Of a stretch of DNA of 64,000 bases, positions 1 through 64,000 are shown in pieces. The DNA comes from Bdellovibrio sp. GTDB taxonomy: Bacteria; Bdellovibrionota; Bacteriovoracia; Bacteriovoracales; Bacteriovoracaceae. Below the pieces are notes generated by a model, which saw only the letters and a list, made by a program, of their open reading frames with translations, was not told the origin of the DNA and searched no databases. Positions within the stretch are counted from its first letter, which is position 1, and the number at the start of each line of letters is the position of its first letter. The stretch covers positions 1 to 64,000 of the forward strand of contig JACPIU010000010.1 in NCBI GenBank assembly GCA_016187935.1. Reading direction: 5' to 3'. The translations under genes and the position numbers were made by a program.

Positions 1-76
1 AAATGAGCAGGCACTAAAGAAATTACAAGATTTGTCAGGTGAATTTCAGAATTATGTTAAGATATCCCCAATATGA
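1..76 (+). CDS. 3' end of an upstream gene (partial)
   Basis: An open frame enters from the left edge (first full codon at 2) and ends at a TGA at 74-76, giving a 24-residue C-terminus that finishes KISPI. It overlaps the ATG of the next gene by four bases (ATGA at 73-76), the usual sign of translational coupling. The piece is short and could be chance, but the overlap supports a real operon partner. Nothing can be said of its function. Confidence 0.55.
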   Translation, partial: NEQALKKLQDLSGEFQNYVKISPI

Positions 77-1512
77 AATTATTCTGCGCTTTGGTTTACT
101 GTTTGAGTATGATGCTTGGTCTTGCCAGTAATGCGCAAGAACTTGATTCAGTCCCTTTCTTTTTTAAAACCCGAACAGAAAGCATTACGGATAAATTTTA
201 CTTCAAAATTGAAAATGGCATGATCTATGTCAATAGAGTTGGTCAACGCTCATGGGTGCTCTTTGATGATACGGGTGTTCCTACGGAGGATGATAAAGCT
301 CTTACTCGCGATATTGTCGAGATCTCTGCAGATGGAGAAAATTTGATTGCAATCGATAGCTCCGGCCAGGTTTTTTACACCAAAGTCGCTAAAGTGAAAT
401 GGCATAAGAAATGGGGCAAGCCACTTCCGAAAGTTTTGCATCTTGAGGATAATCTGGCCTGGGGAATCTCTCATCGCGGCCCCTATATGGAATATTACAA
501 CGATATTCACGGCAATCCTCATCCCATCTTCGCCGGAGTTACGACTCTTTATTTGCTCAGGAAAAATGGTCATGAGATTGTCTATGTGGACCCTTGGATT
601 CCCGCCGATTGGTGGCATCAAGTTGATCTGCCCTTTCGCGGGCGCATGATGGCCAGAAATATGAGTGTGAGTGCTTCAACATTGTTCATTATTAATAATG
701 TCGGAGAGATGTATACCCGGCTTTATGATTACGATACCTCGGGACAAAATCCCATTCTTCCGTATTCATATAAAAATGACGTACGGGAAGGGACGCGGAA
801 AATTATTCGTTCGCTTCCTGCTCCGGATTGGCAGCTCCAGCCTGCCGTGAAGGGTGGTATGATTACAGAAAAAATTACTATTTTACAGACAGGCGAAAAG
901 GGTAATGGGGCCTTTGAACTTCGTGTGGAAGGAATTAATGGCCAAGGGATGACGGGGTATTTTCGCAAGAAAATTTATGATAGTGACTGGGAATTTGTCG
1001 CCACTGGCCAGCAGATTATAGGAAAATTTTTAAAATCTGAAGTTGAGCGAGAGCTAGCACCACCTAAAACCAAAAATTATGTTGGCAAGATTTGGCTCAA
1101 AAAACAGCAATTGTCCATGGAACTTTTGGATTGCTCGCCGCTGATCTCTCCTGCTACTTTGAGATTAAAAGTCGCTGATGAAAGCTTTGATTTTAAATTT
1201 CATATGAGAAGATATAAATACGAAAAAAAGGGAATGGCGTTCAAGGCCACTCTTGAGATTTCACAACAGTTTATTCAATCGCAAAATCCGAACGTGCAAA
1301 AAATATGGAAAGAATTTTTTCGCCAAGAACAGTTTATTGATTTTCACACCAGCATTAAAGATAAAAAGCTTGAGAGTAAAGAAAATCTTCATCAATTTGG
1401 GATAGACAAAGTCGCCGATGTCTTAACCTGGAAGTTAGGATACCGTTTCTCAAAAGTGCACCTGAAGGCCAAATACCACCGTCGTCTGCGCATGAGTGTT
1501 TCAGAAATTTAA
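73..1512 (+). CDS. exported protein of unknown function, possible beta-repeat fold
   Basis: 479 residues starting with a clear signal peptide (MKLFCALVYCL, hydrophobic core, likely cleavage after ASNA near residue 21), so probably periplasmic or surface. The first 300 residues alternate short strands with aromatic and glycine turns (DGENLIAIDSSGQVFY), which could be beta-propeller-like blades; this is inference. The C-terminal third is basic (ends KYHRRLRMSVSEI) and has no family signature I recognise. The ATG overlaps the stop of the preceding frame by ATGA, so it is probably the second or later gene of an operon. No strong terminator follows it. Confidence 0.75.
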   Translation: MKLFCALVYCLSMMLGLASNAQELDSVPFFFKTRTESITDKFYFKIENGMIYVNRVGQRSWVLFDDTGVPTEDDKALTRDIVEISADGENLIAIDSSGQVFYTKVAKVKWHKKWGKPLPKVLHLEDNLAWGISHRGPYMEYYNDIHGNPHPIFAGVTTLYLLRKNGHEIVYVDPWIPADWWHQVDLPFRGRMMARNMSVSASTLFIINNVGEMYTRLYDYDTSGQNPILPYSYKNDVREGTRKIIRSLPAPDWQLQPAVKGGMITEKITILQTGEKGNGAFELRVEGINGQGMTGYFRKKIYDSDWEFVATGQQIIGKFLKSEVERELAPPKTKNYVGKIWLKKQQLSMELLDCSPLISPATLRLKVADESFDFKFHMRRYKYEKKGMAFKATLEISQQFIQSQNPNVQKIWKEFFRQEQFIDFHTSIKDKKLESKENLHQFGIDKVADVLTWKLGYRFSKVHLKAKYHRRLRMSVSEI

Positions 1513-1664
1513 ATCCGAAAATCTGTATGGATTTTAGTCGCTGTCTGCGAAGTAAACATAAATAATTTTTTCCTTCGTCCGTTTTTCAGGGAGTTAGATC
1601 AAAACTCTTGGCCTTAAAATTGCTCTTAGAATTCTGGGGTTTTTTGTGTGTAGGGGGTCTGTTT

Positions 1665-2468
1665 ATGAAGGGTATTATCCTCTTCTTCATGTTTGCGTCC
1701 GCCGTCTGGGCCGATCAAGCTACTTATGATGCACGATTAGAAACAATCAGTGCAATCGCAAATGCAAAGCGCTGCTATACTTTGCAAAACTCAGGCTTAA
1801 CCAGCGTGGAATTTGCGCGTCTGCGTGCTATCTGTTGGAAGGCGCAACTAGGCGATGCTTGGGCGGCCAGGAATCCAGTTTATAGCTCTAAAACTCTCAG
1901 TAAGTTAGAAAGACCTCTTACCGCTGAGGAAAAGGCCGCCGAAAAAGCAGCGGCCGAGGCAGCCGCTGAGAAAGTGCGTAAAGATCAGGAAGCAGCTACA
2001 GCTTTGGCGGCACAAAAAAGGGCCTGTCTGGATATAGGAATCTTGACGGTGAGATGGGATAGCGACAGTAAGAGTTGCCAGTGCCTTCAGCAAAATTACA
2101 CTTTGAGAAATGGTCAGTGTCTGTCCCCACTGGCCATCGAACTTGAGAGACAGGGAAAAATTTGTCAGGATGCCGGAGCCGATGTAGAGCGCCTTCCCGA
2201 TCCCGATCATCCGGGTGTCGAAATTATTTGTCGCTCGCCCGCAACGCCCAGAACCTTGCAGACATTAAGGTCGATTTGTCGCCCAAGAATGCATTCTATG
2301 GGAACAATTGATTTCACGGCCTTCGGACTTCCTCCACAATCTGAAGATTCTCACTGTGTGCTGGATCATACGCGTGGTTTACTAGAACAGTTTGGTTTAG
2401 ATAATAATAATCATGGTCCGGCCATGCACCCGGCGCTTAGCAATTATTTTGATTCCATTGACTTATAA
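1665..2468 (+). CDS. exported protein with Ala/Glu-rich helix and Cys-rich segment
   Basis: The frame is open from 1608, but ATG 1665 is preferred: it follows a G-rich ribosome site (AGGGGG, about 1652-1657) and begins directly with a signal peptide (MKGIILFFMFASAVWA). The mature protein of about 250 residues has an Ala/Glu/Lys helix (EEKAAEKAAAEAAAEK) and then a segment with paired cysteines (SKSCQCLQQNYTL...NGQC), resembling a small disulfide-stabilised domain. No enzyme motif is seen. A hairpin with a T-rich tail follows the stop, so this gene probably ends its transcript. Confidence 0.72.
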   Translation: MKGIILFFMFASAVWADQATYDARLETISAIANAKRCYTLQNSGLTSVEFARLRAICWKAQLGDAWAARNPVYSSKTLSKLERPLTAEEKAAEKAAAEAAAEKVRKDQEAATALAAQKRACLDIGILTVRWDSDSKSCQCLQQNYTLRNGQCLSPLAIELERQGKICQDAGADVERLPDPDHPGVEIICRSPATPRTLQTLRSICRPRMHSMGTIDFTAFGLPPQSEDSHCVLDHTRGLLEQFGLDNNNHGPAMHPALSNYFDSIDL

Positions 2469-2475
2469 ATAAGAA

Positions 2476-2509
2476 TGCCCGAGTACCCCAATCGGGCACT
2501 TATCTTTTT
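2476..2509 (+). terminator. Rho-independent terminator
   Basis: Arms TGCCCGA (2476-2482) and TCGGGCA (2492-2498) form a perfect 7-bp G+C-rich stem with a 9-nt loop, followed by a T-rich tail (about 2499-2509). It lies 8 bases after the stop of the gene ending at 2468. Confidence 0.75.
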
Positions 2510-2536
2510 AAAGCTACTTCCCGAAGAGTTTTGGCA

Positions 2537-3415
2537 ATGGAAGCCAAACGATTGCTCTTAATAATTATTTTTTTCATCTTGAGTTGCCTGCTGAATTTCC
2601 AAGCTTTGGCCATGCCTTTTCATGTCGAGTTGTGGTTTCTAAAGGAACCCAAGGCCGGCGCTTTGATTCAATGGCTAAACAGGCAATATGCTTTTTCTCC
2701 TGGCCAAGGTCCTTTTACGGCCCAGGTGGAAGAAGAAAAATGCATTCCTATGGACGGAGGATGCTTTCATCCTCAATTCGGACTTATTGAAGATGGGGGA
2801 AAGAAAGCTGAAAAAGCGCCGGTCTTTGAAGAGCCAAAGCAACCAGGAATTCCCGAATTTGAGGAGGATGATAAGGGCGAACCCTCACCCACCTCGCGCA
2901 AGCTGAAAACGTTCAATAGTGATCAGACCGACAAAATTGATTGCGACAAAGGGCAGTTCTTTGATCTTTATTGCGGAAAATCCCGTCGTGAAACGGCCCG
3001 AACTAACACTGGCGGCAAACTGGAAATTTGGATTGATATTAGCTCCAGCTTTAAGAACATCGACTATTCCGAAGATGATTTAAATTGTCACCGTCGTAAA
3101 TTTGTGAGCTTGGCTCAACGATGGTGTGGCGGCAAAGTCCTCTTCAGTACCTTCAATACCACAATCAAGGAAGTTATGACTGATGATGCTTTTTGTTTGT
3201 CGTATGGGCTCAACGATACAGATCGTCTTATCGACTGGATTAAAAGCAACAATTCGAAAAATCTCTTGATCATTACGGATGTGAGCGAGATTTCCACCAA
3301 ACTCTCAGATTTCTTGGCATCCATTGGGGCCAAGACAGAGGGGCTGGATGCCACGGATTTCTTTGCCAAAGATATGTTGAGTAAGGAAACTCACATCAAG
3401 TCCCTGTGCAAATAA
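2537..3415 (+). CDS. exported VWA-like protein
   Basis: ATG 2537 is preferred over TTG 2531 because a GAAGAG site lies about 8 bases upstream. The product (292 residues) starts with a signal peptide ending near LNFQALA. An acidic, proline-rich linker occupies roughly residues 85-130. The C-terminal half has strand-helix alternation with IWIDISSSF (a D-x-S-x-S pattern, as in a von Willebrand A metal site) and a later hydrophobic strand LLIITDVSE. The family knowledge is that VWA domains bind metal and protein partners; the assignment here is inference from the motif and layout. Six or more cysteines suggest disulfides outside the cytoplasm. Confidence 0.7.
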   Translation: MEAKRLLLIIIFFILSCLLNFQALAMPFHVELWFLKEPKAGALIQWLNRQYAFSPGQGPFTAQVEEEKCIPMDGGCFHPQFGLIEDGGKKAEKAPVFEEPKQPGIPEFEEDDKGEPSPTSRKLKTFNSDQTDKIDCDKGQFFDLYCGKSRRETARTNTGGKLEIWIDISSSFKNIDYSEDDLNCHRRKFVSLAQRWCGGKVLFSTFNTTIKEVMTDDAFCLSYGLNDTDRLIDWIKSNNSKNLLIITDVSEISTKLSDFLASIGAKTEGLDATDFFAKDMLSKETHIKSLCK

Positions 3416-3430
3416 AAGTGCCTCGTCAAA

Positions 3431-3469
3431 TATAATGACAGCTCTGTTACGTAATTTGTTGAAATTACG
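3431..3469 (+). promoter_or_regulatory. candidate -10 box and palindrome upstream of the EEP gene
   Basis: A perfect TATAAT at 3431-3436 is followed by the inverted repeat CGTAATTT-GTTG-AAATTACG (3450-3469), 8-bp arms with a 4-nt loop, close to the expected transcript start. There is no T-tail, so this is more likely an operator or leader hairpin than a terminator. The matching -35 is weak. This is a candidate only. Confidence 0.35.
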
Positions 3470-3529
3470 GAAATTTCCAATGGCCTTTGGCCTGCAAAGA
3501 TCAAATCGGGGTTTAGTAGGGAGTTCTCT

Positions 3530-4549
3530 ATGAAAATTTACCTGATATTGATCGGGCTTACCGTAGTATTTTGTTCTCAATGTTTCGCCGACCAAGAAGG
3601 GCCATCTAAGGGAAAACTTCTTAGGACATTGCGTATTTTAACTTTAAATGTGTATGGGAAAAAAGAGCGCAATTGTGAGGACCGTCTGCGCACGATTGCT
3701 AAAAAGATTCTTGAGGCCACACCCCGCTATGATATTGTTTCATTCAACGAACACTACAATCCATGGTTAAAATTATGGCTGTCTTGTGATGGGAAAATTC
3801 TCACGCAGGCGATGTATAAGGGTGGATTTTATAAGGATAGTGATGATCAAATTCGAAATCACAAGCACTATCCCAAGGGTGGATTGATTCAGGCCAATGG
3901 TTCAAATAGTCTTTTCACTCTTCACAATATTATTGAGTTTGATTGGTGGAAATTTAAAAATACCAGACGCATTCTTGCTATGGGGTATATGCTCAATCGC
4001 GTACAGATTTCCCGAGATCTCACTATTGATGTATGGACGGCCCACCTGGAATCCAAGGGGCCAGATAACTGTTCTCGAGCATGTCGAGAGAAACAATTTA
4101 AACAAGTCTTAGCAACACAGGAGCGTTTCAATCAGGGTAATCCGGTCATTCTGCTTGGTGATTTCAATATGGGCGGTCCTCTCAATCTTGGGCATAAAAA
4201 GGCCCATGATGAAATTGATGCGGAAACATTTTTTTACCCAGGCAATGCTGGGTATGACAAGTTTATGAACGAATATGAAAATCCCATTGATGTATGGGTA
4301 GAGGCAAATCCTAAAACAAATCTGGCCGGTTACACTTTTGATTGTCTGAATAATACAACAGTTAAAGGGAATTGTACGAGTCAAGAACGGATTGATTATA
4401 TTTTTATTCCCACTTCTCCTAAATATCAAAGCGATCTGTTCACCTGGGAAGTTATCAATTCGAAGGTGGTCCGTTGGAAGACTGACAAAGGTGTGGATGT
4501 GTCTGATCATTACGGAGTAGAAGCAACTCTCAATATCTATGAAAAATAG
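3530..4549 (+). CDS. secreted endonuclease/exonuclease/phosphatase (EEP) family enzyme, sphingomyelinase-like
   Basis: 339 residues with a signal peptide (MKIYLILIGL...CFA, cleavage near 20). The order of EEP catalytic motifs is intact: LTLNVYG with Asn40, FNEHYN with metal-binding Glu74, AHLES with His172, LLGDFNM with Asp211/Asn213, DYIFI, and the terminal SDHYG with Asp326/His327. EEP enzymes cleave phosphodiesters; secreted members include DNase-like and neutral-sphingomyelinase-like phospholipases. Motif spacing and secretion fit either, and I lean to the phospholipase-like branch with low certainty. A GGGAG site precedes ATG 3530 and a strong hairpin follows the gene. Confidence 0.85.
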   Translation: MKIYLILIGLTVVFCSQCFADQEGPSKGKLLRTLRILTLNVYGKKERNCEDRLRTIAKKILEATPRYDIVSFNEHYNPWLKLWLSCDGKILTQAMYKGGFYKDSDDQIRNHKHYPKGGLIQANGSNSLFTLHNIIEFDWWKFKNTRRILAMGYMLNRVQISRDLTIDVWTAHLESKGPDNCSRACREKQFKQVLATQERFNQGNPVILLGDFNMGGPLNLGHKKAHDEIDAETFFYPGNAGYDKFMNEYENPIDVWVEANPKTNLAGYTFDCLNNTTVKGNCTSQERIDYIFIPTSPKYQSDLFTWEVINSKVVRWKTDKGVDVSDHYGVEATLNIYEK

Positions 4550-4589
4550 CTGCTCAACTTTCAGCAATATCTTTTATCGTTTCAGTAAT

Positions 4590-4624
4590 TGCGGAGTGTT
4601 CTGAACAGAGCACTCGCATATTTT
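4590..4624 (+). terminator. Rho-independent terminator of the EEP gene
   Basis: TGCG(G)AGTGTTCT, loop GAAC, AGAGCACTCGCA forms a 12-bp stem with one bulged G and one G-T pair at 4590-4618. TATTTT follows on the plus side. The other side is not T-rich, so it probably serves the plus-strand gene ending at 4549. Confidence 0.65.
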
Positions 4625-4657
4625 GCTGCATCGTTTTTTCGCCGAGGAAGTATTCCT

Positions 4658-5212
4658 TCATTCTCTGCAATGATCGCGAACGCTCGTTCCTATCGCTTGC
4701 AGTCCCACGGCGGAGGTTTCGCACAGTGCAATCCCATCTTTACCATCGTGAAGTTTTGTTAGCGTGGATTCGATATTGGATTTTGCAGGTGCGCATGACT
4801 CAACTTCGAAGGGTGAATAGATGTTTTCATAAATCTTGTTTCTTAATTCCTTTTTGGGCCCAAGGACTTTATCGGCGAAAATAGCACCAAAGTCATCCAA
4901 GGTTTTGGCGGAAAGACAGGCACTCTCTTGTTGTGAAAAAATTTGAAAGATGTTATTAAGTTCTGCCTGGACTGACTTGCAATCTTTTTTCTCGATATAG
5001 GTAAAGGGAAAAGGCATCGCCTTTCTTTTTCCCTGGGCCATTTCAGCTTCCACTCTGCTTCTGCCCGCTTCACTCAAAAGCATTTTAAATTTTAAAAAAG
5101 TGATTCCTGCAACACCATCATGGCAGGCCTTATAGTCTTCTTTTGTCATCGGAGTAGCAAAAATTGAACAGGTCACTAAGACGAAGAATAGGGGGAGTAA
5201 TTTTATGCTCAT
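4658..5212 (-). CDS. small exported protein of unknown function
   Basis: 184 residues with an N-terminal signal peptide (MSIKLLPLFFVLVTCSIFA, cleavage before TPM). The mature part is helical and has about six cysteines (for example KACHDG, KKDCKS, SACLSA), which fits a disulfide-bonded periplasmic or secreted protein. No family recognised. The start at 5212 is supported by a GAGGA site about 7 bases upstream and a TATAAT box on the minus strand at 5247-5252. It converges on the EEP gene. Confidence 0.72.
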   Translation of the reverse strand: MSIKLLPLFFVLVTCSIFATPMTKEDYKACHDGVAGITFLKFKMLLSEAGRSRVEAEMAQGKRKAMPFPFTYIEKKDCKSVQAELNNIFQIFSQQESACLSAKTLDDFGAIFADKVLGPKKELRNKIYENIYSPFEVESCAPAKSNIESTLTKLHDGKDGIALCETSAVGLQAIGTSVRDHCRE

Positions 5213-5218
5213 AATGAA

Positions 5219-5252
5219 TCCTCAACAGAGGGTTTTTTACAGGAAGATTATA
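5219..5252 (-). promoter_or_regulatory. candidate promoter and ribosome site for the gene starting at 5212
   Basis: Read on the minus strand, TATAAT (plus coordinates 5247-5252) lies about 35 bases before the ATG, and GAGGA sits at about 5220-5224. The -35 region is poor. Only the -10 box and the ribosome site are convincing. Confidence 0.45.
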
Positions 5253-5292
5253 CAATAGCATGAAATTTTGAGGAACGAAAATGTGTGCTCAC

Positions 5293-5310
5293 CGACGAAT
5301 TACAAAGTTC
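5293..5310 (+). repeat. 18-bp direct repeat, left copy
   Basis: CGACGAATTACAAAGTTC occurs here and again, same orientation, at 11554-11571. An exact 18-bp match at this distance is unlikely by chance in a window this size. The two copies bracket the accessory-looking stretch with the DUF4143 ATPase and the G+C-rich genes. Flanking bases match only partly. Confidence 0.6.
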
Positions 5311-5468
5311 CAGTCGGGTAGGCCATACCGAGAGACTCAATCCCCGTTTACTTAGAAAATCTTTTATCATAGGCAGAACTTTCTCTTCGAGAACCTCTTT
5401 TGATGACCCCGTTACCACGAAATCATGGAATAAACGGATGAATTTCTCGTTTGTGCATTTTACATCAA

Positions 5469-5516
5469 ACTATCAAATACTCATGAGTAAATGATAGTTG
5501 ACTATCAAATACTCAT
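5469..5516 (+). repeat. three copies of a 16-bp unit (forward, inverted, forward)
   Basis: ACTATCAAATACTCAT occurs at 5469-5484 and 5501-5516. Between them, sharing two bases with the first copy, lies an inverted version at 5483-5498 with 14 of 16 bases matching. A possible -35 (TTGACT, 5498-5503) with TAAACT 17 bases downstream (5521-5526) overlaps the last copies. The arrangement looks like an operator or protein-binding array at the promoter of the ATPase gene; it is too short for a CRISPR. Confidence 0.6.
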
Positions 5517-5536
5517 TATGTAAACTCTTTTTAATT

Positions 5537-6676
5537 ATGTTTAAGTCTCATCCACGCTATCTCGCGCCGATCATTCGCGATTTTCTTAAAAATCGCATGG
5601 TTTTTGTTGGTGGCCCAAGGCAAGTGGGCAAAACCACTCTCTGTCTTACTTTTCTTGAAACGCCTTCAATTGAAGGTCCTGCTTATCTGAATTGGGATGA
5701 CTTAAGCGCCCGTCTCAAAATAAAAAATGCAGAATTACCTATCGATGAAAAGATTGTTTGTTTTGATGAGATTCATAAATTCAAAAACTGGCGATCCCTT
5801 CTAAAGGGAATCTATGATGTCAAAAAAAACAGGTATAAATTCCTCGTCACTGGATCAGCAAGATTAGATCACTATCGAAAGGGCGGTGATTCGCTCCTTG
5901 GACGTTATCGCTATTTAAGACTCCATCCCCTGAGTATAGGGGAACTCCATTCCTATGATTTAAATACGACAGAATCACTGCTTAAATTTGGAGGTTTTCC
6001 AGAACCTTTTTTTAACGCGTCTGAAAGAAATTTGAAATTATGGCAGAGGGAGCGAACCTATAGAATTATCAATGATGACATAAGGGATTTAGAGAGGGTC
6101 AAAGAAATCAGTGCACTGGAACTTTTGGCCGATAATCTTCCCGCTCGAATTGGTTCTCCACTTTCTGTGAAAAATTTGTCCAATGATCTGGAGGCCCATC
6201 ACGCGACTGTTAAAAATTGGCTCCAGATGTTAGATAATGTTTATCTTTCCTTTAGAATTTCCCCTTTCGGATCCCCCCAAATTCGGGCAGTGAAAAAAGA
6301 GCAAAAGCTTTATCTGTGGGATTGGAGTTCTGTGGAAGACAAAGGGATACGTTTCGAAAATATGGTGGCCAGTCAGCTCCTAAAGTATTGTCATTTTTTG
6401 GAAGATTCTGAAGGAGACAAAATGGAACTTCGTTTTTTGAGAGATACTGACAGGAGAGAAATTGATTTTGTCGTGGTAAAAAATAAGAAACCCCTCTTTG
6501 CCGTCGAATGCAAGACTGGAGAAAAACACCTTTCGCCACATATCGAGTATTTTAAAAAGCGAACGGCAATTCCTCGTTTTTATCAGGTGCATTTGGGCCC
6601 AAAGCATGTTGAAATTGATAATAAGAGTATGATCATTCCATTCTGGCGATTTTGTAAGGACCTTAAACTGCCTTAA
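5537..6676 (+). CDS. AAA ATPase with DUF4143-type C-terminal domain
   Basis: Typical member of the bacterial AAA_14/DUF4143 ATPase family of about 380 residues. Numbered from ATG 5537: Walker A GGPRQVGKTT about residue 25, Walker B VCFDEIHK about residue 75, GSARLD sensor region near 110. The C-terminal part carries ENMVASQLLKY and REIDFVV...AVECKTG, the nuclease-like fold characteristic of this family. Biological role is poorly defined even for well-conserved members; they are patchily distributed and often mobile. The frame is open from 5498, but that start lies inside the repeat array; ATG 5537 (MFKSHPRYL) matches usual family N-termini. No good ribosome site is visible, so a near-leaderless transcript is possible. 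Confidence 0.85.
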   Translation: MFKSHPRYLAPIIRDFLKNRMVFVGGPRQVGKTTLCLTFLETPSIEGPAYLNWDDLSARLKIKNAELPIDEKIVCFDEIHKFKNWRSLLKGIYDVKKNRYKFLVTGSARLDHYRKGGDSLLGRYRYLRLHPLSIGELHSYDLNTTESLLKFGGFPEPFFNASERNLKLWQRERTYRIINDDIRDLERVKEISALELLADNLPARIGSPLSVKNLSNDLEAHHATVKNWLQMLDNVYLSFRISPFGSPQIRAVKKEQKLYLWDWSSVEDKGIRFENMVASQLLKYCHFLEDSEGDKMELRFLRDTDRREIDFVVVKNKKPLFAVECKTGEKHLSPHIEYFKKRTAIPRFYQVHLGPKHVEIDNKSMIIPFWRFCKDLKLP

Positions 6677-6842
6677 GAAATTTTTTGCCTGGGTGGCCTT
6701 GGATTCCGTCGATGGGTAAAACCAGAAGATACTGCATCCCGATCAAAGGAGGCCGTAGCCGTCTCTGTTTGGCACGCACGAAGTCACCGCCAGGACAAGA
6801 CGAAAAAAAGCGTTCCGGCCCAAAAATGAATGTCCGGCCTGA

Positions 6843-7940
6843 TTAAAGAGGAGTCAATGCTGGGGCAAGCGGAGCACGTCTGAGCGGGCCTCCGCCGCCG
6901 ACACTGTTTGGTCCGTTATTTTTCACACAACGCAAGAGTGCCCACAAGCGTGGAATATCGTCCCGCGCGTCCCCAAGTTCGTTAGCGGCTGCCGGCTCGG
7001 CATATAAGATGGATCCTCCTGCTGAATCAACATTATAAACACCATAATCTTGCATGGCCCGTCCGATGGCCAAAGCTTGAGGATTCAAAGGTGGATCAAG
7101 CGCTAAAAGATTTATATTGGGTGGAATAGCGGATAACTGGCCCATGGGATAATTGCCTTGATAATTTTGCGATCCACCGTCATCAATGACATTGGCCGGC
7201 CATACCGGGCCTCCCGGCCATAGATGGGTGTTTGGTTGGGCAATGGCGAGAGCGTGATGAATGCCGTTTGCCACTTCGCCCTGGCGAATCAGTCCGCCAA
7301 TGGCGCTACCCCCGTAGGCCCGCACTCCACCAAGTAGGACGCCGGGGCCGTAAAGGTCGGTGCGATTATAGTGGCCCACAATCCATCCTCCTTCAGGGCG
7401 AGGAAAGGCGCGCCACATTTCATCCAACCAACGTCCTGTGGGGTCGATGATATGCAAATGCCCATCGGTGGGTAAGGCTTGACTGTCGATTGGCAAGGCC
7501 GGTTGAACATTGACCGGGATGTGAATGCGGATCTGCTCCACACCTTCACGATCAACATCGGCTTGGGTGAAACCTACATACTTGGCCGAGTCCACTTTGA
7601 TGATTGGAACAACCGGATCACTGTTGCTAGCGCGGTAAATAGGATGGCTCCACTCCTCACTGTTGATCCAGGCGGTACCGACCTCTGAAATCAGAGAGCT
7701 GGTGCAAGGGTCAGTGGGGCCTTCATATTGGGCCCCACTGCTAAGGGGCGTATTCCAAGGGGATTCCACGGAAAATGGCCATCGTGTAGGATCGCGGTAA
7801 CTGCCGCTGGTTCCAGACCCAGGGCCTGGAGTAGAATTTTTCACCGTTGTGTTGGAATCTTTTTTCTTGATCGCATTTCCTTTATCCTGTGGAACACAGG
7901 CACCCAATACCAACAAGAGAAAGATCAAAACACTTTTCAT
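6843..7940 (-). CDS. G+C-rich lipoprotein of a secreted hypothetical family
   Basis: 365 residues with a lipoprotein signal (LLLVLGAC, acylated Cys about residue 15) and a flexible Gly/Ser/Thr linker. The mature domain holds SPWNTPL near the start, DGHLHIIDPTG, GGSAIGGLIRQGE, IHHALAI and, near the end, AIGRAMQDYGVYNVDSAGG. From memory this motif order resembles a family of secreted hypothetical proteins in Actinobacteria and other soil bacteria; no activity is established. The gene is visibly richer in G+C than its neighbours and stands alone, which suggests transfer. Confidence 0.75.
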   Translation of the reverse strand: MKSVLIFLLLVLGACVPQDKGNAIKKKDSNTTVKNSTPGPGSGTSGSYRDPTRWPFSVESPWNTPLSSGAQYEGPTDPCTSSLISEVGTAWINSEEWSHPIYRASNSDPVVPIIKVDSAKYVGFTQADVDREGVEQIRIHIPVNVQPALPIDSQALPTDGHLHIIDPTGRWLDEMWRAFPRPEGGWIVGHYNRTDLYGPGVLLGGVRAYGGSAIGGLIRQGEVANGIHHALAIAQPNTHLWPGGPVWPANVIDDGGSQNYQGNYPMGQLSAIPPNINLLALDPPLNPQALAIGRAMQDYGVYNVDSAGGSILYAEPAAANELGDARDDIPRLWALLRCVKNNGPNSVGGGGPLRRAPLAPALTPL

Positions 7941-8082
7941 GGCCTCATTATCGTCTTTTTTAAATTATTCTCAAGTAATTTAATTTAACCCATTGTATTT
8001 GCATCATATGATCATATTTACCCCCTCAAGGAAGTGCCAAAAAAAAACCGATAAGTTAAGGCACCTTAACTTGGGGCCGGCC

Positions 8083-8532
8083 ATGAACCAGCGAAAAAGT
8101 AAAAGTCTTCTCATAGATCCGCGTTTTCAATTCACCGTTATTGGACTTTTCGCTTCGATCAGTCTTTTCGCCTGTGCCATCTTGTACACGGCGGTTCATT
8201 ATATTTTTAATCAATTTGTAGAGCGAGGTGTGGAATTGGGACTGGCCAAAGGCCATGTATTTTATCAATTCATCGAATGGCAGAAAGGAAAATTCGATAT
8301 GGCCTTTTATATTGTGTCCCTGAGCGTGTTCCTGGCAATTACCTTAAGCGGACTGTTCCTCTCCCACCGAATTGCCGGGCCACTTTTGCGTTTTAAACAA
8401 TACTTGCAGGAAGAGAAAGATAAACCTGATGTGGTTCCACTCACATTCAGAAAGGGAGATTTTTTTAGCGACCTGCCCGATTTATTTAATAAATATCAAG
8501 AGAGCAAGTTTGGGGCGAAAAAAGATAAATGA
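8083..8532 (+). CDS. small inner-membrane protein with HAMP-like segment
   Basis: 149 residues from ATG 8083 (MNQRKSKSLL); the frame is open from 7993, but the extra N-terminus is basic and unlike a protein start. Two membrane segments are seen: about residues 18-42 and about 75-95. The second runs directly into SHRIAGPLLRFKQYLQ, the pattern at the start of a HAMP signalling linker, though no kinase or chemotaxis output domain follows. It could be a sensor or adaptor with separate output. The next gene overlaps its stop by ATGA. Confidence 0.68.
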   Translation: MNQRKSKSLLIDPRFQFTVIGLFASISLFACAILYTAVHYIFNQFVERGVELGLAKGHVFYQFIEWQKGKFDMAFYIVSLSVFLAITLSGLFLSHRIAGPLLRFKQYLQEEKDKPDVVPLTFRKGDFFSDLPDLFNKYQESKFGAKKDK

Positions 8533-8990
8533 ATGCCTTGACCGCAGTCTCCCTGCTTCTTTTGGGTCTCACCATGGCCATGGTAGGAATAATGCGATGG
8601 AACTCTGAAGTGGAAGAATATTCCGAGGGCAAAGAAATATCGCTGGATACTTTTGCGCGGGAGAAGGGGGAACGTCCGCAGGAATTAGTGCGCGCTTTTG
8701 GGCAAGCAATTGTAAAATCTGAATCAGAAAATAAACAGATGGACCCCAGGCAGCAGGCGCTTGATGAAATCAATGAGCTTGGATCAGATCATGATTTGGA
8801 GGCCAAATTCATAACCGCCTTTGATTCCTATTTGGCGACATTTAAGGGGCAGGAAGATAAACAGTTAGATGAAATTGCTGTACTCTTTTTGGAGCAGCAA
8901 AATGCAGAGCGAATTGAGCGAATGCGCGCCGTCTTCAAAGTACGCTATCCGGATAGCATGGAGAAACTGGACCAGATGATAAAACGGTAA
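8529..8990 (+). CDS. membrane-anchored helical protein of unknown function
   Basis: 153 residues, translationally coupled (ATGA) to the HAMP-like membrane protein upstream. A single N-terminal hydrophobic segment (LTAVSLLLLGLTMAMVG) is probably a signal anchor. The remainder is acidic and strongly helical (EINELGSDHDLEAKF, QQNAERIERMRAVFKVRY), a likely coiled coil. No family recognised; the coupling suggests the two proteins work together at the inner membrane. Confidence 0.68.
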   Translation: MNALTAVSLLLLGLTMAMVGIMRWNSEVEEYSEGKEISLDTFAREKGERPQELVRAFGQAIVKSESENKQMDPRQQALDEINELGSDHDLEAKFITAFDSYLATFKGQEDKQLDEIAVLFLEQQNAERIERMRAVFKVRYPDSMEKLDQMIKR

Positions 8991-9028
8991 TTGTTTAGGC
9001 CAATCCCTGAATCCCCCGATAAGCCTTT

Positions 9029-10348
9029 ATGATCAAGAGGCTTAATTTCACTATGGTGATCTTTCTTACTCTGATGCCTTGCTTGGGCCTGAGGGGTGAA
9101 GAGGGCACACCCGCCTGTCAATTCAATTATAAGGAACCGGCCAAATGCCAGTTGGAAAATGAATTGATTGGACTATGCTACCAACTTCAGCACAAGCGGG
9201 CCCATCCCCAGTGGCGCGTGGCCTTAAAAGACAAGCTACGGACGGTTCTTGCAAGATCATATTCACAAAAATTACAGGATCAAATAGAGATTTTTTTGAC
9301 AAAGAAGGCCAACGCTGCAAATTCCCTGGCCCAGACCGCCACAATGATTACAGATTCTATTACTCAAGTGACAAATGGGTTGAGCGCACCAAAGGCCGGT
9401 TGTGACAGTTGCGGAATTTCAACACAGGATGAATTGCACGATTCCCGATACCAGGCCTGGGATTTACAGCGAGTGGTGAGCACTTGGGGTAGTAAGCTTA
9501 TGAATGGCGACTATGCAGTGGCCAGATTTGAGCAAAATTTAAAAGTATCCCGGCCATTAACATTCATTGGAGTTAAACATACCCATCGTCTCAATACAGG
9601 AAGGCCAGCGGATGAAAAAATAAAATTGACCTTGGCCAAAAATCTTTTTGAAAAAATTAATACCGAGTTCAAGCGCCTCAAGAATCCTAGATCGGTCATT
9701 ATCGAGGGCCCATTTACGGAAGATGGGCCCTCGCCTTGCAACGTTGCCATGGGACTTTTTCTGCAAGACGAAAAGCAAATCTTATCCCACGATGAACCTT
9801 TCATCACGGCATGGATCGCCTTGCAAAAGGGAGTCGATTTTATGGGAGGCGAAATCGGCACAAAAAAACTAGTGGATGCCTTATCAAAATCACAACCAAC
9901 CAGTATATCAGAAAATGATTATTATTCGTTTGAGGGATTACGATGTTTGGCGGCCTTCGCAGGTAGGCCAGATGCCAATTTAACCAGGGACTGGACCTCT
10001 TGCCAGGAAAGATCGGAGAAAAAAATTGAATTCCAAGAACTGAAAGAATGGTATTCCCGTCAAACAGGAAAGGATCTATCTAGTCATTATACAAATCATC
10101 CTCAAGAATTTCAGGCCGCCACCTATCCAGATGCCAGGGCCCAGTCGGGGCCGGCGTATATTTCCCAGAGAATTACCTACATCAGGGATTGGCACTTACG
10201 AAATCTGATGAAGTCTGAGGCCCGAAGCAAAAATGTGCTAACGGTATACGGAATGGGACATCTTTTTGCCAACTACCCTATCATGAAAGACGAAATCGGT
10301 GCCTGCAGGGACGTCATCGGCCCAAACAGTTCTCAAAAATGTCCTTAA
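9029..10348 (+). CDS. exported protein, possible TIKI/TraB-like fold
   Basis: 439 residues with a signal peptide (MIKRLNFTMVIFLTLMPCLGLRG). After a cysteine-containing N-terminal region of about 170 residues the sequence shows GVKHTH, SVIIEGP, MGGEIG and, near the C-terminus, VYGMGHL. A G-x-x-H motif early and another late, with glutamates in between, is the arrangement of the TIKI/TraB/ChaN-EreA superfamily, whose members include metallopeptidases. This is inference from motif order alone. Alternative: an unrelated periplasmic protein. It lies alone on the plus strand. Confidence 0.68.
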   Translation: MIKRLNFTMVIFLTLMPCLGLRGEEGTPACQFNYKEPAKCQLENELIGLCYQLQHKRAHPQWRVALKDKLRTVLARSYSQKLQDQIEIFLTKKANAANSLAQTATMITDSITQVTNGLSAPKAGCDSCGISTQDELHDSRYQAWDLQRVVSTWGSKLMNGDYAVARFEQNLKVSRPLTFIGVKHTHRLNTGRPADEKIKLTLAKNLFEKINTEFKRLKNPRSVIIEGPFTEDGPSPCNVAMGLFLQDEKQILSHDEPFITAWIALQKGVDFMGGEIGTKKLVDALSKSQPTSISENDYYSFEGLRCLAAFAGRPDANLTRDWTSCQERSEKKIEFQELKEWYSRQTGKDLSSHYTNHPQEFQAATYPDARAQSGPAYISQRITYIRDWHLRNLMKSEARSKNVLTVYGMGHLFANYPIMKDEIGACRDVIGPNSSQKCP

Positions 10349-10457
10349 CAAAAAAACTCAGGTGCTATGATAGTGCGTTGCAATTCTCGCCTAAAAGATT
10401 AAACTGCTTATGATTAGTATTGAGACTCGAAGAGGTTCAAAACAGAAAGGGCGTAGT

Positions 10458-11492
10458 ATGAACGGAAGGCGGGACAAGACCTTATCGAAGCATTGGCCAT
10501 TAACCGTCGCTATCATAAGCATAGCGACCTGTCTGCTCAACACAGTCCACTCGCAGGTCCGTTCTGATACCGCCGGAACTGAGGTTAAAGTTCTCAGAGA
10601 CCTGGAATATGCCTCTTACCAGCTCGGTGCAGTCAGCAATAAGCTTCTCCTCGACCTCTACCTTCCGCAAAGGAAGGAGCAACCGTCGCCACTAATTATT
10701 TTTCTTCACGGCGGCGGCTGGTTCGAGGGCAACAAAGATACTTGTCCCGGCAATGCTTTTGCAGCGATGGGATATACCATGGCCTGCGTCGGCTATCGTC
10801 TGGCAAACCACACGGTCGGCTGTCCAAAAGAACTATCCTTTCCTACCCAAATACACGACGTAAAAGCGGCCGTGCGCTGGCTGCGCAAAAACGCAGACAA
10901 ATATGGCATTAATCCCAATCGATTTGGGTTGCTTGGCGCTTCCTCAGGAGGGCATTTGGCCACATTAGCAGGCCTATCGGCCGGTGTAGCAGACTTGGAA
11001 GGCACTGCGAATCTGGGCGTGTCTGATGAAATTCAAGCAGTCGTCGACTGGTTCGCGCCAGTTGATGTCATGCGAGGCCCCCCGATCGTTTTCAAAGATG
11101 ATCCCTGTACGACAAAAATTGACAGTCTGATTTCGAAATATGGCGGCGAAAGCACAAAGTACTTCTACTGGACGCTGGCCTGGGCCACATTTCTGGGAGG
11201 CGGGTTAGACGATCAGGCAGTGATCAAACGTGCCCACCGTGCCAGCCCGCTGACTCATATTGACAGAGATGACCCATCATTCCTCGTAATCCACGGCGAG
11301 GCCGATGATATGGTGCCGATCAACCAAAGCGAATTGCTGGTGACGGCGTTGAGGAATGCTGGCAATCAGGTCACCTTTCTCCGACTCCCCGGTGTCGGTC
11401 ATGGTTTCAAGGCGCCGCAAGGCCCAGGGCAAGAAGTTAATCCCGCTTTCTTCGGGCCGACGATCAAATTCTTTGATGGACGCCTGAAGTAA
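10458..11492 (+). CDS. exported alpha/beta-hydrolase (esterase/lipase, BD-FAE type)
   Basis: Start chosen at ATG 10458 (MNGRRDKTLSK), behind an AAAGGG site and leading into a signal peptide (LTVAIISIATCLLNTVHSQ). The frame is open from 10410. The 344-residue product has all signatures of the hormone-sensitive-lipase/feruloyl-esterase group: oxyanion-hole HGGGW, nucleophile elbow GASSGGHL, catalytic Asp in GEADDMVP and His in GVGHGF. Likely hydrolyses small carboxyl esters in the periplasm or outside. The coding sequence is visibly richer in G+C than the flanking genes, which suggests transfer. Confidence 0.85.
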   Translation: MNGRRDKTLSKHWPLTVAIISIATCLLNTVHSQVRSDTAGTEVKVLRDLEYASYQLGAVSNKLLLDLYLPQRKEQPSPLIIFLHGGGWFEGNKDTCPGNAFAAMGYTMACVGYRLANHTVGCPKELSFPTQIHDVKAAVRWLRKNADKYGINPNRFGLLGASSGGHLATLAGLSAGVADLEGTANLGVSDEIQAVVDWFAPVDVMRGPPIVFKDDPCTTKIDSLISKYGGESTKYFYWTLAWATFLGGGLDDQAVIKRAHRASPLTHIDRDDPSFLVIHGEADDMVPINQSELLVTALRNAGNQVTFLRLPGVGHGFKAPQGPGQEVNPAFFGPTIKFFDGRLK

Positions 11493-11553
11493 CATCTGCC
11501 AACGTTTTTACTGTCATCTTAAGATAGATTTGATTTTTTTCCACATAAGGCTT

Positions 11554-11571
11554 CGACGAATTACAAAGTTC
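11554..11571 (+). repeat. 18-bp direct repeat, right copy
   Basis: Exact copy of CGACGAATTACAAAGTTC found at 5293-5310, in the same orientation. It lies in the 135-bp gap after the G+C-rich esterase gene. Together the copies may mark the ends of an inserted block, though no integrase or target duplication beyond this was seen. Confidence 0.6.
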
Positions 11572-11627
11572 GCGCCGGATTTCGCCCTCCATTTTCCCAT
11601 AGTCTATTCTCGTCAAAAAAAGAGGTC

Positions 11628-12770
11628 TTACTCCATGCATTTGCCGATAATTTCGTTCATGATTTCATGAGTCCCGCCTCCGATACTGAGAATGCGTGCA
11701 TCACGCGATAGACGTTCTACTAGGGTCTCACGCATATATCCCATTCCTCCAAAAATCTGGACGGCATCATGGGTGACACTTATGGCGGTTTCGGCGGCAA
11801 AATTTTTGGCCATGGCGACTTCTTTCATCACATTTTCTTTCTGTTCCATACGGGCCGCCACTTGATAGGTGAGTGTAGTCGCGGCCAAAACGCGAGTCCC
11901 CATTTCGGCCAGTTTGTGACGAGTGACCTGAAATCCTGAAAGCGGCTTGCCGAAGGCCTTGCGTTCACGGGCATAGCGTTCAGATTCTTCCAAGGCAATT
12001 TGGGCGGTTGCGCATCCATAGGCTGCCAGGGCAAGGCGTTCCATTTGGAAATTAAGCATGACAGTTTGAAAACCCGTCCCCTCTTTTCCTACCAGATTTT
12101 GGATTGGAACCTGAACGTTATTAAAAGATAATTCGGCAGTATCACTGGCCCACCAACCTGTTTTTTTAAGCGACCGAGAAACAGCAACACCAGGCATATT
12201 TTTTTCGATCATGAGAAAAGAAAGTCCGGCATGTGGATCATCGCTGGTACGAACAAGGGTGGTTAGAAAATCAGCGCGTGTTCCTGAAGTAATGAATAGC
12301 TTAGAACCATTGACCTTGTAATGGTCACCATGACGTTCGGCGCGGGTGCGAATGCCGGCCACGTCACTGCCGGCCCCAGGCTCTGTTACCGCTAGAGCGG
12401 CGATTTTTTTTCCTTCTAATGTGGGTCGGACAAACCGTTCGATTAAGTCAGTATTTTTTGAGTGGACAAGAGGAGGAAGAGCAATCGCCAAACTTCCTAA
12501 TCCGATGGAAACTCCTGTTGAGCCGCCCCGCATGCCACCCTCGATAGACATGATGGCATGCAATGGGCCTCCGCCCACCCCTCCAACCGCTTCTGGAAAT
12601 CCCACTCCCAGCACTCCTGCCTGGGCGGCTTTTGTATAGAGTTCTTGCGGGAAAATTCCGGCCTCTTCCCATTCGAAGGCATGAGGGGCAATTTCTTTTT
12701 GGGCAAAGCGAGCGCAATTTTCACGCAGGGCCAAGTGAGTCTCATCGAGCAAATTTGAAAAGAAATTCAT
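11628..12770 (-). CDS. acyl-CoA dehydrogenase, isovaleryl/long-chain type active site
   Basis: 380 residues, full length for the FAD-dependent acyl-CoA dehydrogenase family, which forms the alpha-beta double bond of acyl-CoA and passes electrons to ETF. Signature 1 AVTEPGAGSD is at 127-136 and signature 2 QIFGGMGYMRE at 338-348. The position holding the base in medium-chain enzymes (before GT in the C-terminal helix) is Gly here (IGGGTHEI). Instead QMERL carries Glu244, matching the base of isovaleryl-CoA and long-chain dehydrogenases. Branched-chain or long-chain substrates are therefore more likely. Divergent from mutY, with a 21-bp gap to its outermost start. Confidence 0.93.
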   Translation of the reverse strand: MNFFSNLLDETHLALRENCARFAQKEIAPHAFEWEEAGIFPQELYTKAAQAGVLGVGFPEAVGGVGGGPLHAIMSIEGGMRGGSTGVSIGLGSLAIALPPLVHSKNTDLIERFVRPTLEGKKIAALAVTEPGAGSDVAGIRTRAERHGDHYKVNGSKLFITSGTRADFLTTLVRTSDDPHAGLSFLMIEKNMPGVAVSRSLKKTGWWASDTAELSFNNVQVPIQNLVGKEGTGFQTVMLNFQMERLALAAYGCATAQIALEESERYARERKAFGKPLSGFQVTRHKLAEMGTRVLAATTLTYQVAARMEQKENVMKEVAMAKNFAAETAISVTHDAVQIFGGMGYMRETLVERLSRDARILSIGGGTHEIMNEIIGKCME

Positions 12771-12791
12771 AAAATCTCCATCGCCAATCGT

Positions 12792-13937
12792 ATGGCCAGT
12801 ATCTCAGTCGTGAAGTACAACTTTAATATTATGCAAATGGAAGAGGAATTCAAACAATTAATAGCATGGTCGCGGGTGGGTTTTAATCATCTGCCTTGGC
12901 GTTTGGGACGAACGCCTTATAGTACGTTGGTTTCCGAGTTAATGTTGCAACAAACCACTGTGGCAACGGTGATCAAGCATTATCCCAACTTCCTCAAAAA
13001 ATATCCTACTATTCATGCCCTTGCGGGGGCGAGCGCGGAAGAGATTTTGATTGCATGGAAAGGTCTGGGTTATTATCGACGGGCCCGACTGCTCCATCAG
13101 GCGGCCAAGGATTTTGTCAAACATTTTGCAGGCAATATCCCTGAGGAATTTGAGGAGTTAGTGGCCATTGCCGGGATTGGAGATTATACCGCGTCTGCCT
13201 TACGCAGTATTGGCCATAATCTGCCTGCTCTTGCCATTGACGCTAATGTAGCGCGCGTTCTTTCACGCTATCAAAGCGGAGTTTTGAATCCTACTATTAA
13301 TCGAAAACTGCGGGAAACACTTCAGAATTTCTATCATCATTCTTTGGCAGTTCTTTCTCCCCGCGCCTTGAATGAATCTCTGATGGATTTAGGCCGGACT
13401 TTATGTACTGCCAATAAAAAATTATGTACAGAATGTCCTCTCGGAAAAAATTGTCGTGCGAAACCGCTCGCCAATGATTTTCCGGCAAGAAAACCATCTC
13501 AGGTAAAATATAATTTACATCTCATTCGAGTCTTGGTTATGCGTGGGAAGGAAATCTTGACTGTGAAACGGTGCAAGGGGCAATGGTTGGAAGGACAGAG
13601 AGAATTACCTTCTTTTGTGGTCTTAAGTGAGGACAAAAAACTCAAGCAATATCCCAAATGGCCGGGACGGAATGATTATAAAAAATGGGAGTCTTTTCCT
13701 ACAACGATCACCAAGTATAAGATTAAAAATTTTATTTTTCGTTGTACTTGGAAAGAATATCAACATCTTTTTGCGAAGTCCGCACCCGAATTTGAATGGG
13801 TTGATCTCATGGCAGAGAGTAGCAATTTGTCTACGGCAAGTTTGAAGGTCGCGCGTACTCATGCTCGTCACCATGAGGAAGATGTAGGTGCCGATTGCTG
13901 GGGTGGATGTGCAACCGACACCTACATTAGGGATTAG
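12792..13937 (+). CDS. mutY: A/G-specific adenine DNA glycosylase MutY
   Basis: Removes adenine mispaired with 8-oxoguanine. Numbered from ATG 12792: the HhH-GPD domain has SELMLQQT with catalytic Glu49, the helix-hairpin-helix AIAGIGDYTASAL about 125-137, and catalytic Asp150 in AIDANVARVL. The 4Fe-4S loop follows as Cys205-x6-Cys212-x2-Cys215-x5-Cys221. A degenerate NUDIX-like domain (about 245-350) would recognise 8-oxoG. ATG 12834 (MQMEEEF) is an equally good start. The last 28 residues (from about ARTHARHHE) look unlike other MutY ends and contain a long hairpin. Part of the 3' end is repeated in inverted orientation near 16.3 kb. Confidence 0.93.
   Translation: MASISVVKYNFNIMQMEEEFKQLIAWSRVGFNHLPWRLGRTPYSTLVSELMLQQTTVATVIKHYPNFLKKYPTIHALAGASAEEILIAWKGLGYYRRARLLHQAAKDFVKHFAGNIPEEFEELVAIAGIGDYTASALRSIGHNLPALAIDANVARVLSRYQSGVLNPTINRKLRETLQNFYHHSLAVLSPRALNESLMDLGRTLCTANKKLCTECPLGKNCRAKPLANDFPARKPSQVKYNLHLIRVLVMRGKEILTVKRCKGQWLEGQRELPSFVVLSEDKKLKQYPKWPGRNDYKKWESFPTTITKYKIKNFIFRCTWKEYQHLFAKSAPEFEWVDLMAESSNLSTASLKVARTHARHHEEDVGADCWGGCATDTYIRD
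13882..13927. other. long hairpin between convergent mutY and astacin genes
   Basis: ATGTAGGTGCCGATTGC (13882-13898) pairs with GCAACCGACACCTACAT (13911-13927) over 17 positions with two mismatches and a 12-nt loop. It lies inside the last codons of mutY and directly beyond the stop of the minus-strand protease gene. Neither side has a T-run, so it is not a classical terminator; it may still block or stabilise the converging transcripts. Confidence 0.6.
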
Positions 13938-16096
13938 CGACCGATCATGAGCATCGGCTGGGAGACTTTGTTCGGAACTGCAAGCTTCTGTTCAGGTAAT
14001 CCGCTTTTGCGAACGACACCGATCTGATACTGAAGCCCATTCACCTTGATAGGAGGGATATCTTTTGTGGTTTCGGTATAATGGAAGGAGAGGTCATAGA
14101 TATTTCTCTTCCCACCAATATCTTCAACTTTGACAATCACGGTATCATTTTTGAATTTCGAGTGAGGGCATTTTATCAAGATGTTTTTCGATTTCCATTC
14201 TTTTAAATCTTTGCCATCACTAAAGAACTCCTTTTGAACCAGTTTCCCGTCTGTATCAAAGAGTGAAATTTTTAAAATTCTTCCAACATCTTTTCGCGAC
14301 AGAGAGATTGTCAGTTTTGCAGGCGTATAGGAAACCTGAGTAGAATTGCCTGAGGTCTTTGGGCCGAAGGGCCGAGCTTTCGCCTGTGATTTGACGACAC
14401 TTTTTGCCAGGTCTGCGTTGGCAACGGTCAGATTGGTGGGACAATGATTGACCAACTGATCTTCTGGAATTTTGACCTCAAAGTAATCAACATCGGTTGA
14501 ATTATGGAGAGTAAGATTGCTGATCGTGTTGGTTACGAGAGGGTGGTTCCCTTCAAGGATAGCACCGTCAAGATAGGCCGAGTTCTTAAAAATGTCGTTA
14601 TTGCCAAAATTGGTGGCCTCGTATTTGTCTTTGGCAAGCACAGATTGGACAAGTTTGAAATCGACCGAAAGTTTTGCTGCTTCTTGATTAAGGCTTGAAA
14701 ATTTCAAAATTTGTTTGCCAGGCAAAAGGAGATTCTGTTTTAGCTGACGACCATTTCCAACTGGTTTTGCCGAGTAAGTTTCTTCGTATCCGTCTTTATC
14801 GTTACTCACAAAGGTTGCAGAAAATTTATTGTTTGTCAGTGAAACGGTATTACCGGACTGGGGTGTGATGTTAAGAGATAAATCCATGTAGTCATCAGTG
14901 TGGTGAAAGAAAGTTCTCTCCTGACAACGTTCAAGTTCCAAGGAAAACTTAGTGGCAGCAACACCAAGAGTGCCATAGGCGTCGGGCAAGATGCCGCCAC
15001 AAGATGAGGAGTACATTTTGTGGATGCCCATAAGATCAAGGGTGCTCAAACCGCTACGATTGGCGTAGATGATGTCTCCGTTGATGGTGGTGATAGTCGG
15101 ATCTTGCCAGCTCGAAGGAAAACCCAAGAAAGTAAAGACGATATTGGCCGGTTTCCATTTTGCGAAGGAATATGATCCATAGTGCATGATGGAGTTATAA
15201 TCATAGGGACCAATATCTTGTCCAGATGTTTGAGCATAGTTTTCATGCTTGTTATATTTTTCAAAGTTATCGGATTTTCCGTCTTGAATGCGTCCCCAAT
15301 GGATGCTGACATACTTGTCTCGATCAAGACGTGACTGTTCGTGGAAAAGACCAACGACATGGCCGAACTCGTGGATGATCGTGCCGGTGGAGACACTACT
15401 TCCGAGCCACATAAAATTGATACAGGGTTTGCTTGCATCCTTTACTTGCTCAGGGCAATTATAGCGCATTCCTATATGGGCCATTCCTTCGGTGCTGCTC
15501 ATATCCGAACCGCCAGCGCCGATGAAGAGATAATTTTTTTTGTCAGCACTGGTTTTGGCGACAAAGCGAAACTGTGTCTTGGCTTCCCAATGGGCGATGG
15601 CCTCCTTGATTTTTGTGACAAGTTCCCCGCTGAGTGCTGATGAGAGTTCATAAGGAACACGCATTTTTGGCCACAGGTACTGCCAATTGGCGACGCCGGT
15701 CAAGGCGAAGGTCTTTGCTCGGGCGATGCCATTTGACTGAATGACATTGACGGAAGATGAAGCTGTCACCTCGTCCTTCGGCTCAAGCAGGATATCCCCA
15801 TTGGTGATGGCAAATCCTTTTACGAGTTTGTAATTAAACTCAACGATACCTCGCGGTGTTGGAAAGCGTCCGGTTTTTTGAATGCCTGGCACATTGGCAT
15901 AAGGTTCCTCGCCACCCAAGGTATATTCTTTGTAAAGAACCTTCATGTTCTCGTTGTATTCCTCCGCTGTCATAACCTTGTTAAAAGATAGAGCAACAGC
16001 TGGTTTAATCGCTGTTGCCAATTCTAGCGCCTGAGAAACATTGAAAAGTGATATGACAAGTGCTGTAAGCGTTAAGCTAAATATAAGTGAATACAT
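13934..16096 (-). CDS. secreted astacin-type (M12A) zinc metalloprotease
   Basis: 720 residues with a signal peptide (MYSLIFSLTLTALVISLFNVSQA). A propeptide-like region runs to about 140 and the catalytic domain covers about 145-370. It has the full astacin zinc motif HEFGHVVGLFHE (242-253), followed by QSRLDRDKYV, and a Met-turn SIMHYG (302-307) after YDYN. The C-terminal 350 residues are beta-rich; the STDVDYFEV region resembles bacterial pre-peptidase (PPC) domains that aid secretion or substrate binding. An AGGGGA site precedes ATG 16096. Secreted astacins degrade or process extracellular proteins. The gene lies between mutY and an inverted fragment of mutY. Confidence 0.93.
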   Translation of the reverse strand: MYSLIFSLTLTALVISLFNVSQALELATAIKPAVALSFNKVMTAEEYNENMKVLYKEYTLGGEEPYANVPGIQKTGRFPTPRGIVEFNYKLVKGFAITNGDILLEPKDEVTASSSVNVIQSNGIARAKTFALTGVANWQYLWPKMRVPYELSSALSGELVTKIKEAIAHWEAKTQFRFVAKTSADKKNYLFIGAGGSDMSSTEGMAHIGMRYNCPEQVKDASKPCINFMWLGSSVSTGTIIHEFGHVVGLFHEQSRLDRDKYVSIHWGRIQDGKSDNFEKYNKHENYAQTSGQDIGPYDYNSIMHYGSYSFAKWKPANIVFTFLGFPSSWQDPTITTINGDIIYANRSGLSTLDLMGIHKMYSSSCGGILPDAYGTLGVAATKFSLELERCQERTFFHHTDDYMDLSLNITPQSGNTVSLTNNKFSATFVSNDKDGYEETYSAKPVGNGRQLKQNLLLPGKQILKFSSLNQEAAKLSVDFKLVQSVLAKDKYEATNFGNNDIFKNSAYLDGAILEGNHPLVTNTISNLTLHNSTDVDYFEVKIPEDQLVNHCPTNLTVANADLAKSVVKSQAKARPFGPKTSGNSTQVSYTPAKLTISLSRKDVGRILKISLFDTDGKLVQKEFFSDGKDLKEWKSKNILIKCPHSKFKNDTVIVKVEDIGGKRNIYDLSFHYTETTKDIPPIKVNGLQYQIGVVRKSGLPEQKLAVPNKVSQPMLMIGR

Positions 16097-16261
16097 AAAA
16101 TTCCCCTTGTTTGCGTTTCTCTGATCACAAGTAATGCATGTGGGGGGCCAAAGATGATGGAGGCCAACTGGCTTGATTCAGGTACGAGGTTCTCAAAATA
16201 TCTTGAAAAAAAGACACTGACTTTCTTGATTTATGGTCATCACCAACTCGTAGGCGTGGTG

Positions 16262-16347
16262 AAAAGTTGTTGAAATTCTTTCCAAGTACAGCGAAAAATA
16301 AAGTTTTTAATTTTGTATTTTGTAATGCTGGTGGAAAACAATCCCAC
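16262..16347 (-). pseudogene. decayed inverted copy of the mutY 3' region
   Basis: Read on the minus strand, this segment matches mutY 13684-13770. A 50-base core is identical at 46 positions, and its translation reads KYKIKNFIFRCTWKE against the same string in MutY. Upstream, WDCFP aligns with WESFP but a one-base deletion breaks the frame; downstream, stops follow within a few codons. It abuts the 3' end of rnpB and lies in opposite orientation to mutY, with the astacin gene between the two copies. It is a remnant, not a working gene. Confidence 0.85.
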
Positions 16348-16355
16348 AATACATT

Positions 16356-16700
16356 AAAACACCGAGAAGAAGTATAGGCCGGATTTTGTCTTGGGCCATC
16401 ATTCATCTGGGATTTGAGTTGCCCCAAACCTCGAGCGTCCTACCCGCCTGCTCGGACTGGCCGTCCTAGGAACCCATTGGTTGCCCTCAAGGTTCTGCAC
16501 AGGCCTATTTGGACTTGCACCGCGTAGAGTTTACCTGATTTCACTACAGCAGGGCCGGCGAACCGGCCCCCGTACATACTTTCTGTTGCACTTGTCCTCA
16601 CCTCACGGTGGACGGGCGTTACCCGCTACGCTGCCATATGGAGTCCGGACCTTCCTCCAGCGCCTAAGCGCCAGCGATGTCCCCTCCTTCTCGGTGTTTT
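16356..16700 (-). ncRNA. rnpB: RNase P RNA (M1 RNA)
   Basis: The catalytic RNA that trims tRNA 5' leaders. On the minus strand the conserved elements come in the right order: GAGGAAGGTCCGGACTCC near the 5' end (CR-I), GAGGACAAGTGCAACAGAAA, GGTGCAAGTCCAAATAGG (CR-IV), AGATGAATGATGGCC, and GACAAAATCCGGCCTAT at the 3' end (CR-V). The ends pair as a P1 helix: AAAACACCGAGAAG (from 16700) with CTTCTCGGTGTTTT (ending 16356), 14 bp with a U-tail that can double as terminator. About 345 nt, normal for a bacterial type A RNA. Protein frames overlapping it are shadows. Confidence 0.95.
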
Positions 16701-16721
16701 AATTGTTTGCCTCGAATGGCA

Positions 16722-16751
16722 AATATAGTCAAACAAATTATACAATGCTAA
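16722..16751 (-). promoter_or_regulatory. candidate rnpB promoter
   Basis: On the minus strand TTAGCA (plus 16746-16751) is followed after 18 bases by TATATT (plus 16722-16727), placing the transcript start some 15-20 bases before the P1 helix of rnpB. Both boxes are near-consensus at best; this is the best pair I can find. Confidence 0.4.
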
Positions 16752-16778
16752 GAGAACGCCACGAATAAGGATGGGATA

Positions 16779-18254
16779 ATGAGCAGAGTCGCAGCTATTT
16801 GTTATGGATTTTGTTTGGGGCTATCATTGAATGTTGTAAGTGTCTTAGCGCATGAAGACATGCAAACCAAACCCGAAACTTTTAAAAGTTTGGCGCAAGA
16901 ATTTGTACAACTGAGTCAAGAGATTTTTGACGGTGAAATTCGACGTCAGATCGAAGTTTTTGGGCGTCAGGGAGTGGATGCGGAACTTGCCTGGAATTTC
17001 CAACTCTCTTCCACCTATTTGGACAACGATCTCGATTCCAGTACGCGTGTAAATACCACCACAGGTAAGACCTGGGCCTCTGAAGTCGCTCTGGCCAAAC
17101 CTTTCTCGTGGGGTGGGCAACTTACCTTTTCTGATAGTTACACGCGCAGTGAAAAAAATCCTGCGACGTTGGCCCTTTATGGTGGTGGTGCTAATCCTGC
17201 TTTTGAAAATTCTCAGACGCTCACTTATTCTCAGGATTTTGGTCGTAATTTTTTGGGTAAAACTTTTCGCTTGAAACGTGCAATTGCTGATTTAAATATC
17301 GTGCAAAAGGAAATTGCCCTGCAAAACATTAAAGATGAAACACTCTTGCAATTGTATGAAGTTTATATTCGTGTTCGTCTCGGCAAATCATTGGTTGAGT
17401 TACAGCAACAGGCCCTTCAGCGGGCGCAACAGAGAGCGGATTTCATTGCCCGAAGAATGCGAGACGGGTTGGCCAAGAAGGCCGAATATCTTCAAGCTCT
17501 TATGGCGTTATCTCAGCAAGAAGAACAAGTTCGCCTGGAGCAAGCAGGTTTAAGGGAGAATCTAAAATCTCTGCATACCATGATGAGGCGTCATTTTTCC
17601 TCGGAATCATTCATGCTCTTGTCCAATGTTCGCTTTCGCTTACCTGTTCGGTCTTCAGATTTTCCAGAAAAAAACTACAGCTACCAGGCCCTTTTGAAAA
17701 ATCTTGAGCAGTCCCATAAGCGGGCCAAAATGCTCTCTCAGCAGGGATGGCCAGATTTGAAAATCAATTTATCCACCAAGGGAAATGACTATGATGCAGA
17801 AGGAACTACAGCTTTTAACGATGGAACGTTGTCCAGTTCTCATCAGGAAAAAGCAATCTCTTTTGCTTTGAATTATCCCCTTGGTAATGAGACCAATCGT
17901 TTGGAAATTGCCAAGACCCGATTGGAAACCGCTTCCTTGGTGGCCAATCGTGATCAGTTAGAGAACCAACTGCGTGCGGAAGAGCAAAATTTTCATCAGC
18001 AAATTACCTTTACATCAAAAAATATCGAATCTTCGAAAAGGCGTGTCGAGCTGGGCCATCAAGCCGTGGTTGAATATAATCAACTCTATCGACAGGGAAA
18101 AACCGCTTTGGACACCGTCTTGCGGGCCGATGAGGATTTAATCACGGCAGAGAAAAGGCACGGCGATTATTTGGCCCAGAAAAAATTGCTATTGGGTTCT
18201 CTCGCATTACTCTATGGCCAAGCCTCCAGCTTTCTTTTGAGTGAGGAAGATTAA
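16779..18254 (+). CDS. TolC-like outer-membrane efflux protein
   Basis: 491 residues with a signal peptide (cleaved near VLAHE). Two related halves alternate short beta-hairpin segments (FSWGGQLTFSDSYTRS; KAISFALNYPLGNETNR) with long heptad helices (QRAQQRADFIARRMRDGLAKKAEYLQ; QLRAEEQNFHQQITF), the plan of the TolC/OEP family. The helical repeat LxxAExxL-like motifs lie near residues 220-260 and 430-470. It would form a trimeric outer-membrane and periplasmic channel. No inner-membrane pump or adaptor lies beside it, so the substrate is unknown. An AAGGATGGGATA site precedes the ATG. Confidence 0.88.
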   Translation: MSRVAAICYGFCLGLSLNVVSVLAHEDMQTKPETFKSLAQEFVQLSQEIFDGEIRRQIEVFGRQGVDAELAWNFQLSSTYLDNDLDSSTRVNTTTGKTWASEVALAKPFSWGGQLTFSDSYTRSEKNPATLALYGGGANPAFENSQTLTYSQDFGRNFLGKTFRLKRAIADLNIVQKEIALQNIKDETLLQLYEVYIRVRLGKSLVELQQQALQRAQQRADFIARRMRDGLAKKAEYLQALMALSQQEEQVRLEQAGLRENLKSLHTMMRRHFSSESFMLLSNVRFRLPVRSSDFPEKNYSYQALLKNLEQSHKRAKMLSQQGWPDLKINLSTKGNDYDAEGTTAFNDGTLSSSHQEKAISFALNYPLGNETNRLEIAKTRLETASLVANRDQLENQLRAEEQNFHQQITFTSKNIESSKRRVELGHQAVVEYNQLYRQGKTALDTVLRADEDLITAEKRHGDYLAQKKLLLGSLALLYGQASSFLLSEED

Positions 18255-18256
18255 TT

Positions 18257-18997
18257 CTAGGAATTGGTCCGCATCACCAATAAACGCCCACATCCGGGAC
18301 AAAAATGGGGATGGATTCCATGGGCGAGTTCAATACCAGATTGGCGATCGATCATGAAACGGCAACAGTCACAACGCTGATCTTCAAACCATGCCAGTGG
18401 CTTACCCTTCCCAAATTTTTTGAGAACATGCAGAAAGGCATCTTTGTAATCAGGCGCAAGCTCAGTTAACTTGCTGGCAAAACGCTCTTTTAAATTCTTA
18501 ATTTCGTTTTCATCAGCTTGAATCAGATCTTCCACTTCAAGACTTACTTCTTTAAGCGCCTTTTCGGAACCGATCAAATATTGTTCGAGTTCCTTGATTT
18601 CTGACAAGAGAGTGTCACTTTCACTGATGAGATTGAGCGCGCTCTCTTCTTGTTGTGAAATTTGTTGGCCCAAAAAAATCATTTCCTTCTCAAGGGATTC
18701 AACTTGCCGAGCACCTAGGGCATCTTGAGAATGGGCCTTAGCACGATTTAAATTTTCTTCTGATTGGGCAAGCTCTATTTCAAGGCGCTTGATCTCACTA
18801 AGCCTTGTTTTATGTAGAGCTTTTTTCTCGGAAAGCTCCACATTTTTTGCTTGGCGTGTTAGTTGGATCGTTTCCACACGCTTCTTGTGCCCATGAATTT
18901 TAGTCAGGTGCTCTTCAATCATGCGATGAAGTGATCCAAGCTCGCGTAAAATGGGAAAAGGGCCGCTTAAAGAATGTGCTTCGAGTCCGTTGTTCAT
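18257..18997 (-). CDS. coiled-coil protein with C-terminal C4 zinc ribbon
   Basis: 246 residues, typical size for the bacterial family of zinc-ribbon coiled-coil proteins related to CdsZ/HP0958. Residues 20-180 form an almost continuous charged coiled coil. The C-terminus has two cysteine pairs, RCDCCRF and FCPGCGR, forming a zinc ribbon. Family members have been linked to nucleic-acid binding, flagellar or secretion roles and ribosome interaction, so function here is open. It is convergent with the TolC-like gene, with two bases between the stops, and divergent from aroC. Confidence 0.85.
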   Translation of the reverse strand: MNNGLEAHSLSGPFPILRELGSLHRMIEEHLTKIHGHKKRVETIQLTRQAKNVELSEKKALHKTRLSEIKRLEIELAQSEENLNRAKAHSQDALGARQVESLEKEMIFLGQQISQQEESALNLISESDTLLSEIKELEQYLIGSEKALKEVSLEVEDLIQADENEIKNLKERFASKLTELAPDYKDAFLHVLKKFGKGKPLAWFEDQRCDCCRFMIDRQSGIELAHGIHPHFCPGCGRLLVMRTNS

Positions 18998-19070
18998 TTT
19001 TTTTACTCTTTATTACGTTATTTTATCAGTATAATAACCCTATTTATCATTAAGAAAAGGGATGGAAGCG

Positions 19071-20066
19071 ATGCGTGGTAATCTCTTCGGAAAAATGCTG
19101 TCCATTGTCTCCTTTGGCGAATCTCACGGTCCGGCCATTGGTGTCGTTGTTGATGGTGTCCCAAGCGGTCTGGCTTTTTCCCAATCCGATCTCCAGCGAG
19201 AACTCGATCGCCGCGCACCCGGGCGAGTTGTGGGTACAACGGCCCGCCAGGAAGCAGACGTCGCAGAAGTGCTCTCGGGTGTTTTTGAAGGAAAGACACT
19301 CGGATCTCCCATTGCCGTTATAGTACGGAATACATCCCAAAAATCACAAGATTACGACAAGTTAAAAAATGAAATTCGCCCTGGTCATGCGGATCAGACC
19401 TATCTGGATAAATATGGGATTCGTGATCATCGCGGTGGCGGACGGGCCAGTGGTCGAGAGACAATTGCCCGAGTGATTGGCGGTTATTTTGCGTCTCTTG
19501 TTTTGCCGAAAGTGGTTGTGCGTGCCATGACAATGAAACTTGGCAATTTTGAGTGGAAATATAATCCCGGCGTTAATCTTAAGGAAGATTTTGGACCATA
19601 TGGTTTTCCGGATAATGCCCAGACAGAGGCAATTGCCACCTATCTATTGGGATTGAAGTCTCAAGGAAATTCAGTGGGAGGTAAGGCCTGTATCGTGGTT
19701 GATAATTGCCCCGCCGGGTTAGGCGAGCCGGCCTTTGATAAATTAAAGGCCGATTTAAGCAAGGCCCTTTTATCCATTGGATCTATCGTTTCCTTTTCCT
19801 ATGGATTAGGTGAAGAAATGGCCGAGGTCTCTGGGCAAGCGGTGTCCAGCGATCGTGGTAATTTCGGAGGAATCGAGGGAGGCATTTCCAATGGGGAACG
19901 TATTTTTATGCAGGTGACTTTTAAACCTACCTCTACAGTGGGAGAGCACGCCCAAAAAGGTCGTCATGATCCTTGCATTATTCCACGTGCGCTACCGGTT
20001 GTTGAAAGTATGGTGAAAATCGTCTTGGCCGATCATTTCTTACGTCAGCGGGCCTATTCTAAATAA
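19071..20066 (+). CDS. aroC: chorismate synthase
   Basis: Last step of the shikimate pathway: 5-enolpyruvylshikimate-3-phosphate to chorismate, with reduced FMN. The start at ATG 19071 gives the canonical N-terminus MRGNLFGK; ATG 19062 is in frame but too close to its G-rich site. Family motifs are intact: FGESHGPAIG near the N-terminus, RPGHADQTY, DHRGGGRASGRETIARV in the centre, and RHDPCIIPRA near the end with the conserved Arg-His-Asp. 331 residues, slightly shorter than E. coli AroC. First of three aro genes on one strand. Confidence 0.96.
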   Translation: MRGNLFGKMLSIVSFGESHGPAIGVVVDGVPSGLAFSQSDLQRELDRRAPGRVVGTTARQEADVAEVLSGVFEGKTLGSPIAVIVRNTSQKSQDYDKLKNEIRPGHADQTYLDKYGIRDHRGGGRASGRETIARVIGGYFASLVLPKVVVRAMTMKLGNFEWKYNPGVNLKEDFGPYGFPDNAQTEAIATYLLGLKSQGNSVGGKACIVVDNCPAGLGEPAFDKLKADLSKALLSIGSIVSFSYGLGEEMAEVSGQAVSSDRGNFGGIEGGISNGERIFMQVTFKPTSTVGEHAQKGRHDPCIIPRALPVVESMVKIVLADHFLRQRAYSK

Positions 20067-20089
20067 CAAGAGAGAAGAAGAGAGAACTT

Positions 20090-21148
20090 ATGCCATTTAC
20101 CTATTCACACTCATCATCAATGACAATTTTTAAAGAATCTTCCATTCAGACGATTTTAAAGGAAATTAATGAGATTGATACAGATCTTCTCTTATTCGTA
20201 GTCGACGGTAAAGTTTGGGAAAAATATGGTGCCTATTTTGATTTTAAATCAGCATTTCCTGACAAGAAAGTTCATCTGTGGAAGAACCCGGAAGGTGAGC
20301 GCGCCAAACTTCATAGCGAATATGTATCCTGCACAGATTTCTTTCTGGAGAAGGGGGTTCATCGTCATGCTCACTTAATTGCTGTTGGTGGTGGTGCCAC
20401 TTCTGATTTCGCAGGATTTGTCGCGGCCACCTTGTTGCGCGGATTATCTTGGAGCATTGTTCCCACAACTGTTCTTGCTATGGTTGATGCTTCTCTTGGC
20501 GGTAAAGTATCGATCAACACCAAGGCCGGGAAAAATTTATTGGGGGCTTTTCATTCGCCCGAAAAAGTTTGGGCCGATCTCAATTTCCTCAAGACTCTTT
20601 CGCCCAATGAAATGCGCAGTGGGAAAGGCGAAATTTTAAAATATGCTTTTCTTGACAAGGGAATTTATGATGCGGTGATGAGTTCCAACGGTGATTTGCG
20701 CGAAATTATTCCACAATGTGCAGGATATAAGTTGAAAATCACGGCATCGGATTTTAGAGAACGAGGTCTGCGAAAACTGCTCAATTTAGGCCATACCTTC
20801 GGCCATGGTCTGGAAAAAATTTATAATCTTCCTCACGGCGAAGCGGTCATGTGGGGACTTGCTCTCGTTTGTTATCTTTTTGATAGGCAACAACTGATCA
20901 GTGAACTTCAACAATTAAAACTGACTTTGCAGTGGCCGGAACAGGATCCTCCCTGGCTGCATAAAACATTCCCCACCAAGGATATTCTTTTCTATGCCGG
21001 CAACGACAAGAAAAAACATTCTAATAGCGAGATTGATTTTGTGGTGCCCGAGGCGATAGGGGACGTGAAAATAAAAACCATGCCTTTCCAAGAGATCGAA
21101 GAGATGATTATCGCGGCCGAAAGTAATTTAAAGAAATTTCGGTTATAA
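20090..21148 (+). CDS. aroB: 3-dehydroquinate synthase
   Basis: Converts DAHP to 3-dehydroquinate using NAD and zinc. Diagnostic motifs: GGGATSDFAGFVAAT (NAD loop), PTTVLAMVDASLGGKVSIN, GKGEILKYAF (Lys/Glu at the active site), and NLGHTFGHGLE and LPHGEAVMWG supplying zinc-binding histidines. 352 residues, normal length. It follows aroC by 23 bases with an AGAAGAAGAGAG ribosome site and touches aroA, so the three genes are one operon. Confidence 0.96.
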   Translation: MPFTYSHSSSMTIFKESSIQTILKEINEIDTDLLLFVVDGKVWEKYGAYFDFKSAFPDKKVHLWKNPEGERAKLHSEYVSCTDFFLEKGVHRHAHLIAVGGGATSDFAGFVAATLLRGLSWSIVPTTVLAMVDASLGGKVSINTKAGKNLLGAFHSPEKVWADLNFLKTLSPNEMRSGKGEILKYAFLDKGIYDAVMSSNGDLREIIPQCAGYKLKITASDFRERGLRKLLNLGHTFGHGLEKIYNLPHGEAVMWGLALVCYLFDRQQLISELQQLKLTLQWPEQDPPWLHKTFPTKDILFYAGNDKKKHSNSEIDFVVPEAIGDVKIKTMPFQEIEEMIIAAESNLKKFRL

Positions 21149-21149
21149 T

Positions 21150-22382
21150 GTGGACTCAACACTCGAAATCACTCCTTCTTCTTTTTTAAAGGAAATTCAA
21201 GTCCCCACTTCCAAATCCTATGCGAATCGTCTTTTAATTTTGGCCGCACTCGAAGCCAAGGGAGCCATCATTGAAAGTCTTCCAGATTCCACGGATGTGC
21301 TGTCAATGCTGGAGGCCTTCAAGCACATTGGAATCAAAGTTCAAAGATTAGACAATGAGCGCTATTTTATTCAAGGTCCTTTTCCGATTGTTGAAGATTC
21401 TGTCGTTTCAAAACCAATTTATCTTGAAACAGGAGATGGAGGAACAACCAATCGTTTTTTGTTTCCTCTCTTGGCACGCGGCGTCCGTCCATATCGTCTG
21501 CGCGCTTCCCTTCATATGCAATCCAGACCTATGCAAGAGATGGAGTCGTCCCTGTCTCAGTTGGGAGTTCGAATTAGACGGGGAGGAAGTTCCGATGATT
21601 TCTGGTACGAAATCCAAGGTCCGATGCTTGCCATTCCCAAGGAACTCAAGATCGATTCTTCGCGATCGACTCAGTTTGCTTCCGGTCTATTTCTGGCGTT
21701 AGCAGATTGTTCTACCACTGTTATTGCGGATGCTTTGGCGGCCTCTGAGAGTTATTTTGCCTTGACCCAAGATTTAGTGAAGAAATTTCGGGCACGCCAA
21801 ATAAATTATCGAGTTCCGGTTGATTTTTCCTCGCTGTCTTATCCATTAGCTTTGGCCTTGTTGGGTGGCAAGGCCCATATTACGAATTGTTTTGAGCGTG
21901 ACCTCTTTCAGGCCGATTCACTCTTCTTGCCATTCTTGGAAACATTAGGGGCCCAGCTGTCTTTTAATGAGGATGGTTTACATTTTAAGGGTGTGAAGAA
22001 GTACAAAGGTTTTGAATTCGACTGCGCTCCTTGCCCAGATCTCACTCCAACACTGGCCTTTGTTGCAGCTCATGCGGATGGGCAGAGCCGATTAAAAAAC
22101 TTAAACGTGTTACATTATAAAGAATCAGATCGCGTGCGTGAGATTGTTGAAGTCTTGAAGGCCTTTCGATGTGAGTATGCCTATAATCCCGCTGATGAAG
22201 TTCTCACCATTCACGGACGTAAAGCGCCATTGTTGGCAGCCAATATTACGCCTCCACCCGATCATCGAATTATCATGATGGCCTATCTTTTTATGCGCGC
22301 CAATCAGGGCGGGAAACTGCATAACATTCAGCATGTCGCTAAATCATTCCCTGGTTTTTTTGAGATCATGAGTGCACCATGA
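21150..22382 (+). CDS. aroA: 3-phosphoshikimate 1-carboxyvinyltransferase (EPSP synthase)
   Basis: Transfers enolpyruvyl from PEP to shikimate-3-phosphate. The start is GTG 21150, one base after the aroB stop. Recognised by VPTSKSYANRLLI (substrate Lys/Ser), RPMQEMESSL, SRSTQFASGL, ESDRVREI and DHRIIMMAYL. The PEP loop reads GDGGTTNRF, where most enzymes have GN(A/S)GT: the usual Asn is Asp here. 410 residues, slightly short. Its stop faces that of valS, three bases apart, with no terminator visible between them. Confidence 0.93.
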   Translation: MDSTLEITPSSFLKEIQVPTSKSYANRLLILAALEAKGAIIESLPDSTDVLSMLEAFKHIGIKVQRLDNERYFIQGPFPIVEDSVVSKPIYLETGDGGTTNRFLFPLLARGVRPYRLRASLHMQSRPMQEMESSLSQLGVRIRRGGSSDDFWYEIQGPMLAIPKELKIDSSRSTQFASGLFLALADCSTTVIADALAASESYFALTQDLVKKFRARQINYRVPVDFSSLSYPLALALLGGKAHITNCFERDLFQADSLFLPFLETLGAQLSFNEDGLHFKGVKKYKGFEFDCAPCPDLTPTLAFVAAHADGQSRLKNLNVLHYKESDRVREIVEVLKAFRCEYAYNPADEVLTIHGRKAPLLAANITPPPDHRIIMMAYLFMRANQGGKLHNIQHVAKSFPGFFEIMSAP

Positions 22383-22385
22383 TTG

Positions 22386-25046
22386 CTATTTGAATCGCGC
22401 CAGCGTTTCTTGAATCGACTTCACTCTAAGAGAGAGTTCAGCTTGGTTTGATCGGACTTCAAGCTGTACTTCTTCAGGCGCATTTTCCATAAACTTGGGG
22501 TTTTCAAGTTTTTTATTATATTTCATAAGCTCAGCGAGGACTTTTGCCAATTCCTTGTTAAGGCGTGTTATATGCTCTTCAATGTTGGCCACATTTTCCA
22601 AGACAAGATAGACCTCGGTATGGCCCAGAGGCATGGTGATGGATTTTTTTGGTCGCTCGCTTGGGTTGATGACTAGATTTCTGACCCGGGCCAATTCAGA
22701 AAAGTTTTGCTTATTTGAAGAAAAATAGGATTGCAACTCAGGATCTGAAACATAAAGACAGATACTGACTTCATCTCTAGGTTTCAAATTGGCAGAAGTT
22801 CTCAAAAAACGAATGGATGAAACAGTTTCGACAAATTTTCCCATCAAATCGAGATCTTCTGGATAGTTCCATTCATTCTCCTCAGGATATGCTTGAATGG
22901 TAACCAAGTCTTCCGCATCAGTTTTCAGGTATGACCATACCTCTTCCGTAATATAAGGGGTGAAAGGATGCAGTAATTTGAGCAATTGTCGGAATATATA
23001 TTTTAAAACAGTGGATCGACGGGCCTTGGCTTGGGAATCGGTGCCATTGAGAATGGGTTTTGAAAGTTCTATAAACCAGGAGCAAAATTTATCATAAACA
23101 AACGAATAAATCGTTTGGCAGCTATCGTCAAAACGGTATTCCGCCATCGACGCGTTCATCGAAACAATGGTTTGACCAAGCTCACTTAAAATCCATTTTT
23201 CGTGATGATCGAGAGTTTGCTTGTCAAAGGAAAGAGAAGCTTCACTTAAGTGGGAAGAAATAAAGCGATAGGCATTCCAGACCTTATTGATAAAATTGCG
23301 GTAGCCTTCAATTCGTTCGGGATCAAGATTTAAGTTACGATTGTATCCACTACCTGCGGCGAGCGTGAAACGTAAAGCATCGGCGCCATATTTCTGAATC
23401 ATTTCAAGAGGATCAATTCCGTTGCCAAGAGACTTACTCATCTTGCGGCCCATTTTATCTCTTACGATGGCATGGATATAGACGTGGTGAAAGGGAATTT
23501 GATTAGTAAATTTTAAAGAGAACATCATCATCCTGGCGACCCAAAAAAAGATGATGTCATAGCCGGTAACCAGCACTGAAGTTGGAAAAAAAGTGCTAAA
23601 CTTTTTTTCCTCCATTCTCTTTTGATCCGGCCATCCCAGCATAGTCATGGGCCAGAGACCAGAGGAAAACCAAGTATCGAGAACATCTGGGTCCTGCTGA
23701 ATATTTGTCGCTCGACATTGCGGACAAGAATGGGCATCCGTTTGATCGGCCCACTCATGCTGGCATTTCTGGCAGGTGTAAACGGGAATGCGGTGCCCCC
23801 ACCAAAGCTGGCGTGAAATACACCAGTTCTTAGGTTCCTTGAGCCAGGCGAAATATGTATTCTCCCAAGATTTTGGAAAAAATCTGGTAGTGTCATTTTT
23901 TACGGCTTCGTAGGCGCGTTTGGCCATTTCTTGTACGTTCAAAAACCATTGCTTTGAAACCAGAGGCTCAATGACGATCTTTGAACGATCTCCATGTCCA
24001 ACCATATGGACATGATCCTGGACATCGACAAGCAAACCCAATTCTTCAAGAGTTTTAACAAATTTCTCCCGGGCAGGTTTACATTTGAGCCCCTTAAGTT
24101 CGCCGCCGTATTCATTCAAAGTGCCATCTTTATTTAAAATATTTATGATAGGAAGCGAATGGCGTTTGCCAATTTCAAAATCATTGAAATCGTGGCCGGG
24201 AGTGACTTTTAGACAACCTGTACCGAATTCCATATCAACATATTCGTCGGCGATGATGGGAACTTCACGGTTGCAAACGGGTACAATGGCGGTCTTGCCG
24301 ATTAAATGTTGATAACGTTCATCTTTGGGGTTTACACAGATGGCAGTATCACCCAAGACTGTCTCCGGTCTGGTGGTGGCGACGATGAGGTGATCAGAAG
24401 TACCCTTGAGGGGATATTTGATTTTATAGATGGCCCCTTTGACTTCAACATGCTCAACCTCTGCATCCGAAATTGCCGATTGCAGTTCCGTATCCCAGTT
24501 GACGATATATTCGTCACGATAGATGAGACCTTCTTGATAAAGTGACACGAAAGCATGTCGAACGGCTTCATTGGAAGAAGGGTCCATGGTGAAAGTGAAA
24601 TAGTTCCAATCAGGCCCGGCGCCCATGGCCCTTTGCTGTTTATTAATAATATTTCCGTAAGTTTCTTTCCATTCCCAAATTTTTTTTATAAATGCTTCAC
24701 GGCCATAATCATGACGAGTTTTTTTCTCCTGATCCCAAACCAATTTTTCAACAACAGCTTGAGTGGCGATACCGGCATGATCGGTTCCCGGTAAAAACAG
24801 GGTGGTATGGCCTTTCATGCGATAAAAGCGAATGAGGGCGTCTTGAGTCGTTATATCAAGGGCATGCCCCATATGAAGTTGACCGGTAACATTGGGAGGT
24901 GGCATGACGATGGAAAAACTCTTTCCTGTGCGCGATGGACGAGCTTTAAAGTATCCACCGTTTTCCCATCGACTGTACCATTTCTTTTCGGCATTCTCGC
25001 AATCGTATGTTTTTGGAAGTTCATTCAAGGATTGTTGCTGTTCCAT
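22386..25046 (-). CDS. valS: valyl-tRNA synthetase
   Basis: 886 residues, class I synthetase. The HIGH motif appears as PPPNVTGQLHMGHAL near residue 50 and the KMSKS loop as GRKMSKSLGNGIDP near 535. The editing domain is represented by TTRPETVLGDTAICV. The region about 410-460 contains CXXC pairs (YTCQKCQHEW, SCPQCRATN), a zinc-binding insert found in many bacterial ValS. The C-terminal 60 residues form the usual tRNA-binding coiled coil. The gene starts three bases after the hisS stop, so the two synthetases are probably co-transcribed. Confidence 0.97.
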   Translation of the reverse strand: MEQQQSLNELPKTYDCENAEKKWYSRWENGGYFKARPSRTGKSFSIVMPPPNVTGQLHMGHALDITTQDALIRFYRMKGHTTLFLPGTDHAGIATQAVVEKLVWDQEKKTRHDYGREAFIKKIWEWKETYGNIINKQQRAMGAGPDWNYFTFTMDPSSNEAVRHAFVSLYQEGLIYRDEYIVNWDTELQSAISDAEVEHVEVKGAIYKIKYPLKGTSDHLIVATTRPETVLGDTAICVNPKDERYQHLIGKTAIVPVCNREVPIIADEYVDMEFGTGCLKVTPGHDFNDFEIGKRHSLPIINILNKDGTLNEYGGELKGLKCKPAREKFVKTLEELGLLVDVQDHVHMVGHGDRSKIVIEPLVSKQWFLNVQEMAKRAYEAVKNDTTRFFPKSWENTYFAWLKEPKNWCISRQLWWGHRIPVYTCQKCQHEWADQTDAHSCPQCRATNIQQDPDVLDTWFSSGLWPMTMLGWPDQKRMEEKKFSTFFPTSVLVTGYDIIFFWVARMMMFSLKFTNQIPFHHVYIHAIVRDKMGRKMSKSLGNGIDPLEMIQKYGADALRFTLAAGSGYNRNLNLDPERIEGYRNFINKVWNAYRFISSHLSEASLSFDKQTLDHHEKWILSELGQTIVSMNASMAEYRFDDSCQTIYSFVYDKFCSWFIELSKPILNGTDSQAKARRSTVLKYIFRQLLKLLHPFTPYITEEVWSYLKTDAEDLVTIQAYPEENEWNYPEDLDLMGKFVETVSSIRFLRTSANLKPRDEVSICLYVSDPELQSYFSSNKQNFSELARVRNLVINPSERPKKSITMPLGHTEVYLVLENVANIEEHITRLNKELAKVLAELMKYNKKLENPKFMENAPEEVQLEVRSNQAELSLRVKSIQETLARFK

Positions 25047-25049
25047 AAT

Positions 25050-26360
25050 TTAATCCATAATAAATTTGATAATCGCGCTCAAGTCGTTTAGTGCAAAGGT
25101 TATCTGTTTGCCTGTAATTAAATTTTTCAATGCCACCTGATTTGAGATTAGTTCTTGGTCATCTAAAATTGAAACACACTTGGCCCCACGCTTTTCCGCC
25201 AATGGAAAAATTTTATTCAGCTTCAAAGTTTCCAGTGCCGTGATGACGCGAACACCTTGTGCGCGCAAAGATTGTGCGAGACGCATCACGGGCACCATGC
25301 CTCCGTCTATTTGAAAGGTAAGGAGAACATCATTTTTTGGTTTGCTTAAATCAGGCAGCAGTCCATGGGATTGCAAAAAATCTTTTAAAGTGACATCACC
25401 AAGCCCAAAACCGACACCGGGAAGCGGCTTCTCTCCGAAAATTTCGAGAAGTCGATCATAGGCACCACCACCACAGAGAGCGCGTCGGTTATCGGGATGC
25501 TTGTCAAAGATTTCAAAAACAATTCCAGTATAATAATCAAGCCCTCGCACAATTGTGGGATCATAGCGTAAATAGCTCGTTAACTGGAACTCTTTGGTGA
25601 GTTGGAAAAAAGTACCAAAATTCCAAACTGCGCTGTCAATATGATGGGTGGTTAAGAATTTCTCCAAATCTTCAAATGAACTCAATCTCAAATACTCAAG
25701 GAAGAGGGTGTGATGGTCTTTTGATAGTTGAAATGTTTCAAGTTGCTCTAAAAATACGGCTTCAGGCAGTTTTTTAAATCGGTCCAGCAATTTGTAAAGC
25801 TTCAAAGCGACTTCGCTAGACAGCTTCATTTTATCCTTGAAGAGATAGTCGACAAGTTTTCTATGATTGACCAAAATTTCAAAATGAGTAGCATTGGCAC
25901 CGAAACTTTGCAGCAGTGTAATTGCTAAATTGAAAATTTCAAATTCGGCCAAATTTTCTTTGCCGCCAAAGATATCGACATTAAATTGCCAATGTTCCCT
26001 GAGGCGTCCTTTCTGCGGGCGCTCGTAACGCATAAGATTGGGGATGGCGTACCATCGAATAGGTCGAGGTGCCTCGCGATGAATCTGAGCTACCATCCGT
26101 GCTAAGGTTGGTGTCATTTCCGGGCGGATGGCCACTTCCCGTTCGCCCCGATCCATAAAGCGATAGATTTGCTCGTTCACCAATTCCTCACCGGACTTAG
26201 CACGATAGAGATCGACTTCTTCAAGAAGAGGTCCATCATAGGGTTCATAGCCGAACAATTGGGCCGTGATATTCATCTTCTCGAAGAGGAAATTTTGCAC
26301 TCGTTTCTCACTTGGAAAAAGATCACGAGTTCCTTTGTAGGGGAGTTTGCTAAGCGTCAT
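25050..26360 (-). CDS. hisS: histidyl-tRNA synthetase
   Basis: 436 residues, class II synthetase. N-terminal KGTRDLFP, motif 2 region NLMRYERPQKGRLREHWQ, the histidine-specific RGLDYYTGIVFEIF, and motif 3 region ALCGGGAYDRL are all present. The C-terminal anticodon-binding domain starts near residue 335 (DVLLTFQID). An AAGGA site sits 6 bases before the ATG. It leads a minus-strand pair with valS and is divergent from the HD-GYP gene. Confidence 0.96.
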   Translation of the reverse strand: MTLSKLPYKGTRDLFPSEKRVQNFLFEKMNITAQLFGYEPYDGPLLEEVDLYRAKSGEELVNEQIYRFMDRGEREVAIRPEMTPTLARMVAQIHREAPRPIRWYAIPNLMRYERPQKGRLREHWQFNVDIFGGKENLAEFEIFNLAITLLQSFGANATHFEILVNHRKLVDYLFKDKMKLSSEVALKLYKLLDRFKKLPEAVFLEQLETFQLSKDHHTLFLEYLRLSSFEDLEKFLTTHHIDSAVWNFGTFFQLTKEFQLTSYLRYDPTIVRGLDYYTGIVFEIFDKHPDNRRALCGGGAYDRLLEIFGEKPLPGVGFGLGDVTLKDFLQSHGLLPDLSKPKNDVLLTFQIDGGMVPVMRLAQSLRAQGVRVITALETLKLNKIFPLAEKRGAKCVSILDDQELISNQVALKNLITGKQITFALNDLSAIIKFIMD

Positions 26361-26459
26361 ATCAAATCCTTAAGCCATTGTTTCTACCATAAAATAGGAA
26401 ATGCTGGCACCCATAACTTTCCAATTATATGTTAAATTAGAAGAGAGGAAGAAAAGATT

Positions 26460-27452
26460 ATGAGAGAAAAAGCAGAAAAAGATGATTTTGGGGAATTTCC
26501 AATCTCCAAAGTGATGCCTGAGTACCCTCTTCCTACCGATATTTATCTCTATATTGATAAAAAATTTCTCAAATATAAGTCTGCCGGAGACATGATAGAT
26601 GTGCCTAAGCTCAATTACTTCATCTCGAAGGGCATAAAAAATCTGTTTGTTCTCAAGGCCGATCTGGAGAAAATGGAAGTCGGTTGCGATGAGGCGCTCT
26701 CTGCAGAAATTGAAGACGCAGTAGCGGAAGTGGGCGAAGCATCCAGAGCAATAGTTGAGAAGAAAGTTGAGCTACGGCATAAACTGTTTGATGTGTTCGC
26801 AGAGCATGAACTTACAACTGCAAATGTAAAACTGTTACAAGGGATGTCTAAGAATTTTATTGAAGAGCTGACTAAGCAGTCTGATATTGCAAAATTAGTG
26901 GAAAAACTTCAAGGGATGAGTGAGTTGGCCATGGATCATGCCCTTAACGTTGGTAATATTTCGATTTTTATCGCCATGGCGCATGGCCGAGGGGATCAGG
27001 ATTTTTTGCAGAATCTCTTCCTTGCTTCACTTTTGCATGATTACGGAAAGTTAAAAATACCTGCCAATGTTTTGGAAAACATCAAAAGTGTCGCCTATGC
27101 AAATGCGATACAAGATCATCCGACGAAAGGCGCAAAATATGTTAGGACAATCAAAACTTTGCCGGACATCGTGGCCACGGCCGTCGAGCAACATCATGAA
27201 CAGTTCAATGGCAGGGGCTATCCAAAAAATCTCTCAGGTGAAAATATCAACATCATGTCGAGATATTTAAGTGTGGCGAATGTCTATGATAATGCACTTG
27301 CTGAGAATAAGAATAAAACCATGGATGAGGCACATAAATTAGCAATTAAATTGATTGAATATGATCGCAGTAAGAATTTCGATCCGCAAATGCTGCCGAG
27401 AATTGTTGATGCACTCAAATTGGCGTTCGGAAATTATTATAGCTATAAGTAA
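26460..27452 (+). CDS. HD-GYP domain protein, probable c-di-GMP phosphodiesterase
   Basis: 330 residues. The N-terminal 75 residues resemble the DUF3391-type domain often found before HD-GYP (VMPEYPLPTDIYLYI). The HD-GYP domain covers about 150-310: His near 161, HD at 193-194 in LLHDYGKLKIP, DHP at 219-221, and the signature HHEQFNGRGYP at 245-255. Metal ligands and the GYP triad are intact, so hydrolysis of cyclic di-GMP is likely. No receiver domain or signal peptide. Preceded by an AGAGAGGAAG ribosome site; the PilZ protein at 48.9 kb is a possible responder to the same messenger. Confidence 0.9.
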   Translation: MREKAEKDDFGEFPISKVMPEYPLPTDIYLYIDKKFLKYKSAGDMIDVPKLNYFISKGIKNLFVLKADLEKMEVGCDEALSAEIEDAVAEVGEASRAIVEKKVELRHKLFDVFAEHELTTANVKLLQGMSKNFIEELTKQSDIAKLVEKLQGMSELAMDHALNVGNISIFIAMAHGRGDQDFLQNLFLASLLHDYGKLKIPANVLENIKSVAYANAIQDHPTKGAKYVRTIKTLPDIVATAVEQHHEQFNGRGYPKNLSGENINIMSRYLSVANVYDNALAENKNKTMDEAHKLAIKLIEYDRSKNFDPQMLPRIVDALKLAFGNYYSYK

Positions 27453-27457
27453 CGGGA

Positions 27458-28393
27458 CTATTGAGCTTGAATCCAATCATTAACAGGTTGTGGTAGTTTA
27501 TTGGGGGGCAGATAATCGGGGTCCGGGGTTGGATAATTGACGGGAAGATTTGAGTTGGCCGTTGTCTCGGGAGTATCCTTAGGGGTCCAAACAGCTGCCG
27601 GGATATCAGAAGAACCGCTTCCTTGAGGCGTAAGATCACTTGGTAATGCTGCACTGTCTGTTTTTTCTTTCATCTCTCTCCATGTGAAAAAACTTAAAGA
27701 TGCCAGTGTGCTTTTCTTTTTTGGCCAAGATTCTTTGAATCTTGATTGCTTGATAAGAAGATCGGCATAGGTGGCAATGATCTGTAATGCTTCAAGTTGA
27801 AGAGGTCGTATTATCGCTTCAAATTCACTGTCTACAGAGTTAATAAAAAGATCAAGCCATGGGCCTACCATATTCAATTTTTTTGACCATATGATAAAGG
27901 GCTGGGATGTCACATCAGTACCATTTTGAACAAAGGTCAGGAAGTTTAAATACTGAGGGGCCATTAATAAACTTTTAAGATCGGAGAGTAGTGCCTGAAT
28001 CATCCATTTTGAAAAAAGACTGAGTTCAACTTTGTCATTATTAATTTGCTCAATTTTTGCGGTAGCATTTTTTAAAAATCGCATGTCGAATTTTTTTAAG
28101 TCAGGTTCGGTATTTCGATATTTTTTGAGAATTGCCTTATAGATTTCTGCTTTGCAGATAAAAAATATCTCCTCCTTGGTAAGCACATCGAAAGATTCGT
28201 CGAGAGAAAGAATGAGTTTATCAAACTGGGCCTTGCCTTCGCCGCTCAGTCCGGCCTTTTGAAGAGATTCAATAAGCAATACAAACTCGGTTGGTAAGGG
28301 TTTGTCAGAAGTAATGATCTTTTTGCTGGCATAGAGGGGGACCGCATAGCACAGAAAAAGACAAATAAATGTGATTTTCATAAAATGTATCAT
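27458..28393 (-). CDS. exported protein of unknown function (third of a coupled set)
   Basis: 311 residues. The ATG at 28393 overlaps the stop of the gene before it as ATGA; ATG 28381 (MKITFICLFL) would also start at the signal peptide. The mature protein is mainly helical for about 230 residues and ends in a low-complexity tail rich in Pro, Thr, Asn and Ser (TPKDTPETTANSNLP). No motif recognised. It converges closely with the HD-GYP gene. Coupling suggests one job shared with the two genes upstream. Confidence 0.75.
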   Translation of the reverse strand: MIHFMKITFICLFLCYAVPLYASKKIITSDKPLPTEFVLLIESLQKAGLSGEGKAQFDKLILSLDESFDVLTKEEIFFICKAEIYKAILKKYRNTEPDLKKFDMRFLKNATAKIEQINNDKVELSLFSKWMIQALLSDLKSLLMAPQYLNFLTFVQNGTDVTSQPFIIWSKKLNMVGPWLDLFINSVDSEFEAIIRPLQLEALQIIATYADLLIKQSRFKESWPKKKSTLASLSFFTWREMKEKTDSAALPSDLTPQGSGSSDIPAAVWTPKDTPETTANSNLPVNYPTPDPDYLPPNKLPQPVNDWIQAQ

Positions 28394-29595
28394 TTTTTTC
28401 CGCTTCCACTCCCAGTTTCGTTGCTTTTGGGAGTAGCTCCTTTTGCCGTCGAAGCTGCTGGGGTTGCTGTCGGAGTCGGTGTTGTTTGTGCCGAATCAAT
28501 TTTATCAATAAAAGGATCACTGGCAATACTACTTGGAGGCACATTAAGAGTATCATCAAAAACATTATTGGTGCCTTCGAGCATATAAAACTTGCCTTGA
28601 AAGGGAGTTACAAGACGGCCGTCTAAATTTAAAATTTGTGTAACATTGTTTAGGTCACTCAAAGTTGTAACCTTCTTAGAGGTAAGATTAATGGAGACAA
28701 CTTCAGAAGAGAATGAAGCTGTTGAAGTTGGTGTGACTTGTACCAGATAAATTTTGTCGGGTGAGAAATCACAAACCATATTTCCGATTTCGTTATTACG
28801 AGATTCGTAAACTATTTTCCCATTATCTATGGAAAAAGGATGAAAGGGATATTGAGTGACCATAGAATGATTGGTGGAATTATTTATTCCAATATGTGAT
28901 ACGAAAATACTCATGTCGGAGTTGCAAATTTCAATTTTAGATTCGTGTGAGCTAATCTTCTGCAGGGTTGTGAATCTTTTATCCTTACGGTCAAATTCAA
29001 GAAGGGCCGTATGACCGGCATTGTTCAAATCAGTCAATAAAACTTTTGATTCTGAAAGCATGATAGTTTGCGGTATAAAGTAAGGATTAAAGGGGTTGTT
29101 AATTTTAATGGAAAATTGAAGTGTGTCATTGGTGATATTTATAAATTGAAGTTCTTTAATCGAAGGGTCATAAAAAGAAAGCCAGCTATCATTGAGATGA
29201 AGTTGTGGGGATTGACCTTTTCCAAATAATCGCACTCCTGTGCCGTCATAATTGATGACGTAAATATTGTTCGCCTGTCGAAGCGACAAACTACGAAAAT
29301 AATCAATTCGCTCCTCAATCAGAAGTTTCTTTCTAGTATTACTGCCAATGATCGTAAAATGAGTTCCCGGAGTGGATTTTACGATTTCAGTTACTTTGTA
29401 GTTGGTAGAGTAGAGCAGACTTCCGGATCTTCTTTGATAAAGTGAAAACCGTCCATCATAGGAAAGAAAACGCAGATTTGTGATGTCTTGTTTTGTAATA
29501 ATTGGTTTGAGCTTGGTCAAAGCACCATGAACAGATGTATCAACGAAAATGACCATGAGGAAAATACAAATTTGAAGCCTATGGCGTAATCGCAT
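28390..29595 (-). CDS. exported beta-propeller-like protein with Thr/Pro-rich tail
   Basis: The frame is open to 29691, but ATG 29595 (MRLRHRLQICIFLMVIFVDTSVHGA) has a GGAG site and begins with a signal peptide; it overlaps the end of the upstream gene by 17 bases. The 401-residue product repeats short strand units with aspartates and aromatic residues (YVINYDGTGVRLFG, ALLEFDRKDKRFTTL, VVSINLTSKKVTTL), resembling TolB-like or WD-like propeller blades. The C-terminal 35 residues are a Thr/Pro/Ala/Ser tail (TTPTPTATPAAS). This fold assignment is inference. It is the middle gene of three coupled genes for exported proteins. Confidence 0.75.
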   Translation of the reverse strand: MRLRHRLQICIFLMVIFVDTSVHGALTKLKPIITKQDITNLRFLSYDGRFSLYQRRSGSLLYSTNYKVTEIVKSTPGTHFTIIGSNTRKKLLIEERIDYFRSLSLRQANNIYVINYDGTGVRLFGKGQSPQLHLNDSWLSFYDPSIKELQFINITNDTLQFSIKINNPFNPYFIPQTIMLSESKVLLTDLNNAGHTALLEFDRKDKRFTTLQKISSHESKIEICNSDMSIFVSHIGINNSTNHSMVTQYPFHPFSIDNGKIVYESRNNEIGNMVCDFSPDKIYLVQVTPTSTASFSSEVVSINLTSKKVTTLSDLNNVTQILNLDGRLVTPFQGKFYMLEGTNNVFDDTLNVPPSSIASDPFIDKIDSAQTTPTPTATPAASTAKGATPKSNETGSGSGKK

Positions 29596-31513
29596 ACAAG
29601 CTCCATAAATGATTTGGATGTAAGGCGGCATAAGTGGCAATAGATGAGAAGACATAATTCCAAGGAACAATCCGAGGCATGTGAATGTCATCTATGGCAG
29701 TGCGAATGGAAAGAACCGCTGCCCGTCCTTCGCCTGAGACGCCATCAATAATAAAAGGAATGGGACGACATTCGTTCATGGACTTTTTTCTGAAAAAATG
29801 AGGATAAATGTCTTCGATACATCCAAGTCCATGAACAATGTTTTTCTTTTTTTGGGTTAGAAAGGTTTTAAGTTCGGTAAAATTTCCAATTCTTTTTTGT
29901 GCAATTTTGTACGTCTCGTTCAGAACTTCGGATGCCGCAAACTTCGAATTGGCAAAAGAGCTTGGAAAATATTCAAAAAGAGGGCTGCCAGCATATTGGA
30001 TATCTTTGATAACATTTTGATTGTAAATAATTTCCTTTGAGCAGCTCGACGTCGAGCAATTGGTACCATCAAAAACGATAAAGCAGCCATTTTTATATTC
30101 TAGCAGGGCCGGTTTATATTTTCGCTTTTCAATGAAACGGCATTGCATTTTAGCTGGTGCTCCATACATGCGATAAAGAACATTTGCCAAAACATTTGTT
30201 TCAGAGATCAGAACTGAATCATTTTCGCCAGGGACATATTCCTTACACACTTGAGCACTTTCGAATTTATCCCAATAACAAATTTTTAACGGCCAGGCGT
30301 CTTCATTGCCAAATTCAATCTGCATTTTGGCAAAGGTATACGAAGTATCGAAAGCGCATGATGATGCGGATGGAATGGTAGATTTATTTTCCAAATGCAT
30401 AATAATGCGTGACATGTTTGTAATCGCTTCATTTGAAATTAAGGCGGGACAGTCTTTATAATCTGTAAATAAATTGCTCATATTGAGGGCTTCAGAGATC
30501 ATAAGGCAGTTCGGCCTGGGTGAAAGGGCAGGGTAATCATTGATACCAAGCTGCGTACAATAATTTGGATCTTTTAAGAATTTTGTCTGACACATTCCGA
30601 GATTCTTGGCATCCGCAGTTTTATTCAACGCTTGAGAACATAAAGGAACCATTTTATATTTTGGCTCTTCGCCGTTGATGACTTTGCTCCAAATATTATC
30701 GCTCAAGTAGATGGAGCAGAAACTCTCAGTGTTATCAAGGTTGGAACATAAGTTTTTAATAAAAGTTCTTTGAAAGTAAGGAATTTTTTCGGTGAGAGTG
30801 GTCGATTCTCGGGCAAGGGATTTTAAGCGTTTTATCTTGAGAAAGTCTGTATCATCAATTTTAAGAAGTTCAGTTTCCGCATTTTTTGCTAGGGTTGCGA
30901 GTTCGGGAAATTTACACAAAAACGGAAGATATGGATTCATCATCCAATTTTGAAAGTCCTGTAGACAATCCGCTTTGTTTTTCGGAGCGGTAAAATGAAC
31001 ATTCTTCATAGTATTTGCAAGATTTTCTTCTTTAAAAAGAGTTTGAATTTGTTTAAGGGAAAAACATTCAGTTTTAAAGAAAAAATCGACAAAATCACTG
31101 ATTTCCGTCAGAGCGCTTTGTTGTGCCTGATTCGACTTTCCCTTGAGTCGGTAAGAGATCGCTACTTTTTGCAACACCCCTCGATATGACTTGAGTAAAT
31201 CATTACTGAGAAGACTCTGAAGATTACATTGATTTTTTGTTGTTAATTGTAAATATTTCCAATCTGAGTAGAAAAGAATGGATCGCATTAAGATCGGATC
31301 TATTTTTACTTCCTGCACGTCTTTGAGTGTGCCAAGATTTTTGGGATTTTTACTGACTTCGGTTTCCAGTTTGGCCACTTGTTCTTTATGTGAATTTAAA
31401 ATAATTTCTAAGGACTCAAGAATTCCTGGATATTCCTCGGCATACGCTTCGATCGTGATCAAACAAGATGTTGCCAAGAATATTAACCGAATAGCATTAG
31501 AGAGGATGACCAT
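29579..31513 (-). CDS. large exported Cys-rich protein of unknown function
   Basis: Start taken at ATG 31513 (MVILSNAIRLIFLATSCL), which begins a signal peptide and lies 14 bases after the oxidoreductase stop; the frame is open to 31591. The 644-residue product is mostly helical in the first half and carries more than 20 cysteines (for example LCSQALN, GMCQTKFL, NYCTQLG, NCSTSSCSKE), so many disulfides are likely. No catalytic motif recognised. Its 3' end overlaps the propeller-like gene. Codon usage looks like the neighbours. Confidence 0.75.
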   Translation of the reverse strand: MVILSNAIRLIFLATSCLITIEAYAEEYPGILESLEIILNSHKEQVAKLETEVSKNPKNLGTLKDVQEVKIDPILMRSILFYSDWKYLQLTTKNQCNLQSLLSNDLLKSYRGVLQKVAISYRLKGKSNQAQQSALTEISDFVDFFFKTECFSLKQIQTLFKEENLANTMKNVHFTAPKNKADCLQDFQNWMMNPYLPFLCKFPELATLAKNAETELLKIDDTDFLKIKRLKSLARESTTLTEKIPYFQRTFIKNLCSNLDNTESFCSIYLSDNIWSKVINGEEPKYKMVPLCSQALNKTADAKNLGMCQTKFLKDPNYCTQLGINDYPALSPRPNCLMISEALNMSNLFTDYKDCPALISNEAITNMSRIIMHLENKSTIPSASSCAFDTSYTFAKMQIEFGNEDAWPLKICYWDKFESAQVCKEYVPGENDSVLISETNVLANVLYRMYGAPAKMQCRFIEKRKYKPALLEYKNGCFIVFDGTNCSTSSCSKEIIYNQNVIKDIQYAGSPLFEYFPSSFANSKFAASEVLNETYKIAQKRIGNFTELKTFLTQKKKNIVHGLGCIEDIYPHFFRKKSMNECRPIPFIIDGVSGEGRAAVLSIRTAIDDIHMPRIVPWNYVFSSIATYAALHPNHLWSLYAITP

Positions 31514-31526
31514 TGCCACGGTAAGT

Positions 31527-33566
31527 CTACAGTACTGACTTCGCCAAAAGAGAAGCAATATCCTCGACATCCATGTTAGCGGTGGTTTCAATATGACCTT
31601 TAGCAGAGTTAAAATTAATCATGCAATAAGGACAAGCCGTTGCTACTTTTTCTCTAGAAACTTCTGCAATATCCCTGAGACGATTGTTGGCCAGATGCTC
31701 ACCTTCGGGAAGTTCAAACCACATATTACCGCCACCCATACCGCAACATCGAGCACGATCCTGCGATTTTGGCATTTCATGCAATTCAATTCCCGGAATG
31801 CTGTTCAATACAGTTCGAGGCGCATCGTATGCACCATGATGCCGACCTAAGTAGCAAGGATCGTGGAATGTAAGGGAGTTCTTGACTTCTCTCTCAGGTT
31901 TTAATTTGCCCGACTTGATAAGTTCGGCAAAGAGTTCTGTTTGGTGAACCATTGGGAAGTTGCCGTTTTCAAATTTGGAATATTCTTTGCCAATCGTATG
32001 CAGGCAATGAGGACAATGAGTTACAATTTTATCAAATTTGTACTGACGAAATGTTGCGATATTTTCCATGGCAATTTCCAAGAAGCTATATTCATCGCCA
32101 AAACGTCGAACAGGGTCGCCACAGCATTTTTCTTTAACTCCAAGGAGAGCGAAACTTACTCCAGCTTTTTTTAGGAGCGCAACAGTGGCCTTTATGGCCT
32201 TTTGGTTGTTGGCATCATAAGAGCCAGCGCATCCGACAAAATACAAGTAATCAACCTTCTGGTCTGGCGTAATGACGGGTATCTCAAGTCCCTCGGCCCA
32301 CTTAAAACGATCATCTTGCGAAATACCCCATGGATTGCCATTTATTTTACTCTTGTTTGTTGCATCGGCGGCAGAGGGAGGTATGTCACCCATTGTGAGT
32401 GCTTTGTATCGCTTAGCTTCCATAATGATATTTACGTGCTCGATATAGGCGGGGCACTCTTCCATGCAGGCGGCACAAGTCGTACACGCATCCAACTCAT
32501 TACTCGCATAAATGGGTTTGTCACCCCAAAAAAGTGGATCGGCAACGCCTTTTTGATGTTCGCTAAAAACTAAATCCCGGGCCTTCGTAATAATTGTTTT
32601 CGGGTCGAGATTCTTACCTGCCGCCGTGGCAGGGCAGACTTCTGTGCAGCGTCCGCATTCCACACATGAAATCAAATCGAACCGATTTTTTATAGTCATT
32701 TCGGACAATTTGCTGAGACCGAACGATTCGGCATTTTCATTTTCAAAATTCATGGGATTGAGAACGCCCCCACGCCGCACGGGGGTTATCAGGGCCTGAA
32801 AGGGAAGTGCCAGAAAATGAAAGAATTTTGTGTAGGGAATAAGGGCGACAAAAATCATGGTATTCGCCATATGGAAAAACCAAAGAGCGCGATGAAGAGA
32901 GGCCCAGATATCATTTGACCAGGAAAATTTGGAGAACAAGTGCGCTAAGGCAAAACCGATGGGTGACCAAATTCGCTCGCCTTCGGGATGTCCGTTGCCA
33001 AGGATACGAATACCCTCAATAAAATAACCAATGAGCACCAGCATAATCAAAAAAGCGTACATCAGCCTTTCTTGATTCGGCTTGGTTGCGCTTAATTTGT
33101 TGGGTTTTTGCATGTATCGGCGGTGTCCCGCAAAACCGATTCCGGCCAGAACCATGAGTCCGGCAAAATCGGCGAGAAAGGAAATCACAATATATGTCGT
33201 ACCTGTAAAAATTTTGAAGGGAGTATCATAGTGGATAGCAACGACATCGGTGGCAATCCAAAGAATCACAAAACCATAGAAAATCAGTGAATGAAAAAAA
33301 CCGACATTGTGATCCCGAAATACTTTTCCTGTAAAAAAAATGGCCTTGAAGAATTGGGACCACTGGATAGATTTTGAATTGGGGATGAGCCCTTGGTCGC
33401 CAAAGAGATTCTTGACACTTTTCTGATTGGTGACAAAAAGCACCCGGGTCCAAATTCCTCGCATAAAAACCAGAAATGCGAGAACCAGCATCGAATACAT
33501 TGTAATTTTGAGATACTCAGGGATATTCCACATAATTTCACGTGTTGCAATAACCGTTTCTTCCAT
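31527..33566 (-). CDS. membrane iron-sulfur oxidoreductase, EMO/FadF-like
   Basis: 679 residues from ATG 33566, preferred for its GAGGGAG site; the frame is open to 33587. The N-terminal 240 residues hold about five membrane segments of the nitrate-reductase-gamma type with His residues that could bind heme. Then come two 4Fe-4S motifs, SCVECGRCTEVCP and ACTTCAACMEECP, and two CCG modules (FVGCAGSYD...KCCGDP; HDPCYLGRHHG...RCCGMGGG). This layout matches Bacillus FadF and the ETF:methylmenaquinone oxidoreductases that pass electrons from ETF to quinone. The acyl-CoA dehydrogenase at 11.6 kb would be a natural upstream donor; no ETF genes are in the window. Confidence 0.88.
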   Translation of the reverse strand: MEETVIATREIMWNIPEYLKITMYSMLVLAFLVFMRGIWTRVLFVTNQKSVKNLFGDQGLIPNSKSIQWSQFFKAIFFTGKVFRDHNVGFFHSLIFYGFVILWIATDVVAIHYDTPFKIFTGTTYIVISFLADFAGLMVLAGIGFAGHRRYMQKPNKLSATKPNQERLMYAFLIMLVLIGYFIEGIRILGNGHPEGERIWSPIGFALAHLFSKFSWSNDIWASLHRALWFFHMANTMIFVALIPYTKFFHFLALPFQALITPVRRGGVLNPMNFENENAESFGLSKLSEMTIKNRFDLISCVECGRCTEVCPATAAGKNLDPKTIITKARDLVFSEHQKGVADPLFWGDKPIYASNELDACTTCAACMEECPAYIEHVNIIMEAKRYKALTMGDIPPSAADATNKSKINGNPWGISQDDRFKWAEGLEIPVITPDQKVDYLYFVGCAGSYDANNQKAIKATVALLKKAGVSFALLGVKEKCCGDPVRRFGDEYSFLEIAMENIATFRQYKFDKIVTHCPHCLHTIGKEYSKFENGNFPMVHQTELFAELIKSGKLKPEREVKNSLTFHDPCYLGRHHGAYDAPRTVLNSIPGIELHEMPKSQDRARCCGMGGGNMWFELPEGEHLANNRLRDIAEVSREKVATACPYCMINFNSAKGHIETTANMDVEDIASLLAKSVL

Positions 33567-33711
33567 GGCGATAAACTCCCTCATCAAATGTGTTTATCCC
33601 TAAGAATAGAGGATTATGAACAAGAAATAAAACTTTTTGTCTTGTTAAATTAGTTCGCTTGGAGTGGTCAAACTCCTACGAAATTGGCTCTGTGAAGATC
33701 ATAAAAATTGT

Positions 33712-33717
33712 TATACT
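33712..33717 (+). promoter_or_regulatory. candidate -10 box for the lipoprotein-addBA group
   Basis: TATACT at 33712-33717 lies 18 bases before ATG 33735, in the gap between divergent genes. A short inverted repeat GGAGT-GGTCAA-ACTCC (33661-33676) sits upstream. No good -35 at the right distance was found. Confidence 0.3.
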
Positions 33718-33734
33718 GTTTGATAGGGTAAATT

Positions 33735-34760
33735 ATGATTAAAAACAGGCTAACGCTGGTAGTTATTCTAGGCATGCTGCTCATTTTAAGCTGTTCACGC
33801 ATGAATACTATTAATTTGCAACGGCACACCTTTGGTGAACCTCCCCAAAAGATAATTTGGCTTCAAGTTGCCGGTCTTTCGGATGAACATCTGCCATTAC
33901 TAAAATTTTCTACCTCATTGAAGCAGATTTCTTTCGAGCGCAGTTATTGTGCAGGCAAGATGTGGGCCTATAATTTATATTCTTTGAGACCAAAGGCCCA
34001 TGATAATTTTTTGTCCCAAATAAGCGGAAGTAAAAATCAGAAAAACAGCTGTAGTGATTATGATTACCCTCCCTTTTGGAAAAATCTGGGCAAAAGTGGC
34101 GCGCTCGCCGGAATTTTGGAAAACGGTCTTGAAGAAGGACAGGGTCTCGATCAGGCATTTCAATGTAAAAGTGAGCAGAATTTCTACAGTGATTTTACCA
34201 TAATATGGAAAATGACACGGACTAGATCACCAGACGCCGCTTTTTTCCAAGCTCCTATTAACATCCCACTGACTGCGGGTGTTTATTTTGATAAGAGCTG
34301 CCAGCAGGAAAGCTGCCATAGTGGATTGTATGAAAACGCTAAACAAACGTTCGAGAGTTTTATCAAGCGACCTTTTGCCAATGTTTATTTGGTAAGAGAT
34401 TTCGAGTACGAAAAATTGTTACAAAAAAGAGAAATGCTTAAAGCGCGTGAACATCTCCTCGAAATTGATAAATTACATACTTTTTTCCTAGACTATCAGA
34501 AGGCCAATCCCAATGTATTGGTACTTCTAACCTCTACCGCTGCTTTGTCTTTCGAATTTCCCGAGCAGGGGATTGCATGGGAAGAATTTGATAAAAAAGG
34601 TAAGAATATTGTCTTTCGACAGACATCACTTATGTCATCAGTTTTTGCAACTGGTGCCTTGTCCGAGAATTTTTGCGGTCTCTTTGAGGAATCGGAAATG
34701 AGAGATCGAATTTTAAAAGTCCCTCCGCCGTTAAATTTTCGCGATATGTACGGCCTATAG
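33735..34760 (+). CDS. lipoprotein, possible inactive alkaline-phosphatase-superfamily protein
   Basis: 341 residues with a lipoprotein signal (LLILSC, Cys about residue 20). The layout recalls the sulfatase/alkaline phosphatase fold: a first strand IIWLQVAGLSDEHLPLL where active enzymes read D-G-x, then PPFWKNLGKSGALAGIL as in W-x-x-L-x-x-x-G-Y-x-T, and VLVLLTSTAALSFEF where S-D-H-G is expected. Metal-binding Asp/His residues appear to be missing. This is inference from pattern only; it may instead be an unrelated lipoprotein. The next gene starts two bases after its stop. Confidence 0.7.
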   Translation: MIKNRLTLVVILGMLLILSCSRMNTINLQRHTFGEPPQKIIWLQVAGLSDEHLPLLKFSTSLKQISFERSYCAGKMWAYNLYSLRPKAHDNFLSQISGSKNQKNSCSDYDYPPFWKNLGKSGALAGILENGLEEGQGLDQAFQCKSEQNFYSDFTIIWKMTRTRSPDAAFFQAPINIPLTAGVYFDKSCQQESCHSGLYENAKQTFESFIKRPFANVYLVRDFEYEKLLQKREMLKAREHLLEIDKLHTFFLDYQKANPNVLVLLTSTAALSFEFPEQGIAWEEFDKKGKNIVFRQTSLMSSVFATGALSENFCGLFEESEMRDRILKVPPPLNFRDMYGL

Positions 34761-34762
34761 TC

Positions 34763-37180
34763 ATGCTACACCCTGCAGTTTTTCGTGATTTGACCGAATT
34801 AGAACAAAAGATCAAGGGTATATCAGATCGGAATGCGATTGGGATTTGCCCTGGCCCAGCTTTGGCCGATAAATACCGAGAATATCTTGAGCGAATTGGA
34901 TGTGAAAGCGTTGATGTCGTTACTATTTTCAAATTTGCCCAAAATTTTTTGACAACTGATTCTAACTTTAATTCTGCACAATTTTTTAATAAATCTTCCC
35001 TATTATTGTCACTTTCCACTTTGTGGAAGACGCATCTGCCTGAGTTAAGTCTGGCCGATTTTCAGCTGGCGCATAAAGTTTTCACAGATTTGAGGGGGCA
35101 TTTCTTGGTGCCAGATTTTTTAGAAACGATTCTGGTCGATTTTCGACCTGAGATTAAGAAATGCATTTTGTATTTTTGGCATTTTTTGCAAAATGCTAAA
35201 ATTTTAGATGAGCACGGAGTTTATGGAGAATTGGCGCATCAGCTTAGAACACCGGCCCATCCTGCCTTTGAATATCTTCCGACGCAAACATATTTATTTT
35301 TTGGTTTTCGGCATTTTACAGGAGTACAAGTAGATTTTTTAAAATCCCTTGCGATTAAGCATGATGTTTATATTTTTATTCCTGAACCTGCCTATGCCAG
35401 CTCCCGTGCCACAGATTGGATAACGTGGTTATTTCCCAATAAGGAGACAGAAGCACCATCGAGGCAGGATATCCACAAGCCGATGATCCGATGCCAGGTT
35501 ATCCGCCCAACTTATAACAGACATTCTGAACTGCTCATTAAACAACTAGATTGTGCAACCCCGACAAATATCATCCTGGCCAAAAAAGAATTGAATTCAA
35601 CTGATCTCTCCACGATCTATCAAAATAATTATTTTAAATTGGAATCACAAATCTTCACTGGAATTTTAGAGTCCGTTAAGAAAAATATTTTGGCCCAGAT
35701 CGAAACTTGTGCGGATCGTTCTTTTACTGTCGCTGATCTGAAGAATTATATCGATCATGATTGCAAAAAAAAGTTAGCTGAAAAGAATTTTAGAAATCAA
35801 CGCACTATCAAAGTGATGTTATTGCTCAGAGCGAATCTTAAAATTTGGGAAGAATTATCGGCGCAAAATACCGAAGTTGATGGCGACATTTGGAAGTTGA
35901 TTTGTGAATCCACTCAGCTCGATCTGCCGCGGAACTATCTCATCCCAGTCGCTTTTTCGCGCCATTCATCCTCGATCATGTCCATTGAGGGATTAGAATT
36001 GGATCATTCGCTCGGGCGAAGTGTTCTCGTGGTAAGTGAGCAGTACGGAGAAATCATCTCCGACAATAACGCATTCGCAGATAGCATCCTTGGGAACATT
36101 GCCGCATTGTCACCTGTCAGATCGGCAGAATTAGAAAAAAATATTTTAAAGTTTTGGTTAGATGTTTTTCTCGCCAAGGAACAAAATATTCTTTTCTATG
36201 AACAAGGAATCGAAGAACGCAGTTTCTTTTGGAAGATGATGTTGGGGGTCATGGGTCCTCAGCAAGACAGTGTGTCCCTGTTGCATAAGAAAAATGAAAT
36301 TGATGTCTTGGCCCGGTATATCAATCAAAAATATCAACACAAGTCTCTCACATCTTCACGTTTGCAAACTTATTGCGAATGTCCTCGGAAGTTTTATTTT
36401 CAAGAACTTCAGTCTTTTCGATTGGATAAGAGATCAAAAGTTCAATTGGAAAATTTTGAACTGGGAGACATCGAACATCTCGTTATTAAGGATTTTTTCG
36501 AGAACAATATAGAATTTAATTATGCTGCCGTGAACGATCTCGTGAGTATGCGATTGAAAGAGTATTTAAGACAGAGGGCCTTACAAATAAAGAATTTTTC
36601 ATTAGCAACAGCACAAAAAGAAATTCTTGAATACAGCATGAATGGGATTTCTGCTCTTAAAAGTTTAATGAAACAGTACGACTTTACTTCAGTGAAATTT
36701 GAATTTCCTTTTGATGACTCTATTAAGGATGTTCATTTCAAGGGGCGGATAGACTGTATTTTGGAAAATAATCAGGGCTATGCCATTTTAGATTTTAAGC
36801 GTGGAACGGGCAGTATACCTTCAATGAAGGCCTTCGACAGGTTTGAGAAGCTGCAGATTTGGTTTTATTTATCACATTGCCATATTGCTAAAAAAATCCT
36901 TTGTTTCGGATTAATTTGTTTAAGTGGCATCAATGAATCAATGCTAAAGTCGCTTGCGGAAAGTGAGGAAAAGACCGTTCTTATTCCTGAGTGTGATGAC
37001 ATGGGTTTAAAAATGATTACGCATGCGGATTACGAGAAACAGCTTAAAGAGTATCAACTTTATGAAGAAGAAATAGTCAGTGATCTCTATGTTGATGAAT
37101 TATTCAAAGCTTCACCGATGAAAGCGCAAGTCTGTGACTTTTGCGATTTAGCGGCCCTATGCTCAAAAGGACAACTGTAA
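34763..37180 (+). CDS. addB: AddB-like subunit of a helicase-nuclease
   Basis: 805 residues. The C-terminal nuclease has the iron-sulfur staple typical of AddB: Cys540 (in ECPRKFYF) with Cys791-x2-Cys794-x5-Cys800. The PD-(D/E)XK residues are GRID with Asp664 and DFK with Asp677/Lys679. The N-terminal helicase-like part is weak, and no Walker A is visible where Bacillus AddB has one, so it probably has no ATPase. It is shorter than Bacillus AddB. Stop and ATG of the AddA-like gene overlap by one base (TAATG at 37178), supporting a complex that processes double-strand breaks for RecA loading. Confidence 0.85.
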   Translation: MLHPAVFRDLTELEQKIKGISDRNAIGICPGPALADKYREYLERIGCESVDVVTIFKFAQNFLTTDSNFNSAQFFNKSSLLLSLSTLWKTHLPELSLADFQLAHKVFTDLRGHFLVPDFLETILVDFRPEIKKCILYFWHFLQNAKILDEHGVYGELAHQLRTPAHPAFEYLPTQTYLFFGFRHFTGVQVDFLKSLAIKHDVYIFIPEPAYASSRATDWITWLFPNKETEAPSRQDIHKPMIRCQVIRPTYNRHSELLIKQLDCATPTNIILAKKELNSTDLSTIYQNNYFKLESQIFTGILESVKKNILAQIETCADRSFTVADLKNYIDHDCKKKLAEKNFRNQRTIKVMLLLRANLKIWEELSAQNTEVDGDIWKLICESTQLDLPRNYLIPVAFSRHSSSIMSIEGLELDHSLGRSVLVVSEQYGEIISDNNAFADSILGNIAALSPVRSAELEKNILKFWLDVFLAKEQNILFYEQGIEERSFFWKMMLGVMGPQQDSVSLLHKKNEIDVLARYINQKYQHKSLTSSRLQTYCECPRKFYFQELQSFRLDKRSKVQLENFELGDIEHLVIKDFFENNIEFNYAAVNDLVSMRLKEYLRQRALQIKNFSLATAQKEILEYSMNGISALKSLMKQYDFTSVKFEFPFDDSIKDVHFKGRIDCILENNQGYAILDFKRGTGSIPSMKAFDRFEKLQIWFYLSHCHIAKKILCFGLICLSGINESMLKSLAESEEKTVLIPECDDMGLKMITHADYEKQLKEYQLYEEEIVSDLYVDELFKASPMKAQVCDFCDLAALCSKGQL

Positions 37181-40100
37181 TGGCCCGTTTAGAAGTGCGC
37201 ACTCCCAATGATGAGCAAAGATTGGCGATCGAGCATCATGGAGGAATTCTCTTAAGTGCAGGCGCGGGATCAGGCAAAACTTATGTTCTTATTGAGCATG
37301 TGATTTTTCTTTTGGAGGATTTTTTTAAGAAAGAACAAAACTGTAAATTGATTGATTTCGAATTAAAGCGTGAGCTTGGTTCTTTTCTATCGTCGATTGT
37401 GATGATGACTTTTACCAATAAGGCCGCACAAGAAATGCAAATCAGACTCGATAAGCGGTTGCAGGAAAAATTATCGCAGTCGCCCCAGTCACGCCATCAG
37501 TGGCAAATGGTGATTGAGCAATTGCCCCGTTTAAATATGGGAACGATCCATGCATTTTGCATGAAGCTTATCCGTCAAGGTCTCATTGAAGGGGCCGATA
37601 GCCGCGCCAATATCATGTCACAGTTCGCGGCCAATACCTTAGTTCGTGAAGCATGCCATGAATGGTTGAAGCATAAGCACATTGACGAAATGTCGCATCA
37701 GGTTTTTGATACGCTCTTTATTCGTTTTGACAAAATTATTGATTCCTTCTGCAGCATTTTTTCGGACCCCGAATTACGTTTGTCTTGGGAGTCGTCCGAT
37801 GGTACGAATTCTTTTGATAATTTTAATCTCACTATCTCGCAATTGTTTAATCAATATGGTTTGCTTAAAATTCCTGATGCCCAGAAGGCCCTGCAGCCTT
37901 ATCGAGGTACGACTGCTTCCAAATGGTTTTCTACCATTGACGAGTTTTATACAAAATTACAAGGGGTTAAACTTGGTACTATCGAGGGAATTCTGGCTTT
38001 GCAGGAATTGTTTTCTCAATTGGACCGTTTGACCACTCCATCAACCGCCAAGAATGATGAGCAACTTTTAAAGCTTTTTGAGTATTTCAAAGAGTTAAAA
38101 AGTTTTGTTAAGGATTTCGCCGAGGAGATAATTTATTTTCAACAGAACCAAGATGTTTTGGTCAAGCTTTGGTTTCCCGTCATCGAAGAATTGTACATGA
38201 CGATCGCCCGTGCTTGGAATAAGAAAGATGGTTTAACTTTCTCTGATTTAGAATATAACGTCTATTTGGCATTAAACAATCGCGAAGTTCAAAAACAAAT
38301 TTCAAAAACATACAAATATCTAATCGTTGATGAATTTCAAGACACTTCAGAAATACAGTTTAAGATTTTGCAACAGATTATTGATAACGATTTTTCAAGA
38401 ATCTTTTGTGTCGGAGATCCCAAACAAGCAATTTATGGATTTAGAGGTGGTGAGCTTTCCGTTTTTTTAGGATGCCGACATAAGGTGCCTCGAAATCTTT
38501 CTCTCCTTGCCAACTATAGATCACAGGAGAATATCATCAATTTCAATAATGAATTCTTCGACTATCTTTTTCGACTTGGTCCGGATTTTGAAGGTCTTGA
38601 TCAATATGCTGTTCCGGTAGAGTATCAGAACTACCCGCATACAAAGGTTCTGAATTTTAGAGGGAACATTACTCAGATTTCCAATAGCATCTTGATTCAA
38701 GAAGGCGATGATGCGCCTTCGCGCGATGAAATCAATCAAATTGAAGCTTCTCTTATACACCAATATATTAAGGATCAAATAGAACAAAACCAGAACCAGG
38801 AAATTTGTGTCTTGTATAGTAAGTTGGCACCTTCTAAATATCTTATAGACCGACTTATTAGAAGCAATTTGGGTTTTGTCGCACAAATTAAAATCCCCTA
38901 TGCTGACGATCCAACTCTCGGGATTTTGCAATTGCTTCTTCACTTGGTTAATTCAAATGTCGCAAATACAGCTACGACACGTCATTCGGTTCTTACCCTG
39001 CTTGAAAGCTACATCATCCTTTTAGAAATTCCGATTCAAAATCTGCCTCTATCAACCGCTCTCGATCGATTTTTGAACAATTACACTCTTCTTGGACCAA
39101 TGGATTCATTCTATCTTTTCTTATCCGATATCAATCTCAAAGTTGCGGATTTTAGAATTGTCGCTTCTTTATTGGAGGAGATAGTTAAATTTTCTTCTGA
39201 TGATAGCGACTTGATCAGCTTCATATTAAATGAAGAACGCGAGTCAAGTTATTCCACTGAATTTCGCTTTCCTGGTAGAGTTGGCAATATCAAAATAATG
39301 ACTACTCATGCCGCGAAGGGGCTCGAATTTGATCATGTTATTTTGGCAGGGATACATGGCAATGCCAAAGGCAAAATCGATACCCCGACAATTGGTAAAT
39401 GGCCATATAGTTTTCGCTGGAAAATTGGAAACAAAGTAATGCGTACCCCTGCTATGATTCTTGAAGCAAGGGTTGCCCATGAAAAAGATTTCGCAGAATC
39501 CAAACGATTGTTCTATGTTGCCGGCACTAGAGCAAAAGACTGCTTGACTTGGACCAATGTCACGGTGGTTAATCCTAATAAGAAAATATCTGGGAAATAT
39601 GGCAAAAATTGGATTGATGGCTTGCGGAAAATCCAAGATCAGCATGTGGGAAGTGCGACATCTCCTTTTCGTGAAATGAAACCGATATCGATCTTGCCAT
39701 CGGATCAGTCTGAAATTTTAAATCCAAGAGATCGCCGTATTAAACTTACCCGTCCCTTGTTTCATATTGATTCTTCTAATGTATTTTCGGGGATTGTGGG
39801 TGCATCTGACATATCACCCTCGCTCACGCAGGTGGCGATCTCCTCAGAGCTTTCTGTAACTCGTGCTTCGATGCTTGCTGATTGCCCCATGAAATTTTAT
39901 TTGGCGAACATTATAAAATTTACTGAAGAAGATATTGAATATCTAAATAGTTTGACTGCGGAATCGGGAATCATTGCGTCAGATGACAGGGCACAGGACT
40001 GTCATGAATTATCATCGAGTGCAGAACGTGGTAGTCATCTGCACGCTATTCTTTCCCAAGTGATTCAATCCGATTTATCAAATGATGTGCTGACTAAGCA

Positions 40101-40584
40101 TAAAATCAAGCCACGCGACTTGGAATCGATTAATTGGGTTGTAAGCTTACTTGAGCGACATAGACAGAATGGAGACGAATTTTGTTCCGAACAACCGGTG
40201 AAATTTAAATTTGCAGGCCATATGATTACGGGCACGCCTGATTTGGTTATTATTTCAAAACGGCCTGTCCCAGATTTACAAATCTGGGATTTTAAAACCG
40301 GAGCGGGAAAAGTTGAAAAGGAAGAAGGATATTGGGCGCAGTTAAGCATGTATGCGCACTATTATTTTCACAAGAATCCCGAGGCGAAAATAACATTAAA
40401 GCTTGTCTATCTTGATCAACAAATGATCAAAGCTGAAGAAGTCACGTCTGAATCGTGTACTCAGAAACTTGAGCGAATCTGGTCATTAAAGAATGATTAT
40501 CTTGTGTGCAATCATAGGCATTGCTTACATTGCAACTTCGGAAATATCTGCCCTAGGAATGCATTTTCAGCAACATATCTCTAA
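37180..40584 (+). CDS. addA: AddA-like UvrD-family helicase-nuclease subunit
   Basis: 1134 residues from ATG 37180 in the TAATG overlap with addB; the frame is open from 37141. Superfamily 1A motifs: Walker A AGAGSGKT (27-34), FTNKAAQEM, motif II VDEFQD (383-388), GDPKQAIYGFRGGE, TTHAAKGLEFDHVIL and RLFYVAGTRAKD. The C-terminal nuclease shows GTPD with Asp1021, DFKTG with Asp1037/Lys1039, and QLSMYA. Unusually it also has Cys902 (DCPMKF) and Cys1115-x2-Cys1118-x5-Cys1124, the spacing of an AddB-type 4Fe-4S staple. Unwinds and cuts DNA ends with AddB. Confidence 0.9.
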   Translation: MARLEVRTPNDEQRLAIEHHGGILLSAGAGSGKTYVLIEHVIFLLEDFFKKEQNCKLIDFELKRELGSFLSSIVMMTFTNKAAQEMQIRLDKRLQEKLSQSPQSRHQWQMVIEQLPRLNMGTIHAFCMKLIRQGLIEGADSRANIMSQFAANTLVREACHEWLKHKHIDEMSHQVFDTLFIRFDKIIDSFCSIFSDPELRLSWESSDGTNSFDNFNLTISQLFNQYGLLKIPDAQKALQPYRGTTASKWFSTIDEFYTKLQGVKLGTIEGILALQELFSQLDRLTTPSTAKNDEQLLKLFEYFKELKSFVKDFAEEIIYFQQNQDVLVKLWFPVIEELYMTIARAWNKKDGLTFSDLEYNVYLALNNREVQKQISKTYKYLIVDEFQDTSEIQFKILQQIIDNDFSRIFCVGDPKQAIYGFRGGELSVFLGCRHKVPRNLSLLANYRSQENIINFNNEFFDYLFRLGPDFEGLDQYAVPVEYQNYPHTKVLNFRGNITQISNSILIQEGDDAPSRDEINQIEASLIHQYIKDQIEQNQNQEICVLYSKLAPSKYLIDRLIRSNLGFVAQIKIPYADDPTLGILQLLLHLVNSNVANTATTRHSVLTLLESYIILLEIPIQNLPLSTALDRFLNNYTLLGPMDSFYLFLSDINLKVADFRIVASLLEEIVKFSSDDSDLISFILNEERESSYSTEFRFPGRVGNIKIMTTHAAKGLEFDHVILAGIHGNAKGKIDTPTIGKWPYSFRWKIGNKVMRTPAMILEARVAHEKDFAESKRLFYVAGTRAKDCLTWTNVTVVNPNKKISGKYGKNWIDGLRKIQDQHVGSATSPFREMKPISILPSDQSEILNPRDRRIKLTRPLFHIDSSNVFSGIVGASDISPSLTQVAISSELSVTRASMLADCPMKFYLANIIKFTEEDIEYLNSLTAESGIIASDDRAQDCHELSSSAERGSHLHAILSQVIQSDLSNDVLTKHKIKPRDLESINWVVSLLERHRQNGDEFCSEQPVKFKFAGHMITGTPDLVIISKRPVPDLQIWDFKTGAGKVEKEEGYWAQLSMYAHYYFHKNPEAKITLKLVYLDQQMIKAEEVTSESCTQKLERIWSLKNDYLVCNHRHCLHCNFGNICPRNAFSATYL

Positions 40585-40639
40585 TTTTTGATAAAATAAT
40601 CATAATAGTTTCATAGAAGACATTATTGGGTGTGCCACT

Positions 40640-41371
40640 ATGCTTAGATTAAATGTGATTGGATACCTTGCGGTCTTATCAATTCTTACGTTTGATTTAA
40701 TTCCGCCATTGATTGCCTCAGAGTCGGATACGTATGACTTCACTTGGCTTGATCCGGACAAGGAAGTGTATGTTTTGCAGAATAGGAAATTTAGAAAAAA
40801 GGGAAACTTAAGCTTGCATCTGGGAGGAGGCAAGACAACGTCAGGAGCATTTGTAGATTCATTAACTTTTCAAGGTCGTGCTAATTATTTCTTCTTTGAG
40901 GAATGGGGGATTGAATTTTTGTATTCTAAGAATGAAGGGAAAGAAAATTCAACAGCTATGTCTGTCCGTAATCCTGGTGGTCCTGGTTCGAGACCTTTTA
41001 GAAGAATCGTCACTGATTATAAGGCCGTTATGGCACTCTGGTCACCTTTCTATGCCAAGATAAACACATTCAATCAGATCTTATATTTCGACTGGATTTT
41101 CGGATTGGGATTGGTTCAGTTGAATGAACATAATAACCGCGAGGAGTTCCAGTCGGGTGGTGTCGGCACGTTTGCAGAAAAAAATGAGGAGCACAATGGT
41201 GCGATTTGGGAAATTGGTTTGCAGTTTTATATCAATCCAAGCTGGGATCTCCGGGCCGATTTTACAGGCACGCACTACAAGGCGCAGAAGGCCCTCTCGA
41301 CGGCATCAACCGGAGATGAGGCCTATTATTCCAACTACGACCTGAGTTTGTCCTTGGGTTATAGGTTTTAG
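40640..41371 (+). CDS. outer-membrane beta-barrel protein, GltA/GltB-like
   Basis: 243 residues with an N-terminal signal sequence (cleavage near PPLIA). After DFTWLDPDKEVYVLQNR the rest is amphipathic beta-strands alternating with polar turns (GNLSLHLGGGKT, WGIEFLYSKNEG, DWIFGLGLVQL, DLRADFTGTHY), ending LSLSLGYRF with the C-terminal Phe used by the barrel-assembly machinery. This is the pattern of the barrels found beside gliding-type TPR genes in Myxococcus (GltA/GltB) and Bdellovibrio relatives. First gene of the Glt-like set; the next starts two bases after its stop. Confidence 0.8.
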   Translation: MLRLNVIGYLAVLSILTFDLIPPLIASESDTYDFTWLDPDKEVYVLQNRKFRKKGNLSLHLGGGKTTSGAFVDSLTFQGRANYFFFEEWGIEFLYSKNEGKENSTAMSVRNPGGPGSRPFRRIVTDYKAVMALWSPFYAKINTFNQILYFDWIFGLGLVQLNEHNNREEFQSGGVGTFAEKNEEHNGAIWEIGLQFYINPSWDLRADFTGTHYKAQKALSTASTGDEAYYSNYDLSLSLGYRF

Positions 41372-41373
41372 CG

Positions 41374-42765
41374 ATGAAGCAGTTAGTGTATATCATTTTG
41401 CTGAACCTCTTCTTACTGACGGCTTATGCTCAGAATAATGGCAGCATTAGTCTGAAAAGCATTCAAGATCTGGTGGATTCCGGTATTTACTTTGGGACGA
41501 TTCCTTTCATTAAGGAAACTCTTTATAACTCTGGCGGTGGAGTGGACGTTGCTCTCAATGATATTATCGATGACATCGTCTCCCATGTAGGGCTGCGACA
41601 ATTTGAAGCTCTCTCGATTGATGTTCTGGAACGTTCCCGGGCAACGACTTTACGATATGTCTTGGCAAAAAAATATTTTAATAAGGGAGATTACAATAGT
41701 GCATTAAGTGCTTTAGATGGTCTTGAACGACATTCAAAAAATCTTGCGCCCTTTGTTTCCAATATGAAGGCCTCTGCACTGGCTATCATGAAAAAAACGG
41801 ACGAAGCAGTACGGTACTATGATGAGTGTGTTCGCCAGGCCGGGAAGGCCATTAGTAGTGGTGGCCATACGTCTTTGCGCAAGCGACAACTGATAACTTT
41901 AAGAGATACCTGCATCGTTGGTATTGCCAGAATGCAGTTTGCTTCTGCCAAGTTTGAAAAATCCATTCTGAGTTATCTCGATCTGCAAAAAAAGTCACCA
42001 ATTTGGCCGGAAATTCTCTTTGAGGAGGCATGGTCATCATTCTATACGAGAGATTTTAATAGAACTCTTGGGAAATTGGTCACCTATAAGGCCCCGGTAT
42101 TGGATCACATTTTTAACCCCGAGATCGAAGTCCTCTCTGCGCTTACTTATTTGGAAATGTGTTTATTTGAAGATGCTAAAAAATCTGCGGAAAATTTTTA
42201 TACTAAATACCAACGAGGATATTTAGGGCTCTTAAATTTAATTGGAAGTATGAAGTCAGATTATCGTCATTACTATTCCTTAATTAAGCAAAAAGATAAA
42301 GTAAATTTTGATCCCCTAATCATCAAATTATTGAAAGACATTTGGCGAGATCCTGCGACTCAGGAACTTTTTCAACAGATTGAAGAGGGTAAACAGGAAG
42401 TTGCTGCAATCAAGGCGATTTCCAATGGAAAATTGAAAATTCTTGCTGCTCGAAATTTAAAAGATTCTTTGATACTCCAAAGAGATATTATTGGGAGATA
42501 TGTAAAAAAACGCTTGATCTATCATGCCAGACTTTTGGATAAATCCTTTGAAGACATGTCATATATCAAACTTGAAATTCTGAGTAATATGAAAGGCAAG
42601 ATTTTGGGAATTAATGGCGAGCGCGCCAGAGGCGATATCAAATTTTTAGAACGCAATGAAAAGCAATATTTTTGGACATTTAACGGTGAATTTTGGGCCG
42701 ATGAACTCGGCGATTATGTATTTGCTTTAAAGTCAGAGTGTGGGAATGATGTCGAAAAAAATTAA
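41374..42765 (+). CDS. periplasmic TPR protein, GltC-like by position
   Basis: 463 residues with a signal peptide (MKQLVYIILLNLFLLTAYAQ). Residues 85-300 are tetratricopeptide-like helices (KKYFNKGDYNSALSALDGL; SAKFEKSILSYLDLQKKSP; ILFEEAWSSFYTRDFNRTL). The last 130 residues are helical and charged. TPR proteins scaffold complexes. Its place directly after the barrel gene and before a second, larger TPR gene corresponds to the GltC role in Myxococcus; this is inference from context. Its 3' end overlaps the next gene by 17 bases or more. Confidence 0.78.
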   Translation: MKQLVYIILLNLFLLTAYAQNNGSISLKSIQDLVDSGIYFGTIPFIKETLYNSGGGVDVALNDIIDDIVSHVGLRQFEALSIDVLERSRATTLRYVLAKKYFNKGDYNSALSALDGLERHSKNLAPFVSNMKASALAIMKKTDEAVRYYDECVRQAGKAISSGGHTSLRKRQLITLRDTCIVGIARMQFASAKFEKSILSYLDLQKKSPIWPEILFEEAWSSFYTRDFNRTLGKLVTYKAPVLDHIFNPEIEVLSALTYLEMCLFEDAKKSAENFYTKYQRGYLGLLNLIGSMKSDYRHYYSLIKQKDKVNFDPLIIKLLKDIWRDPATQELFQQIEEGKQEVAAIKAISNGKLKILAARNLKDSLILQRDIIGRYVKKRLIYHARLLDKSFEDMSYIKLEILSNMKGKILGINGERARGDIKFLERNEKQYFWTFNGEFWADELGDYVFALKSECGNDVEKN

Positions 42766-45637
42766 ATTTCTTTTGATATTTCAGGCAGTCTTTTTAGTCA
42801 TCACGTGTACTACCGCTTCAGCCTGGGCCCAAGCGGAACGCAGAACAAAATTGCTGAATCTTGTTAATGAGGAATTACAGGAAATTATTCGGCTAAATAG
42901 ACAGGTGTCAGTAAGAAATCCCAATCTTTTATTGCGTTTAGCTGAGTTGTATCTGGAAAAGGCCAGAATACTTAAAGAAATTGAAAATGAAAAATATCTC
43001 AGCGCTGAAGCCGAGAAAAGAGAACATATCAATAAAAAGGATATTTTTGCTGAGTCCACTAAATATTATGTTAAAGCGCAAAAAGCCTGTCTCATTCTAC
43101 TTAAACGTTTTCCGAAATTCAAAGGAAGAGGCGATGTTTTTTACATCTTAGCATTTAACGCCAAAGAATTTCAGCGCCCCGACAAGGCCAAAAAATATTT
43201 CGAGTATGCGGTAAAACATTCCAATGATACATCCGCAACTTCGCGAAAATCGAAGCTGGCCGTTGCTGAGCTTTATTATAATGAGCAGAAATTTGAAAAG
43301 GCCATTAAACACTATGAAGAATCCTTACGAGAAATCAAGGGAAGATGGTGGACAAAGGATGCTTTCAACCTTGCATGGTGCTATTTCAGAAATGGCCAGA
43401 AGGCCAAAGGAATAGGTTTGCTGCATAAAATTTTTGAATTAAGCAAGCGCTCTGAGTTTTATGATATGTCCCACGAAGTGAAGCGTGATCTTGCTCTATT
43501 CTACGTTGATGCTGGACGAACGGACGATGCTATAAAATTTTATCGTGGTATCGGTGAGGATATAGCCACCTATCTGGTCAAGGTCGCCCAGCATCTCATT
43601 GAAATGAGTAAATTCTCTTATGCGATTAAGGTGCTTAATGAAGCTTTGCCTTTATCAAAAACCCGCGAGCAAAAAATTGATATCCATATCATGCTCTTGG
43701 AAATCAATGAGAAGTACGGAACAGTCGCGAATCATTTGAATTCATTTAATGCGCTTGTATCTATGCATGAACAATCACCGCTGCAAGGGAACCAGTTTGA
43801 ATTAACCAAATACCATGGCGAAAAATATGCAGCAATCTTGCAAAAGGCAGTTTTGTCGAAAGAGGCAGAAAAAGATCAAAAAAGGAAAAAAGAAAAGGCC
43901 GGCCTTGCCAAGAGCTATTTTGTCGGCTTAAGCAAATTAAATAAAACCAACGCGCATGTTTATTTATTGCATATTGCTGAAACTCTATATGGTATTGAGA
44001 GATTTGAAGAAAGTGCATCGTATTATGAAAAATCAGCACAGCTGGCCAGGGCCGCTGGTGATCAAAACGTTTTCAGCAATGCTCAAAAAGGATTAATGGC
44101 GGTACTCGCTCAAAAAAATATCTCTAAAGCGGTTTTAGACAAATATCTTATCTCTGCTTATAAATCAAAATTGACTCAAGATCCCAAGGGTGAAGATGCC
44201 AAGAAAATTTATCAACGATTGTTTCTGGAATACTTTGATAAAAATGAAATCGGCGAAGCCGAAAAGATATTCTGGGATTTTAAGGCAAATTTTCCTGCCG
44301 AAAGTAAAACTCAAGAAGCTATGGTGGCAAAACTTGCTGATGTCTTTTTGGCAAAAAGGGATTTTGCCAAATATGATTTCTATTTTCAAAAAATAAAAAA
44401 AGGTGAGATTGAGGTTAATAATGAAATTAAGCAGAAGATGTTAATCGACTTGACAGCTTTTGATTTTGAAAAAGCAGAGAAAGCGAATCAATCAGGGAAT
44501 AAAGTTCTTGCGTTAAAATATTATTATTCTATTTATAAGAATCCGGAAAAACGTGAAGAATCTAAAAAAATTGCCGCATACAATATTGCTATTTTATATA
44601 CAGAGATGGGCCATGTCGAAAATATTTACAAGTGGGCTTCGAGTGCCTTGGACTTGATGTCGCCTTCAGATGTCAAACACTTTGAAACTTCATTGGTTCA
44701 ATTGGGGGAAAAACTTTTTGCGTTTGGTGCTCCTGAGATGGCAGGGGAAATTGACAAAAAAATATATTTCAAAATGTGCAATGGAAAATTTGATAAGAAA
44801 GATGCTGTGTTCAGAAATGCCTTTATCCTTAAAGTCGCCTCAAATAAGTTTCAAGAAGCTCAGGACATTATCGAGAGTGGAACAAAATGCGGGATCGAAG
44901 GCGAAAGTATGAATTTCGCCCGCTATGAATTGATCGATGAACTTATCGCGCACGACAATTTAACCTGGGCAAAAAAACATATTGATAACATTATCGAGGA
45001 AAAAATTGTGGGCCCGAAGCTGGCGATCTTGCTGGAACGTTTTGCGGAGGCCCTCAGGGACAAAAAAGAGATCGATCTTGCTCGAACGTATATTAGGTTT
45101 ATCCCTAGACTATTCGGGGCAAATGTTAATGTCAAAACATTACCGATTGAGGTCTTGGATGTCTTCGTGCGTTTTCATCTCGCGGAGCTTGATAAAAAGG
45201 CCAATAGTCTTGCTACCCCCCCCCTAAGTTTCCCTGAGGGGCAATTTAATAACCAAATTAAAGCAAAATTCAAAGGGCTGGAGGAGTTAACGACTAAAGC
45301 AGGCGAAATTCTTAAAATGGGTTCCGCCAAAGGTGTCGTGCGCACCTTTAAAATTTTGTCAGACGCCTATCTGGATTTGGCCCACGAAATCGCCAATTTC
45401 ACTCCCCCTGAGAAGGATGCCAATTATGTTTTGGAATTCAAGAGCAATTTAGGGAAAATTGTAAAACAACTTGAAGCCAAGGCCAGCACGTTTTCACAGG
45501 ATGCTGCGAACAGTATTTTAAAAAATAATATCTTGTCTCCTTATAATTATGAATTTTTAAGTCAAGCACCTCAACCTTTGCGTTTGCGATACGTTGCTGT
45601 TCGACGACCTGTGCTTATGGACAGAGGAGGGAGATAG
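42749..45637 (+). CDS. large periplasmic TPR protein, GltD/AgmU-like
   Basis: About 962 residues; in-frame starts GTG 42740 and ATG 42746 also exist, and 42749 (MSKKIKFLLIF) gives the best spacing to GGGA and a clean signal peptide (TTASAWAQ). Nearly the whole protein is TPR-type helix pairs (ADKAKKYFEYAVKHSND-like, EQKFEKAIKHYEESL, KDAFNLAWCYFRNGQ, RFEESASYYEKSAQLA). The length and content match the long periplasmic TPR protein of the Myxococcus gliding complex (GltD, formerly AgmU). It overlaps the preceding gene and is followed without a gap by the lipoprotein gene. Confidence 0.78.
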   Translation: MSKKIKFLLIFQAVFLVITCTTASAWAQAERRTKLLNLVNEELQEIIRLNRQVSVRNPNLLLRLAELYLEKARILKEIENEKYLSAEAEKREHINKKDIFAESTKYYVKAQKACLILLKRFPKFKGRGDVFYILAFNAKEFQRPDKAKKYFEYAVKHSNDTSATSRKSKLAVAELYYNEQKFEKAIKHYEESLREIKGRWWTKDAFNLAWCYFRNGQKAKGIGLLHKIFELSKRSEFYDMSHEVKRDLALFYVDAGRTDDAIKFYRGIGEDIATYLVKVAQHLIEMSKFSYAIKVLNEALPLSKTREQKIDIHIMLLEINEKYGTVANHLNSFNALVSMHEQSPLQGNQFELTKYHGEKYAAILQKAVLSKEAEKDQKRKKEKAGLAKSYFVGLSKLNKTNAHVYLLHIAETLYGIERFEESASYYEKSAQLARAAGDQNVFSNAQKGLMAVLAQKNISKAVLDKYLISAYKSKLTQDPKGEDAKKIYQRLFLEYFDKNEIGEAEKIFWDFKANFPAESKTQEAMVAKLADVFLAKRDFAKYDFYFQKIKKGEIEVNNEIKQKMLIDLTAFDFEKAEKANQSGNKVLALKYYYSIYKNPEKREESKKIAAYNIAILYTEMGHVENIYKWASSALDLMSPSDVKHFETSLVQLGEKLFAFGAPEMAGEIDKKIYFKMCNGKFDKKDAVFRNAFILKVASNKFQEAQDIIESGTKCGIEGESMNFARYELIDELIAHDNLTWAKKHIDNIIEEKIVGPKLAILLERFAEALRDKKEIDLARTYIRFIPRLFGANVNVKTLPIEVLDVFVRFHLAELDKKANSLATPPLSFPEGQFNNQIKAKFKGLEELTTKAGEILKMGSAKGVVRTFKILSDAYLDLAHEIANFTPPEKDANYVLEFKSNLGKIVKQLEAKASTFSQDAANSILKNNILSPYNYEFLSQAPQPLRLRYVAVRRPVLMDRGGR

Positions 45638-46561
45638 ATGATGAGGGTCATGTTACTAATTATCTTTTCTCTTTTGATGATTGCTGGATGCTCGTCTACG
45701 CCGCCAAAAGTAACATCGGAATTTTCTGAAGACATTGAAAAAGAATTTCAGAACGTTGAAAATTCCGTATTCGAGCAATCTGTTCAAGTTAAATATGATG
45801 AAACGAGTGACTTTTATCCGCAGGTGAGTGAGGAAAAAAGTTCTGTCGTCTCTGATGAGACTCTCGATTTAACCAGAGATAAAGAAACGATAGAAGCAGC
45901 TAGCAATGAAGGTCCAGTGGGGCAGGCCATGGCACTTTGCTACTCGAGTAAAAATAATGAAGGATTTAAGATTTTGCAGGGACAAGCCAAATTCAATCAA
46001 AAAAATCCGACATATTATCTGGCACTGGGAAATTGCTACTTCTTACAGGCGAAGTACAGGATGGCGCTTCTTTATTACAATAAGGCGCGTGAAATAAGTC
46101 CTAATTTTGCTCCGGCCATTAATAATATTGGGGTTGTCCATGAAATAGATAATCTTCATCAAAACGCCCTTTCTGCTTATGCCGCCGCAACAAAAAGTCG
46201 CCCCCTCTCTTCTACGCCCTCGTTTAATCAGGCCCAACTGTTACTCCGTTATAATTTAAGCAAACTGGCGCTGCCAATCTTGGAGAAATTGCACCAGACT
46301 GAAAATAATAAAGTTGAAATTATTTTAGCTCTCGCAAACTGTTATATTTTAGAAGGCCGTTTTGGTGAAGCTGTGGTGCTTTTTGAGAGAGCAAAAGATA
46401 ACTACAAACTTCCGACACAACAACTGCTCCACTATGCCTATGTGATGTCGATAACAGGTAAAAAAAATGACGCCAGGGATATTTTAAGTGACATCGATCC
46501 GGCCGATGGCAATTATGATCAGACTTTCTATGCCAAACTAAAACAGGAATTTGGTTTATGA
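45638..46561 (+). CDS. TPR lipoprotein, GltE/AglT-like
   Basis: 307 residues with a lipobox (LLMIAGCSS, Cys about residue 18); Ser-Ser after Cys suggests the outer membrane. An acidic, Ser/Glu-rich linker of about 75 residues leads into TPRs (YYLALGNCYFLQAKYRMALLYYNKA; AINNIGVVHEIDNLHQNALSAY; LANCYILEGRFGEAVVLFERA). A very strong GGAGGGAG ribosome site precedes ATG 45638/45641. An outer-membrane TPR lipoprotein at this position corresponds to GltE of Myxococcus (formerly AglT). Stop and next ATG overlap as ATGA. Confidence 0.78.
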   Translation: MMRVMLLIIFSLLMIAGCSSTPPKVTSEFSEDIEKEFQNVENSVFEQSVQVKYDETSDFYPQVSEEKSSVVSDETLDLTRDKETIEAASNEGPVGQAMALCYSSKNNEGFKILQGQAKFNQKNPTYYLALGNCYFLQAKYRMALLYYNKAREISPNFAPAINNIGVVHEIDNLHQNALSAYAAATKSRPLSSTPSFNQAQLLLRYNLSKLALPILEKLHQTENNKVEIILALANCYILEGRFGEAVVLFERAKDNYKLPTQQLLHYAYVMSITGKKNDARDILSDIDPADGNYDQTFYAKLKQEFGL

Positions 46562-46821
46562 AAACACTTTTTTTAGTTTTTACCATTCTCTGCCTTCAGC
46601 GCGTATTTTGTGCGGAAGTTAAACAAGGTGAGCAACGTGTTATTTATAAGTATAAGCAGTTTGAGAAGTTCGACTTTGATGAGATAGGAGTAGAGGGTGA
46701 TAAAGGGATTCCAGGGGATTTGTCGATCCTACCGCGATATCAAAAATATTTTAAAAATCGTCTGCCATATAGAAAGAATTTTAATCCGGAAATAAGAAAA
46801 TCGGTGGAGAGAGTTTTGTAA
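46558..46821 (+). CDS. small exported protein of the Glt-like cluster
   Basis: 87 residues, coupled by ATGA to the TPR lipoprotein. A signal peptide (MKTLFLVFTILCLQRVFCA) leaves a mature protein of about 68 residues rich in aromatic and basic residues (YKYKQFEKFDFDEIGV, PRYQKYFKNRLPYRKNFNPE). It ends in a short helix. By position it matches the small gene lying between the TPR lipoprotein and the FHA protein in gliding clusters (gltF), but I cannot show homology by eye. The dense aromatic content suggests a binding partner rather than an enzyme. Confidence 0.72.
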   Translation: MKTLFLVFTILCLQRVFCAEVKQGEQRVIYKYKQFEKFDFDEIGVEGDKGIPGDLSILPRYQKYFKNRLPYRKNFNPEIRKSVERVL

Positions 46822-46846
46822 TATTGAAGAGCGAAGAGGGAGACTT

Positions 46847-48775
46847 ATGGCCAATGACACACAAAATATCGGTCTTATGTATGGTCAAAGCGGTAATCAA
46901 AAAACATTTACCGTTCGTCCGGGCCGTGTTCTTGTCGGCAGTTCCGATCGCTGTGATCTGGTTTTAGACTCTTCTACAGTCAGTGGTATTCATGCCGTTG
47001 TTGAAGCAGATTTGGGGGGATTAAAACTCTACGACATGAATTCCGTAGGTGGAACTTTCGTGAACGGGCAGAAAATCGTTTATGCTACGTTGCGACCTGG
47101 TGATGTGATCAAAATGTCGAATATCGAATTGAAGGTATTTAAGGATGTAAAGATTCTTCCTCATAATGACACGATTGATATCAACGAATTGCCGATTCTG
47201 CCTGTGCATACTGAAAAATATCACAATATTGTGTTTGAAACCATTCATCCTCTGTCCACTTTAAAAAATGCAGAATTTTCCGAATATATATTTGAAAACG
47301 AAACTTCGATTCATCCCATTTTTAATTGGCTCCGGGATAAGGAATCAATAGAGGTTCTGGTCATCTTTCGTAATATCATCTTGAGTGCTGATTATTTTCC
47401 AGTGCGCGGGAAGGATTGTGTCTTAATCGGCAATGCCAAGGGAACATCCTATATCGAGTTTCCCTACTTGGGAAAAAATGAAAAACATGTACTGATGACT
47501 GGAGGCCAGGGCAATATCACCATTCATCCTCTACAAGGTTTCAAGATTACCAAACTTTCCAATGGTCAGCATCAGACTATGCGGCCAGGGACTACAGTGA
47601 ACTTGGCTTCAGGTGATTTAGTATGCTTAACCCTGAATGATATTCAGATATTTCTTCAGGTGGGGGAACATCCTCCCAGGGTTCGTATCGCTCCTGTCAT
47701 GCGAGGAGATAAGGATTTAAGAAAATATTTCATCCTGATGTTTTGTATCTTTCTCTTGCTCGTTGGGATGTGTCTGGTTGTCGATGCACCTGTCGAGGAA
47801 AATCAGTTAGAAAAAGATCCGGAACGCATCGCCACCATTCTTTATAAACGTCCTGCCATAACGAAGGCCGTGGCAAAAACACCGACTGAAGAGCATAACA
47901 TTGTTCAACGATCAGTCGATCGTGAACATACCGTGAAAGAACAAACTCCAGAAGTTTCGACAGTCGCAGTACCTGAAGTTACGAAAACTGTTGAATCTCT
48001 TAAAACTGGTGATCCCAAAAAGAAAATCAATAAAGTTGTCAAAAAGGCAGAGCCCAATAAAGGCCCTAAAGACGTTATCAAAGATGTTGTCACCAAATCA
48101 AATGAAAATGCAGTAAGCAAATTGGAATCTCAAGCTGCAAAGAAAGAAGCCGGACCAGCAAAGAACACTGTAGGCCATGTTGACGCATATAAGTTTAATG
48201 AACTTTCTTCATCTCTGAGTGGTATGTTGGCAAAGAGTGGAAATTTTGAGGATGTTTCTACGAAAAGCAATAGCACGTTCAGTGGCGAAGGAAGCTCGCT
48301 CGCGGCTTCCGGTGCCGGCGCTACTTTAAAAACCGCCAAAGTTGAGAATGGCACTGGTAACGTTTCCGGATTGACGAGCGGTCAGCTTGACACGACTAAG
48401 GGACTTGAGGGGATTGTTTCAAAGAAGTCTTATTTCACCGCTGGTCTTCCTTATAAAACAGTGGTGCTGGGAGGTATGGACCCGGATACGATTAGGAGAA
48501 TTTTATTAGAGTATCTCCCGCAGTTTCGATACTGTTATCAAAAGGTGCTTGATCGATCACAGCAGGGGTACAGTGGAATCGTTAAGTTGAATTTTATTAT
48601 TGGTGCCAGCGGCCATGTGACGCGTGCTGATGCCGGCCCGCTTAGTGGTGAACTGCCTGGTGAAGTAAGAGGATGCGTGGTGAATGTATTGCGAGGAATT
48701 GTTTTTCCTGAGCCATTGGGAGGAGGCACTGTCGAGGTGGATCAGCCTATGAACTTTTACCCGAAAGTCAGATAG
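46847..48775 (+). CDS. FHA - transmembrane - TonB-like protein, GltG-like
   Basis: 642 residues, no signal peptide. An N-terminal FHA domain (about 22-97: GRVLVGSSDRCDLVL, SGIHA, NSVGGTFVNG) binds phosphothreonine in the cytoplasm. After a second beta-rich region (130-280) one membrane span lies near 292-314 (ILMFCIFLLLVGMCLVV). The periplasmic part is a long Lys/Glu/Pro/Thr linker ending in a TonB-type C-terminal domain (about 545-640: YCYQKVLD, GIVKLNFIIGASGHV, GCVVNVLRGIVFPEP). This is the GltG plan of the Myxococcus gliding motor, which links inner-membrane energy to outer-membrane parts. No ExbB/TolQ motor genes are nearby. Confidence 0.85.
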   Translation: MANDTQNIGLMYGQSGNQKTFTVRPGRVLVGSSDRCDLVLDSSTVSGIHAVVEADLGGLKLYDMNSVGGTFVNGQKIVYATLRPGDVIKMSNIELKVFKDVKILPHNDTIDINELPILPVHTEKYHNIVFETIHPLSTLKNAEFSEYIFENETSIHPIFNWLRDKESIEVLVIFRNIILSADYFPVRGKDCVLIGNAKGTSYIEFPYLGKNEKHVLMTGGQGNITIHPLQGFKITKLSNGQHQTMRPGTTVNLASGDLVCLTLNDIQIFLQVGEHPPRVRIAPVMRGDKDLRKYFILMFCIFLLLVGMCLVVDAPVEENQLEKDPERIATILYKRPAITKAVAKTPTEEHNIVQRSVDREHTVKEQTPEVSTVAVPEVTKTVESLKTGDPKKKINKVVKKAEPNKGPKDVIKDVVTKSNENAVSKLESQAAKKEAGPAKNTVGHVDAYKFNELSSSLSGMLAKSGNFEDVSTKSNSTFSGEGSSLAASGAGATLKTAKVENGTGNVSGLTSGQLDTTKGLEGIVSKKSYFTAGLPYKTVVLGGMDPDTIRRILLEYLPQFRYCYQKVLDRSQQGYSGIVKLNFIIGASGHVTRADAGPLSGELPGEVRGCVVNVLRGIVFPEPLGGGTVEVDQPMNFYPKVR

Positions 48776-48934
48776 GCCCAATTTGTGGGCACATGGATGC
48801 CCCTCATTCATCCCTTCATTTTCTGTAATATTGGCATGTTATGATTGCCATCGGTCGTTGTCATAGCGTTTGCTGTGGAATTTGCGAGAATATAAAGATC
48901 AAAGCTTTCATATGTCAGAATTTGGGGAGAAAGT

Positions 48935-49255
48935 ATGGAGATAGTGATTAATGGCAAGACAAAGGATGGGTCGTGGAAGGAAAGACGTCGCGTGGATCGA
49001 GTGCAAGTTTATAATACCATCGCACATCTAAAATGCGGTTTGAATGAGGAAAGTCCCATTAATGATCTCTATGGTGTGGTTCTTGATTTGTCCAGTCAGG
49101 GGTGTTGTGTAATCGTTCATAGTGATATGGTTCCAAGTCCCAATAGTTTTTGTCGTGTTACAATAGGTAATCAAATTTTAATCCCATCACAAATTCGCTG
49201 GATGACTCAAATTGGAAAAGACATTTTCAAACTTGGTCTGATGTATCAGGTATAG
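48935..49255 (+). CDS. PilZ-domain c-di-GMP receptor
   Basis: 106 residues, a single PilZ domain. The c-di-GMP binding residues are RRRVDR (about 17-22) and DLSSQG (51-56), followed by the barrel strands CCVIVHSDMV, FCRVTIGNQILIPSQIRWM and KLGLMYQV. It follows the FHA/TonB gene by about 160 bases with no clear terminator between, so it may be read with the Glt-like operon. A GGGGAGAAAGT site precedes the ATG. Together with the HD-GYP protein it makes c-di-GMP control likely, but its effector partner is unknown. Confidence 0.83.
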   Translation: MEIVINGKTKDGSWKERRRVDRVQVYNTIAHLKCGLNEESPINDLYGVVLDLSSQGCCVIVHSDMVPSPNSFCRVTIGNQILIPSQIRWMTQIGKDIFKLGLMYQV

Positions 49256-49348
49256 CTGTTATCCAGTGAGAATCATTGCCCTGTAGCTTGAAAAAATCCA
49301 AAAATAAGAGAGAATAAAATTACAAGCGTATCCAACACCAAGGATCTT

Positions 49349-49696
49349 ATGAGTATTTTGTTAAGTCGGTTTGTTGCAATTTTATTCATGGCCGCAAATA
49401 TCGAAATCGCCTTCACCCAAGATGATAATTATGATCCAAATCAAGTGCGCAATGACGATTTTAGGTATCAGGCGAAAAGTTCAACGTTATCAAAAGCAGA
49501 GCGAGACAAAAAGTTAGATGAGATAGTTGATAAATTCGAAGAACTTCGTTTGCGTGAAGAGGCCTTAATTGCCAAAAAAGCAACTCTTGCCAAGGCCAAT
49601 GATAAGGATGCATTAGAAGATTTAGAAGACGATTTTAAAGATTTGGCCGATGATCGTGCCAAGGTAGATAAAGAAATGGCCACTTTAAAAAATTGA
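49349..49696 (+). CDS. small exported coiled-coil protein
   Basis: 115 residues. The signal peptide (MSILLSRFVAILFMAANIEIAFT) is followed by about 90 residues of almost pure charged helix (AERDKKLDEIVDKFEELRLREEALIAKK), a probable coiled coil. Similar small proteins occur in many envelopes without known function. The next gene, PqiA-like, starts 22 bases after its stop, so they may share a transcript. Confidence 0.68.
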   Translation: MSILLSRFVAILFMAANIEIAFTQDDNYDPNQVRNDDFRYQAKSSTLSKAERDKKLDEIVDKFEELRLREEALIAKKATLAKANDKDALEDLEDDFKDLADDRAKVDKEMATLKN

Positions 49697-49717
49697 TATT
49701 TTAGAGGGAGCTGAGAA

Positions 49718-50323
49718 TTGGCGAAGTATAAAATCATTTCTTTGGTATTGATATTTATCTCATTATCTCTACTTGCGCCTGGCTTAGCACAACCCATTTT
49801 AAAGCTCACACTTACCACCGAAATTAAGGCCAAGATTGGTGAGTTTAAATCTGTTGGCTTAGATAAAAATCGTTCTATTCTAAGTACCGTGAAAGATCTG
49901 TACGACGATGATCGAAAATTTGTGGCCTTTCTTATTTTACTTTTTAGTGTGCTGGTTCCTTTTATCAAGATTGTTTTATTATTGTGGGCCTTGCTCGTAG
50001 CTAAAATGCCACAGAAAGAAAAATTTTTCGAATTTGTAAACAGTATTGGAAAATGGTCAATGGCAGACGTTTTTGTCGTCGCCATTTTTATCGCTTACTT
50101 ATCAACCACAGGGCAAGGTAGTGCGAGAACATTTGAAGTGTCGTACTTAGGTCTTGTTCTTCCTGTCTCGGTAAATACAATGTTTGAATCAAGTTTAGGG
50201 CCTGGCTTTTTTTTCTTTCTAGCGTATTGCCTTATTTCGATTGCTTCGCTTCATTGTGTGAAGGCCCATCTTTACAAAGAGCTGAATTTACAAACTTCGC
50301 CCGATCTCATCAAAATAAACTAA
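49718..50323 (+). CDS. PqiA-family integral membrane protein
   Basis: 201 residues, start TTG 49718 behind a GGGAG site. Four membrane segments: about 5-24, 70-90, 110-130, 160-180. The PqiA/YebS signature lies in the middle (LLFSVLVPFIKIVLL...IGKWSMADVFVVAIFIAYL). It is a single PqiA module, half the size of E. coli PqiA. The family partners with MCE proteins in lipid transport between membranes, but no MCE gene is in the window. It is followed by a membrane protein of unknown type, which may replace the usual partner. Confidence 0.85.
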   Translation: MAKYKIISLVLIFISLSLLAPGLAQPILKLTLTTEIKAKIGEFKSVGLDKNRSILSTVKDLYDDDRKFVAFLILLFSVLVPFIKIVLLLWALLVAKMPQKEKFFEFVNSIGKWSMADVFVVAIFIAYLSTTGQGSARTFEVSYLGLVLPVSVNTMFESSLGPGFFFFLAYCLISIASLHCVKAHLYKELNLQTSPDLIKIN

Positions 50324-50373
50324 AGTAAATTACTATTGTATCCGAAAAGCTGATAAAGGCAGGCTTTAGCGCA

Positions 50374-51744
50374 ATGGATATAACAAACAGAGGAAAACTT
50401 AATTACCCGCCCAGGATGTTGGAAATGCGTCGGCACTTTCACTTGTTAGGTGTAGGCCTCTTGATATCTATAATCTTATTTGCGCTGCTATTCTTGGCAT
50501 TTCTTTTATATTATTTCTATCAAACTTATGCCATGTCTATTTCCGGTTCCGGTTCATTGCATTTGTTGAATGTTTCAATTTCAATCGAAAATGCCTTTCA
50601 TTTCATAATTTACAGTGGTGCGTTTTTATTTGTAGCAAGTGTCGCGTACTATCTTTTTTTTAAGGATGTGATGGGCGCCAAATTTCAAGCTTCACAGAAG
50701 CATATTGCCTGTCATCGAAAGAAAAAAGAATTCAAAATTTTCTTTGAAGAAATAACTTCACTACACTGTGGTTCATTTGGCCCTCTTTGCACCTTTAGAA
50801 TTAAATGTAATAACGGAAGAGTCTATCGTTTTTCCACCATGATTGAGAGAGCGGATTATATTATTGAGGCCATTTTACGATTCAACCCTAAGCTATTACC
50901 ATGGGAGAAGTTTGTCGCATTTCGAAATAAACTTGTTCTTTCGGATCATCGATTGGCGCGTTTTGAAGAAAGTTATTATGGTCGCCATTCCTGGATATCA
51001 GTTTTTCATTTGGCCTTTTTGCCAATAGTTTTTCTTTCTTGGTTGTATATACAGCAAGCAAACAAAATGGTGATCCATTCAATAGTTGGTCATGTTCTGA
51101 TCGGACTTAAGCTTATCATTATTACCAACCTCGGCCTTTGGGGGCTTTATCAATTTATCTATAAACGAATTATCGATAAAAAAAGTTTTGAAAAATTACA
51201 GAAAAATATCAAAGATAAAAAGCGCGATATGCATTACGAATCTACACTTTATAAGAGTTTATATGCAGGTGTAGTTACCCTCTGTTTTGTTTTTTATAGC
51301 GGAATTTACAACTTTGATCTTAATCGATATGAATTTATCGTGGCCTTGGAAAATTTTGAAAATTACGGCCAGTCCGCAGGGACTGTTCATCTCGTTGATA
51401 CTCGTTACAATTGCCAGGAATGCAATTTCTCCTTAAAGCATGGTGATGTAGTTGTGATTCTGAAACCCGATCGACCTGGAAAGTATCTGGCCAAAATTTC
51501 CGGATTTCCTGGAGAGGTGGTGAAATTTAATGATCTGCAAGATGTTCAAACGGGACGTTCCGTTGCCGCCTATGAGGAAAGGAAACTCAATAAGCATGAG
51601 TTATCTGCCATCACCGGAAAAAAGGGCGAATATGTCTCTCTTTTGTCTGAAGAGCAGATATATGGGAAAGTTGCCATGAAAGTTATGACACTGCCTAAGT
51701 TTAATCAAAACTTCTTTGCCTCGATGTTAAAGATTTCGGAGTAA
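50374..51744 (+). CDS. membrane protein with degenerate signal-peptidase-like C-terminal domain
   Basis: 456 residues. Membrane segments occur near 23-50, 70-92, 210-228, 235-265 and 300-318; a PH-like beta region (KKKEFKIFFEEITSLHCG) lies between the first two pairs. The last 130 residues resemble the S26 signal peptidase/LexA beta fold: HGDVVVILKPDR, KYLAKISGFPGEVV (cf. V-K-R-V-I-G-L-P-G-D) and LLSEEQIYGKVAMKV. The catalytic Ser-Met of type I signal peptidases is not evident, though the Lys is kept in place. Possibly inactive or a variant protease. It follows the PqiA-like gene by about 50 bases. Confidence 0.75.
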   Translation: MDITNRGKLNYPPRMLEMRRHFHLLGVGLLISIILFALLFLAFLLYYFYQTYAMSISGSGSLHLLNVSISIENAFHFIIYSGAFLFVASVAYYLFFKDVMGAKFQASQKHIACHRKKKEFKIFFEEITSLHCGSFGPLCTFRIKCNNGRVYRFSTMIERADYIIEAILRFNPKLLPWEKFVAFRNKLVLSDHRLARFEESYYGRHSWISVFHLAFLPIVFLSWLYIQQANKMVIHSIVGHVLIGLKLIIITNLGLWGLYQFIYKRIIDKKSFEKLQKNIKDKKRDMHYESTLYKSLYAGVVTLCFVFYSGIYNFDLNRYEFIVALENFENYGQSAGTVHLVDTRYNCQECNFSLKHGDVVVILKPDRPGKYLAKISGFPGEVVKFNDLQDVQTGRSVAAYEERKLNKHELSAITGKKGEYVSLLSEEQIYGKVAMKVMTLPKFNQNFFASMLKISE

Positions 51745-51752
51745 ATTAAAAA

Positions 51753-52079
51753 TTATTTTTTGACAATTTTCTTTAAAGCGATTGCTTTTATGGAGATGCA
51801 GTCGTCCGGTTCGGCGAAGATAATGGCTTCTCCCAGGAAATCGGCACCGGTTTTTTGTTGAGTATTTTTTATGAGTTCATCGATAACCCCAAGAGCATTG
51901 GGGTCTTTAAGAGGTGTGGGACACAACATTTCATCAACAGATCCCATGTCAACAAGAGACATACCTGCTTCTAAAGATTGATCTGTCATTGATACCATTT
52001 CGGCATTTAAAAGGGGGTACCGGCCAGCGCAACTGCTTAGACAACTGAAAAGCAAGAATAAAATAACCAATGTCTTCAT
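51753..52079 (-). CDS. small lipoprotein, possibly TRL-like
   Basis: 108 residues from ATG 52079 (MKTLVILFLLFSCLSSC, lipobox Cys about 17); the frame is open to 52109. The ATG overlaps the stop of the upstream lipoprotein gene as ATGA. The mature part has paired cysteines (MLCPTP, DDCISI) and an Ala/Ile-rich end. The pair resembles TRL-like lipoproteins that occur in tandem, but the match is weak. It converges on the signal-peptidase-like gene. Confidence 0.7.
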   Translation of the reverse strand: MKTLVILFLLFSCLSSCAGRYPLLNAEMVSMTDQSLEAGMSLVDMGSVDEMLCPTPLKDPNALGVIDELIKNTQQKTGADFLGEAIIFAEPDDCISIKAIALKKIVKK

Positions 52080-52459
52080 AGATGGCCTACTCCCGAGAGA
52101 ACGAGGCATTTTTTTTCAACAAAACCCAAATTGTAGCCTTCATTGCTAGTGTTGATATTGTTTATATAGCGGATTTTGATGGGAGGTTTGCCAGAACTTG
52201 CGGGGTCGACATTTTCCGCGAATGTTTCCAACTGTGTTCTTGAAAGGGCATCTTGAATGGCCTGATCCAAGGTTGGACCATCGCTTAGTTTAATTCCAAA
52301 AATTCTCCACCGACAGTCACGTCCTTCAATCGGGCCGATAGAGGGACCGCGTGTGATATCATTAGAAAGAGCAACTAGCTTGGTTTGTTTGGAATATTTA
52401 TGTGTAGCGCAGCCGCTTATGCATAATAACAAGAGAATGAATAGAGATAATAACTTCAT
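52076..52459 (-). CDS. small lipoprotein, TRL-like family
   Basis: 127 residues with a lipobox (LLLCISGC, Cys about 17). The segment GRDCRWRIFGIKLSDGPTLD followed by QAIQDALSR recalls the TRL-like family (G-x-x-C-x-x-x-x-F-G, then A-I-x-x-A-L). Function is unknown. It is coupled to the lipoprotein downstream by ATGA and lies about 37 bases after the metallopeptidase-like lipoprotein gene; all three are on the minus strand and may be one operon. Confidence 0.73.
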   Translation of the reverse strand: MKLLSLFILLLLCISGCATHKYSKQTKLVALSNDITRGPSIGPIEGRDCRWRIFGIKLSDGPTLDQAIQDALSRTQLETFAENVDPASSGKPPIKIRYINNINTSNEGYNLGFVEKKCLVLSGVGHL

Positions 52460-52496
52460 GCGAATCTTCCCAATTTAGTGTAACATCCAATACATT

Positions 52497-53510
52497 CTAG
52501 TTCCCGAGTAATTCCTTCATGAGCGCACCTTTGGTTTCACAACGAGGGGTGTTCCAACAGGCAGTATAACTCAGCGTACGATCTCCCTGAGATAGTACAA
52601 TCTCGAAAGGTTGTTTCATTATTTCAGTATAGACATAATTGGCAAAACTTTCCATGAAATCATCCCAAGGAGAATTTATTCCATGGGCGGTGGGACTCGA
52701 ACTTGTGTTCAAAGTTTCATACAGGATAAAAGCGTCTTGAGGGCCGCAAGATGGATTTTGACTGGAGTAGTTAAAATTACATGACGAGGAAAATTGTACA
52801 GGTTGTTGCAAGACTGCATTATCTTTTTCTTTCTTCCAGGATATTTTGAAAAAATCAGTTTCTTGGATTGCGTCCAAATTGGACTGATTTTCAAGTGCGA
52901 GTGGGAACGAGCTATTATTGATCTGAAATACGCGTCCTAACTCACGCAAAAAAATGTAAAGAAAGGAACCATAGTTGGTAGATCCTTTTTCTAAAGTGCA
53001 AGATAATTTGAATCCATCAACCAATTGGAAAGGACTCTGTTCTTTGCGTGAGCACCAGTCATTGGCAGACATTTTTAAAACACTTCGATCGAAGATCAGA
53101 AAAGCATAGAGGGGAAGTCCCTGGTTGTCATAAATGTATTCAGTAAAACTACTCCCTCCGAGATGTTCTACAAAGTAAATACCTTTGATATACGGGGTAA
53201 GACGTTTAACCATCCCCGAAGGAATGACACCCAATATGCGATGGATGTGGGCAAACTCTCTTTTAGTAAGATCAAAAGGGGCCGGAATTTCACGAGAACC
53301 ACCCATTTTATTATTCTCACGCAAATAACTGAGAATATCGCCGGGGATTTCTTTTTTTACTTTTGATGATAATCCTGGTTTGTTAGGTGCCTTTCCCGCC
53401 CAATAGGGGAGCCGTGTTACATAAGCATGGGGGTTTAAGAGTTTTTGCCTTGTCGAACTGCAACTAAAAAATAAAATCAAAATGGATAATGGCAAGAAAA
53501 ATTTTATCAT
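52497..53510 (-). CDS. lipoprotein resembling an inactivated zinc metallopeptidase
   Basis: Start taken at ATG 53510 (MIKFFLPLSILILFFSC), which has an AGG site 9 bases upstream; ATG 53525 is in frame. A lipobox (ILFFSC) follows. The 337-residue product contains YIFLRELGRVFQINN where a gluzincin protease would have H-E-L-G-H, and later WDDFMESFANYVY, which resembles the helix carrying the third zinc ligand. Both His ligands are Arg here. By inference this is a non-catalytic relative kept for binding. Minus-strand leader of a lipoprotein group; divergent from the pseudouridine synthase gene. Confidence 0.72.
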   Translation of the reverse strand: MIKFFLPLSILILFFSCSSTRQKLLNPHAYVTRLPYWAGKAPNKPGLSSKVKKEIPGDILSYLRENNKMGGSREIPAPFDLTKREFAHIHRILGVIPSGMVKRLTPYIKGIYFVEHLGGSSFTEYIYDNQGLPLYAFLIFDRSVLKMSANDWCSRKEQSPFQLVDGFKLSCTLEKGSTNYGSFLYIFLRELGRVFQINNSSFPLALENQSNLDAIQETDFFKISWKKEKDNAVLQQPVQFSSSCNFNYSSQNPSCGPQDAFILYETLNTSSSPTAHGINSPWDDFMESFANYVYTEIMKQPFEIVLSQGDRTLSYTACWNTPRCETKGALMKELLGN

Positions 53511-53582
53511 TCGCATGAACCTCATTGTAGTATTTAATACTTAATTATAGATTACTTTTTATACTTAATCACAAGAAATGAA

Positions 53583-54269
53583 ATGCATATCAATATTATT
53601 TATCAAGATGATCTTATCGTGGCCGTCGAAAAGCCAAGTGGACTTTTTGTTCATCCATACAAAGCGGTTTCGAACGAGAAAAGTCATCTCATGAAATTGG
53701 TAAAAAATCAGATTGGAAAATATCTCTATCCAATCCACCGTCTCGATCGTCCTGTTTCTGGCATCGTTATTTTCGGTCTATCTTCAAAGGTGGTGAGCGA
53801 GATCAAAGAAGAATGGAACAGCGATAAAAATACAAAGGAATATATTACTTTGGTTCGTGGGCATGTGGAAAACGCCGGTGAATTTAATTTCCCCTTAAAA
53901 AATGATCAAGGAGTGCCTCAAGCTGCTCGAACACTCTATTGGCCCTTGTGGAGCAATCATGACTACTCTCTTATGAAGGTGCAACTGAAAACAGGTAGAC
54001 AACATCAAATCCGACGTCATTTTTCTCGTCGTATGCATCAAATCGTGGGTGATACGGGATATGGCAAAGGAGTCATCAATCAATATTTTCGTGAGCAATT
54101 TGGCCTCACACGCATATTTCTCCACGCCCATTATCTAAAAGTATTCAATCCCATGATTGATAATTACTATGAGTTTCACTCCCCTTTGCCCTCAGACCTT
54201 CAGCAAGTTTTGGATAAATTAATCAAACTCAATGATGAGTCGTTATTGACACCCGAAGGTCAAAAATGA
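53583..54269 (+). CDS. RluA-family pseudouridine synthase
   Basis: 228 residues, catalytic domain only with no S4 domain, close to TruC in size. Strands VAVEKPSGLFVHP and the catalytic loop HRLDRPVSGIVIF (Asp55) are diagnostic, with KEYITLVRG and LKTGRQHQIRRHF following. Isomerises uridine in tRNA or rRNA; the small size and the RRHFSRRMHQIVGDTGYG segment point to the TruC (tRNA U65) branch, but the target cannot be fixed by eye. Its stop overlaps the ATG of the next gene (ATGA at 54266). Confidence 0.9.
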   Translation: MHINIIYQDDLIVAVEKPSGLFVHPYKAVSNEKSHLMKLVKNQIGKYLYPIHRLDRPVSGIVIFGLSSKVVSEIKEEWNSDKNTKEYITLVRGHVENAGEFNFPLKNDQGVPQAARTLYWPLWSNHDYSLMKVQLKTGRQHQIRRHFSRRMHQIVGDTGYGKGVINQYFREQFGLTRIFLHAHYLKVFNPMIDNYYEFHSPLPSDLQQVLDKLIKLNDESLLTPEGQK

Positions 54270-54889
54270 GTGAATCTGTGGTTACTTTCTACCTTTTTCG
54301 CCATGGGCAAACAGATTGGAATGTTGACAAGAGAATTCAAGGACACACCAACATTTGTTTGAATGCCAAAGGTCGCGAGGAAGCTCGAATCCTGGCGCAT
54401 AATTTATCCCTTATTCCTTTGGAAGTTGTTTATTGCAGCGATTTAGATCGTGCCATTGAAACAGGCCAGGCCGTATCAAAATCACTCAATGTACCTTTAA
54501 TTAAAACTGAGTTATTGCGTGAGGCCCATTTTGGAGAGGCCGAAGGATTGCTTTATACAGAAGCAGAGCAACGATTTGGAGAAGACCTCTGGAAAAGTTT
54601 TCGTTCAACCGATTTATCGTTACTGGATATAGGATTTCCCGGCGGCGAAACAAAACGTCAATCGGTGTCGCGTATACTCGTTCTTCTTCAATCCATCATT
54701 GATGAAAAACAATTTGTGACAGTTGGCGTATCAACTCATGGAGGAGTGATTAAAAATTTGTTGCACTTTCTAGGAGCTGAGCAAATCAAGCATGTGCCAA
54801 TTCCCAATTGTGTCACTTATATTTTGCAGTATTCTTCTGCAAAATGGAACATTGAAGGGCCGGTTAAATTCTCTCCCACAGTAACTTAA
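54266..54889 (+). CDS. histidine phosphatase (phosphoglycerate mutase-like)
   Basis: 207 residues. The phosphohistidine motif FRHGQTDWN (His13) opens the protein; REAHFGEAEG supplies the acid and VSTHGGVI the second His. This is the branch of GpmB/CobC-type phosphatases, not the glycolytic dPGM, so a small-molecule or phosphoester substrate is likely. Coupled to the pseudouridine synthase by ATGA. Its last 26 bases overlap the end of a second histidine phosphatase gene on the other strand. Confidence 0.88.
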   Translation: MSESVVTFYLFRHGQTDWNVDKRIQGHTNICLNAKGREEARILAHNLSLIPLEVVYCSDLDRAIETGQAVSKSLNVPLIKTELLREAHFGEAEGLLYTEAEQRFGEDLWKSFRSTDLSLLDIGFPGGETKRQSVSRILVLLQSIIDEKQFVTVGVSTHGGVIKNLLHFLGAEQIKHVPIPNCVTYILQYSSAKWNIEGPVKFSPTVT

Positions 54890-55307
54890 AGGGAGTTTCT
54901 AGGCTGTCTAGGTTTCTTTCAAAGACCAAGCATCCAGCGGTAGAAAAATCACAGCGATCTGCTCCGAGAATATTGGCAAGCTTGCCCATAAAAGGCATAT
55001 GGCCAACCAAGAGAATTGATTGAGAGCTTTCAAGCAGTTCCTTTAATATTTCCGAAGGTGGATTTTCAGGGCGCAGAGTGTTTTTTTGTACTAGAATTGC
55101 ATGAGGAAAAGCATGTGCCTGAAGACCTTGAGCGGTCTGCTCAGCACGCAGAAGTCCACTGTGGAAAATCGTATTGAAATTGAATTTTTGCTTATGGAGG
55201 GCCTTGGCCAGATCGGAAACCTGCTCAAGTCCACGAGGTGAAAGAGGGCGTTTTTCATCTTCTTGTGCATCTGCGGCTTTCCCATGGCGAACTAATGCTA
55301 ATAGCAT
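54864..55307 (-). CDS. SixA-type phosphohistidine phosphatase
   Basis: 147 residues, typical of SixA. LVRHGKA (His8) and VGHMPFMG (His103) provide the catalytic pair, with KRPLSPRG (Arg20) in between. SixA removes phosphate from protein histidines, for example on phosphotransfer domains or PTS proteins. It overlaps tail to tail with the PGM-like phosphatase gene by 26 bases. An AT-rich stretch separates it from the next gene upstream. Confidence 0.88.
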   Translation of the reverse strand: MLLALVRHGKAADAQEDEKRPLSPRGLEQVSDLAKALHKQKFNFNTIFHSGLLRAEQTAQGLQAHAFPHAILVQKNTLRPENPPSEILKELLESSQSILLVGHMPFMGKLANILGADRCDFSTAGCLVFERNLDSLETPFKLLWERI

Positions 55308-55455
55308 ATATATACCTACTTATAGATTAATTCTAAACGGATAAAGGCCCTGATTAAAGAAGTAAGTTGTAAAAAATTCAGGCTCAAAAAGGTATCGGAT
55401 TGGTTTTTCTCAGTTATGATATAGTCACCCAACTTTTATTGAGGAGAGACTGATT

Positions 55456-55842
55456 ATGAGAAAAATGCTGGCATTGCTGCTTGTGCAAATGTGCTTTTTG
55501 GGGATTGCTAAAGCTGATCTCTACAGCGTATGTGTGCAACCGATTATTAATGAAGATGGCGATCCTGTGAAGGCCGTCGTTACTGGACCGGCCTTAGTAA
55601 AGGCGGGGACTGATAATCCCGATGATCTTTCAGATGAAGACTTTGAAACATTCCAGGCCAATTCCATTGCACGGCTTAAAAAGTATGCAATTGATAAAAA
55701 ATTATTAAGAGGTAAGTTGGAATTTGACGAAGATGAAGCCGAATGTAGCGATGTTGACTCTAATCTTGAAAACATGAAAGAGGCCCTCAAGGCCTATTTG
55801 GAAATGTTTAAAGAAATGAACGTCAAGGTTTATCAGATATAA
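55456..55842 (+). CDS. small exported acidic protein of unknown function
   Basis: 128 residues. Signal peptide MRKMLALLLVQMCFLGIAKA, then an acidic protein with two cysteines that may pair (YSVCVQPI; EAECSDVD) and a helical C-terminus (NLENMKEALKAYLEMFKEMN). No family recognised. A GAGGAGAG site precedes the ATG, and TATAGT about 33 bases upstream (55422-55427) may be its -10 box. Confidence 0.72.
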   Translation: MRKMLALLLVQMCFLGIAKADLYSVCVQPIINEDGDPVKAVVTGPALVKAGTDNPDDLSDEDFETFQANSIARLKKYAIDKKLLRGKLEFDEDEAECSDVDSNLENMKEALKAYLEMFKEMNVKVYQI

Positions 55843-55926
55843 CCCCGACTAAATAGCTCAAGATATTCGAACTTACAATTATTCTCAGAATTGCTAGAAT
55901 TATAGAGGACTATTCGGAGATTAATT

Positions 55927-56484
55927 GTGGAAAAGAAATTTCCTTCAGTCGAAATGAAGACACCACGCCTTATACTCAAGAGACATCAGGTATCAGAGTC
56001 TCACGTCATGGGCCAGGTCGTACGCCAGAATTTTTCAAGATTTGCGCTAATCTTTCCCTGGGTGCATGAACATTACAGCAGTGATGACGCCCTCAAATTC
56101 ATTGAAGCATCACTGTCCCAGTGGGATCGGGCGGAAATGTTTGATTTCAGTATGTATGACCAGCAGATGGAGTATTTGGGAAATATTGGAATTCACACCA
56201 TCCGCTGGGAGCATGACCGCGCAGAGATTGGTTATTGGATTAAGCAAGAATTTGAGGGATTGGGCTATGTCACTGAAGCTGTATCGCAATTATTGCGAGA
56301 GCTTTTTTCTTTAGGTTTTAATCGGATAGAAATCAGATGTGATCCTGAAAATGCTCGCTCAAGAAAAATCCCGGAAAGACTTGGAATGCGATTAGAAGGG
56401 CATTTTCGTGAACATGTATTTCAGCAAAATGCTTATCGAGATACTCTTGTTTATGCACTCTTGCGAAGTGAAGTAGAACATTAA
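55927..56484 (+). CDS. GNAT acetyltransferase, RimJ/RimL-like
   Basis: 185 residues, start GTG 55927 with a GGAG site. N-terminal TPRLILKRHQ and later YLGNIGIHTI, RAEIGYWIKQEFEGLGYVTEAV and the acetyl-CoA/helix region RIEIRCDPENARSRKIPERLGM are the hallmarks of the RimJ/RimL group, which acetylates protein N-termini or small amines. Ribosomal-protein, peptide or antibiotic substrates cannot be told apart from the sequence. The membrane-fused spermidine synthase gene starts nine bases after its stop. Confidence 0.88.
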   Translation: MEKKFPSVEMKTPRLILKRHQVSESHVMGQVVRQNFSRFALIFPWVHEHYSSDDALKFIEASLSQWDRAEMFDFSMYDQQMEYLGNIGIHTIRWEHDRAEIGYWIKQEFEGLGYVTEAVSQLLRELFSLGFNRIEIRCDPENARSRKIPERLGMRLEGHFREHVFQQNAYRDTLVYALLRSEVEH

Positions 56485-56493
56485 TGAGTTGGC

Positions 56494-59223
56494 ATGTATA
56501 AAAAATTGTATTTAATCATTGTTTTTGCTACTGGGGCACTGGCCCTTATCTATCAAACTTTATGGCAGCATTTAACCTCCTTGCTCCTTGGAAGTGATGC
56601 CAGGGCCTCTACCTTAGTCGTGGCCACATTTCTTCTGGGACTTTCCGCCGGGTATTATTATTTCGGATTTCTCTCAATGCGCATAAAAACGCGCTCTCAT
56701 TTTTTAAGACTCTATGGATGGGCGGAAATTTTGATTGGAGTCTATGCCTTTTTTTTCCCCAATATATTTCACATATTTTTCGAAATATGGCCGGCATCGA
56801 CTGAAACCTTTTTAGGACAAATTCTGGTGGCCGGAATGTTATATATACCGCCAACCTTTTTGATGGGAGCAACTGTGCCTGTCATGACCTCAGTTCTTCC
56901 AGAAAATCTTGATGAGGTTAACCAAACTCACACCAAAGTTTATGGACTTAATACTTTAGGCGCATTAGTTGGTGTGATGTTAGGACCTCTTGTCATTATG
57001 CCGGCCTGGGGGAGTTTAAATGGACTTCGCATAGTAGGAATCATTAATGCGCTCATCGCCATTTTTTACTTGTTCAACCGGCTAACAGGTGATGTTAAAA
57101 AACCAGTTGATGAATGCCAGGGGGCCGGCAACCTTTCACAGTGGTTCTATTATCTTTTGGCTTTTTGTTCCGGTTTCTCTTTGTTGGGGCTAGAAATTAT
57201 TTGGTTTCGTTTGTGGGCGCTCACTCTTGGCACGTCCTATATTATCTTTCCTATGGTGGTTGCTCTCTTCGTAGGAGCATTAGGTTTTTCAGGTATTACT
57301 TTGAAAAGATATACCGATAACTCACTTGAAATAAATTTATTGAGTAACATCAGGGTACTCATGATGTCACACCCGATCAACTTCCCTATCTACTATCTTA
57401 TATGCTTCGCTCTTTTGCTTTTTTGCTTATTTCCAGGCATTTTTTTTGCAGGCCGTCTTCTGCCCCTGTCTTATGCTCTTTCCAAGAAAAATGGTGCTAA
57501 TTATGGCCGCATTTGCTCTCTTATTTATTTTTGCAATACTCTTGGCACATTTCTTGGTGCAATTTTTTTGGGCCATCTATTATTGGAGAGTGTCAGTATT
57601 GATTGGCTTTATAGAATCGCCATTGGATTGTTGGTGATTTTAACGCTGTATCTCTTCATAAAAATTTCGAATTCCAAATTATTGCGAGTAGGAATTTTGT
57701 TTACCGTGATTGTCTCGGGCTCCCACCTCTTCCAGCCATGGAATCGTGTATTCCATGCGGCCGGGACTTTCCGAGATAGGACGCTGCGCTCTTATAGTTT
57801 TCGTGGGCCTTTTAGTTTGCCAACGTTAAGTGCTGTTTTTTTTGAAGATGGTGCCGGTGCGACTGTTGCAGTGACTAAAGGAATAAGAGAAGATGATTTG
57901 AGCATCCAAGTCAACGGGAAATCCGATTCGAACACTATAGGTGATTATAGTACAATCGTACTTGCCGCAGTCATTCCGTATCTCAAAGTATCTACCGATG
58001 AACCAATGAATGGTCTAGTCATTGGTCTCGGGACAGGAGTAACTGCAGGGATATTAGGTCAATTCCCGGATGTAAAAAAAGTCGATATTGTGGAAATTTC
58101 ATCTAAAGTGATCAAGGCCAACTCTCATTTTGCATCCGCCAACTATAGTGTTTTAAAAAATCCGAAAGTTCAGCTCTATGCAATAGATGCTTTTCAGTTT
58201 CTTAAAAAAGATGGTGAGAATTACAATATTATAATTTCTGAACCCACAAATCCGTGGACTGTTGGTGTTGAAAATCTATTCACAAGCTATTTTTATCAGA
58301 AAATTAGTGCACGCCTCGCTACTAATGGGGTTTTTGTACAGTGGGTGCAAACCTATGCGACAAGCGCTCCTCTTTTGGGTAGTATCCTTCGTAACTTGCA
58401 TGAATTTTTCCCCTATACCAAAATTTACCGCACTCATTTGGGAGATTGGGCCATCTTAGCTTCCAAAAGTGGCAATTTAGGAAAAAATTTTGTTACTCGT
58501 GCTCGAAATCAACATGTCCAGGCAGCTATTTTTGCTTGTAATTTACCTTCCATAGATTCCATAGATTTTCTTGAAGATTTTAGTGCGGCTGAATCGCGCT
58601 ATCTTGCAAAAACATTAGACGGTCCGAAACATGATATTTTTAAACCAACTCTGTCGCGTTATGCTTTGAAAGATTTTTTTCTTGAATCCTCAATTCAACA
58701 CTCTAAACTTATTGATCCCTATGTGGCCCGGCACTTTCCTTTCGAACGTGGGTATATCGCCGCTCGACATGGAATAATGAAGGCCATGGCGAAGCAGGAA
58801 ATGGGGGCTTTAACATGTGAAAGAGGTTCAGCGATACGCGGTGTATACACTAATTTACCTTGCCTCTACAGAATGATTTTTGAGGCCAATAATGATTGGG
58901 AGCATGGTCGTGATGTGAAAGCGCGTTTGTCTAGCTATGCCATGCTGAGGCACGGTAAATTTATTGAGAAGGGAGACTTGAACTTTTTATATGCTGAGAT
59001 TCTAAAAATAAAAAGCCAATCCGATAAATTAGATGCACTTATTGTATATCTCCAGGAATTATTAAAGGATGGCAATTATGAACAATTTGGGCAAACATTG
59101 CAGAACGCCTTTAAGAGGGATATCCTAACGAACGATCAAGTAAAATATTGGCGAAATAAATTAGAGGAGATTCGACCGAAACAGATCGCCGTCAAAATGG
59201 GAACCTACTCAAAAGCTTTTTAG
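56494..59223 (+). CDS. membrane-fused spermidine synthase-like protein
   Basis: 909 residues. About 10-12 membrane segments occupy residues 1-415 (starting IVFATGALALIYQTLW). A SAM-methyltransferase/spermidine-synthase fold covers about 420-690 with GLGTGVTAGIL (motif I), VDIVEISSKVI, AIDAFQFL and IISEPTNPW. The active-site Asp of true spermidine synthases is replaced in this EPTNPW type, as in other membrane-fused relatives, whose product is unknown. A helical C-terminal extension of about 200 residues follows, including repeat-like charged helices. It ends 17 bases before a U32-family gene. Confidence 0.87.
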   Translation: MYKKLYLIIVFATGALALIYQTLWQHLTSLLLGSDARASTLVVATFLLGLSAGYYYFGFLSMRIKTRSHFLRLYGWAEILIGVYAFFFPNIFHIFFEIWPASTETFLGQILVAGMLYIPPTFLMGATVPVMTSVLPENLDEVNQTHTKVYGLNTLGALVGVMLGPLVIMPAWGSLNGLRIVGIINALIAIFYLFNRLTGDVKKPVDECQGAGNLSQWFYYLLAFCSGFSLLGLEIIWFRLWALTLGTSYIIFPMVVALFVGALGFSGITLKRYTDNSLEINLLSNIRVLMMSHPINFPIYYLICFALLLFCLFPGIFFAGRLLPLSYALSKKNGANYGRICSLIYFCNTLGTFLGAIFLGHLLLESVSIDWLYRIAIGLLVILTLYLFIKISNSKLLRVGILFTVIVSGSHLFQPWNRVFHAAGTFRDRTLRSYSFRGPFSLPTLSAVFFEDGAGATVAVTKGIREDDLSIQVNGKSDSNTIGDYSTIVLAAVIPYLKVSTDEPMNGLVIGLGTGVTAGILGQFPDVKKVDIVEISSKVIKANSHFASANYSVLKNPKVQLYAIDAFQFLKKDGENYNIIISEPTNPWTVGVENLFTSYFYQKISARLATNGVFVQWVQTYATSAPLLGSILRNLHEFFPYTKIYRTHLGDWAILASKSGNLGKNFVTRARNQHVQAAIFACNLPSIDSIDFLEDFSAAESRYLAKTLDGPKHDIFKPTLSRYALKDFFLESSIQHSKLIDPYVARHFPFERGYIAARHGIMKAMAKQEMGALTCERGSAIRGVYTNLPCLYRMIFEANNDWEHGRDVKARLSSYAMLRHGKFIEKGDLNFLYAEILKIKSQSDKLDALIVYLQELLKDGNYEQFGQTLQNAFKRDILTNDQVKYWRNKLEEIRPKQIAVKMGTYSKAF

Positions 59224-59240
59224 GGAATCAGGAGTGAATT

Positions 59241-60473
59241 TTGCATTTTTCTTTTTCAGTCGCTACTAATTTTGATTCAAAGCTAGTTGATCAGCTCAAA
59301 TCTTTTCCCGTGGCCGAATTTTACGGAAAATTACCCAGCGATTACGTCGGTGGCGGCCGCTCAAGTTATATGTTAAATCAAATCAGCCGTCGCAAGCTGG
59401 CAGACCATGTCGCCTATGTTCGCAAGGCCGATATTGGCTTTAACTATCTCTTAAATGCCGCCTGTCTCGATAACAAAGAAATTACCACCCGTGGACAAAA
59501 AGAAATTCACCGTCTTCTCGATTGGATTACGAAAATAGGAACTACGGCGGTTACGGTTAGCAATCCCTTACTTCTTAGATTGATTAAGCAACAATACCCA
59601 CATCTTAAAGTTCGCATTTCCGTATTTGCCGGTGTTGACCACTTACGAAAGGCCAAATACTGGGAAGAGCAAGGTGCCGATATCATTTGTCTTGATTCGC
59701 AAACGGTGAACCGTGAATTTCGCACCCTCAAAACTTTGCGTAAATCACTTACATGTGGGCTTGAATTGCTTGTGAATAATAGTTGTTTGCAGAGTTGCAG
59801 TTTACGTGAGCCCCATATGAACTTGCTTGCTCACAGCTCACAACGCGGACATTCCAGCGGCGGTTTTGTCATTGACCATTGTATTATGGAATGTTCTCGT
59901 ATGAAGCTGGAAGAGCCTGTGAACATGATCAGGGCCGATTGGATTCGCCCTGAAGATTTAAAACATTATGTCGAAATGGGATTTGATCGTTTCAAGATCG
60001 TCGAGCGTAATCTTCCCACTGAAATGATGGTTTCTCGCGTGCGGGCCTATACCGAAGGTCGTTATGAGGGGAATTTGTTAGATATCGTTCAACCTTATGG
60101 CCAAAGTAAGGCCAGCCAATCTGACTCGCATAAAGGGCTACGAAAAAAAATGCTCCGCAGTCTGCTTTTTCTCTTTCGTCCCTTTCGGGTCAAAGTTTGG
60201 CGGCTTTTGCCTTTTCAGGAATTGGCGAAAGAACGTGGTATGTTGCAAGAGTTGAACGGGCCTCCACCTATTTTCATCGACAACCGAAAACTTGATGGTT
60301 TCATCGATCGCTTTTTAACCAAGGGCTGTCGCGATGTGGTTTGTGAAGAGTGTCGTCACTGTCACAATTTCGCCGACCGTGCCATCACCATTAATTCGGC
60401 CCACCAGCAAAAATGCGCGGGGCTTCACAAGCAAATTGAAACTGATTTGAGAACTTCGAAGCTTTGGCTGTAG
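59241..60473 (+). CDS. U32-family protein (UbiU/UbiV/collagenase-like)
   Basis: 410 residues, start TTG 59241, which has a good AGGAG site 6 bases upstream. A TIM-barrel-like N-terminus (AEFYGKLPSDYVGGGRSSY) leads to VNNSCLQSCSLREPH, DHCIMECSRM and DWIRPEDLKHYVEMGFDRFKIVER, the U32 pattern in which cysteines bind a 4Fe-4S cluster and the P-E-D-L / F-K-I-x-x-R motifs line the active site. A C-terminal extension has more cysteines (CRDVVCEECRHCHNF). U32 proteins act in hydroxylation of ubiquinone, tRNA or rRNA; which applies here is unknown. Confidence 0.87.
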   Translation: MHFSFSVATNFDSKLVDQLKSFPVAEFYGKLPSDYVGGGRSSYMLNQISRRKLADHVAYVRKADIGFNYLLNAACLDNKEITTRGQKEIHRLLDWITKIGTTAVTVSNPLLLRLIKQQYPHLKVRISVFAGVDHLRKAKYWEEQGADIICLDSQTVNREFRTLKTLRKSLTCGLELLVNNSCLQSCSLREPHMNLLAHSSQRGHSSGGFVIDHCIMECSRMKLEEPVNMIRADWIRPEDLKHYVEMGFDRFKIVERNLPTEMMVSRVRAYTEGRYEGNLLDIVQPYGQSKASQSDSHKGLRKKMLRSLLFLFRPFRVKVWRLLPFQELAKERGMLQELNGPPPIFIDNRKLDGFIDRFLTKGCRDVVCEECRHCHNFADRAITINSAHQQKCAGLHKQIETDLRTSKLWL

Positions 60474-60506
60474 ATGAATTTTTTTGTTACTTTGTTATTA
60501 AATTAG

Positions 60507-60746
60507 TTACCAGATTCGATAACCATTGGAGCCCCAAAAATTGAGGGTCTTACAACTTCGAGTTTTTTCGTTGCATTTAACGATTACGTTTCGAGAAGAA
60601 ATCTTGTAGTACAAAAAATATGTTTCTTTGTTGATTAAGGTGAAGAAGTTACCTTCTTTATCTGTTCCAGTAACTGATGGGGCTTGAGATAAAGAAGTAG
60701 TACATCCGTATACGAAAATAAATATTACTAATAAAACTACTTTCAA
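60507..60746 (-). CDS. tiny lipoprotein of unknown function
   Basis: 79 residues: lipobox VFVYGC near residue 15, then a mature part of about 64 residues with a beta-rich pattern (NFFTLINKETYFLYYKI, NVIVKCNEKTRSC) and two further cysteines. Coupled by ATGA to the small lipoprotein gene upstream. No family recognised. Confidence 0.65.
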   Translation of the reverse strand: MKVVLLVIFIFVYGCTTSLSQAPSVTGTDKEGNFFTLINKETYFLYYKISSRNVIVKCNEKTRSCKTLNFWGSNGYRIW

Positions 60747-61003
60747 CGTTTCATCTTTAAATTCGCAAAAATATCCACCGAATCACCAGGATAAAATTTT
60801 TCGCAAATATAATCGATATTATCTTTCTTCTGGACTTCTTGATTACAGGCTATCACGATCCCTTTCGGAGGAGCTGCAAATCCGAATTCGGTACCTGAGA
60901 CATTGATTTTTCCATCATCAGAAATTGAAACGCCCTGGAAAACCATGTATGAGCATGATGATATTACGAAGAAAAGTGAAGTGAGAATGGCGAGTCGGCA
61001 CAT
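60743..61003 (-). CDS. small lipoprotein of unknown function
   Basis: 86 residues with a lipobox (FVISSC, Cys about 17). The mature part has short strands (GVSISDDGKINVSGTEFG) and two cysteines (IACNQE, YICEKF) that may pair. Its stop overlaps the start of the next small lipoprotein gene (ATGA), so the pair is translationally coupled. No family recognised. Confidence 0.65.
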   Translation of the reverse strand: MCRLAILTSLFFVISSCSYMVFQGVSISDDGKINVSGTEFGFAAPPKGIVIACNQEVQKKDNIDYICEKFYPGDSVDIFANLKMKR

Positions 61004-61174
61004 AATAAAAAGAATACTACATATATCTTTTCCAGAGCGTCAAGGAAGTTCAAGAATTAATCTGATACTATTATCTCCGCTCAATAATCCTTGCTTGTCT
61101 TTAAAATCAGAGATCGAATGAGTGTATTCTGAAATACCAACTGGTTCAACTCTGCTGATAAAAAGTTTGATTTT

Positions 61175-62026
61175 TTAGAGATTTTGAATAAAGTTCACTA
61201 CTTTTTCTTTGTACTCTGGACTGTGCTGGTATGTTTGAAGGTGATCAGCTCCCTCAACTTGCCAAAAATCTTTTTTACCTGCCGGAAGCATTTCGTAAAT
61301 ACTTTTTCCAAAGTCTAATGGAATAATATGATCAGCCGTTCCGTGAATAAGAAGAACTGGCACATAATTCATATCGGGAAAGACGTAACGGGAAGCTGTC
61401 GATTCATGCACAATGGCCCAGGCGATAGGAGAAAAAATCCAGGTAAACCATCTTGAGGCAAATTTATTAAATGCTAGTTTGCGATAACTTGAAAAAGTAC
61501 CTTCCAAAATAAGTACAGAGACTATGTTTCGGTTCTCCCATTTGGAGATGGCTTGAGCAGCAACCACTCCACCTAAACTTTGACCGATGATAACAAAGCG
61601 AGCCTCTTTATTTTTTTCTTTGAGAGGCAAGAAATAATTTTTCCAGGCATAATTAATGGCTGCGATGCCATCTTCAATAAGCCCTTCTGGACTAGCTTTC
61701 CCTTCGCTTTTGCCATAGCCACGATAATCAAAAGTGAAAAGACGGTATCCGTGATGTGTTATCCAGGCCAGATTTGCAAAATGGGAAGAGAGATTTTGTG
61801 CATTCCCATGAAATTGAACGACAACTCCCTGATCAGGTTGAACCTTAGGCGATGTGGTGGCCCAGGCATTGAGTTTGGTACCATCTTTGGATACGAACCA
61901 CACATCTTCACTTGTTACTCCTATTTGATCTGGTGTGAGATAGAGTTGACGATCTGGATAATAAAAAACGGAGGAACAGCTAGCAAGCACTGTTAAGTAT
62001 ATGAGGTAGGTCAAGAATAATTTCAT
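61175..62026 (-). CDS. lipoprotein alpha/beta-hydrolase
   Basis: 283 residues from ATG 62026 (MKLFLTYLIYLTVLASC, lipobox LASC); the frame is open to 62071. Motifs: FHGNAQNLSSH (oxyanion hole), FDYRGYGKSEG, nucleophile elbow IGQSLGG, Asp in IHGTADHIIP and His in GADHLQT. The BEM46/FrsA-like group of serine hydrolases has this plan. The lipid anchor places it at a membrane facing the periplasm. Substrate unknown. It stands alone on the minus strand. Confidence 0.87.
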   Translation of the reverse strand: MKLFLTYLIYLTVLASCSSVFYYPDRQLYLTPDQIGVTSEDVWFVSKDGTKLNAWATTSPKVQPDQGVVVQFHGNAQNLSSHFANLAWITHHGYRLFTFDYRGYGKSEGKASPEGLIEDGIAAINYAWKNYFLPLKEKNKEARFVIIGQSLGGVVAAQAISKWENRNIVSVLILEGTFSSYRKLAFNKFASRWFTWIFSPIAWAIVHESTASRYVFPDMNYVPVLLIHGTADHIIPLDFGKSIYEMLPAGKKDFWQVEGADHLQTYQHSPEYKEKVVNFIQNL

Positions 62027-62257
62027 CTTAGGTCCAATTGCATTGGGAGAATAGAGATTTAGCGTACCCAATTTGGGAATGAATTGAAATAGTGAGGAAG
62101 AGTTGTGACGCTAGGCTTCAGGAAGTGACTTTTTGGAACCCTCCCTCTGAAGTTGGGAGTTCTATTCTGCCTGCCGATTCATAACGGGGATTCTCTGGAA
62201 ATTGACCAGGCATTTTCTATTTCTTCTAAGTTAATTTTGTTGCATAATCTTTAGCAT

Positions 62258-62923
62258 ATGCAGCAACAGTTCGAATTTGTTAAGACATTATGCCTTTGCC
62301 TTGGCCTTGTAAGCCTTGTTTTAGCGCAAGTCTTTGTGCCTTTACTGAAAACTCAAGACTCTGCACATAAATTAAAAAATATTGTGAGTGTGAACTTGAT
62401 TAGAAATCTTCTCATCGTCCTAACTTCTTTTGTCTTTATTTTTCTGTTTGCCAAAAAAAATGCCTTGCCTGCTCCTGGCTGGGCAGTACCTTTTACTATT
62501 ATCTTTCTTGATTTCATTTCTTTTTTTTGGCATTTCTTGAGTCATCGTTGGCGAACGGGAAATTATTTTCATTCAAACGATGCTGTTGCCCATTTGACAG
62601 ATGTTTGGCAATCATTGACTCCGCGTTTGTTGATTGTTTGGGGAATGCGTCTTCCAATTGAAGGACTGCTTCTTTTTGAATTCATTATCGTATTTGGACA
62701 TCTGTTGGAAATCGGTCTGACCAAATGCCCATCTTGGGTAGAACGTTTTTTGGCAGGAATCATCATGACTCCTGCGCTGATGTCCCATCACTACACCATG
62801 ATCAAGGGAAAACCATCGCGTAAGAATTTTGGCATTGTTTTTTCTTTCTGGGATCGAATTTTTGGAACATATGTAACGCCTTATTCGCACAGGCCTGAAG
62901 TTGTAATGACTGATTTGAGATAG
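62258..62923 (+). CDS. fatty acid hydroxylase / sterol desaturase family membrane protein
   Basis: 221 residues with membrane segments near 12-30, 42-62, 72-90 and 125-145. Histidine boxes of the di-iron hydroxylase family are present: FWHFLSHRW (H-x3-H), NYFHSND...AHL, and SHHYTMIKGKPS followed by NFGIVFSFWDRIFGTY. The enzymes hydroxylate or desaturate lipids with O2 at a di-iron site. The lipid substrate is unknown. The next gene starts 7 bases after its stop, suggesting co-transcription. Confidence 0.87.
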   Translation: MQQQFEFVKTLCLCLGLVSLVLAQVFVPLLKTQDSAHKLKNIVSVNLIRNLLIVLTSFVFIFLFAKKNALPAPGWAVPFTIIFLDFISFFWHFLSHRWRTGNYFHSNDAVAHLTDVWQSLTPRLLIVWGMRLPIEGLLLFEFIIVFGHLLEIGLTKCPSWVERFLAGIIMTPALMSHHYTMIKGKPSRKNFGIVFSFWDRIFGTYVTPYSHRPEVVMTDLR

Positions 62924-62930
62924 TGAGTCC

Positions 62931-64000
62931 ATGCACATTTTATTTGGACCTCTTTGTTTTTTGGCATCCTTTTTATTTTTTTCTGGTGAGTTTTTATTTT
63001 CTGAAATGCTCATGCCATTTTTTGGGGGAGCGTCCCACGTTTGGATAACGTGCATTCTTTTTTACACGATTATCCTTTTGCTTGCGTATTTTGTCGTCTA
63101 TCTCACTCGAATTACTGATCAGATTATTGCCTTATGTATTCTTATTACTTTATTACTGTTACAAGTTAGTTTTTATGCATTCAAAATAATGATCGCCCAA
63201 AGTGGGCCGCCAATATGGTCGGTCCTCTGGGCCCTTTCAAACACGGCTTTAATTCCTTTGCTTACTTTGGCAATGGCGACCCCACTTTTGCAAGATATCA
63301 TCGATAGTGATTTAAACAAAAATTCAAAGATACTTTTGATTTTTTCAAATTTTGGATCACTCTTAGGCCTCATATTCTATCCCCTTGTGGGAGATACCTT
63401 TTTCGGTTTGGAAACTCGCAGGCTTATTTGGCAATATGCCTCATTTGCCTGTTCTGTCGTGGTACTCCTGATCGGAATGAATGCTTACAGCAGCGATCGT
63501 ATTAAAAAGATGGAAAGTACTCCTTATTCGTTTCCATTCATGCTGAGTGTTCGTTGGTTTTTCTACTCCTTCTTGACTTGTTTGCTTATGCTGGCCGTGA
63601 CTAATTTTATCACGCACGGTCTCGGATCAGTGCCGCTCCTCTGGATGATTCCCATGGGCATTTACTTGGGAACATTTTGGATGGCCTTTACAGAAAGATT
63701 TGCAAATATAAATCGCTATGTGCGAATATACGGCCCGATTCTGTGGGGAATCCTGCAAGTTTTATCTTATATCCAGATTGCTCAAAATACATTTTTGCTC
63801 CATTTAAGAAACTATCTTTTTTTATTTCTAGCAACTCTGATCGTAAATAGTGAACTCTACCAAAAGCGACCATCACAGAATTTATCATCTTTCTATTTGG
63901 TGCTCAATTTGGGTGGAGCCTGTGCCACCCTTTTGGTGTCAGTACTTATTCCTAATATTGATTTGAGTCTCTCTAATGTCTACTTAGAATTTGTACTTGC
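62931..64000 (+). CDS. spermidine-synthase-type membrane protein (5' part, cut by window end)
   Basis: An open frame runs from ATG 62931 to the right edge with no stop (more than 350 codons). It is highly hydrophobic with about ten membrane segments. SNFGSLLGLIFYPLVGDTF followed by RRLIWQYASFACSVVVLL is the pattern seen in the N-terminal membrane half of fused spermidine-synthase-like proteins (S-N-x-G-S-L-L-x-L-x-x-Y-P), so a catalytic domain probably follows beyond the window. It is not closely similar to the protein at 56.5 kb by eye. Confidence 0.75.
   Translation, partial: MHILFGPLCFLASFLFFSGEFLFSEMLMPFFGGASHVWITCILFYTIILLLAYFVVYLTRITDQIIALCILITLLLLQVSFYAFKIMIAQSGPPIWSVLWALSNTALIPLLTLAMATPLLQDIIDSDLNKNSKILLIFSNFGSLLGLIFYPLVGDTFFGLETRRLIWQYASFACSVVVLLIGMNAYSSDRIKKMESTPYSFPFMLSVRWFFYSFLTCLLMLAVTNFITHGLGSVPLLWMIPMGIYLGTFWMAFTERFANINRYVRIYGPILWGILQVLSYIQIAQNTFLLHLRNYLFLFLATLIVNSELYQKRPSQNLSSFYLVLNLGGACATLLVSVLIPNIDLSLSNVYLEFVL

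Follow-up and report, generated by a model that had tools for sequence, protein, structure and literature searches.

The window, the 64-kb stretch of Bdellovibrio DNA analysed here, contains an intact mutY gene and the rnpB gene in convergent orientation, with a gene for an astacin-like metalloprotease between them (Table 1). In the space that separates the start of the astacin gene from rnpB lies a short inverted piece of mutY coding sequence, hereafter the scrap, 12 bases off the 3' end of rnpB. The intact gene is called the resident mutY.

Table 1. Positions of the features at the mutY–rnpB locus (window coordinates)
Feature	Position	Strand	Evidence
Resident mutY (A/G-specific adenine glycosylase), intact	12792..13937	+	PF00730, E 3.8e-18; alignment with 14 relatives
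mutY stretch matched by the scrap, ~codons 299-327, conserved ITKYKI-N motif	13686..13771	+	Repeat search, blastn, alignment
17-bp hairpin at the mutY/astacin 3' junction, without U tract	13882..13927	-	z -5.2 on the minus strand
Astacin-like metalloprotease, 720 aa	13934..16096	-	PF01400, E 7.8e-34
Dead inverted scrap of mutY	16262..16346	-	Repeat search, blastn, codon comparison
rnpB, RNase P RNA class A	16359..16693	-	RF00010, 220.3 bits

An inverted piece of mutY beside rnpB

The original prediction placed a minus-strand copy of the mutY 3' end beside rnpB. When the genome was searched against itself by blastn, the two stretches matched with 83% identity over 86 columns (E 1.7e-17), and the remaining 35 rows were weak (best E 0.0072). 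Pairwise blastn with the low-complexity filter off gave 71 of 86 positions identical with one gap, and the 50-base core was identical at 46 positions in a pairwise alignment, as predicted. A repeat search delimited the arms to 13695-13771 and 16262-16338 (77 nt, 82% complementary, 2490 nt apart); no other repeat in the window reaches 45 nt. The alignment scored 110, whereas none of 1000 dinucleotide shuffles exceeded 52; thus, A/T richness does not explain the match, and chance or low complexity as its source is excluded by the blastn E value together with the shuffles. A dispersed repeat was likewise rejected: blastn found no further copies of the arms elsewhere in the genome, and the repeat search found none in the rest of the window.

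The scrap codes for a recognisable MutY C-terminal segment, in which 22 of 27 residues are those of the resident protein and the translation KYKIKNFIFRCTWKE is retained in both copies. It is also dead, as originally read from the sequence: it is one base short of either mutY (resident or that of the congeneric genome G002) near codon 301, and its frame runs into a TGA shortly beyond the end of the match. The two copies are oppositely directed and bracket the metalloprotease gene, which had been noted before and which PF01400 identifies as an astacin. The further claim that the copy accounts for an otherwise empty gap of 260 bp holds in part: astacin start and rnpB are 262 bp apart, of which the scrap fills ~85, and the ~160 bp between scrap and astacin start showed no mutY similarity in a shuffle comparison. 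Beyond ~16255 the score against the mutY tail was reached by 963 of 1000 shuffles for the genome's own tail and by 460 of 1000 for that of G002, so that a longer scrap extending to the mutY end is undetectable past this point. We also rejected an invertible switch using the arms, whose longest exact common run is 16 nt; such a run is too short for efficient homologous recombination. The scrap is a real but ordinary genome scar of little import in itself, and no function is indicated for it.

Among named records, the top matches to the mutY profile mostly carry the labels Bacteriovoracaceae, Bacteriovorax or Oligoflexia, with one labelled just Proteobacteria, so that the genome probably falls within or close to the Bacteriovoracaceae. 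The resident mutY can be aligned with the 14 relatives as far as codon ~352. The ~29 codons at its end form an extension peculiar to this genome, with no counterpart in the relatives, which passes through the hairpin and terminates at a stop codon overlapping that of the astacin gene. The genome-specific end, the hairpin and the overlapping stops together suggest that incoming DNA was joined at the extreme end of mutY. Situated at the common 3' end of the two genes, the hairpin is possibly a terminator lacking a U tract; three genomes of the genus yielded no second good match to it, against a repeat family.

The mutY–rnpB pair and its spacer in the family

We surveyed 129 family genomes and obtained a MutY match in 113 and an RNase P RNA match in 114. 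Both genes were found in 106 genomes and lay on one contig in 93, of which 92, this genome (G000) included, carry them as convergent neighbours. Since this order is so widely shared, rnpB has its native neighbour in the mutY of the window, and the direction of the scrap is wrong for a displaced end of that gene. Only in G029 (C100:22490-24374) do the two genes share a strand. It had been proposed that protease-free relatives would show an intact mutY beside rnpB; they do, in the convergent orientation. The spacing, measured from the end of the MutY profile match, ranges from 12 bp to 52 kb in the 92 genomes; it is no more than 60 bp in 14 of them, up to 1 kb in a further 19, 1-5 kb in 47 and above 5 kb in 12 (the rnpB match of G134 is partial and below cut-off).

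The gene order flanking the locus agrees on both sides with that of G002, a genome of the same genus whose mutY–rnpB gap consists of ~9 kb of other genes and contains neither the astacin gene nor a scrap. Judging from the translations, three of the genes in that gap resemble tyrosine recombinases, and a pair of genes resembles a toxin-antitoxin system.

We then queried 81 mutY–rnpB gaps with 87 MutY proteins and with each genome's own mutY; among the 93 genomes, G018 (52 kb gap) and the short-gap genomes G074, G079, G134, G137, G148 and G149 were left out. Protein matches occurred in two gaps, those of G000 and G143, and reversed gaps used as a control gave none. The G143 match is the remainder of that genome's own broken mutY, which is interrupted near 5409 of C346, the rest of the protein continuing beyond the stop in the adjoining stretch. 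Other own-DNA matches in the gaps were 20-40 nt long (E 1e-4 to 0.01). Reversing the gaps still gave three of this type (best E 0.006), and the matches of G005 and G029 (~1e-4) stand slightly above that control. The scrap is thus not a recurrent phenomenon at this spot, being present in G000 only among the 81 gaps. The search for a donor found none (G002 has no scrap, and the G001 assembly lacks the mutY 3' part and rnpB), viral contigs gave no mutY relatives, and the limited literature collection searched contained nothing on mutY with rnpB in Bdellovibrio.

Is the astacin gene equally exceptional? It occupies the mutY–rnpB place in this genome only. G000 has four astacins and its genus-mates G001 and G002 have three each, whose scores pair with the other three of G000. 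Five of the 129 family genomes, G000 included, match the window astacin at E<=1e-20, the best of the others with 44% over the domain, and none holds a close relative of the 720-residue protein. Relatives in genome contigs were not confirmed, and plasmids matched in the protease domain only, with <60% identity in 20 records. The codon usage of the gene is just mildly atypical. The astacin gene looks like a recent newcomer at the locus, and from its adjacency to the scrap it may have arrived along with it.

The convergent pair is conserved and its spacer very variable, and the locus could serve for studying cargo exchange in the family. A further reading, which we rate as fairly unlikely, is that the spacer is a long-lived exchange spot where conserved flanks let foreign cargo swap; the scrap would then be a rare visible scar of one such exchange that kept a piece of a donor's mutY.

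Codon positions and the origin of the scrap

Where does the scrap come from? Over the 27 aligned codons it and the resident mutY have 17 differing sites, and 13 of these are third positions (binomial p 0.0003). With rates that are rough over so few codons, dN is 0.088 and synonymous sites are saturated (pS 0.78). In the same codons, the scrap differs from G002 at 16 sites and the resident from G002 at 20; for the whole of mutY, dS between G000 and G002 is 1.72. On 27 codons the scrap is similar to G002 but not clearly closer to it than to the resident. When resident, G002 and scrap are set side by side, seven changes fall on the branch of the scrap itself, six at third positions and one changing an amino acid. 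Neutral simulations under four transition biases matched this pattern in 0.03-0.17% of 20,000 runs each (P 0.0003-0.002); the changes are unevenly spread over codon positions, unlike the expectation for a copy dead since birth. A cruder simulation that started from the present resident, and so ignored that some changes belong to the resident, attained the protein identity of the scrap in none of 20,000 runs. Because the changes on its branch are mostly synonymous, the scrap seems, at rates estimated from 27 codons, to have been part of a working mutY for most of its past. It was probably not copied from the resident gene; its likeliest source is another mutY that was then working, about as far from the resident as the gene of a congeneric species. 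The codon-position pattern thus lets a gene-end fragment be told as foreign or local.

The affinity of the scrap is mixed: (i) its first 27 nt share 8 informative sites with G002 and 1 with the resident, and the remaining 54 of 81 nt share 2 with G002 and 8 with the resident, a clustering with permutation p 0.008 (breakpoint free); and (ii) two one-base shifts that compensate each other separate resident and G002 around codons 300-305, and there the scrap is spaced like the resident ahead of TTTTCC and like G002 beyond it. Such a mixture is unexpected under a single simple origin; alleles may have recombined, or changes may have clustered in the resident gene.

How the scrap may have come to lie beside rnpB

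We consider it rather probable that the scrap is the remnant of a related species' mutY, joined inverted into the mutY–rnpB spacer, probably with the astacin gene. DNA of another, related species, including its mutY, would have entered the lineage, and illegitimate recombination would have fixed it in inverted orientation in the gap that separates the convergent genes. The astacin gene was probably carried in by the same event; the resident mutY would have been retained with its last codons altered at the junction, and the scrap would subsequently have lost its frame. We infer the foreign source, the single event and the mode of joining from the features described above. The DNA adjoining the scrap also looks newly arrived, the astacin having no close relative in the 129 family genomes and being missing from the G002 gap. 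In Acinetobacter, homology-facilitated and double illegitimate recombination are known, and horizontal transfer can leave gene remnants. As there, a short fragment from a diverged homologue lies by apparently newly arrived DNA between conserved genes; unlike there, the fragment is inverted, and donor and joint are putative. Literature on the subject includes a passage of PMC8116780.

Alternatively, a template switch near the end of mutY could have copied ~85 bases backwards beside rnpB, the astacin gene entering later and the copy decaying. A fold-back copy would give the inverted orientation right beside the native neighbour, as seen, with one arm at its native place and one beside it as in template-switch inverted duplications, and both the eight sites that the last 54 nt share with the resident against G002 (two the reverse) and the spacing before TTTTCC, which fits the resident and not G002, agree with it. 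However, the arms differ mainly at synonymous sites and the scrap-branch changes are nearly all synonymous, at odds with neutral decay in both sets of simulations. We regard this origin as unlikely. The inversion or replication error of the original prediction, which would have copied the resident, is disfavoured on the same ground, because a dead local copy would not show mostly synonymous, near-saturated differences.

A second functional mutY of the lineage itself, long resident beside rnpB and mostly deleted on the arrival of the astacin gene, would account for the coding-like evolution of the scrap, and we find it improbable. The original prediction had included this history, of which a distinct mutY and a protease that looks like a newcomer find support, but relatives carry a single, oppositely directed mutY at the place. 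Each of 112 of the 113 genomes with a MutY match has one such match, the exception, G065, having two partial matches on two contigs; no second mutY was found elsewhere in G000, and the native gene fills the spot in relatives. Given the single mutY of the family genomes, the loss of a second copy is a less economical explanation than a foreign allele.

We give very little credence to a mobile cassette that carries the astacin gene and has the arms as its ends or attachment sites: the arms bracket the astacin gene, and the same gap of G002 holds the tyrosine-recombinase-like genes named from translations, but unlike a mobile element with terminal inverted repeats the arms have no further genomic copies and the gap no recombinase- or integrase-like ORF, and an element that integrates into a gene end is flanked by direct rather than inverted repeats. 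An assembly chimera is hardly credible, for although the assembly is a draft (48 contigs, 2.9% estimated contamination), a single-template chimera would be identical rather than 83% identical, and the flanking gene order matches G002 on both sides.

Elsewhere in the window, a stretch of ~7 kb (4658-11492) between an endonuclease-like gene (3530-4549) and an acyl-CoA dehydrogenase gene (11628-12770) is missing in G002, where these two genes adjoin. The alpha/beta hydrolase gene at 10410-11492 has the most atypical codon usage of the 13 window genes compared (GC3 0.556) and is probably a recent arrival.

Follow-up and report, generated by a model that had tools for sequence, protein, structure and literature searches.

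Genes and features of the locus

The window, i.e., the whole 64,000-nucleotide stretch of DNA analysed here, contains six consecutive genes on the plus strand at positions 40640-48775, in the order barrel, GltC, GltD, GltE, GltF and GltG (Table 1). A first-pass annotation had described them as mostly overlapping. The six genes were found as described, but overlaps occur at only two of the five junctions (26 bp at C/D and 4 bp at E/F), and the other three are spaced by 0-25 bp. Promoter and terminator scans at the locus gave sites that were not clearly above those in shuffled sequences.

Table 1. Features at and around the glt locus of the window (types I and II are defined in the next section).
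Feature	Positions	Strand	Length (aa)	Basis and remarks
AddB/AddA-type recombination nuclease-helicase genes	34763..40584	+		Named by reading the sequence; upstream neighbours of the type II glt operon
Outer-membrane beta-barrel protein, GltA/GltB (NfsA/B) type	40640..41371	+	243	TIGR04565 OMP_myx_plus; Pfam OMP_b-brl
GltC homologue, periplasmic TPR protein	41374..42765	+	463	NF033756 gliding_GltC
GltD-position periplasmic TPR protein	42740..45637	+	965	TPR models, signal peptide; size and place as in type II relatives
GltE-position TPR lipoprotein	45638..46561	+	307	Lipobox IAGC; TPR models; same place in relatives
Putative GltF (CglF) homologue, small exported protein	46558..46821	+	87	Signal peptide; NF033764 gliding_CglF
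GltG homologue	46847..48775	+	642	Cytoplasmic FHA, one TM helix, periplasmic linker, AgmX/PglI C-terminal domain
PilZ-like gene, 159 bp downstream of gltG	48935..49255	+		PF07238 20.1 bits (cut-off 22.5); RRxxxR and DxSxxG motifs

The barrel protein, whose C-terminal end is ...LGYRF, scored 88.9 bits with the OMP_myx_plus model, above the cut-off of 60, and the tail of GltG scored 51.6 bits with NF033768 AgmX/PglI (TonB-like), also above its cut-off. GltC and GltG were clearly recognised by their own gliding models, although below the equivalog cut-offs: GltC matched with an E-value of 2.4e-24 (86 bits over the C-terminal 330 positions; curated cut-off 450), and GltG, which has an FHA domain and a single TM segment at about 293-312, matched NF033760 with an E-value of 1.5e-32. 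The match of GltF was weak (E 0.002, below the equivalog cut-off), and its gene is kept in both cluster types. The lipoprotein matched the gliding_GltE model at only E 0.047, and no GltD model match was obtained in the gliding-model search of the 42740..45637 protein, so that these two assignments are mainly positional; the TPR, signals, position and conservation of both proteins are compatible with GltD and GltE. The model comparison proposed in the first-pass annotation was accordingly clear for GltC and GltG, weak for GltF and GltE and negative for GltD. The scores of GltC, GltF and GltG below the cut-offs would reflect the distance between phyla. These results support the earlier reading of the six genes as Glt-type components, which would form the envelope-spanning half of a known proton-driven surface (gliding-type) machine that occurs throughout this Bdellovibrio-like family, and GltG is the expected contact to the motor.

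In the FHA domain of GltG from the window and from the sister genome, the Arg of the phosphothreonine contact (GR) is changed to Ser and the Asn (NGT) to Gly. Arg and Asn are the commonest residues at these two contact positions across type II GltG, and phosphopeptide binding by the FHA domain of the window protein may be weakened or lost.

Two types of Glt clusters

The window belongs to a draft genome (G000) of 4.40 Mb in 48 contigs, with an estimated completeness of 99%. Its nearest named relative is Bdellovibrionales bacterium GWA2_49_15 (locus L034), with a GltG of 83% identity. Genome-wide profile searches of G000 found two TIGR04565-type barrel genes, two GltC and two full GltG. These make up the set in the window and another cluster on contig C8, each with one barrel. 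The C8 cluster encodes a vWA lipoprotein, barrel, GltC, GltF, AglR, AglQ, AglS, GltD, GltE and GltG. We use the names type I and type II, which are our own, for the gene orders represented by these two clusters: vWA-barrel-C-F-aglRQS-D-E-G for type I, as on C8, and addBA-barrel-C-D-E-F-G for type II, as in the window, the aglRQS of which lies beside gmhA-trxA-RDD-polA in relatives. The vWA lipoprotein beside the type I barrel (L037 13261-14517, contig C8) is related to the CglD and Bdellovibrio MIDAS adhesin models, and is likely to be the adhesin of the type I machine.

GltC was present in 76 of the 77 genomes sampled from the same order, mostly in at least two copies. When the gene order was compared among 80 loci from more than 30 genera, the two orders recurred, and that of the window was found across more than 30 genera; the operon order, the randomness of which had been named as a ground for doubt, is not random. 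The type of gene order changes only once on the GltG tree, once on the GltD tree and twice on the GltC tree. The window proteins are nearer to those of type II relatives than to their paralogues on C8 (median GltC identity 44% vs 26%). Judged from these sequence comparisons, the split between type I and type II is ancient, and most of the sampled genomes retain the two types together. Divergent Glt-like clusters beyond the two types were also observed (L093 in G011:C47, L106 in G037:C6 and L139 in G074:C67), some of them with their own AglRQS.

Nearly all type II loci of the relatives have addB-addA upstream of the barrel gene. On the other side, a PilZ gene had been noted directly after the operon. 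A PilZ-like gene with a sub-threshold PF07238 score is indeed there, but among the compared type II loci it follows gltG only in the window and in the sister genome (L034), and it was rejected as a part of the machine because this position is not conserved in relatives. Further downstream, at 49718-50323 of the window, a PqiA-like membrane protein (PF04403) is encoded, which is likewise found there only in the window and the sister genome.

The motor of type II machines in relatives

In 24 sampled relatives (22 loci plus L194 and L195), AglS-AglQ-AglR adjoins the type II gltG. The motor block is convergent to gltG in 23 of them, L134 being the exception, and gmhA, trxA, RDD and polA lie beyond the motor in most of the motor-adjacent loci, giving the conserved block addB-addA-gltII > < aglSQR-gmhA-trxA / RDD-polA. 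The window and L034 have no AglSQR block beside gltG, and neither do several other genera. An unlinked type II motor was detected with the AglR and AglS profiles in eight genomes (G002, G018, G040, G041, G056, G060, G062 and G077), mostly still beside gmhA-trxA-RDD-polA. One of them, G077, is the sister genome and nearest relative of the window genome, and has both the type I and the type II motors. On the AglR tree, the motors beside type II loci and those unlinked from them form one clade (support 100), apart from type I. The type II log-odds of the GltG TM segment were 20 for the window and 11 for L034, while all but one of the motor-adjacent proteins gave 26-67. This segment weakly suggests that the window protein is on the type II side, and is not decisive for motor pairing.

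An apparently replaced inner-membrane module in one genus

In genus g6 (G005, G023 and G044; L084, L085 and L150-L153), the type II locus keeps the barrel, C, D, E and F, and has neither gltG nor aglRQS between gltF and gmhA. The type I locus of this genus has a single ExbB/ExbD-like pair and a GltG-like protein of 361-372 aa without FHA. No Agl-type motor was found in the three genomes at the threshold used. The inner-membrane module of g6 looks replaced, and g6, rather than the window, offers the genuine candidate for a type II transducer without a motor.

An assembly gap at the expected motor site

The AglRQS-type motor had been reported as absent. This holds for the contig of the window, on which no ExbB/ExbD gene was found, but not beyond it. 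In the whole-assembly search for AglR, AglQ and AglS that had been suggested earlier, no triple of one MotA/ExbB-like gene with two ExbD-like genes was found other than the type I motor on C8; AglR and AglS profile searches of G000 found no type II motor. A DNA search of G000 with the 20 kb motor region of the sister genome matched nothing beyond the type I aglR and one short stretch, and the region was therefore traced with protein markers. The other ExbB/ExbD pairs of the assembly were rejected as the missing motor, with one ExbD each and scores well under those of both Agl types (AglR at most 128 bits vs 347).

The genes around the type II motor are missing as well. No match to polA was found in the G000 assembly, while it was present in six of six other genomes tested, one copy each. 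No match was found there to gmhA and dapF, and the groEL orthologue of the sister genome had no close match, the best being 48% identical as compared with 74-94% for neighbouring genes. Contig C18 (48,077 bp) matches contig C23 of G077 up to about 44.1 kb, the last match ending 143 bp before the end of C18, and the first match of C35 is at about 77.5 kb of C23, 262 bp inside the start of C35. The 33 kb of C23 between these matches contain dapF, the type II motor (65.1-66.9 kb), gmhA, trxA, polA and groESL. About 33 kb including polA, dapF and groESL is absent from the draft despite its stated completeness. A real loss of this region is implausible, because several of its genes are essential or nearly universal. 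From the synteny, we infer that the missing polA/dapF/gmhA/groEL region is an assembly gap, most simply read as a missing contig. The type II motor is probably present elsewhere on the chromosome of this organism, inside the gap, as judged from the sister genome. The first 262 bases of C35 have no match to the sister genome, and a small local rearrangement may conceivably have occurred at this edge.

The absence of the motor from the locus is local only, and is not a property of the type II machine, because AglRQS adjoins the operon in 24 relatives, is unlinked in eight, and would fall within the assembly gap in this genome.

Discussion

We consider it highly probable that the window carries the transducer half of a second, type II Agl-Glt machine, which was split from its own motor and whose motor region was lost to an assembly gap. 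In this machine, the proton-driven inner-membrane complex of type II AglR, AglQ and AglS would drive GltG via its TM helix. The periplasmic tail of GltG would transmit the force through the TPR proteins (GltD, GltC and the lipoprotein GltE) and GltF to the outer-membrane barrel. The barrel would then carry an adhesin or a polymer over the surface, serving gliding or a similar surface-transport task. A chromosomal break after gltG would have parted the transducer operon, still at its ancestral place behind addBA, from the motor; in the nearest relative, the motor has remained with gmhA-trxA-RDD-polA. We infer the physical pairing of type II GltG with type II AglR, the force transmission and the biological task. 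The proposed chain is that of Myxococcus xanthus, but with a single barrel. In M. xanthus, the AglRQS motor is powered by protons, an outer-membrane subcomplex consists of GltA/B/C, and the whole assembly is assumed to cross the envelope (PMC3858216, PMC4488436); two-hybrid assays showed contact of AglR with GltG as well as with NfsG (PMC3858216).

The C8 triple is the only Agl-type motor found in the assembly, and the transducer of the window might have lost its own motor and use the type I AglRQS. A precedent is the Nfs system of M. xanthus, which lacks a dedicated motor and relies on AglRQS via the AglR-NfsG contact (PMC3858216). We regard such sharing as quite improbable, since the expected site of the type II motor falls in an assembly gap from which polA, dapF and groEL are missing too, the sister genome has both motors, and the TM segment of the window GltG stays on the type II side. 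It is scarcely credible that the locus encodes a generic TonB/Tol-like or other TPR-barrel envelope system rather than Glt. TPR and FHA domains are common, and no component exceeds an equivalog cut-off, but the GltC and GltG models match at E-values of 1e-24 to 1e-32, the barrel and tail families are above their cut-offs, the order is that of Glt and Nfs, and relatives have a linked AglRQS-like triple containing two ExbD-like genes.

The task is a different matter. It is a serious possibility, to which we give somewhat less than even credence, that the type I machine with its vWA/MIDAS lipoprotein glides and type II serves another purpose, such as surface polymer transport, prey entry or exit, or envelope maintenance. 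This alternative is compatible with the proposed anatomy and competes on the task only. The vWA lipoprotein related to CglD and the Bdellovibrio MIDAS adhesins is carried by type I and not by type II, the paralogous Nfs cluster of M. xanthus took a different task in the spore coat (PMC3858216), and the operons of Bdellovibrio bacteriovorus differ in expression (PMC2797640). On the other hand, the side-by-side conservation of both types in most genomes does not tell the task. A more extended scheme, with two anciently separate Agl-Glt machines each having its own motor, a non-gliding type II, halves that remain paired despite repeated gene separation, and one genus with a swapped-in ExbB/ExbD-TonB-like drive, is offered tentatively and is rather unlikely to hold in full.

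A single-locus Glt paralogue without motor genes is already known (Nfs, PMC3858216), as are several Glt sets per genome and the lack of GltH-K in B. bacteriovorus (PMC3169522). The newer points are the ancient split into two types, the repeated separation of motor and transducer, and the apparently replaced inner-membrane module of one genus. In the literature searched, neither the two-type scheme nor the polA-linked motor nor the repeated split was found described for this family of Bdellovibrio-like bacteria, which does not prove that no description exists. A 2026 review called the motility machinery of Bdellovibrionota unidentified (PMC13104615), and two conserved, separable Agl-Glt types with named neighbourhoods provide a short list of candidate motility genes. 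A false lead is also removed, as a motor-less machine is not shown at the window.

Comparison with known systems

Compared with the Agl-Glt system of M. xanthus (clusters G1, G2 and M1), the window shares homologues of GltC and GltG, a putative homologue of GltF, the GltD and GltE positions and an outer-membrane barrel, and its relatives share AglRQS. It differs in having the transducer in one operon and one barrel instead of GltA and GltB, which are a mutually stabilising pair, both needed, in M. xanthus (PMC4488436). The fusion into one operon had been pointed out as unlike Myxococcus; the single operon is real, but the arrangement is not new, since nfsA-H of M. xanthus already form one locus (PMC3858216). 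Like the window, Nfs has the order barrel(s)-C-D-E-F-G in a single locus with neither motor genes nor GltI/J/K paralogues (PMC3858216). Unlike it, Nfs has two barrels and NfsH and makes use of the gliding motor; in relatives of the window, the type II machine comes with a motor type of its own.

No GltH, GltI, GltJ or GltK was found in the window locus with ORFs and family models. The missing GltJ-type partner noted earlier is no peculiarity, as B. bacteriovorus as a rule lacks GltH-K (PMC3169522). In Anaeromyxobacter, G1 and G2 are grouped together, and several agl/glt sets occur in Bdellovibrio (PMC3169522, PMC2797640). The closest likeness within the phylum, by description and not by sequence, is to the operons Bd0412-0420, Bd0828-0838, Bd1473-1483 and Bd2368-2377 of B. 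bacteriovorus HD100, which likewise represent several expanded core sets per genome without GltH-K (PMC3169522, PMC2797640). B. bacteriovorus is a gliding species (PMC3169522), and the expression of the four operons differs between predatory and host-independent growth (PMC2797640).
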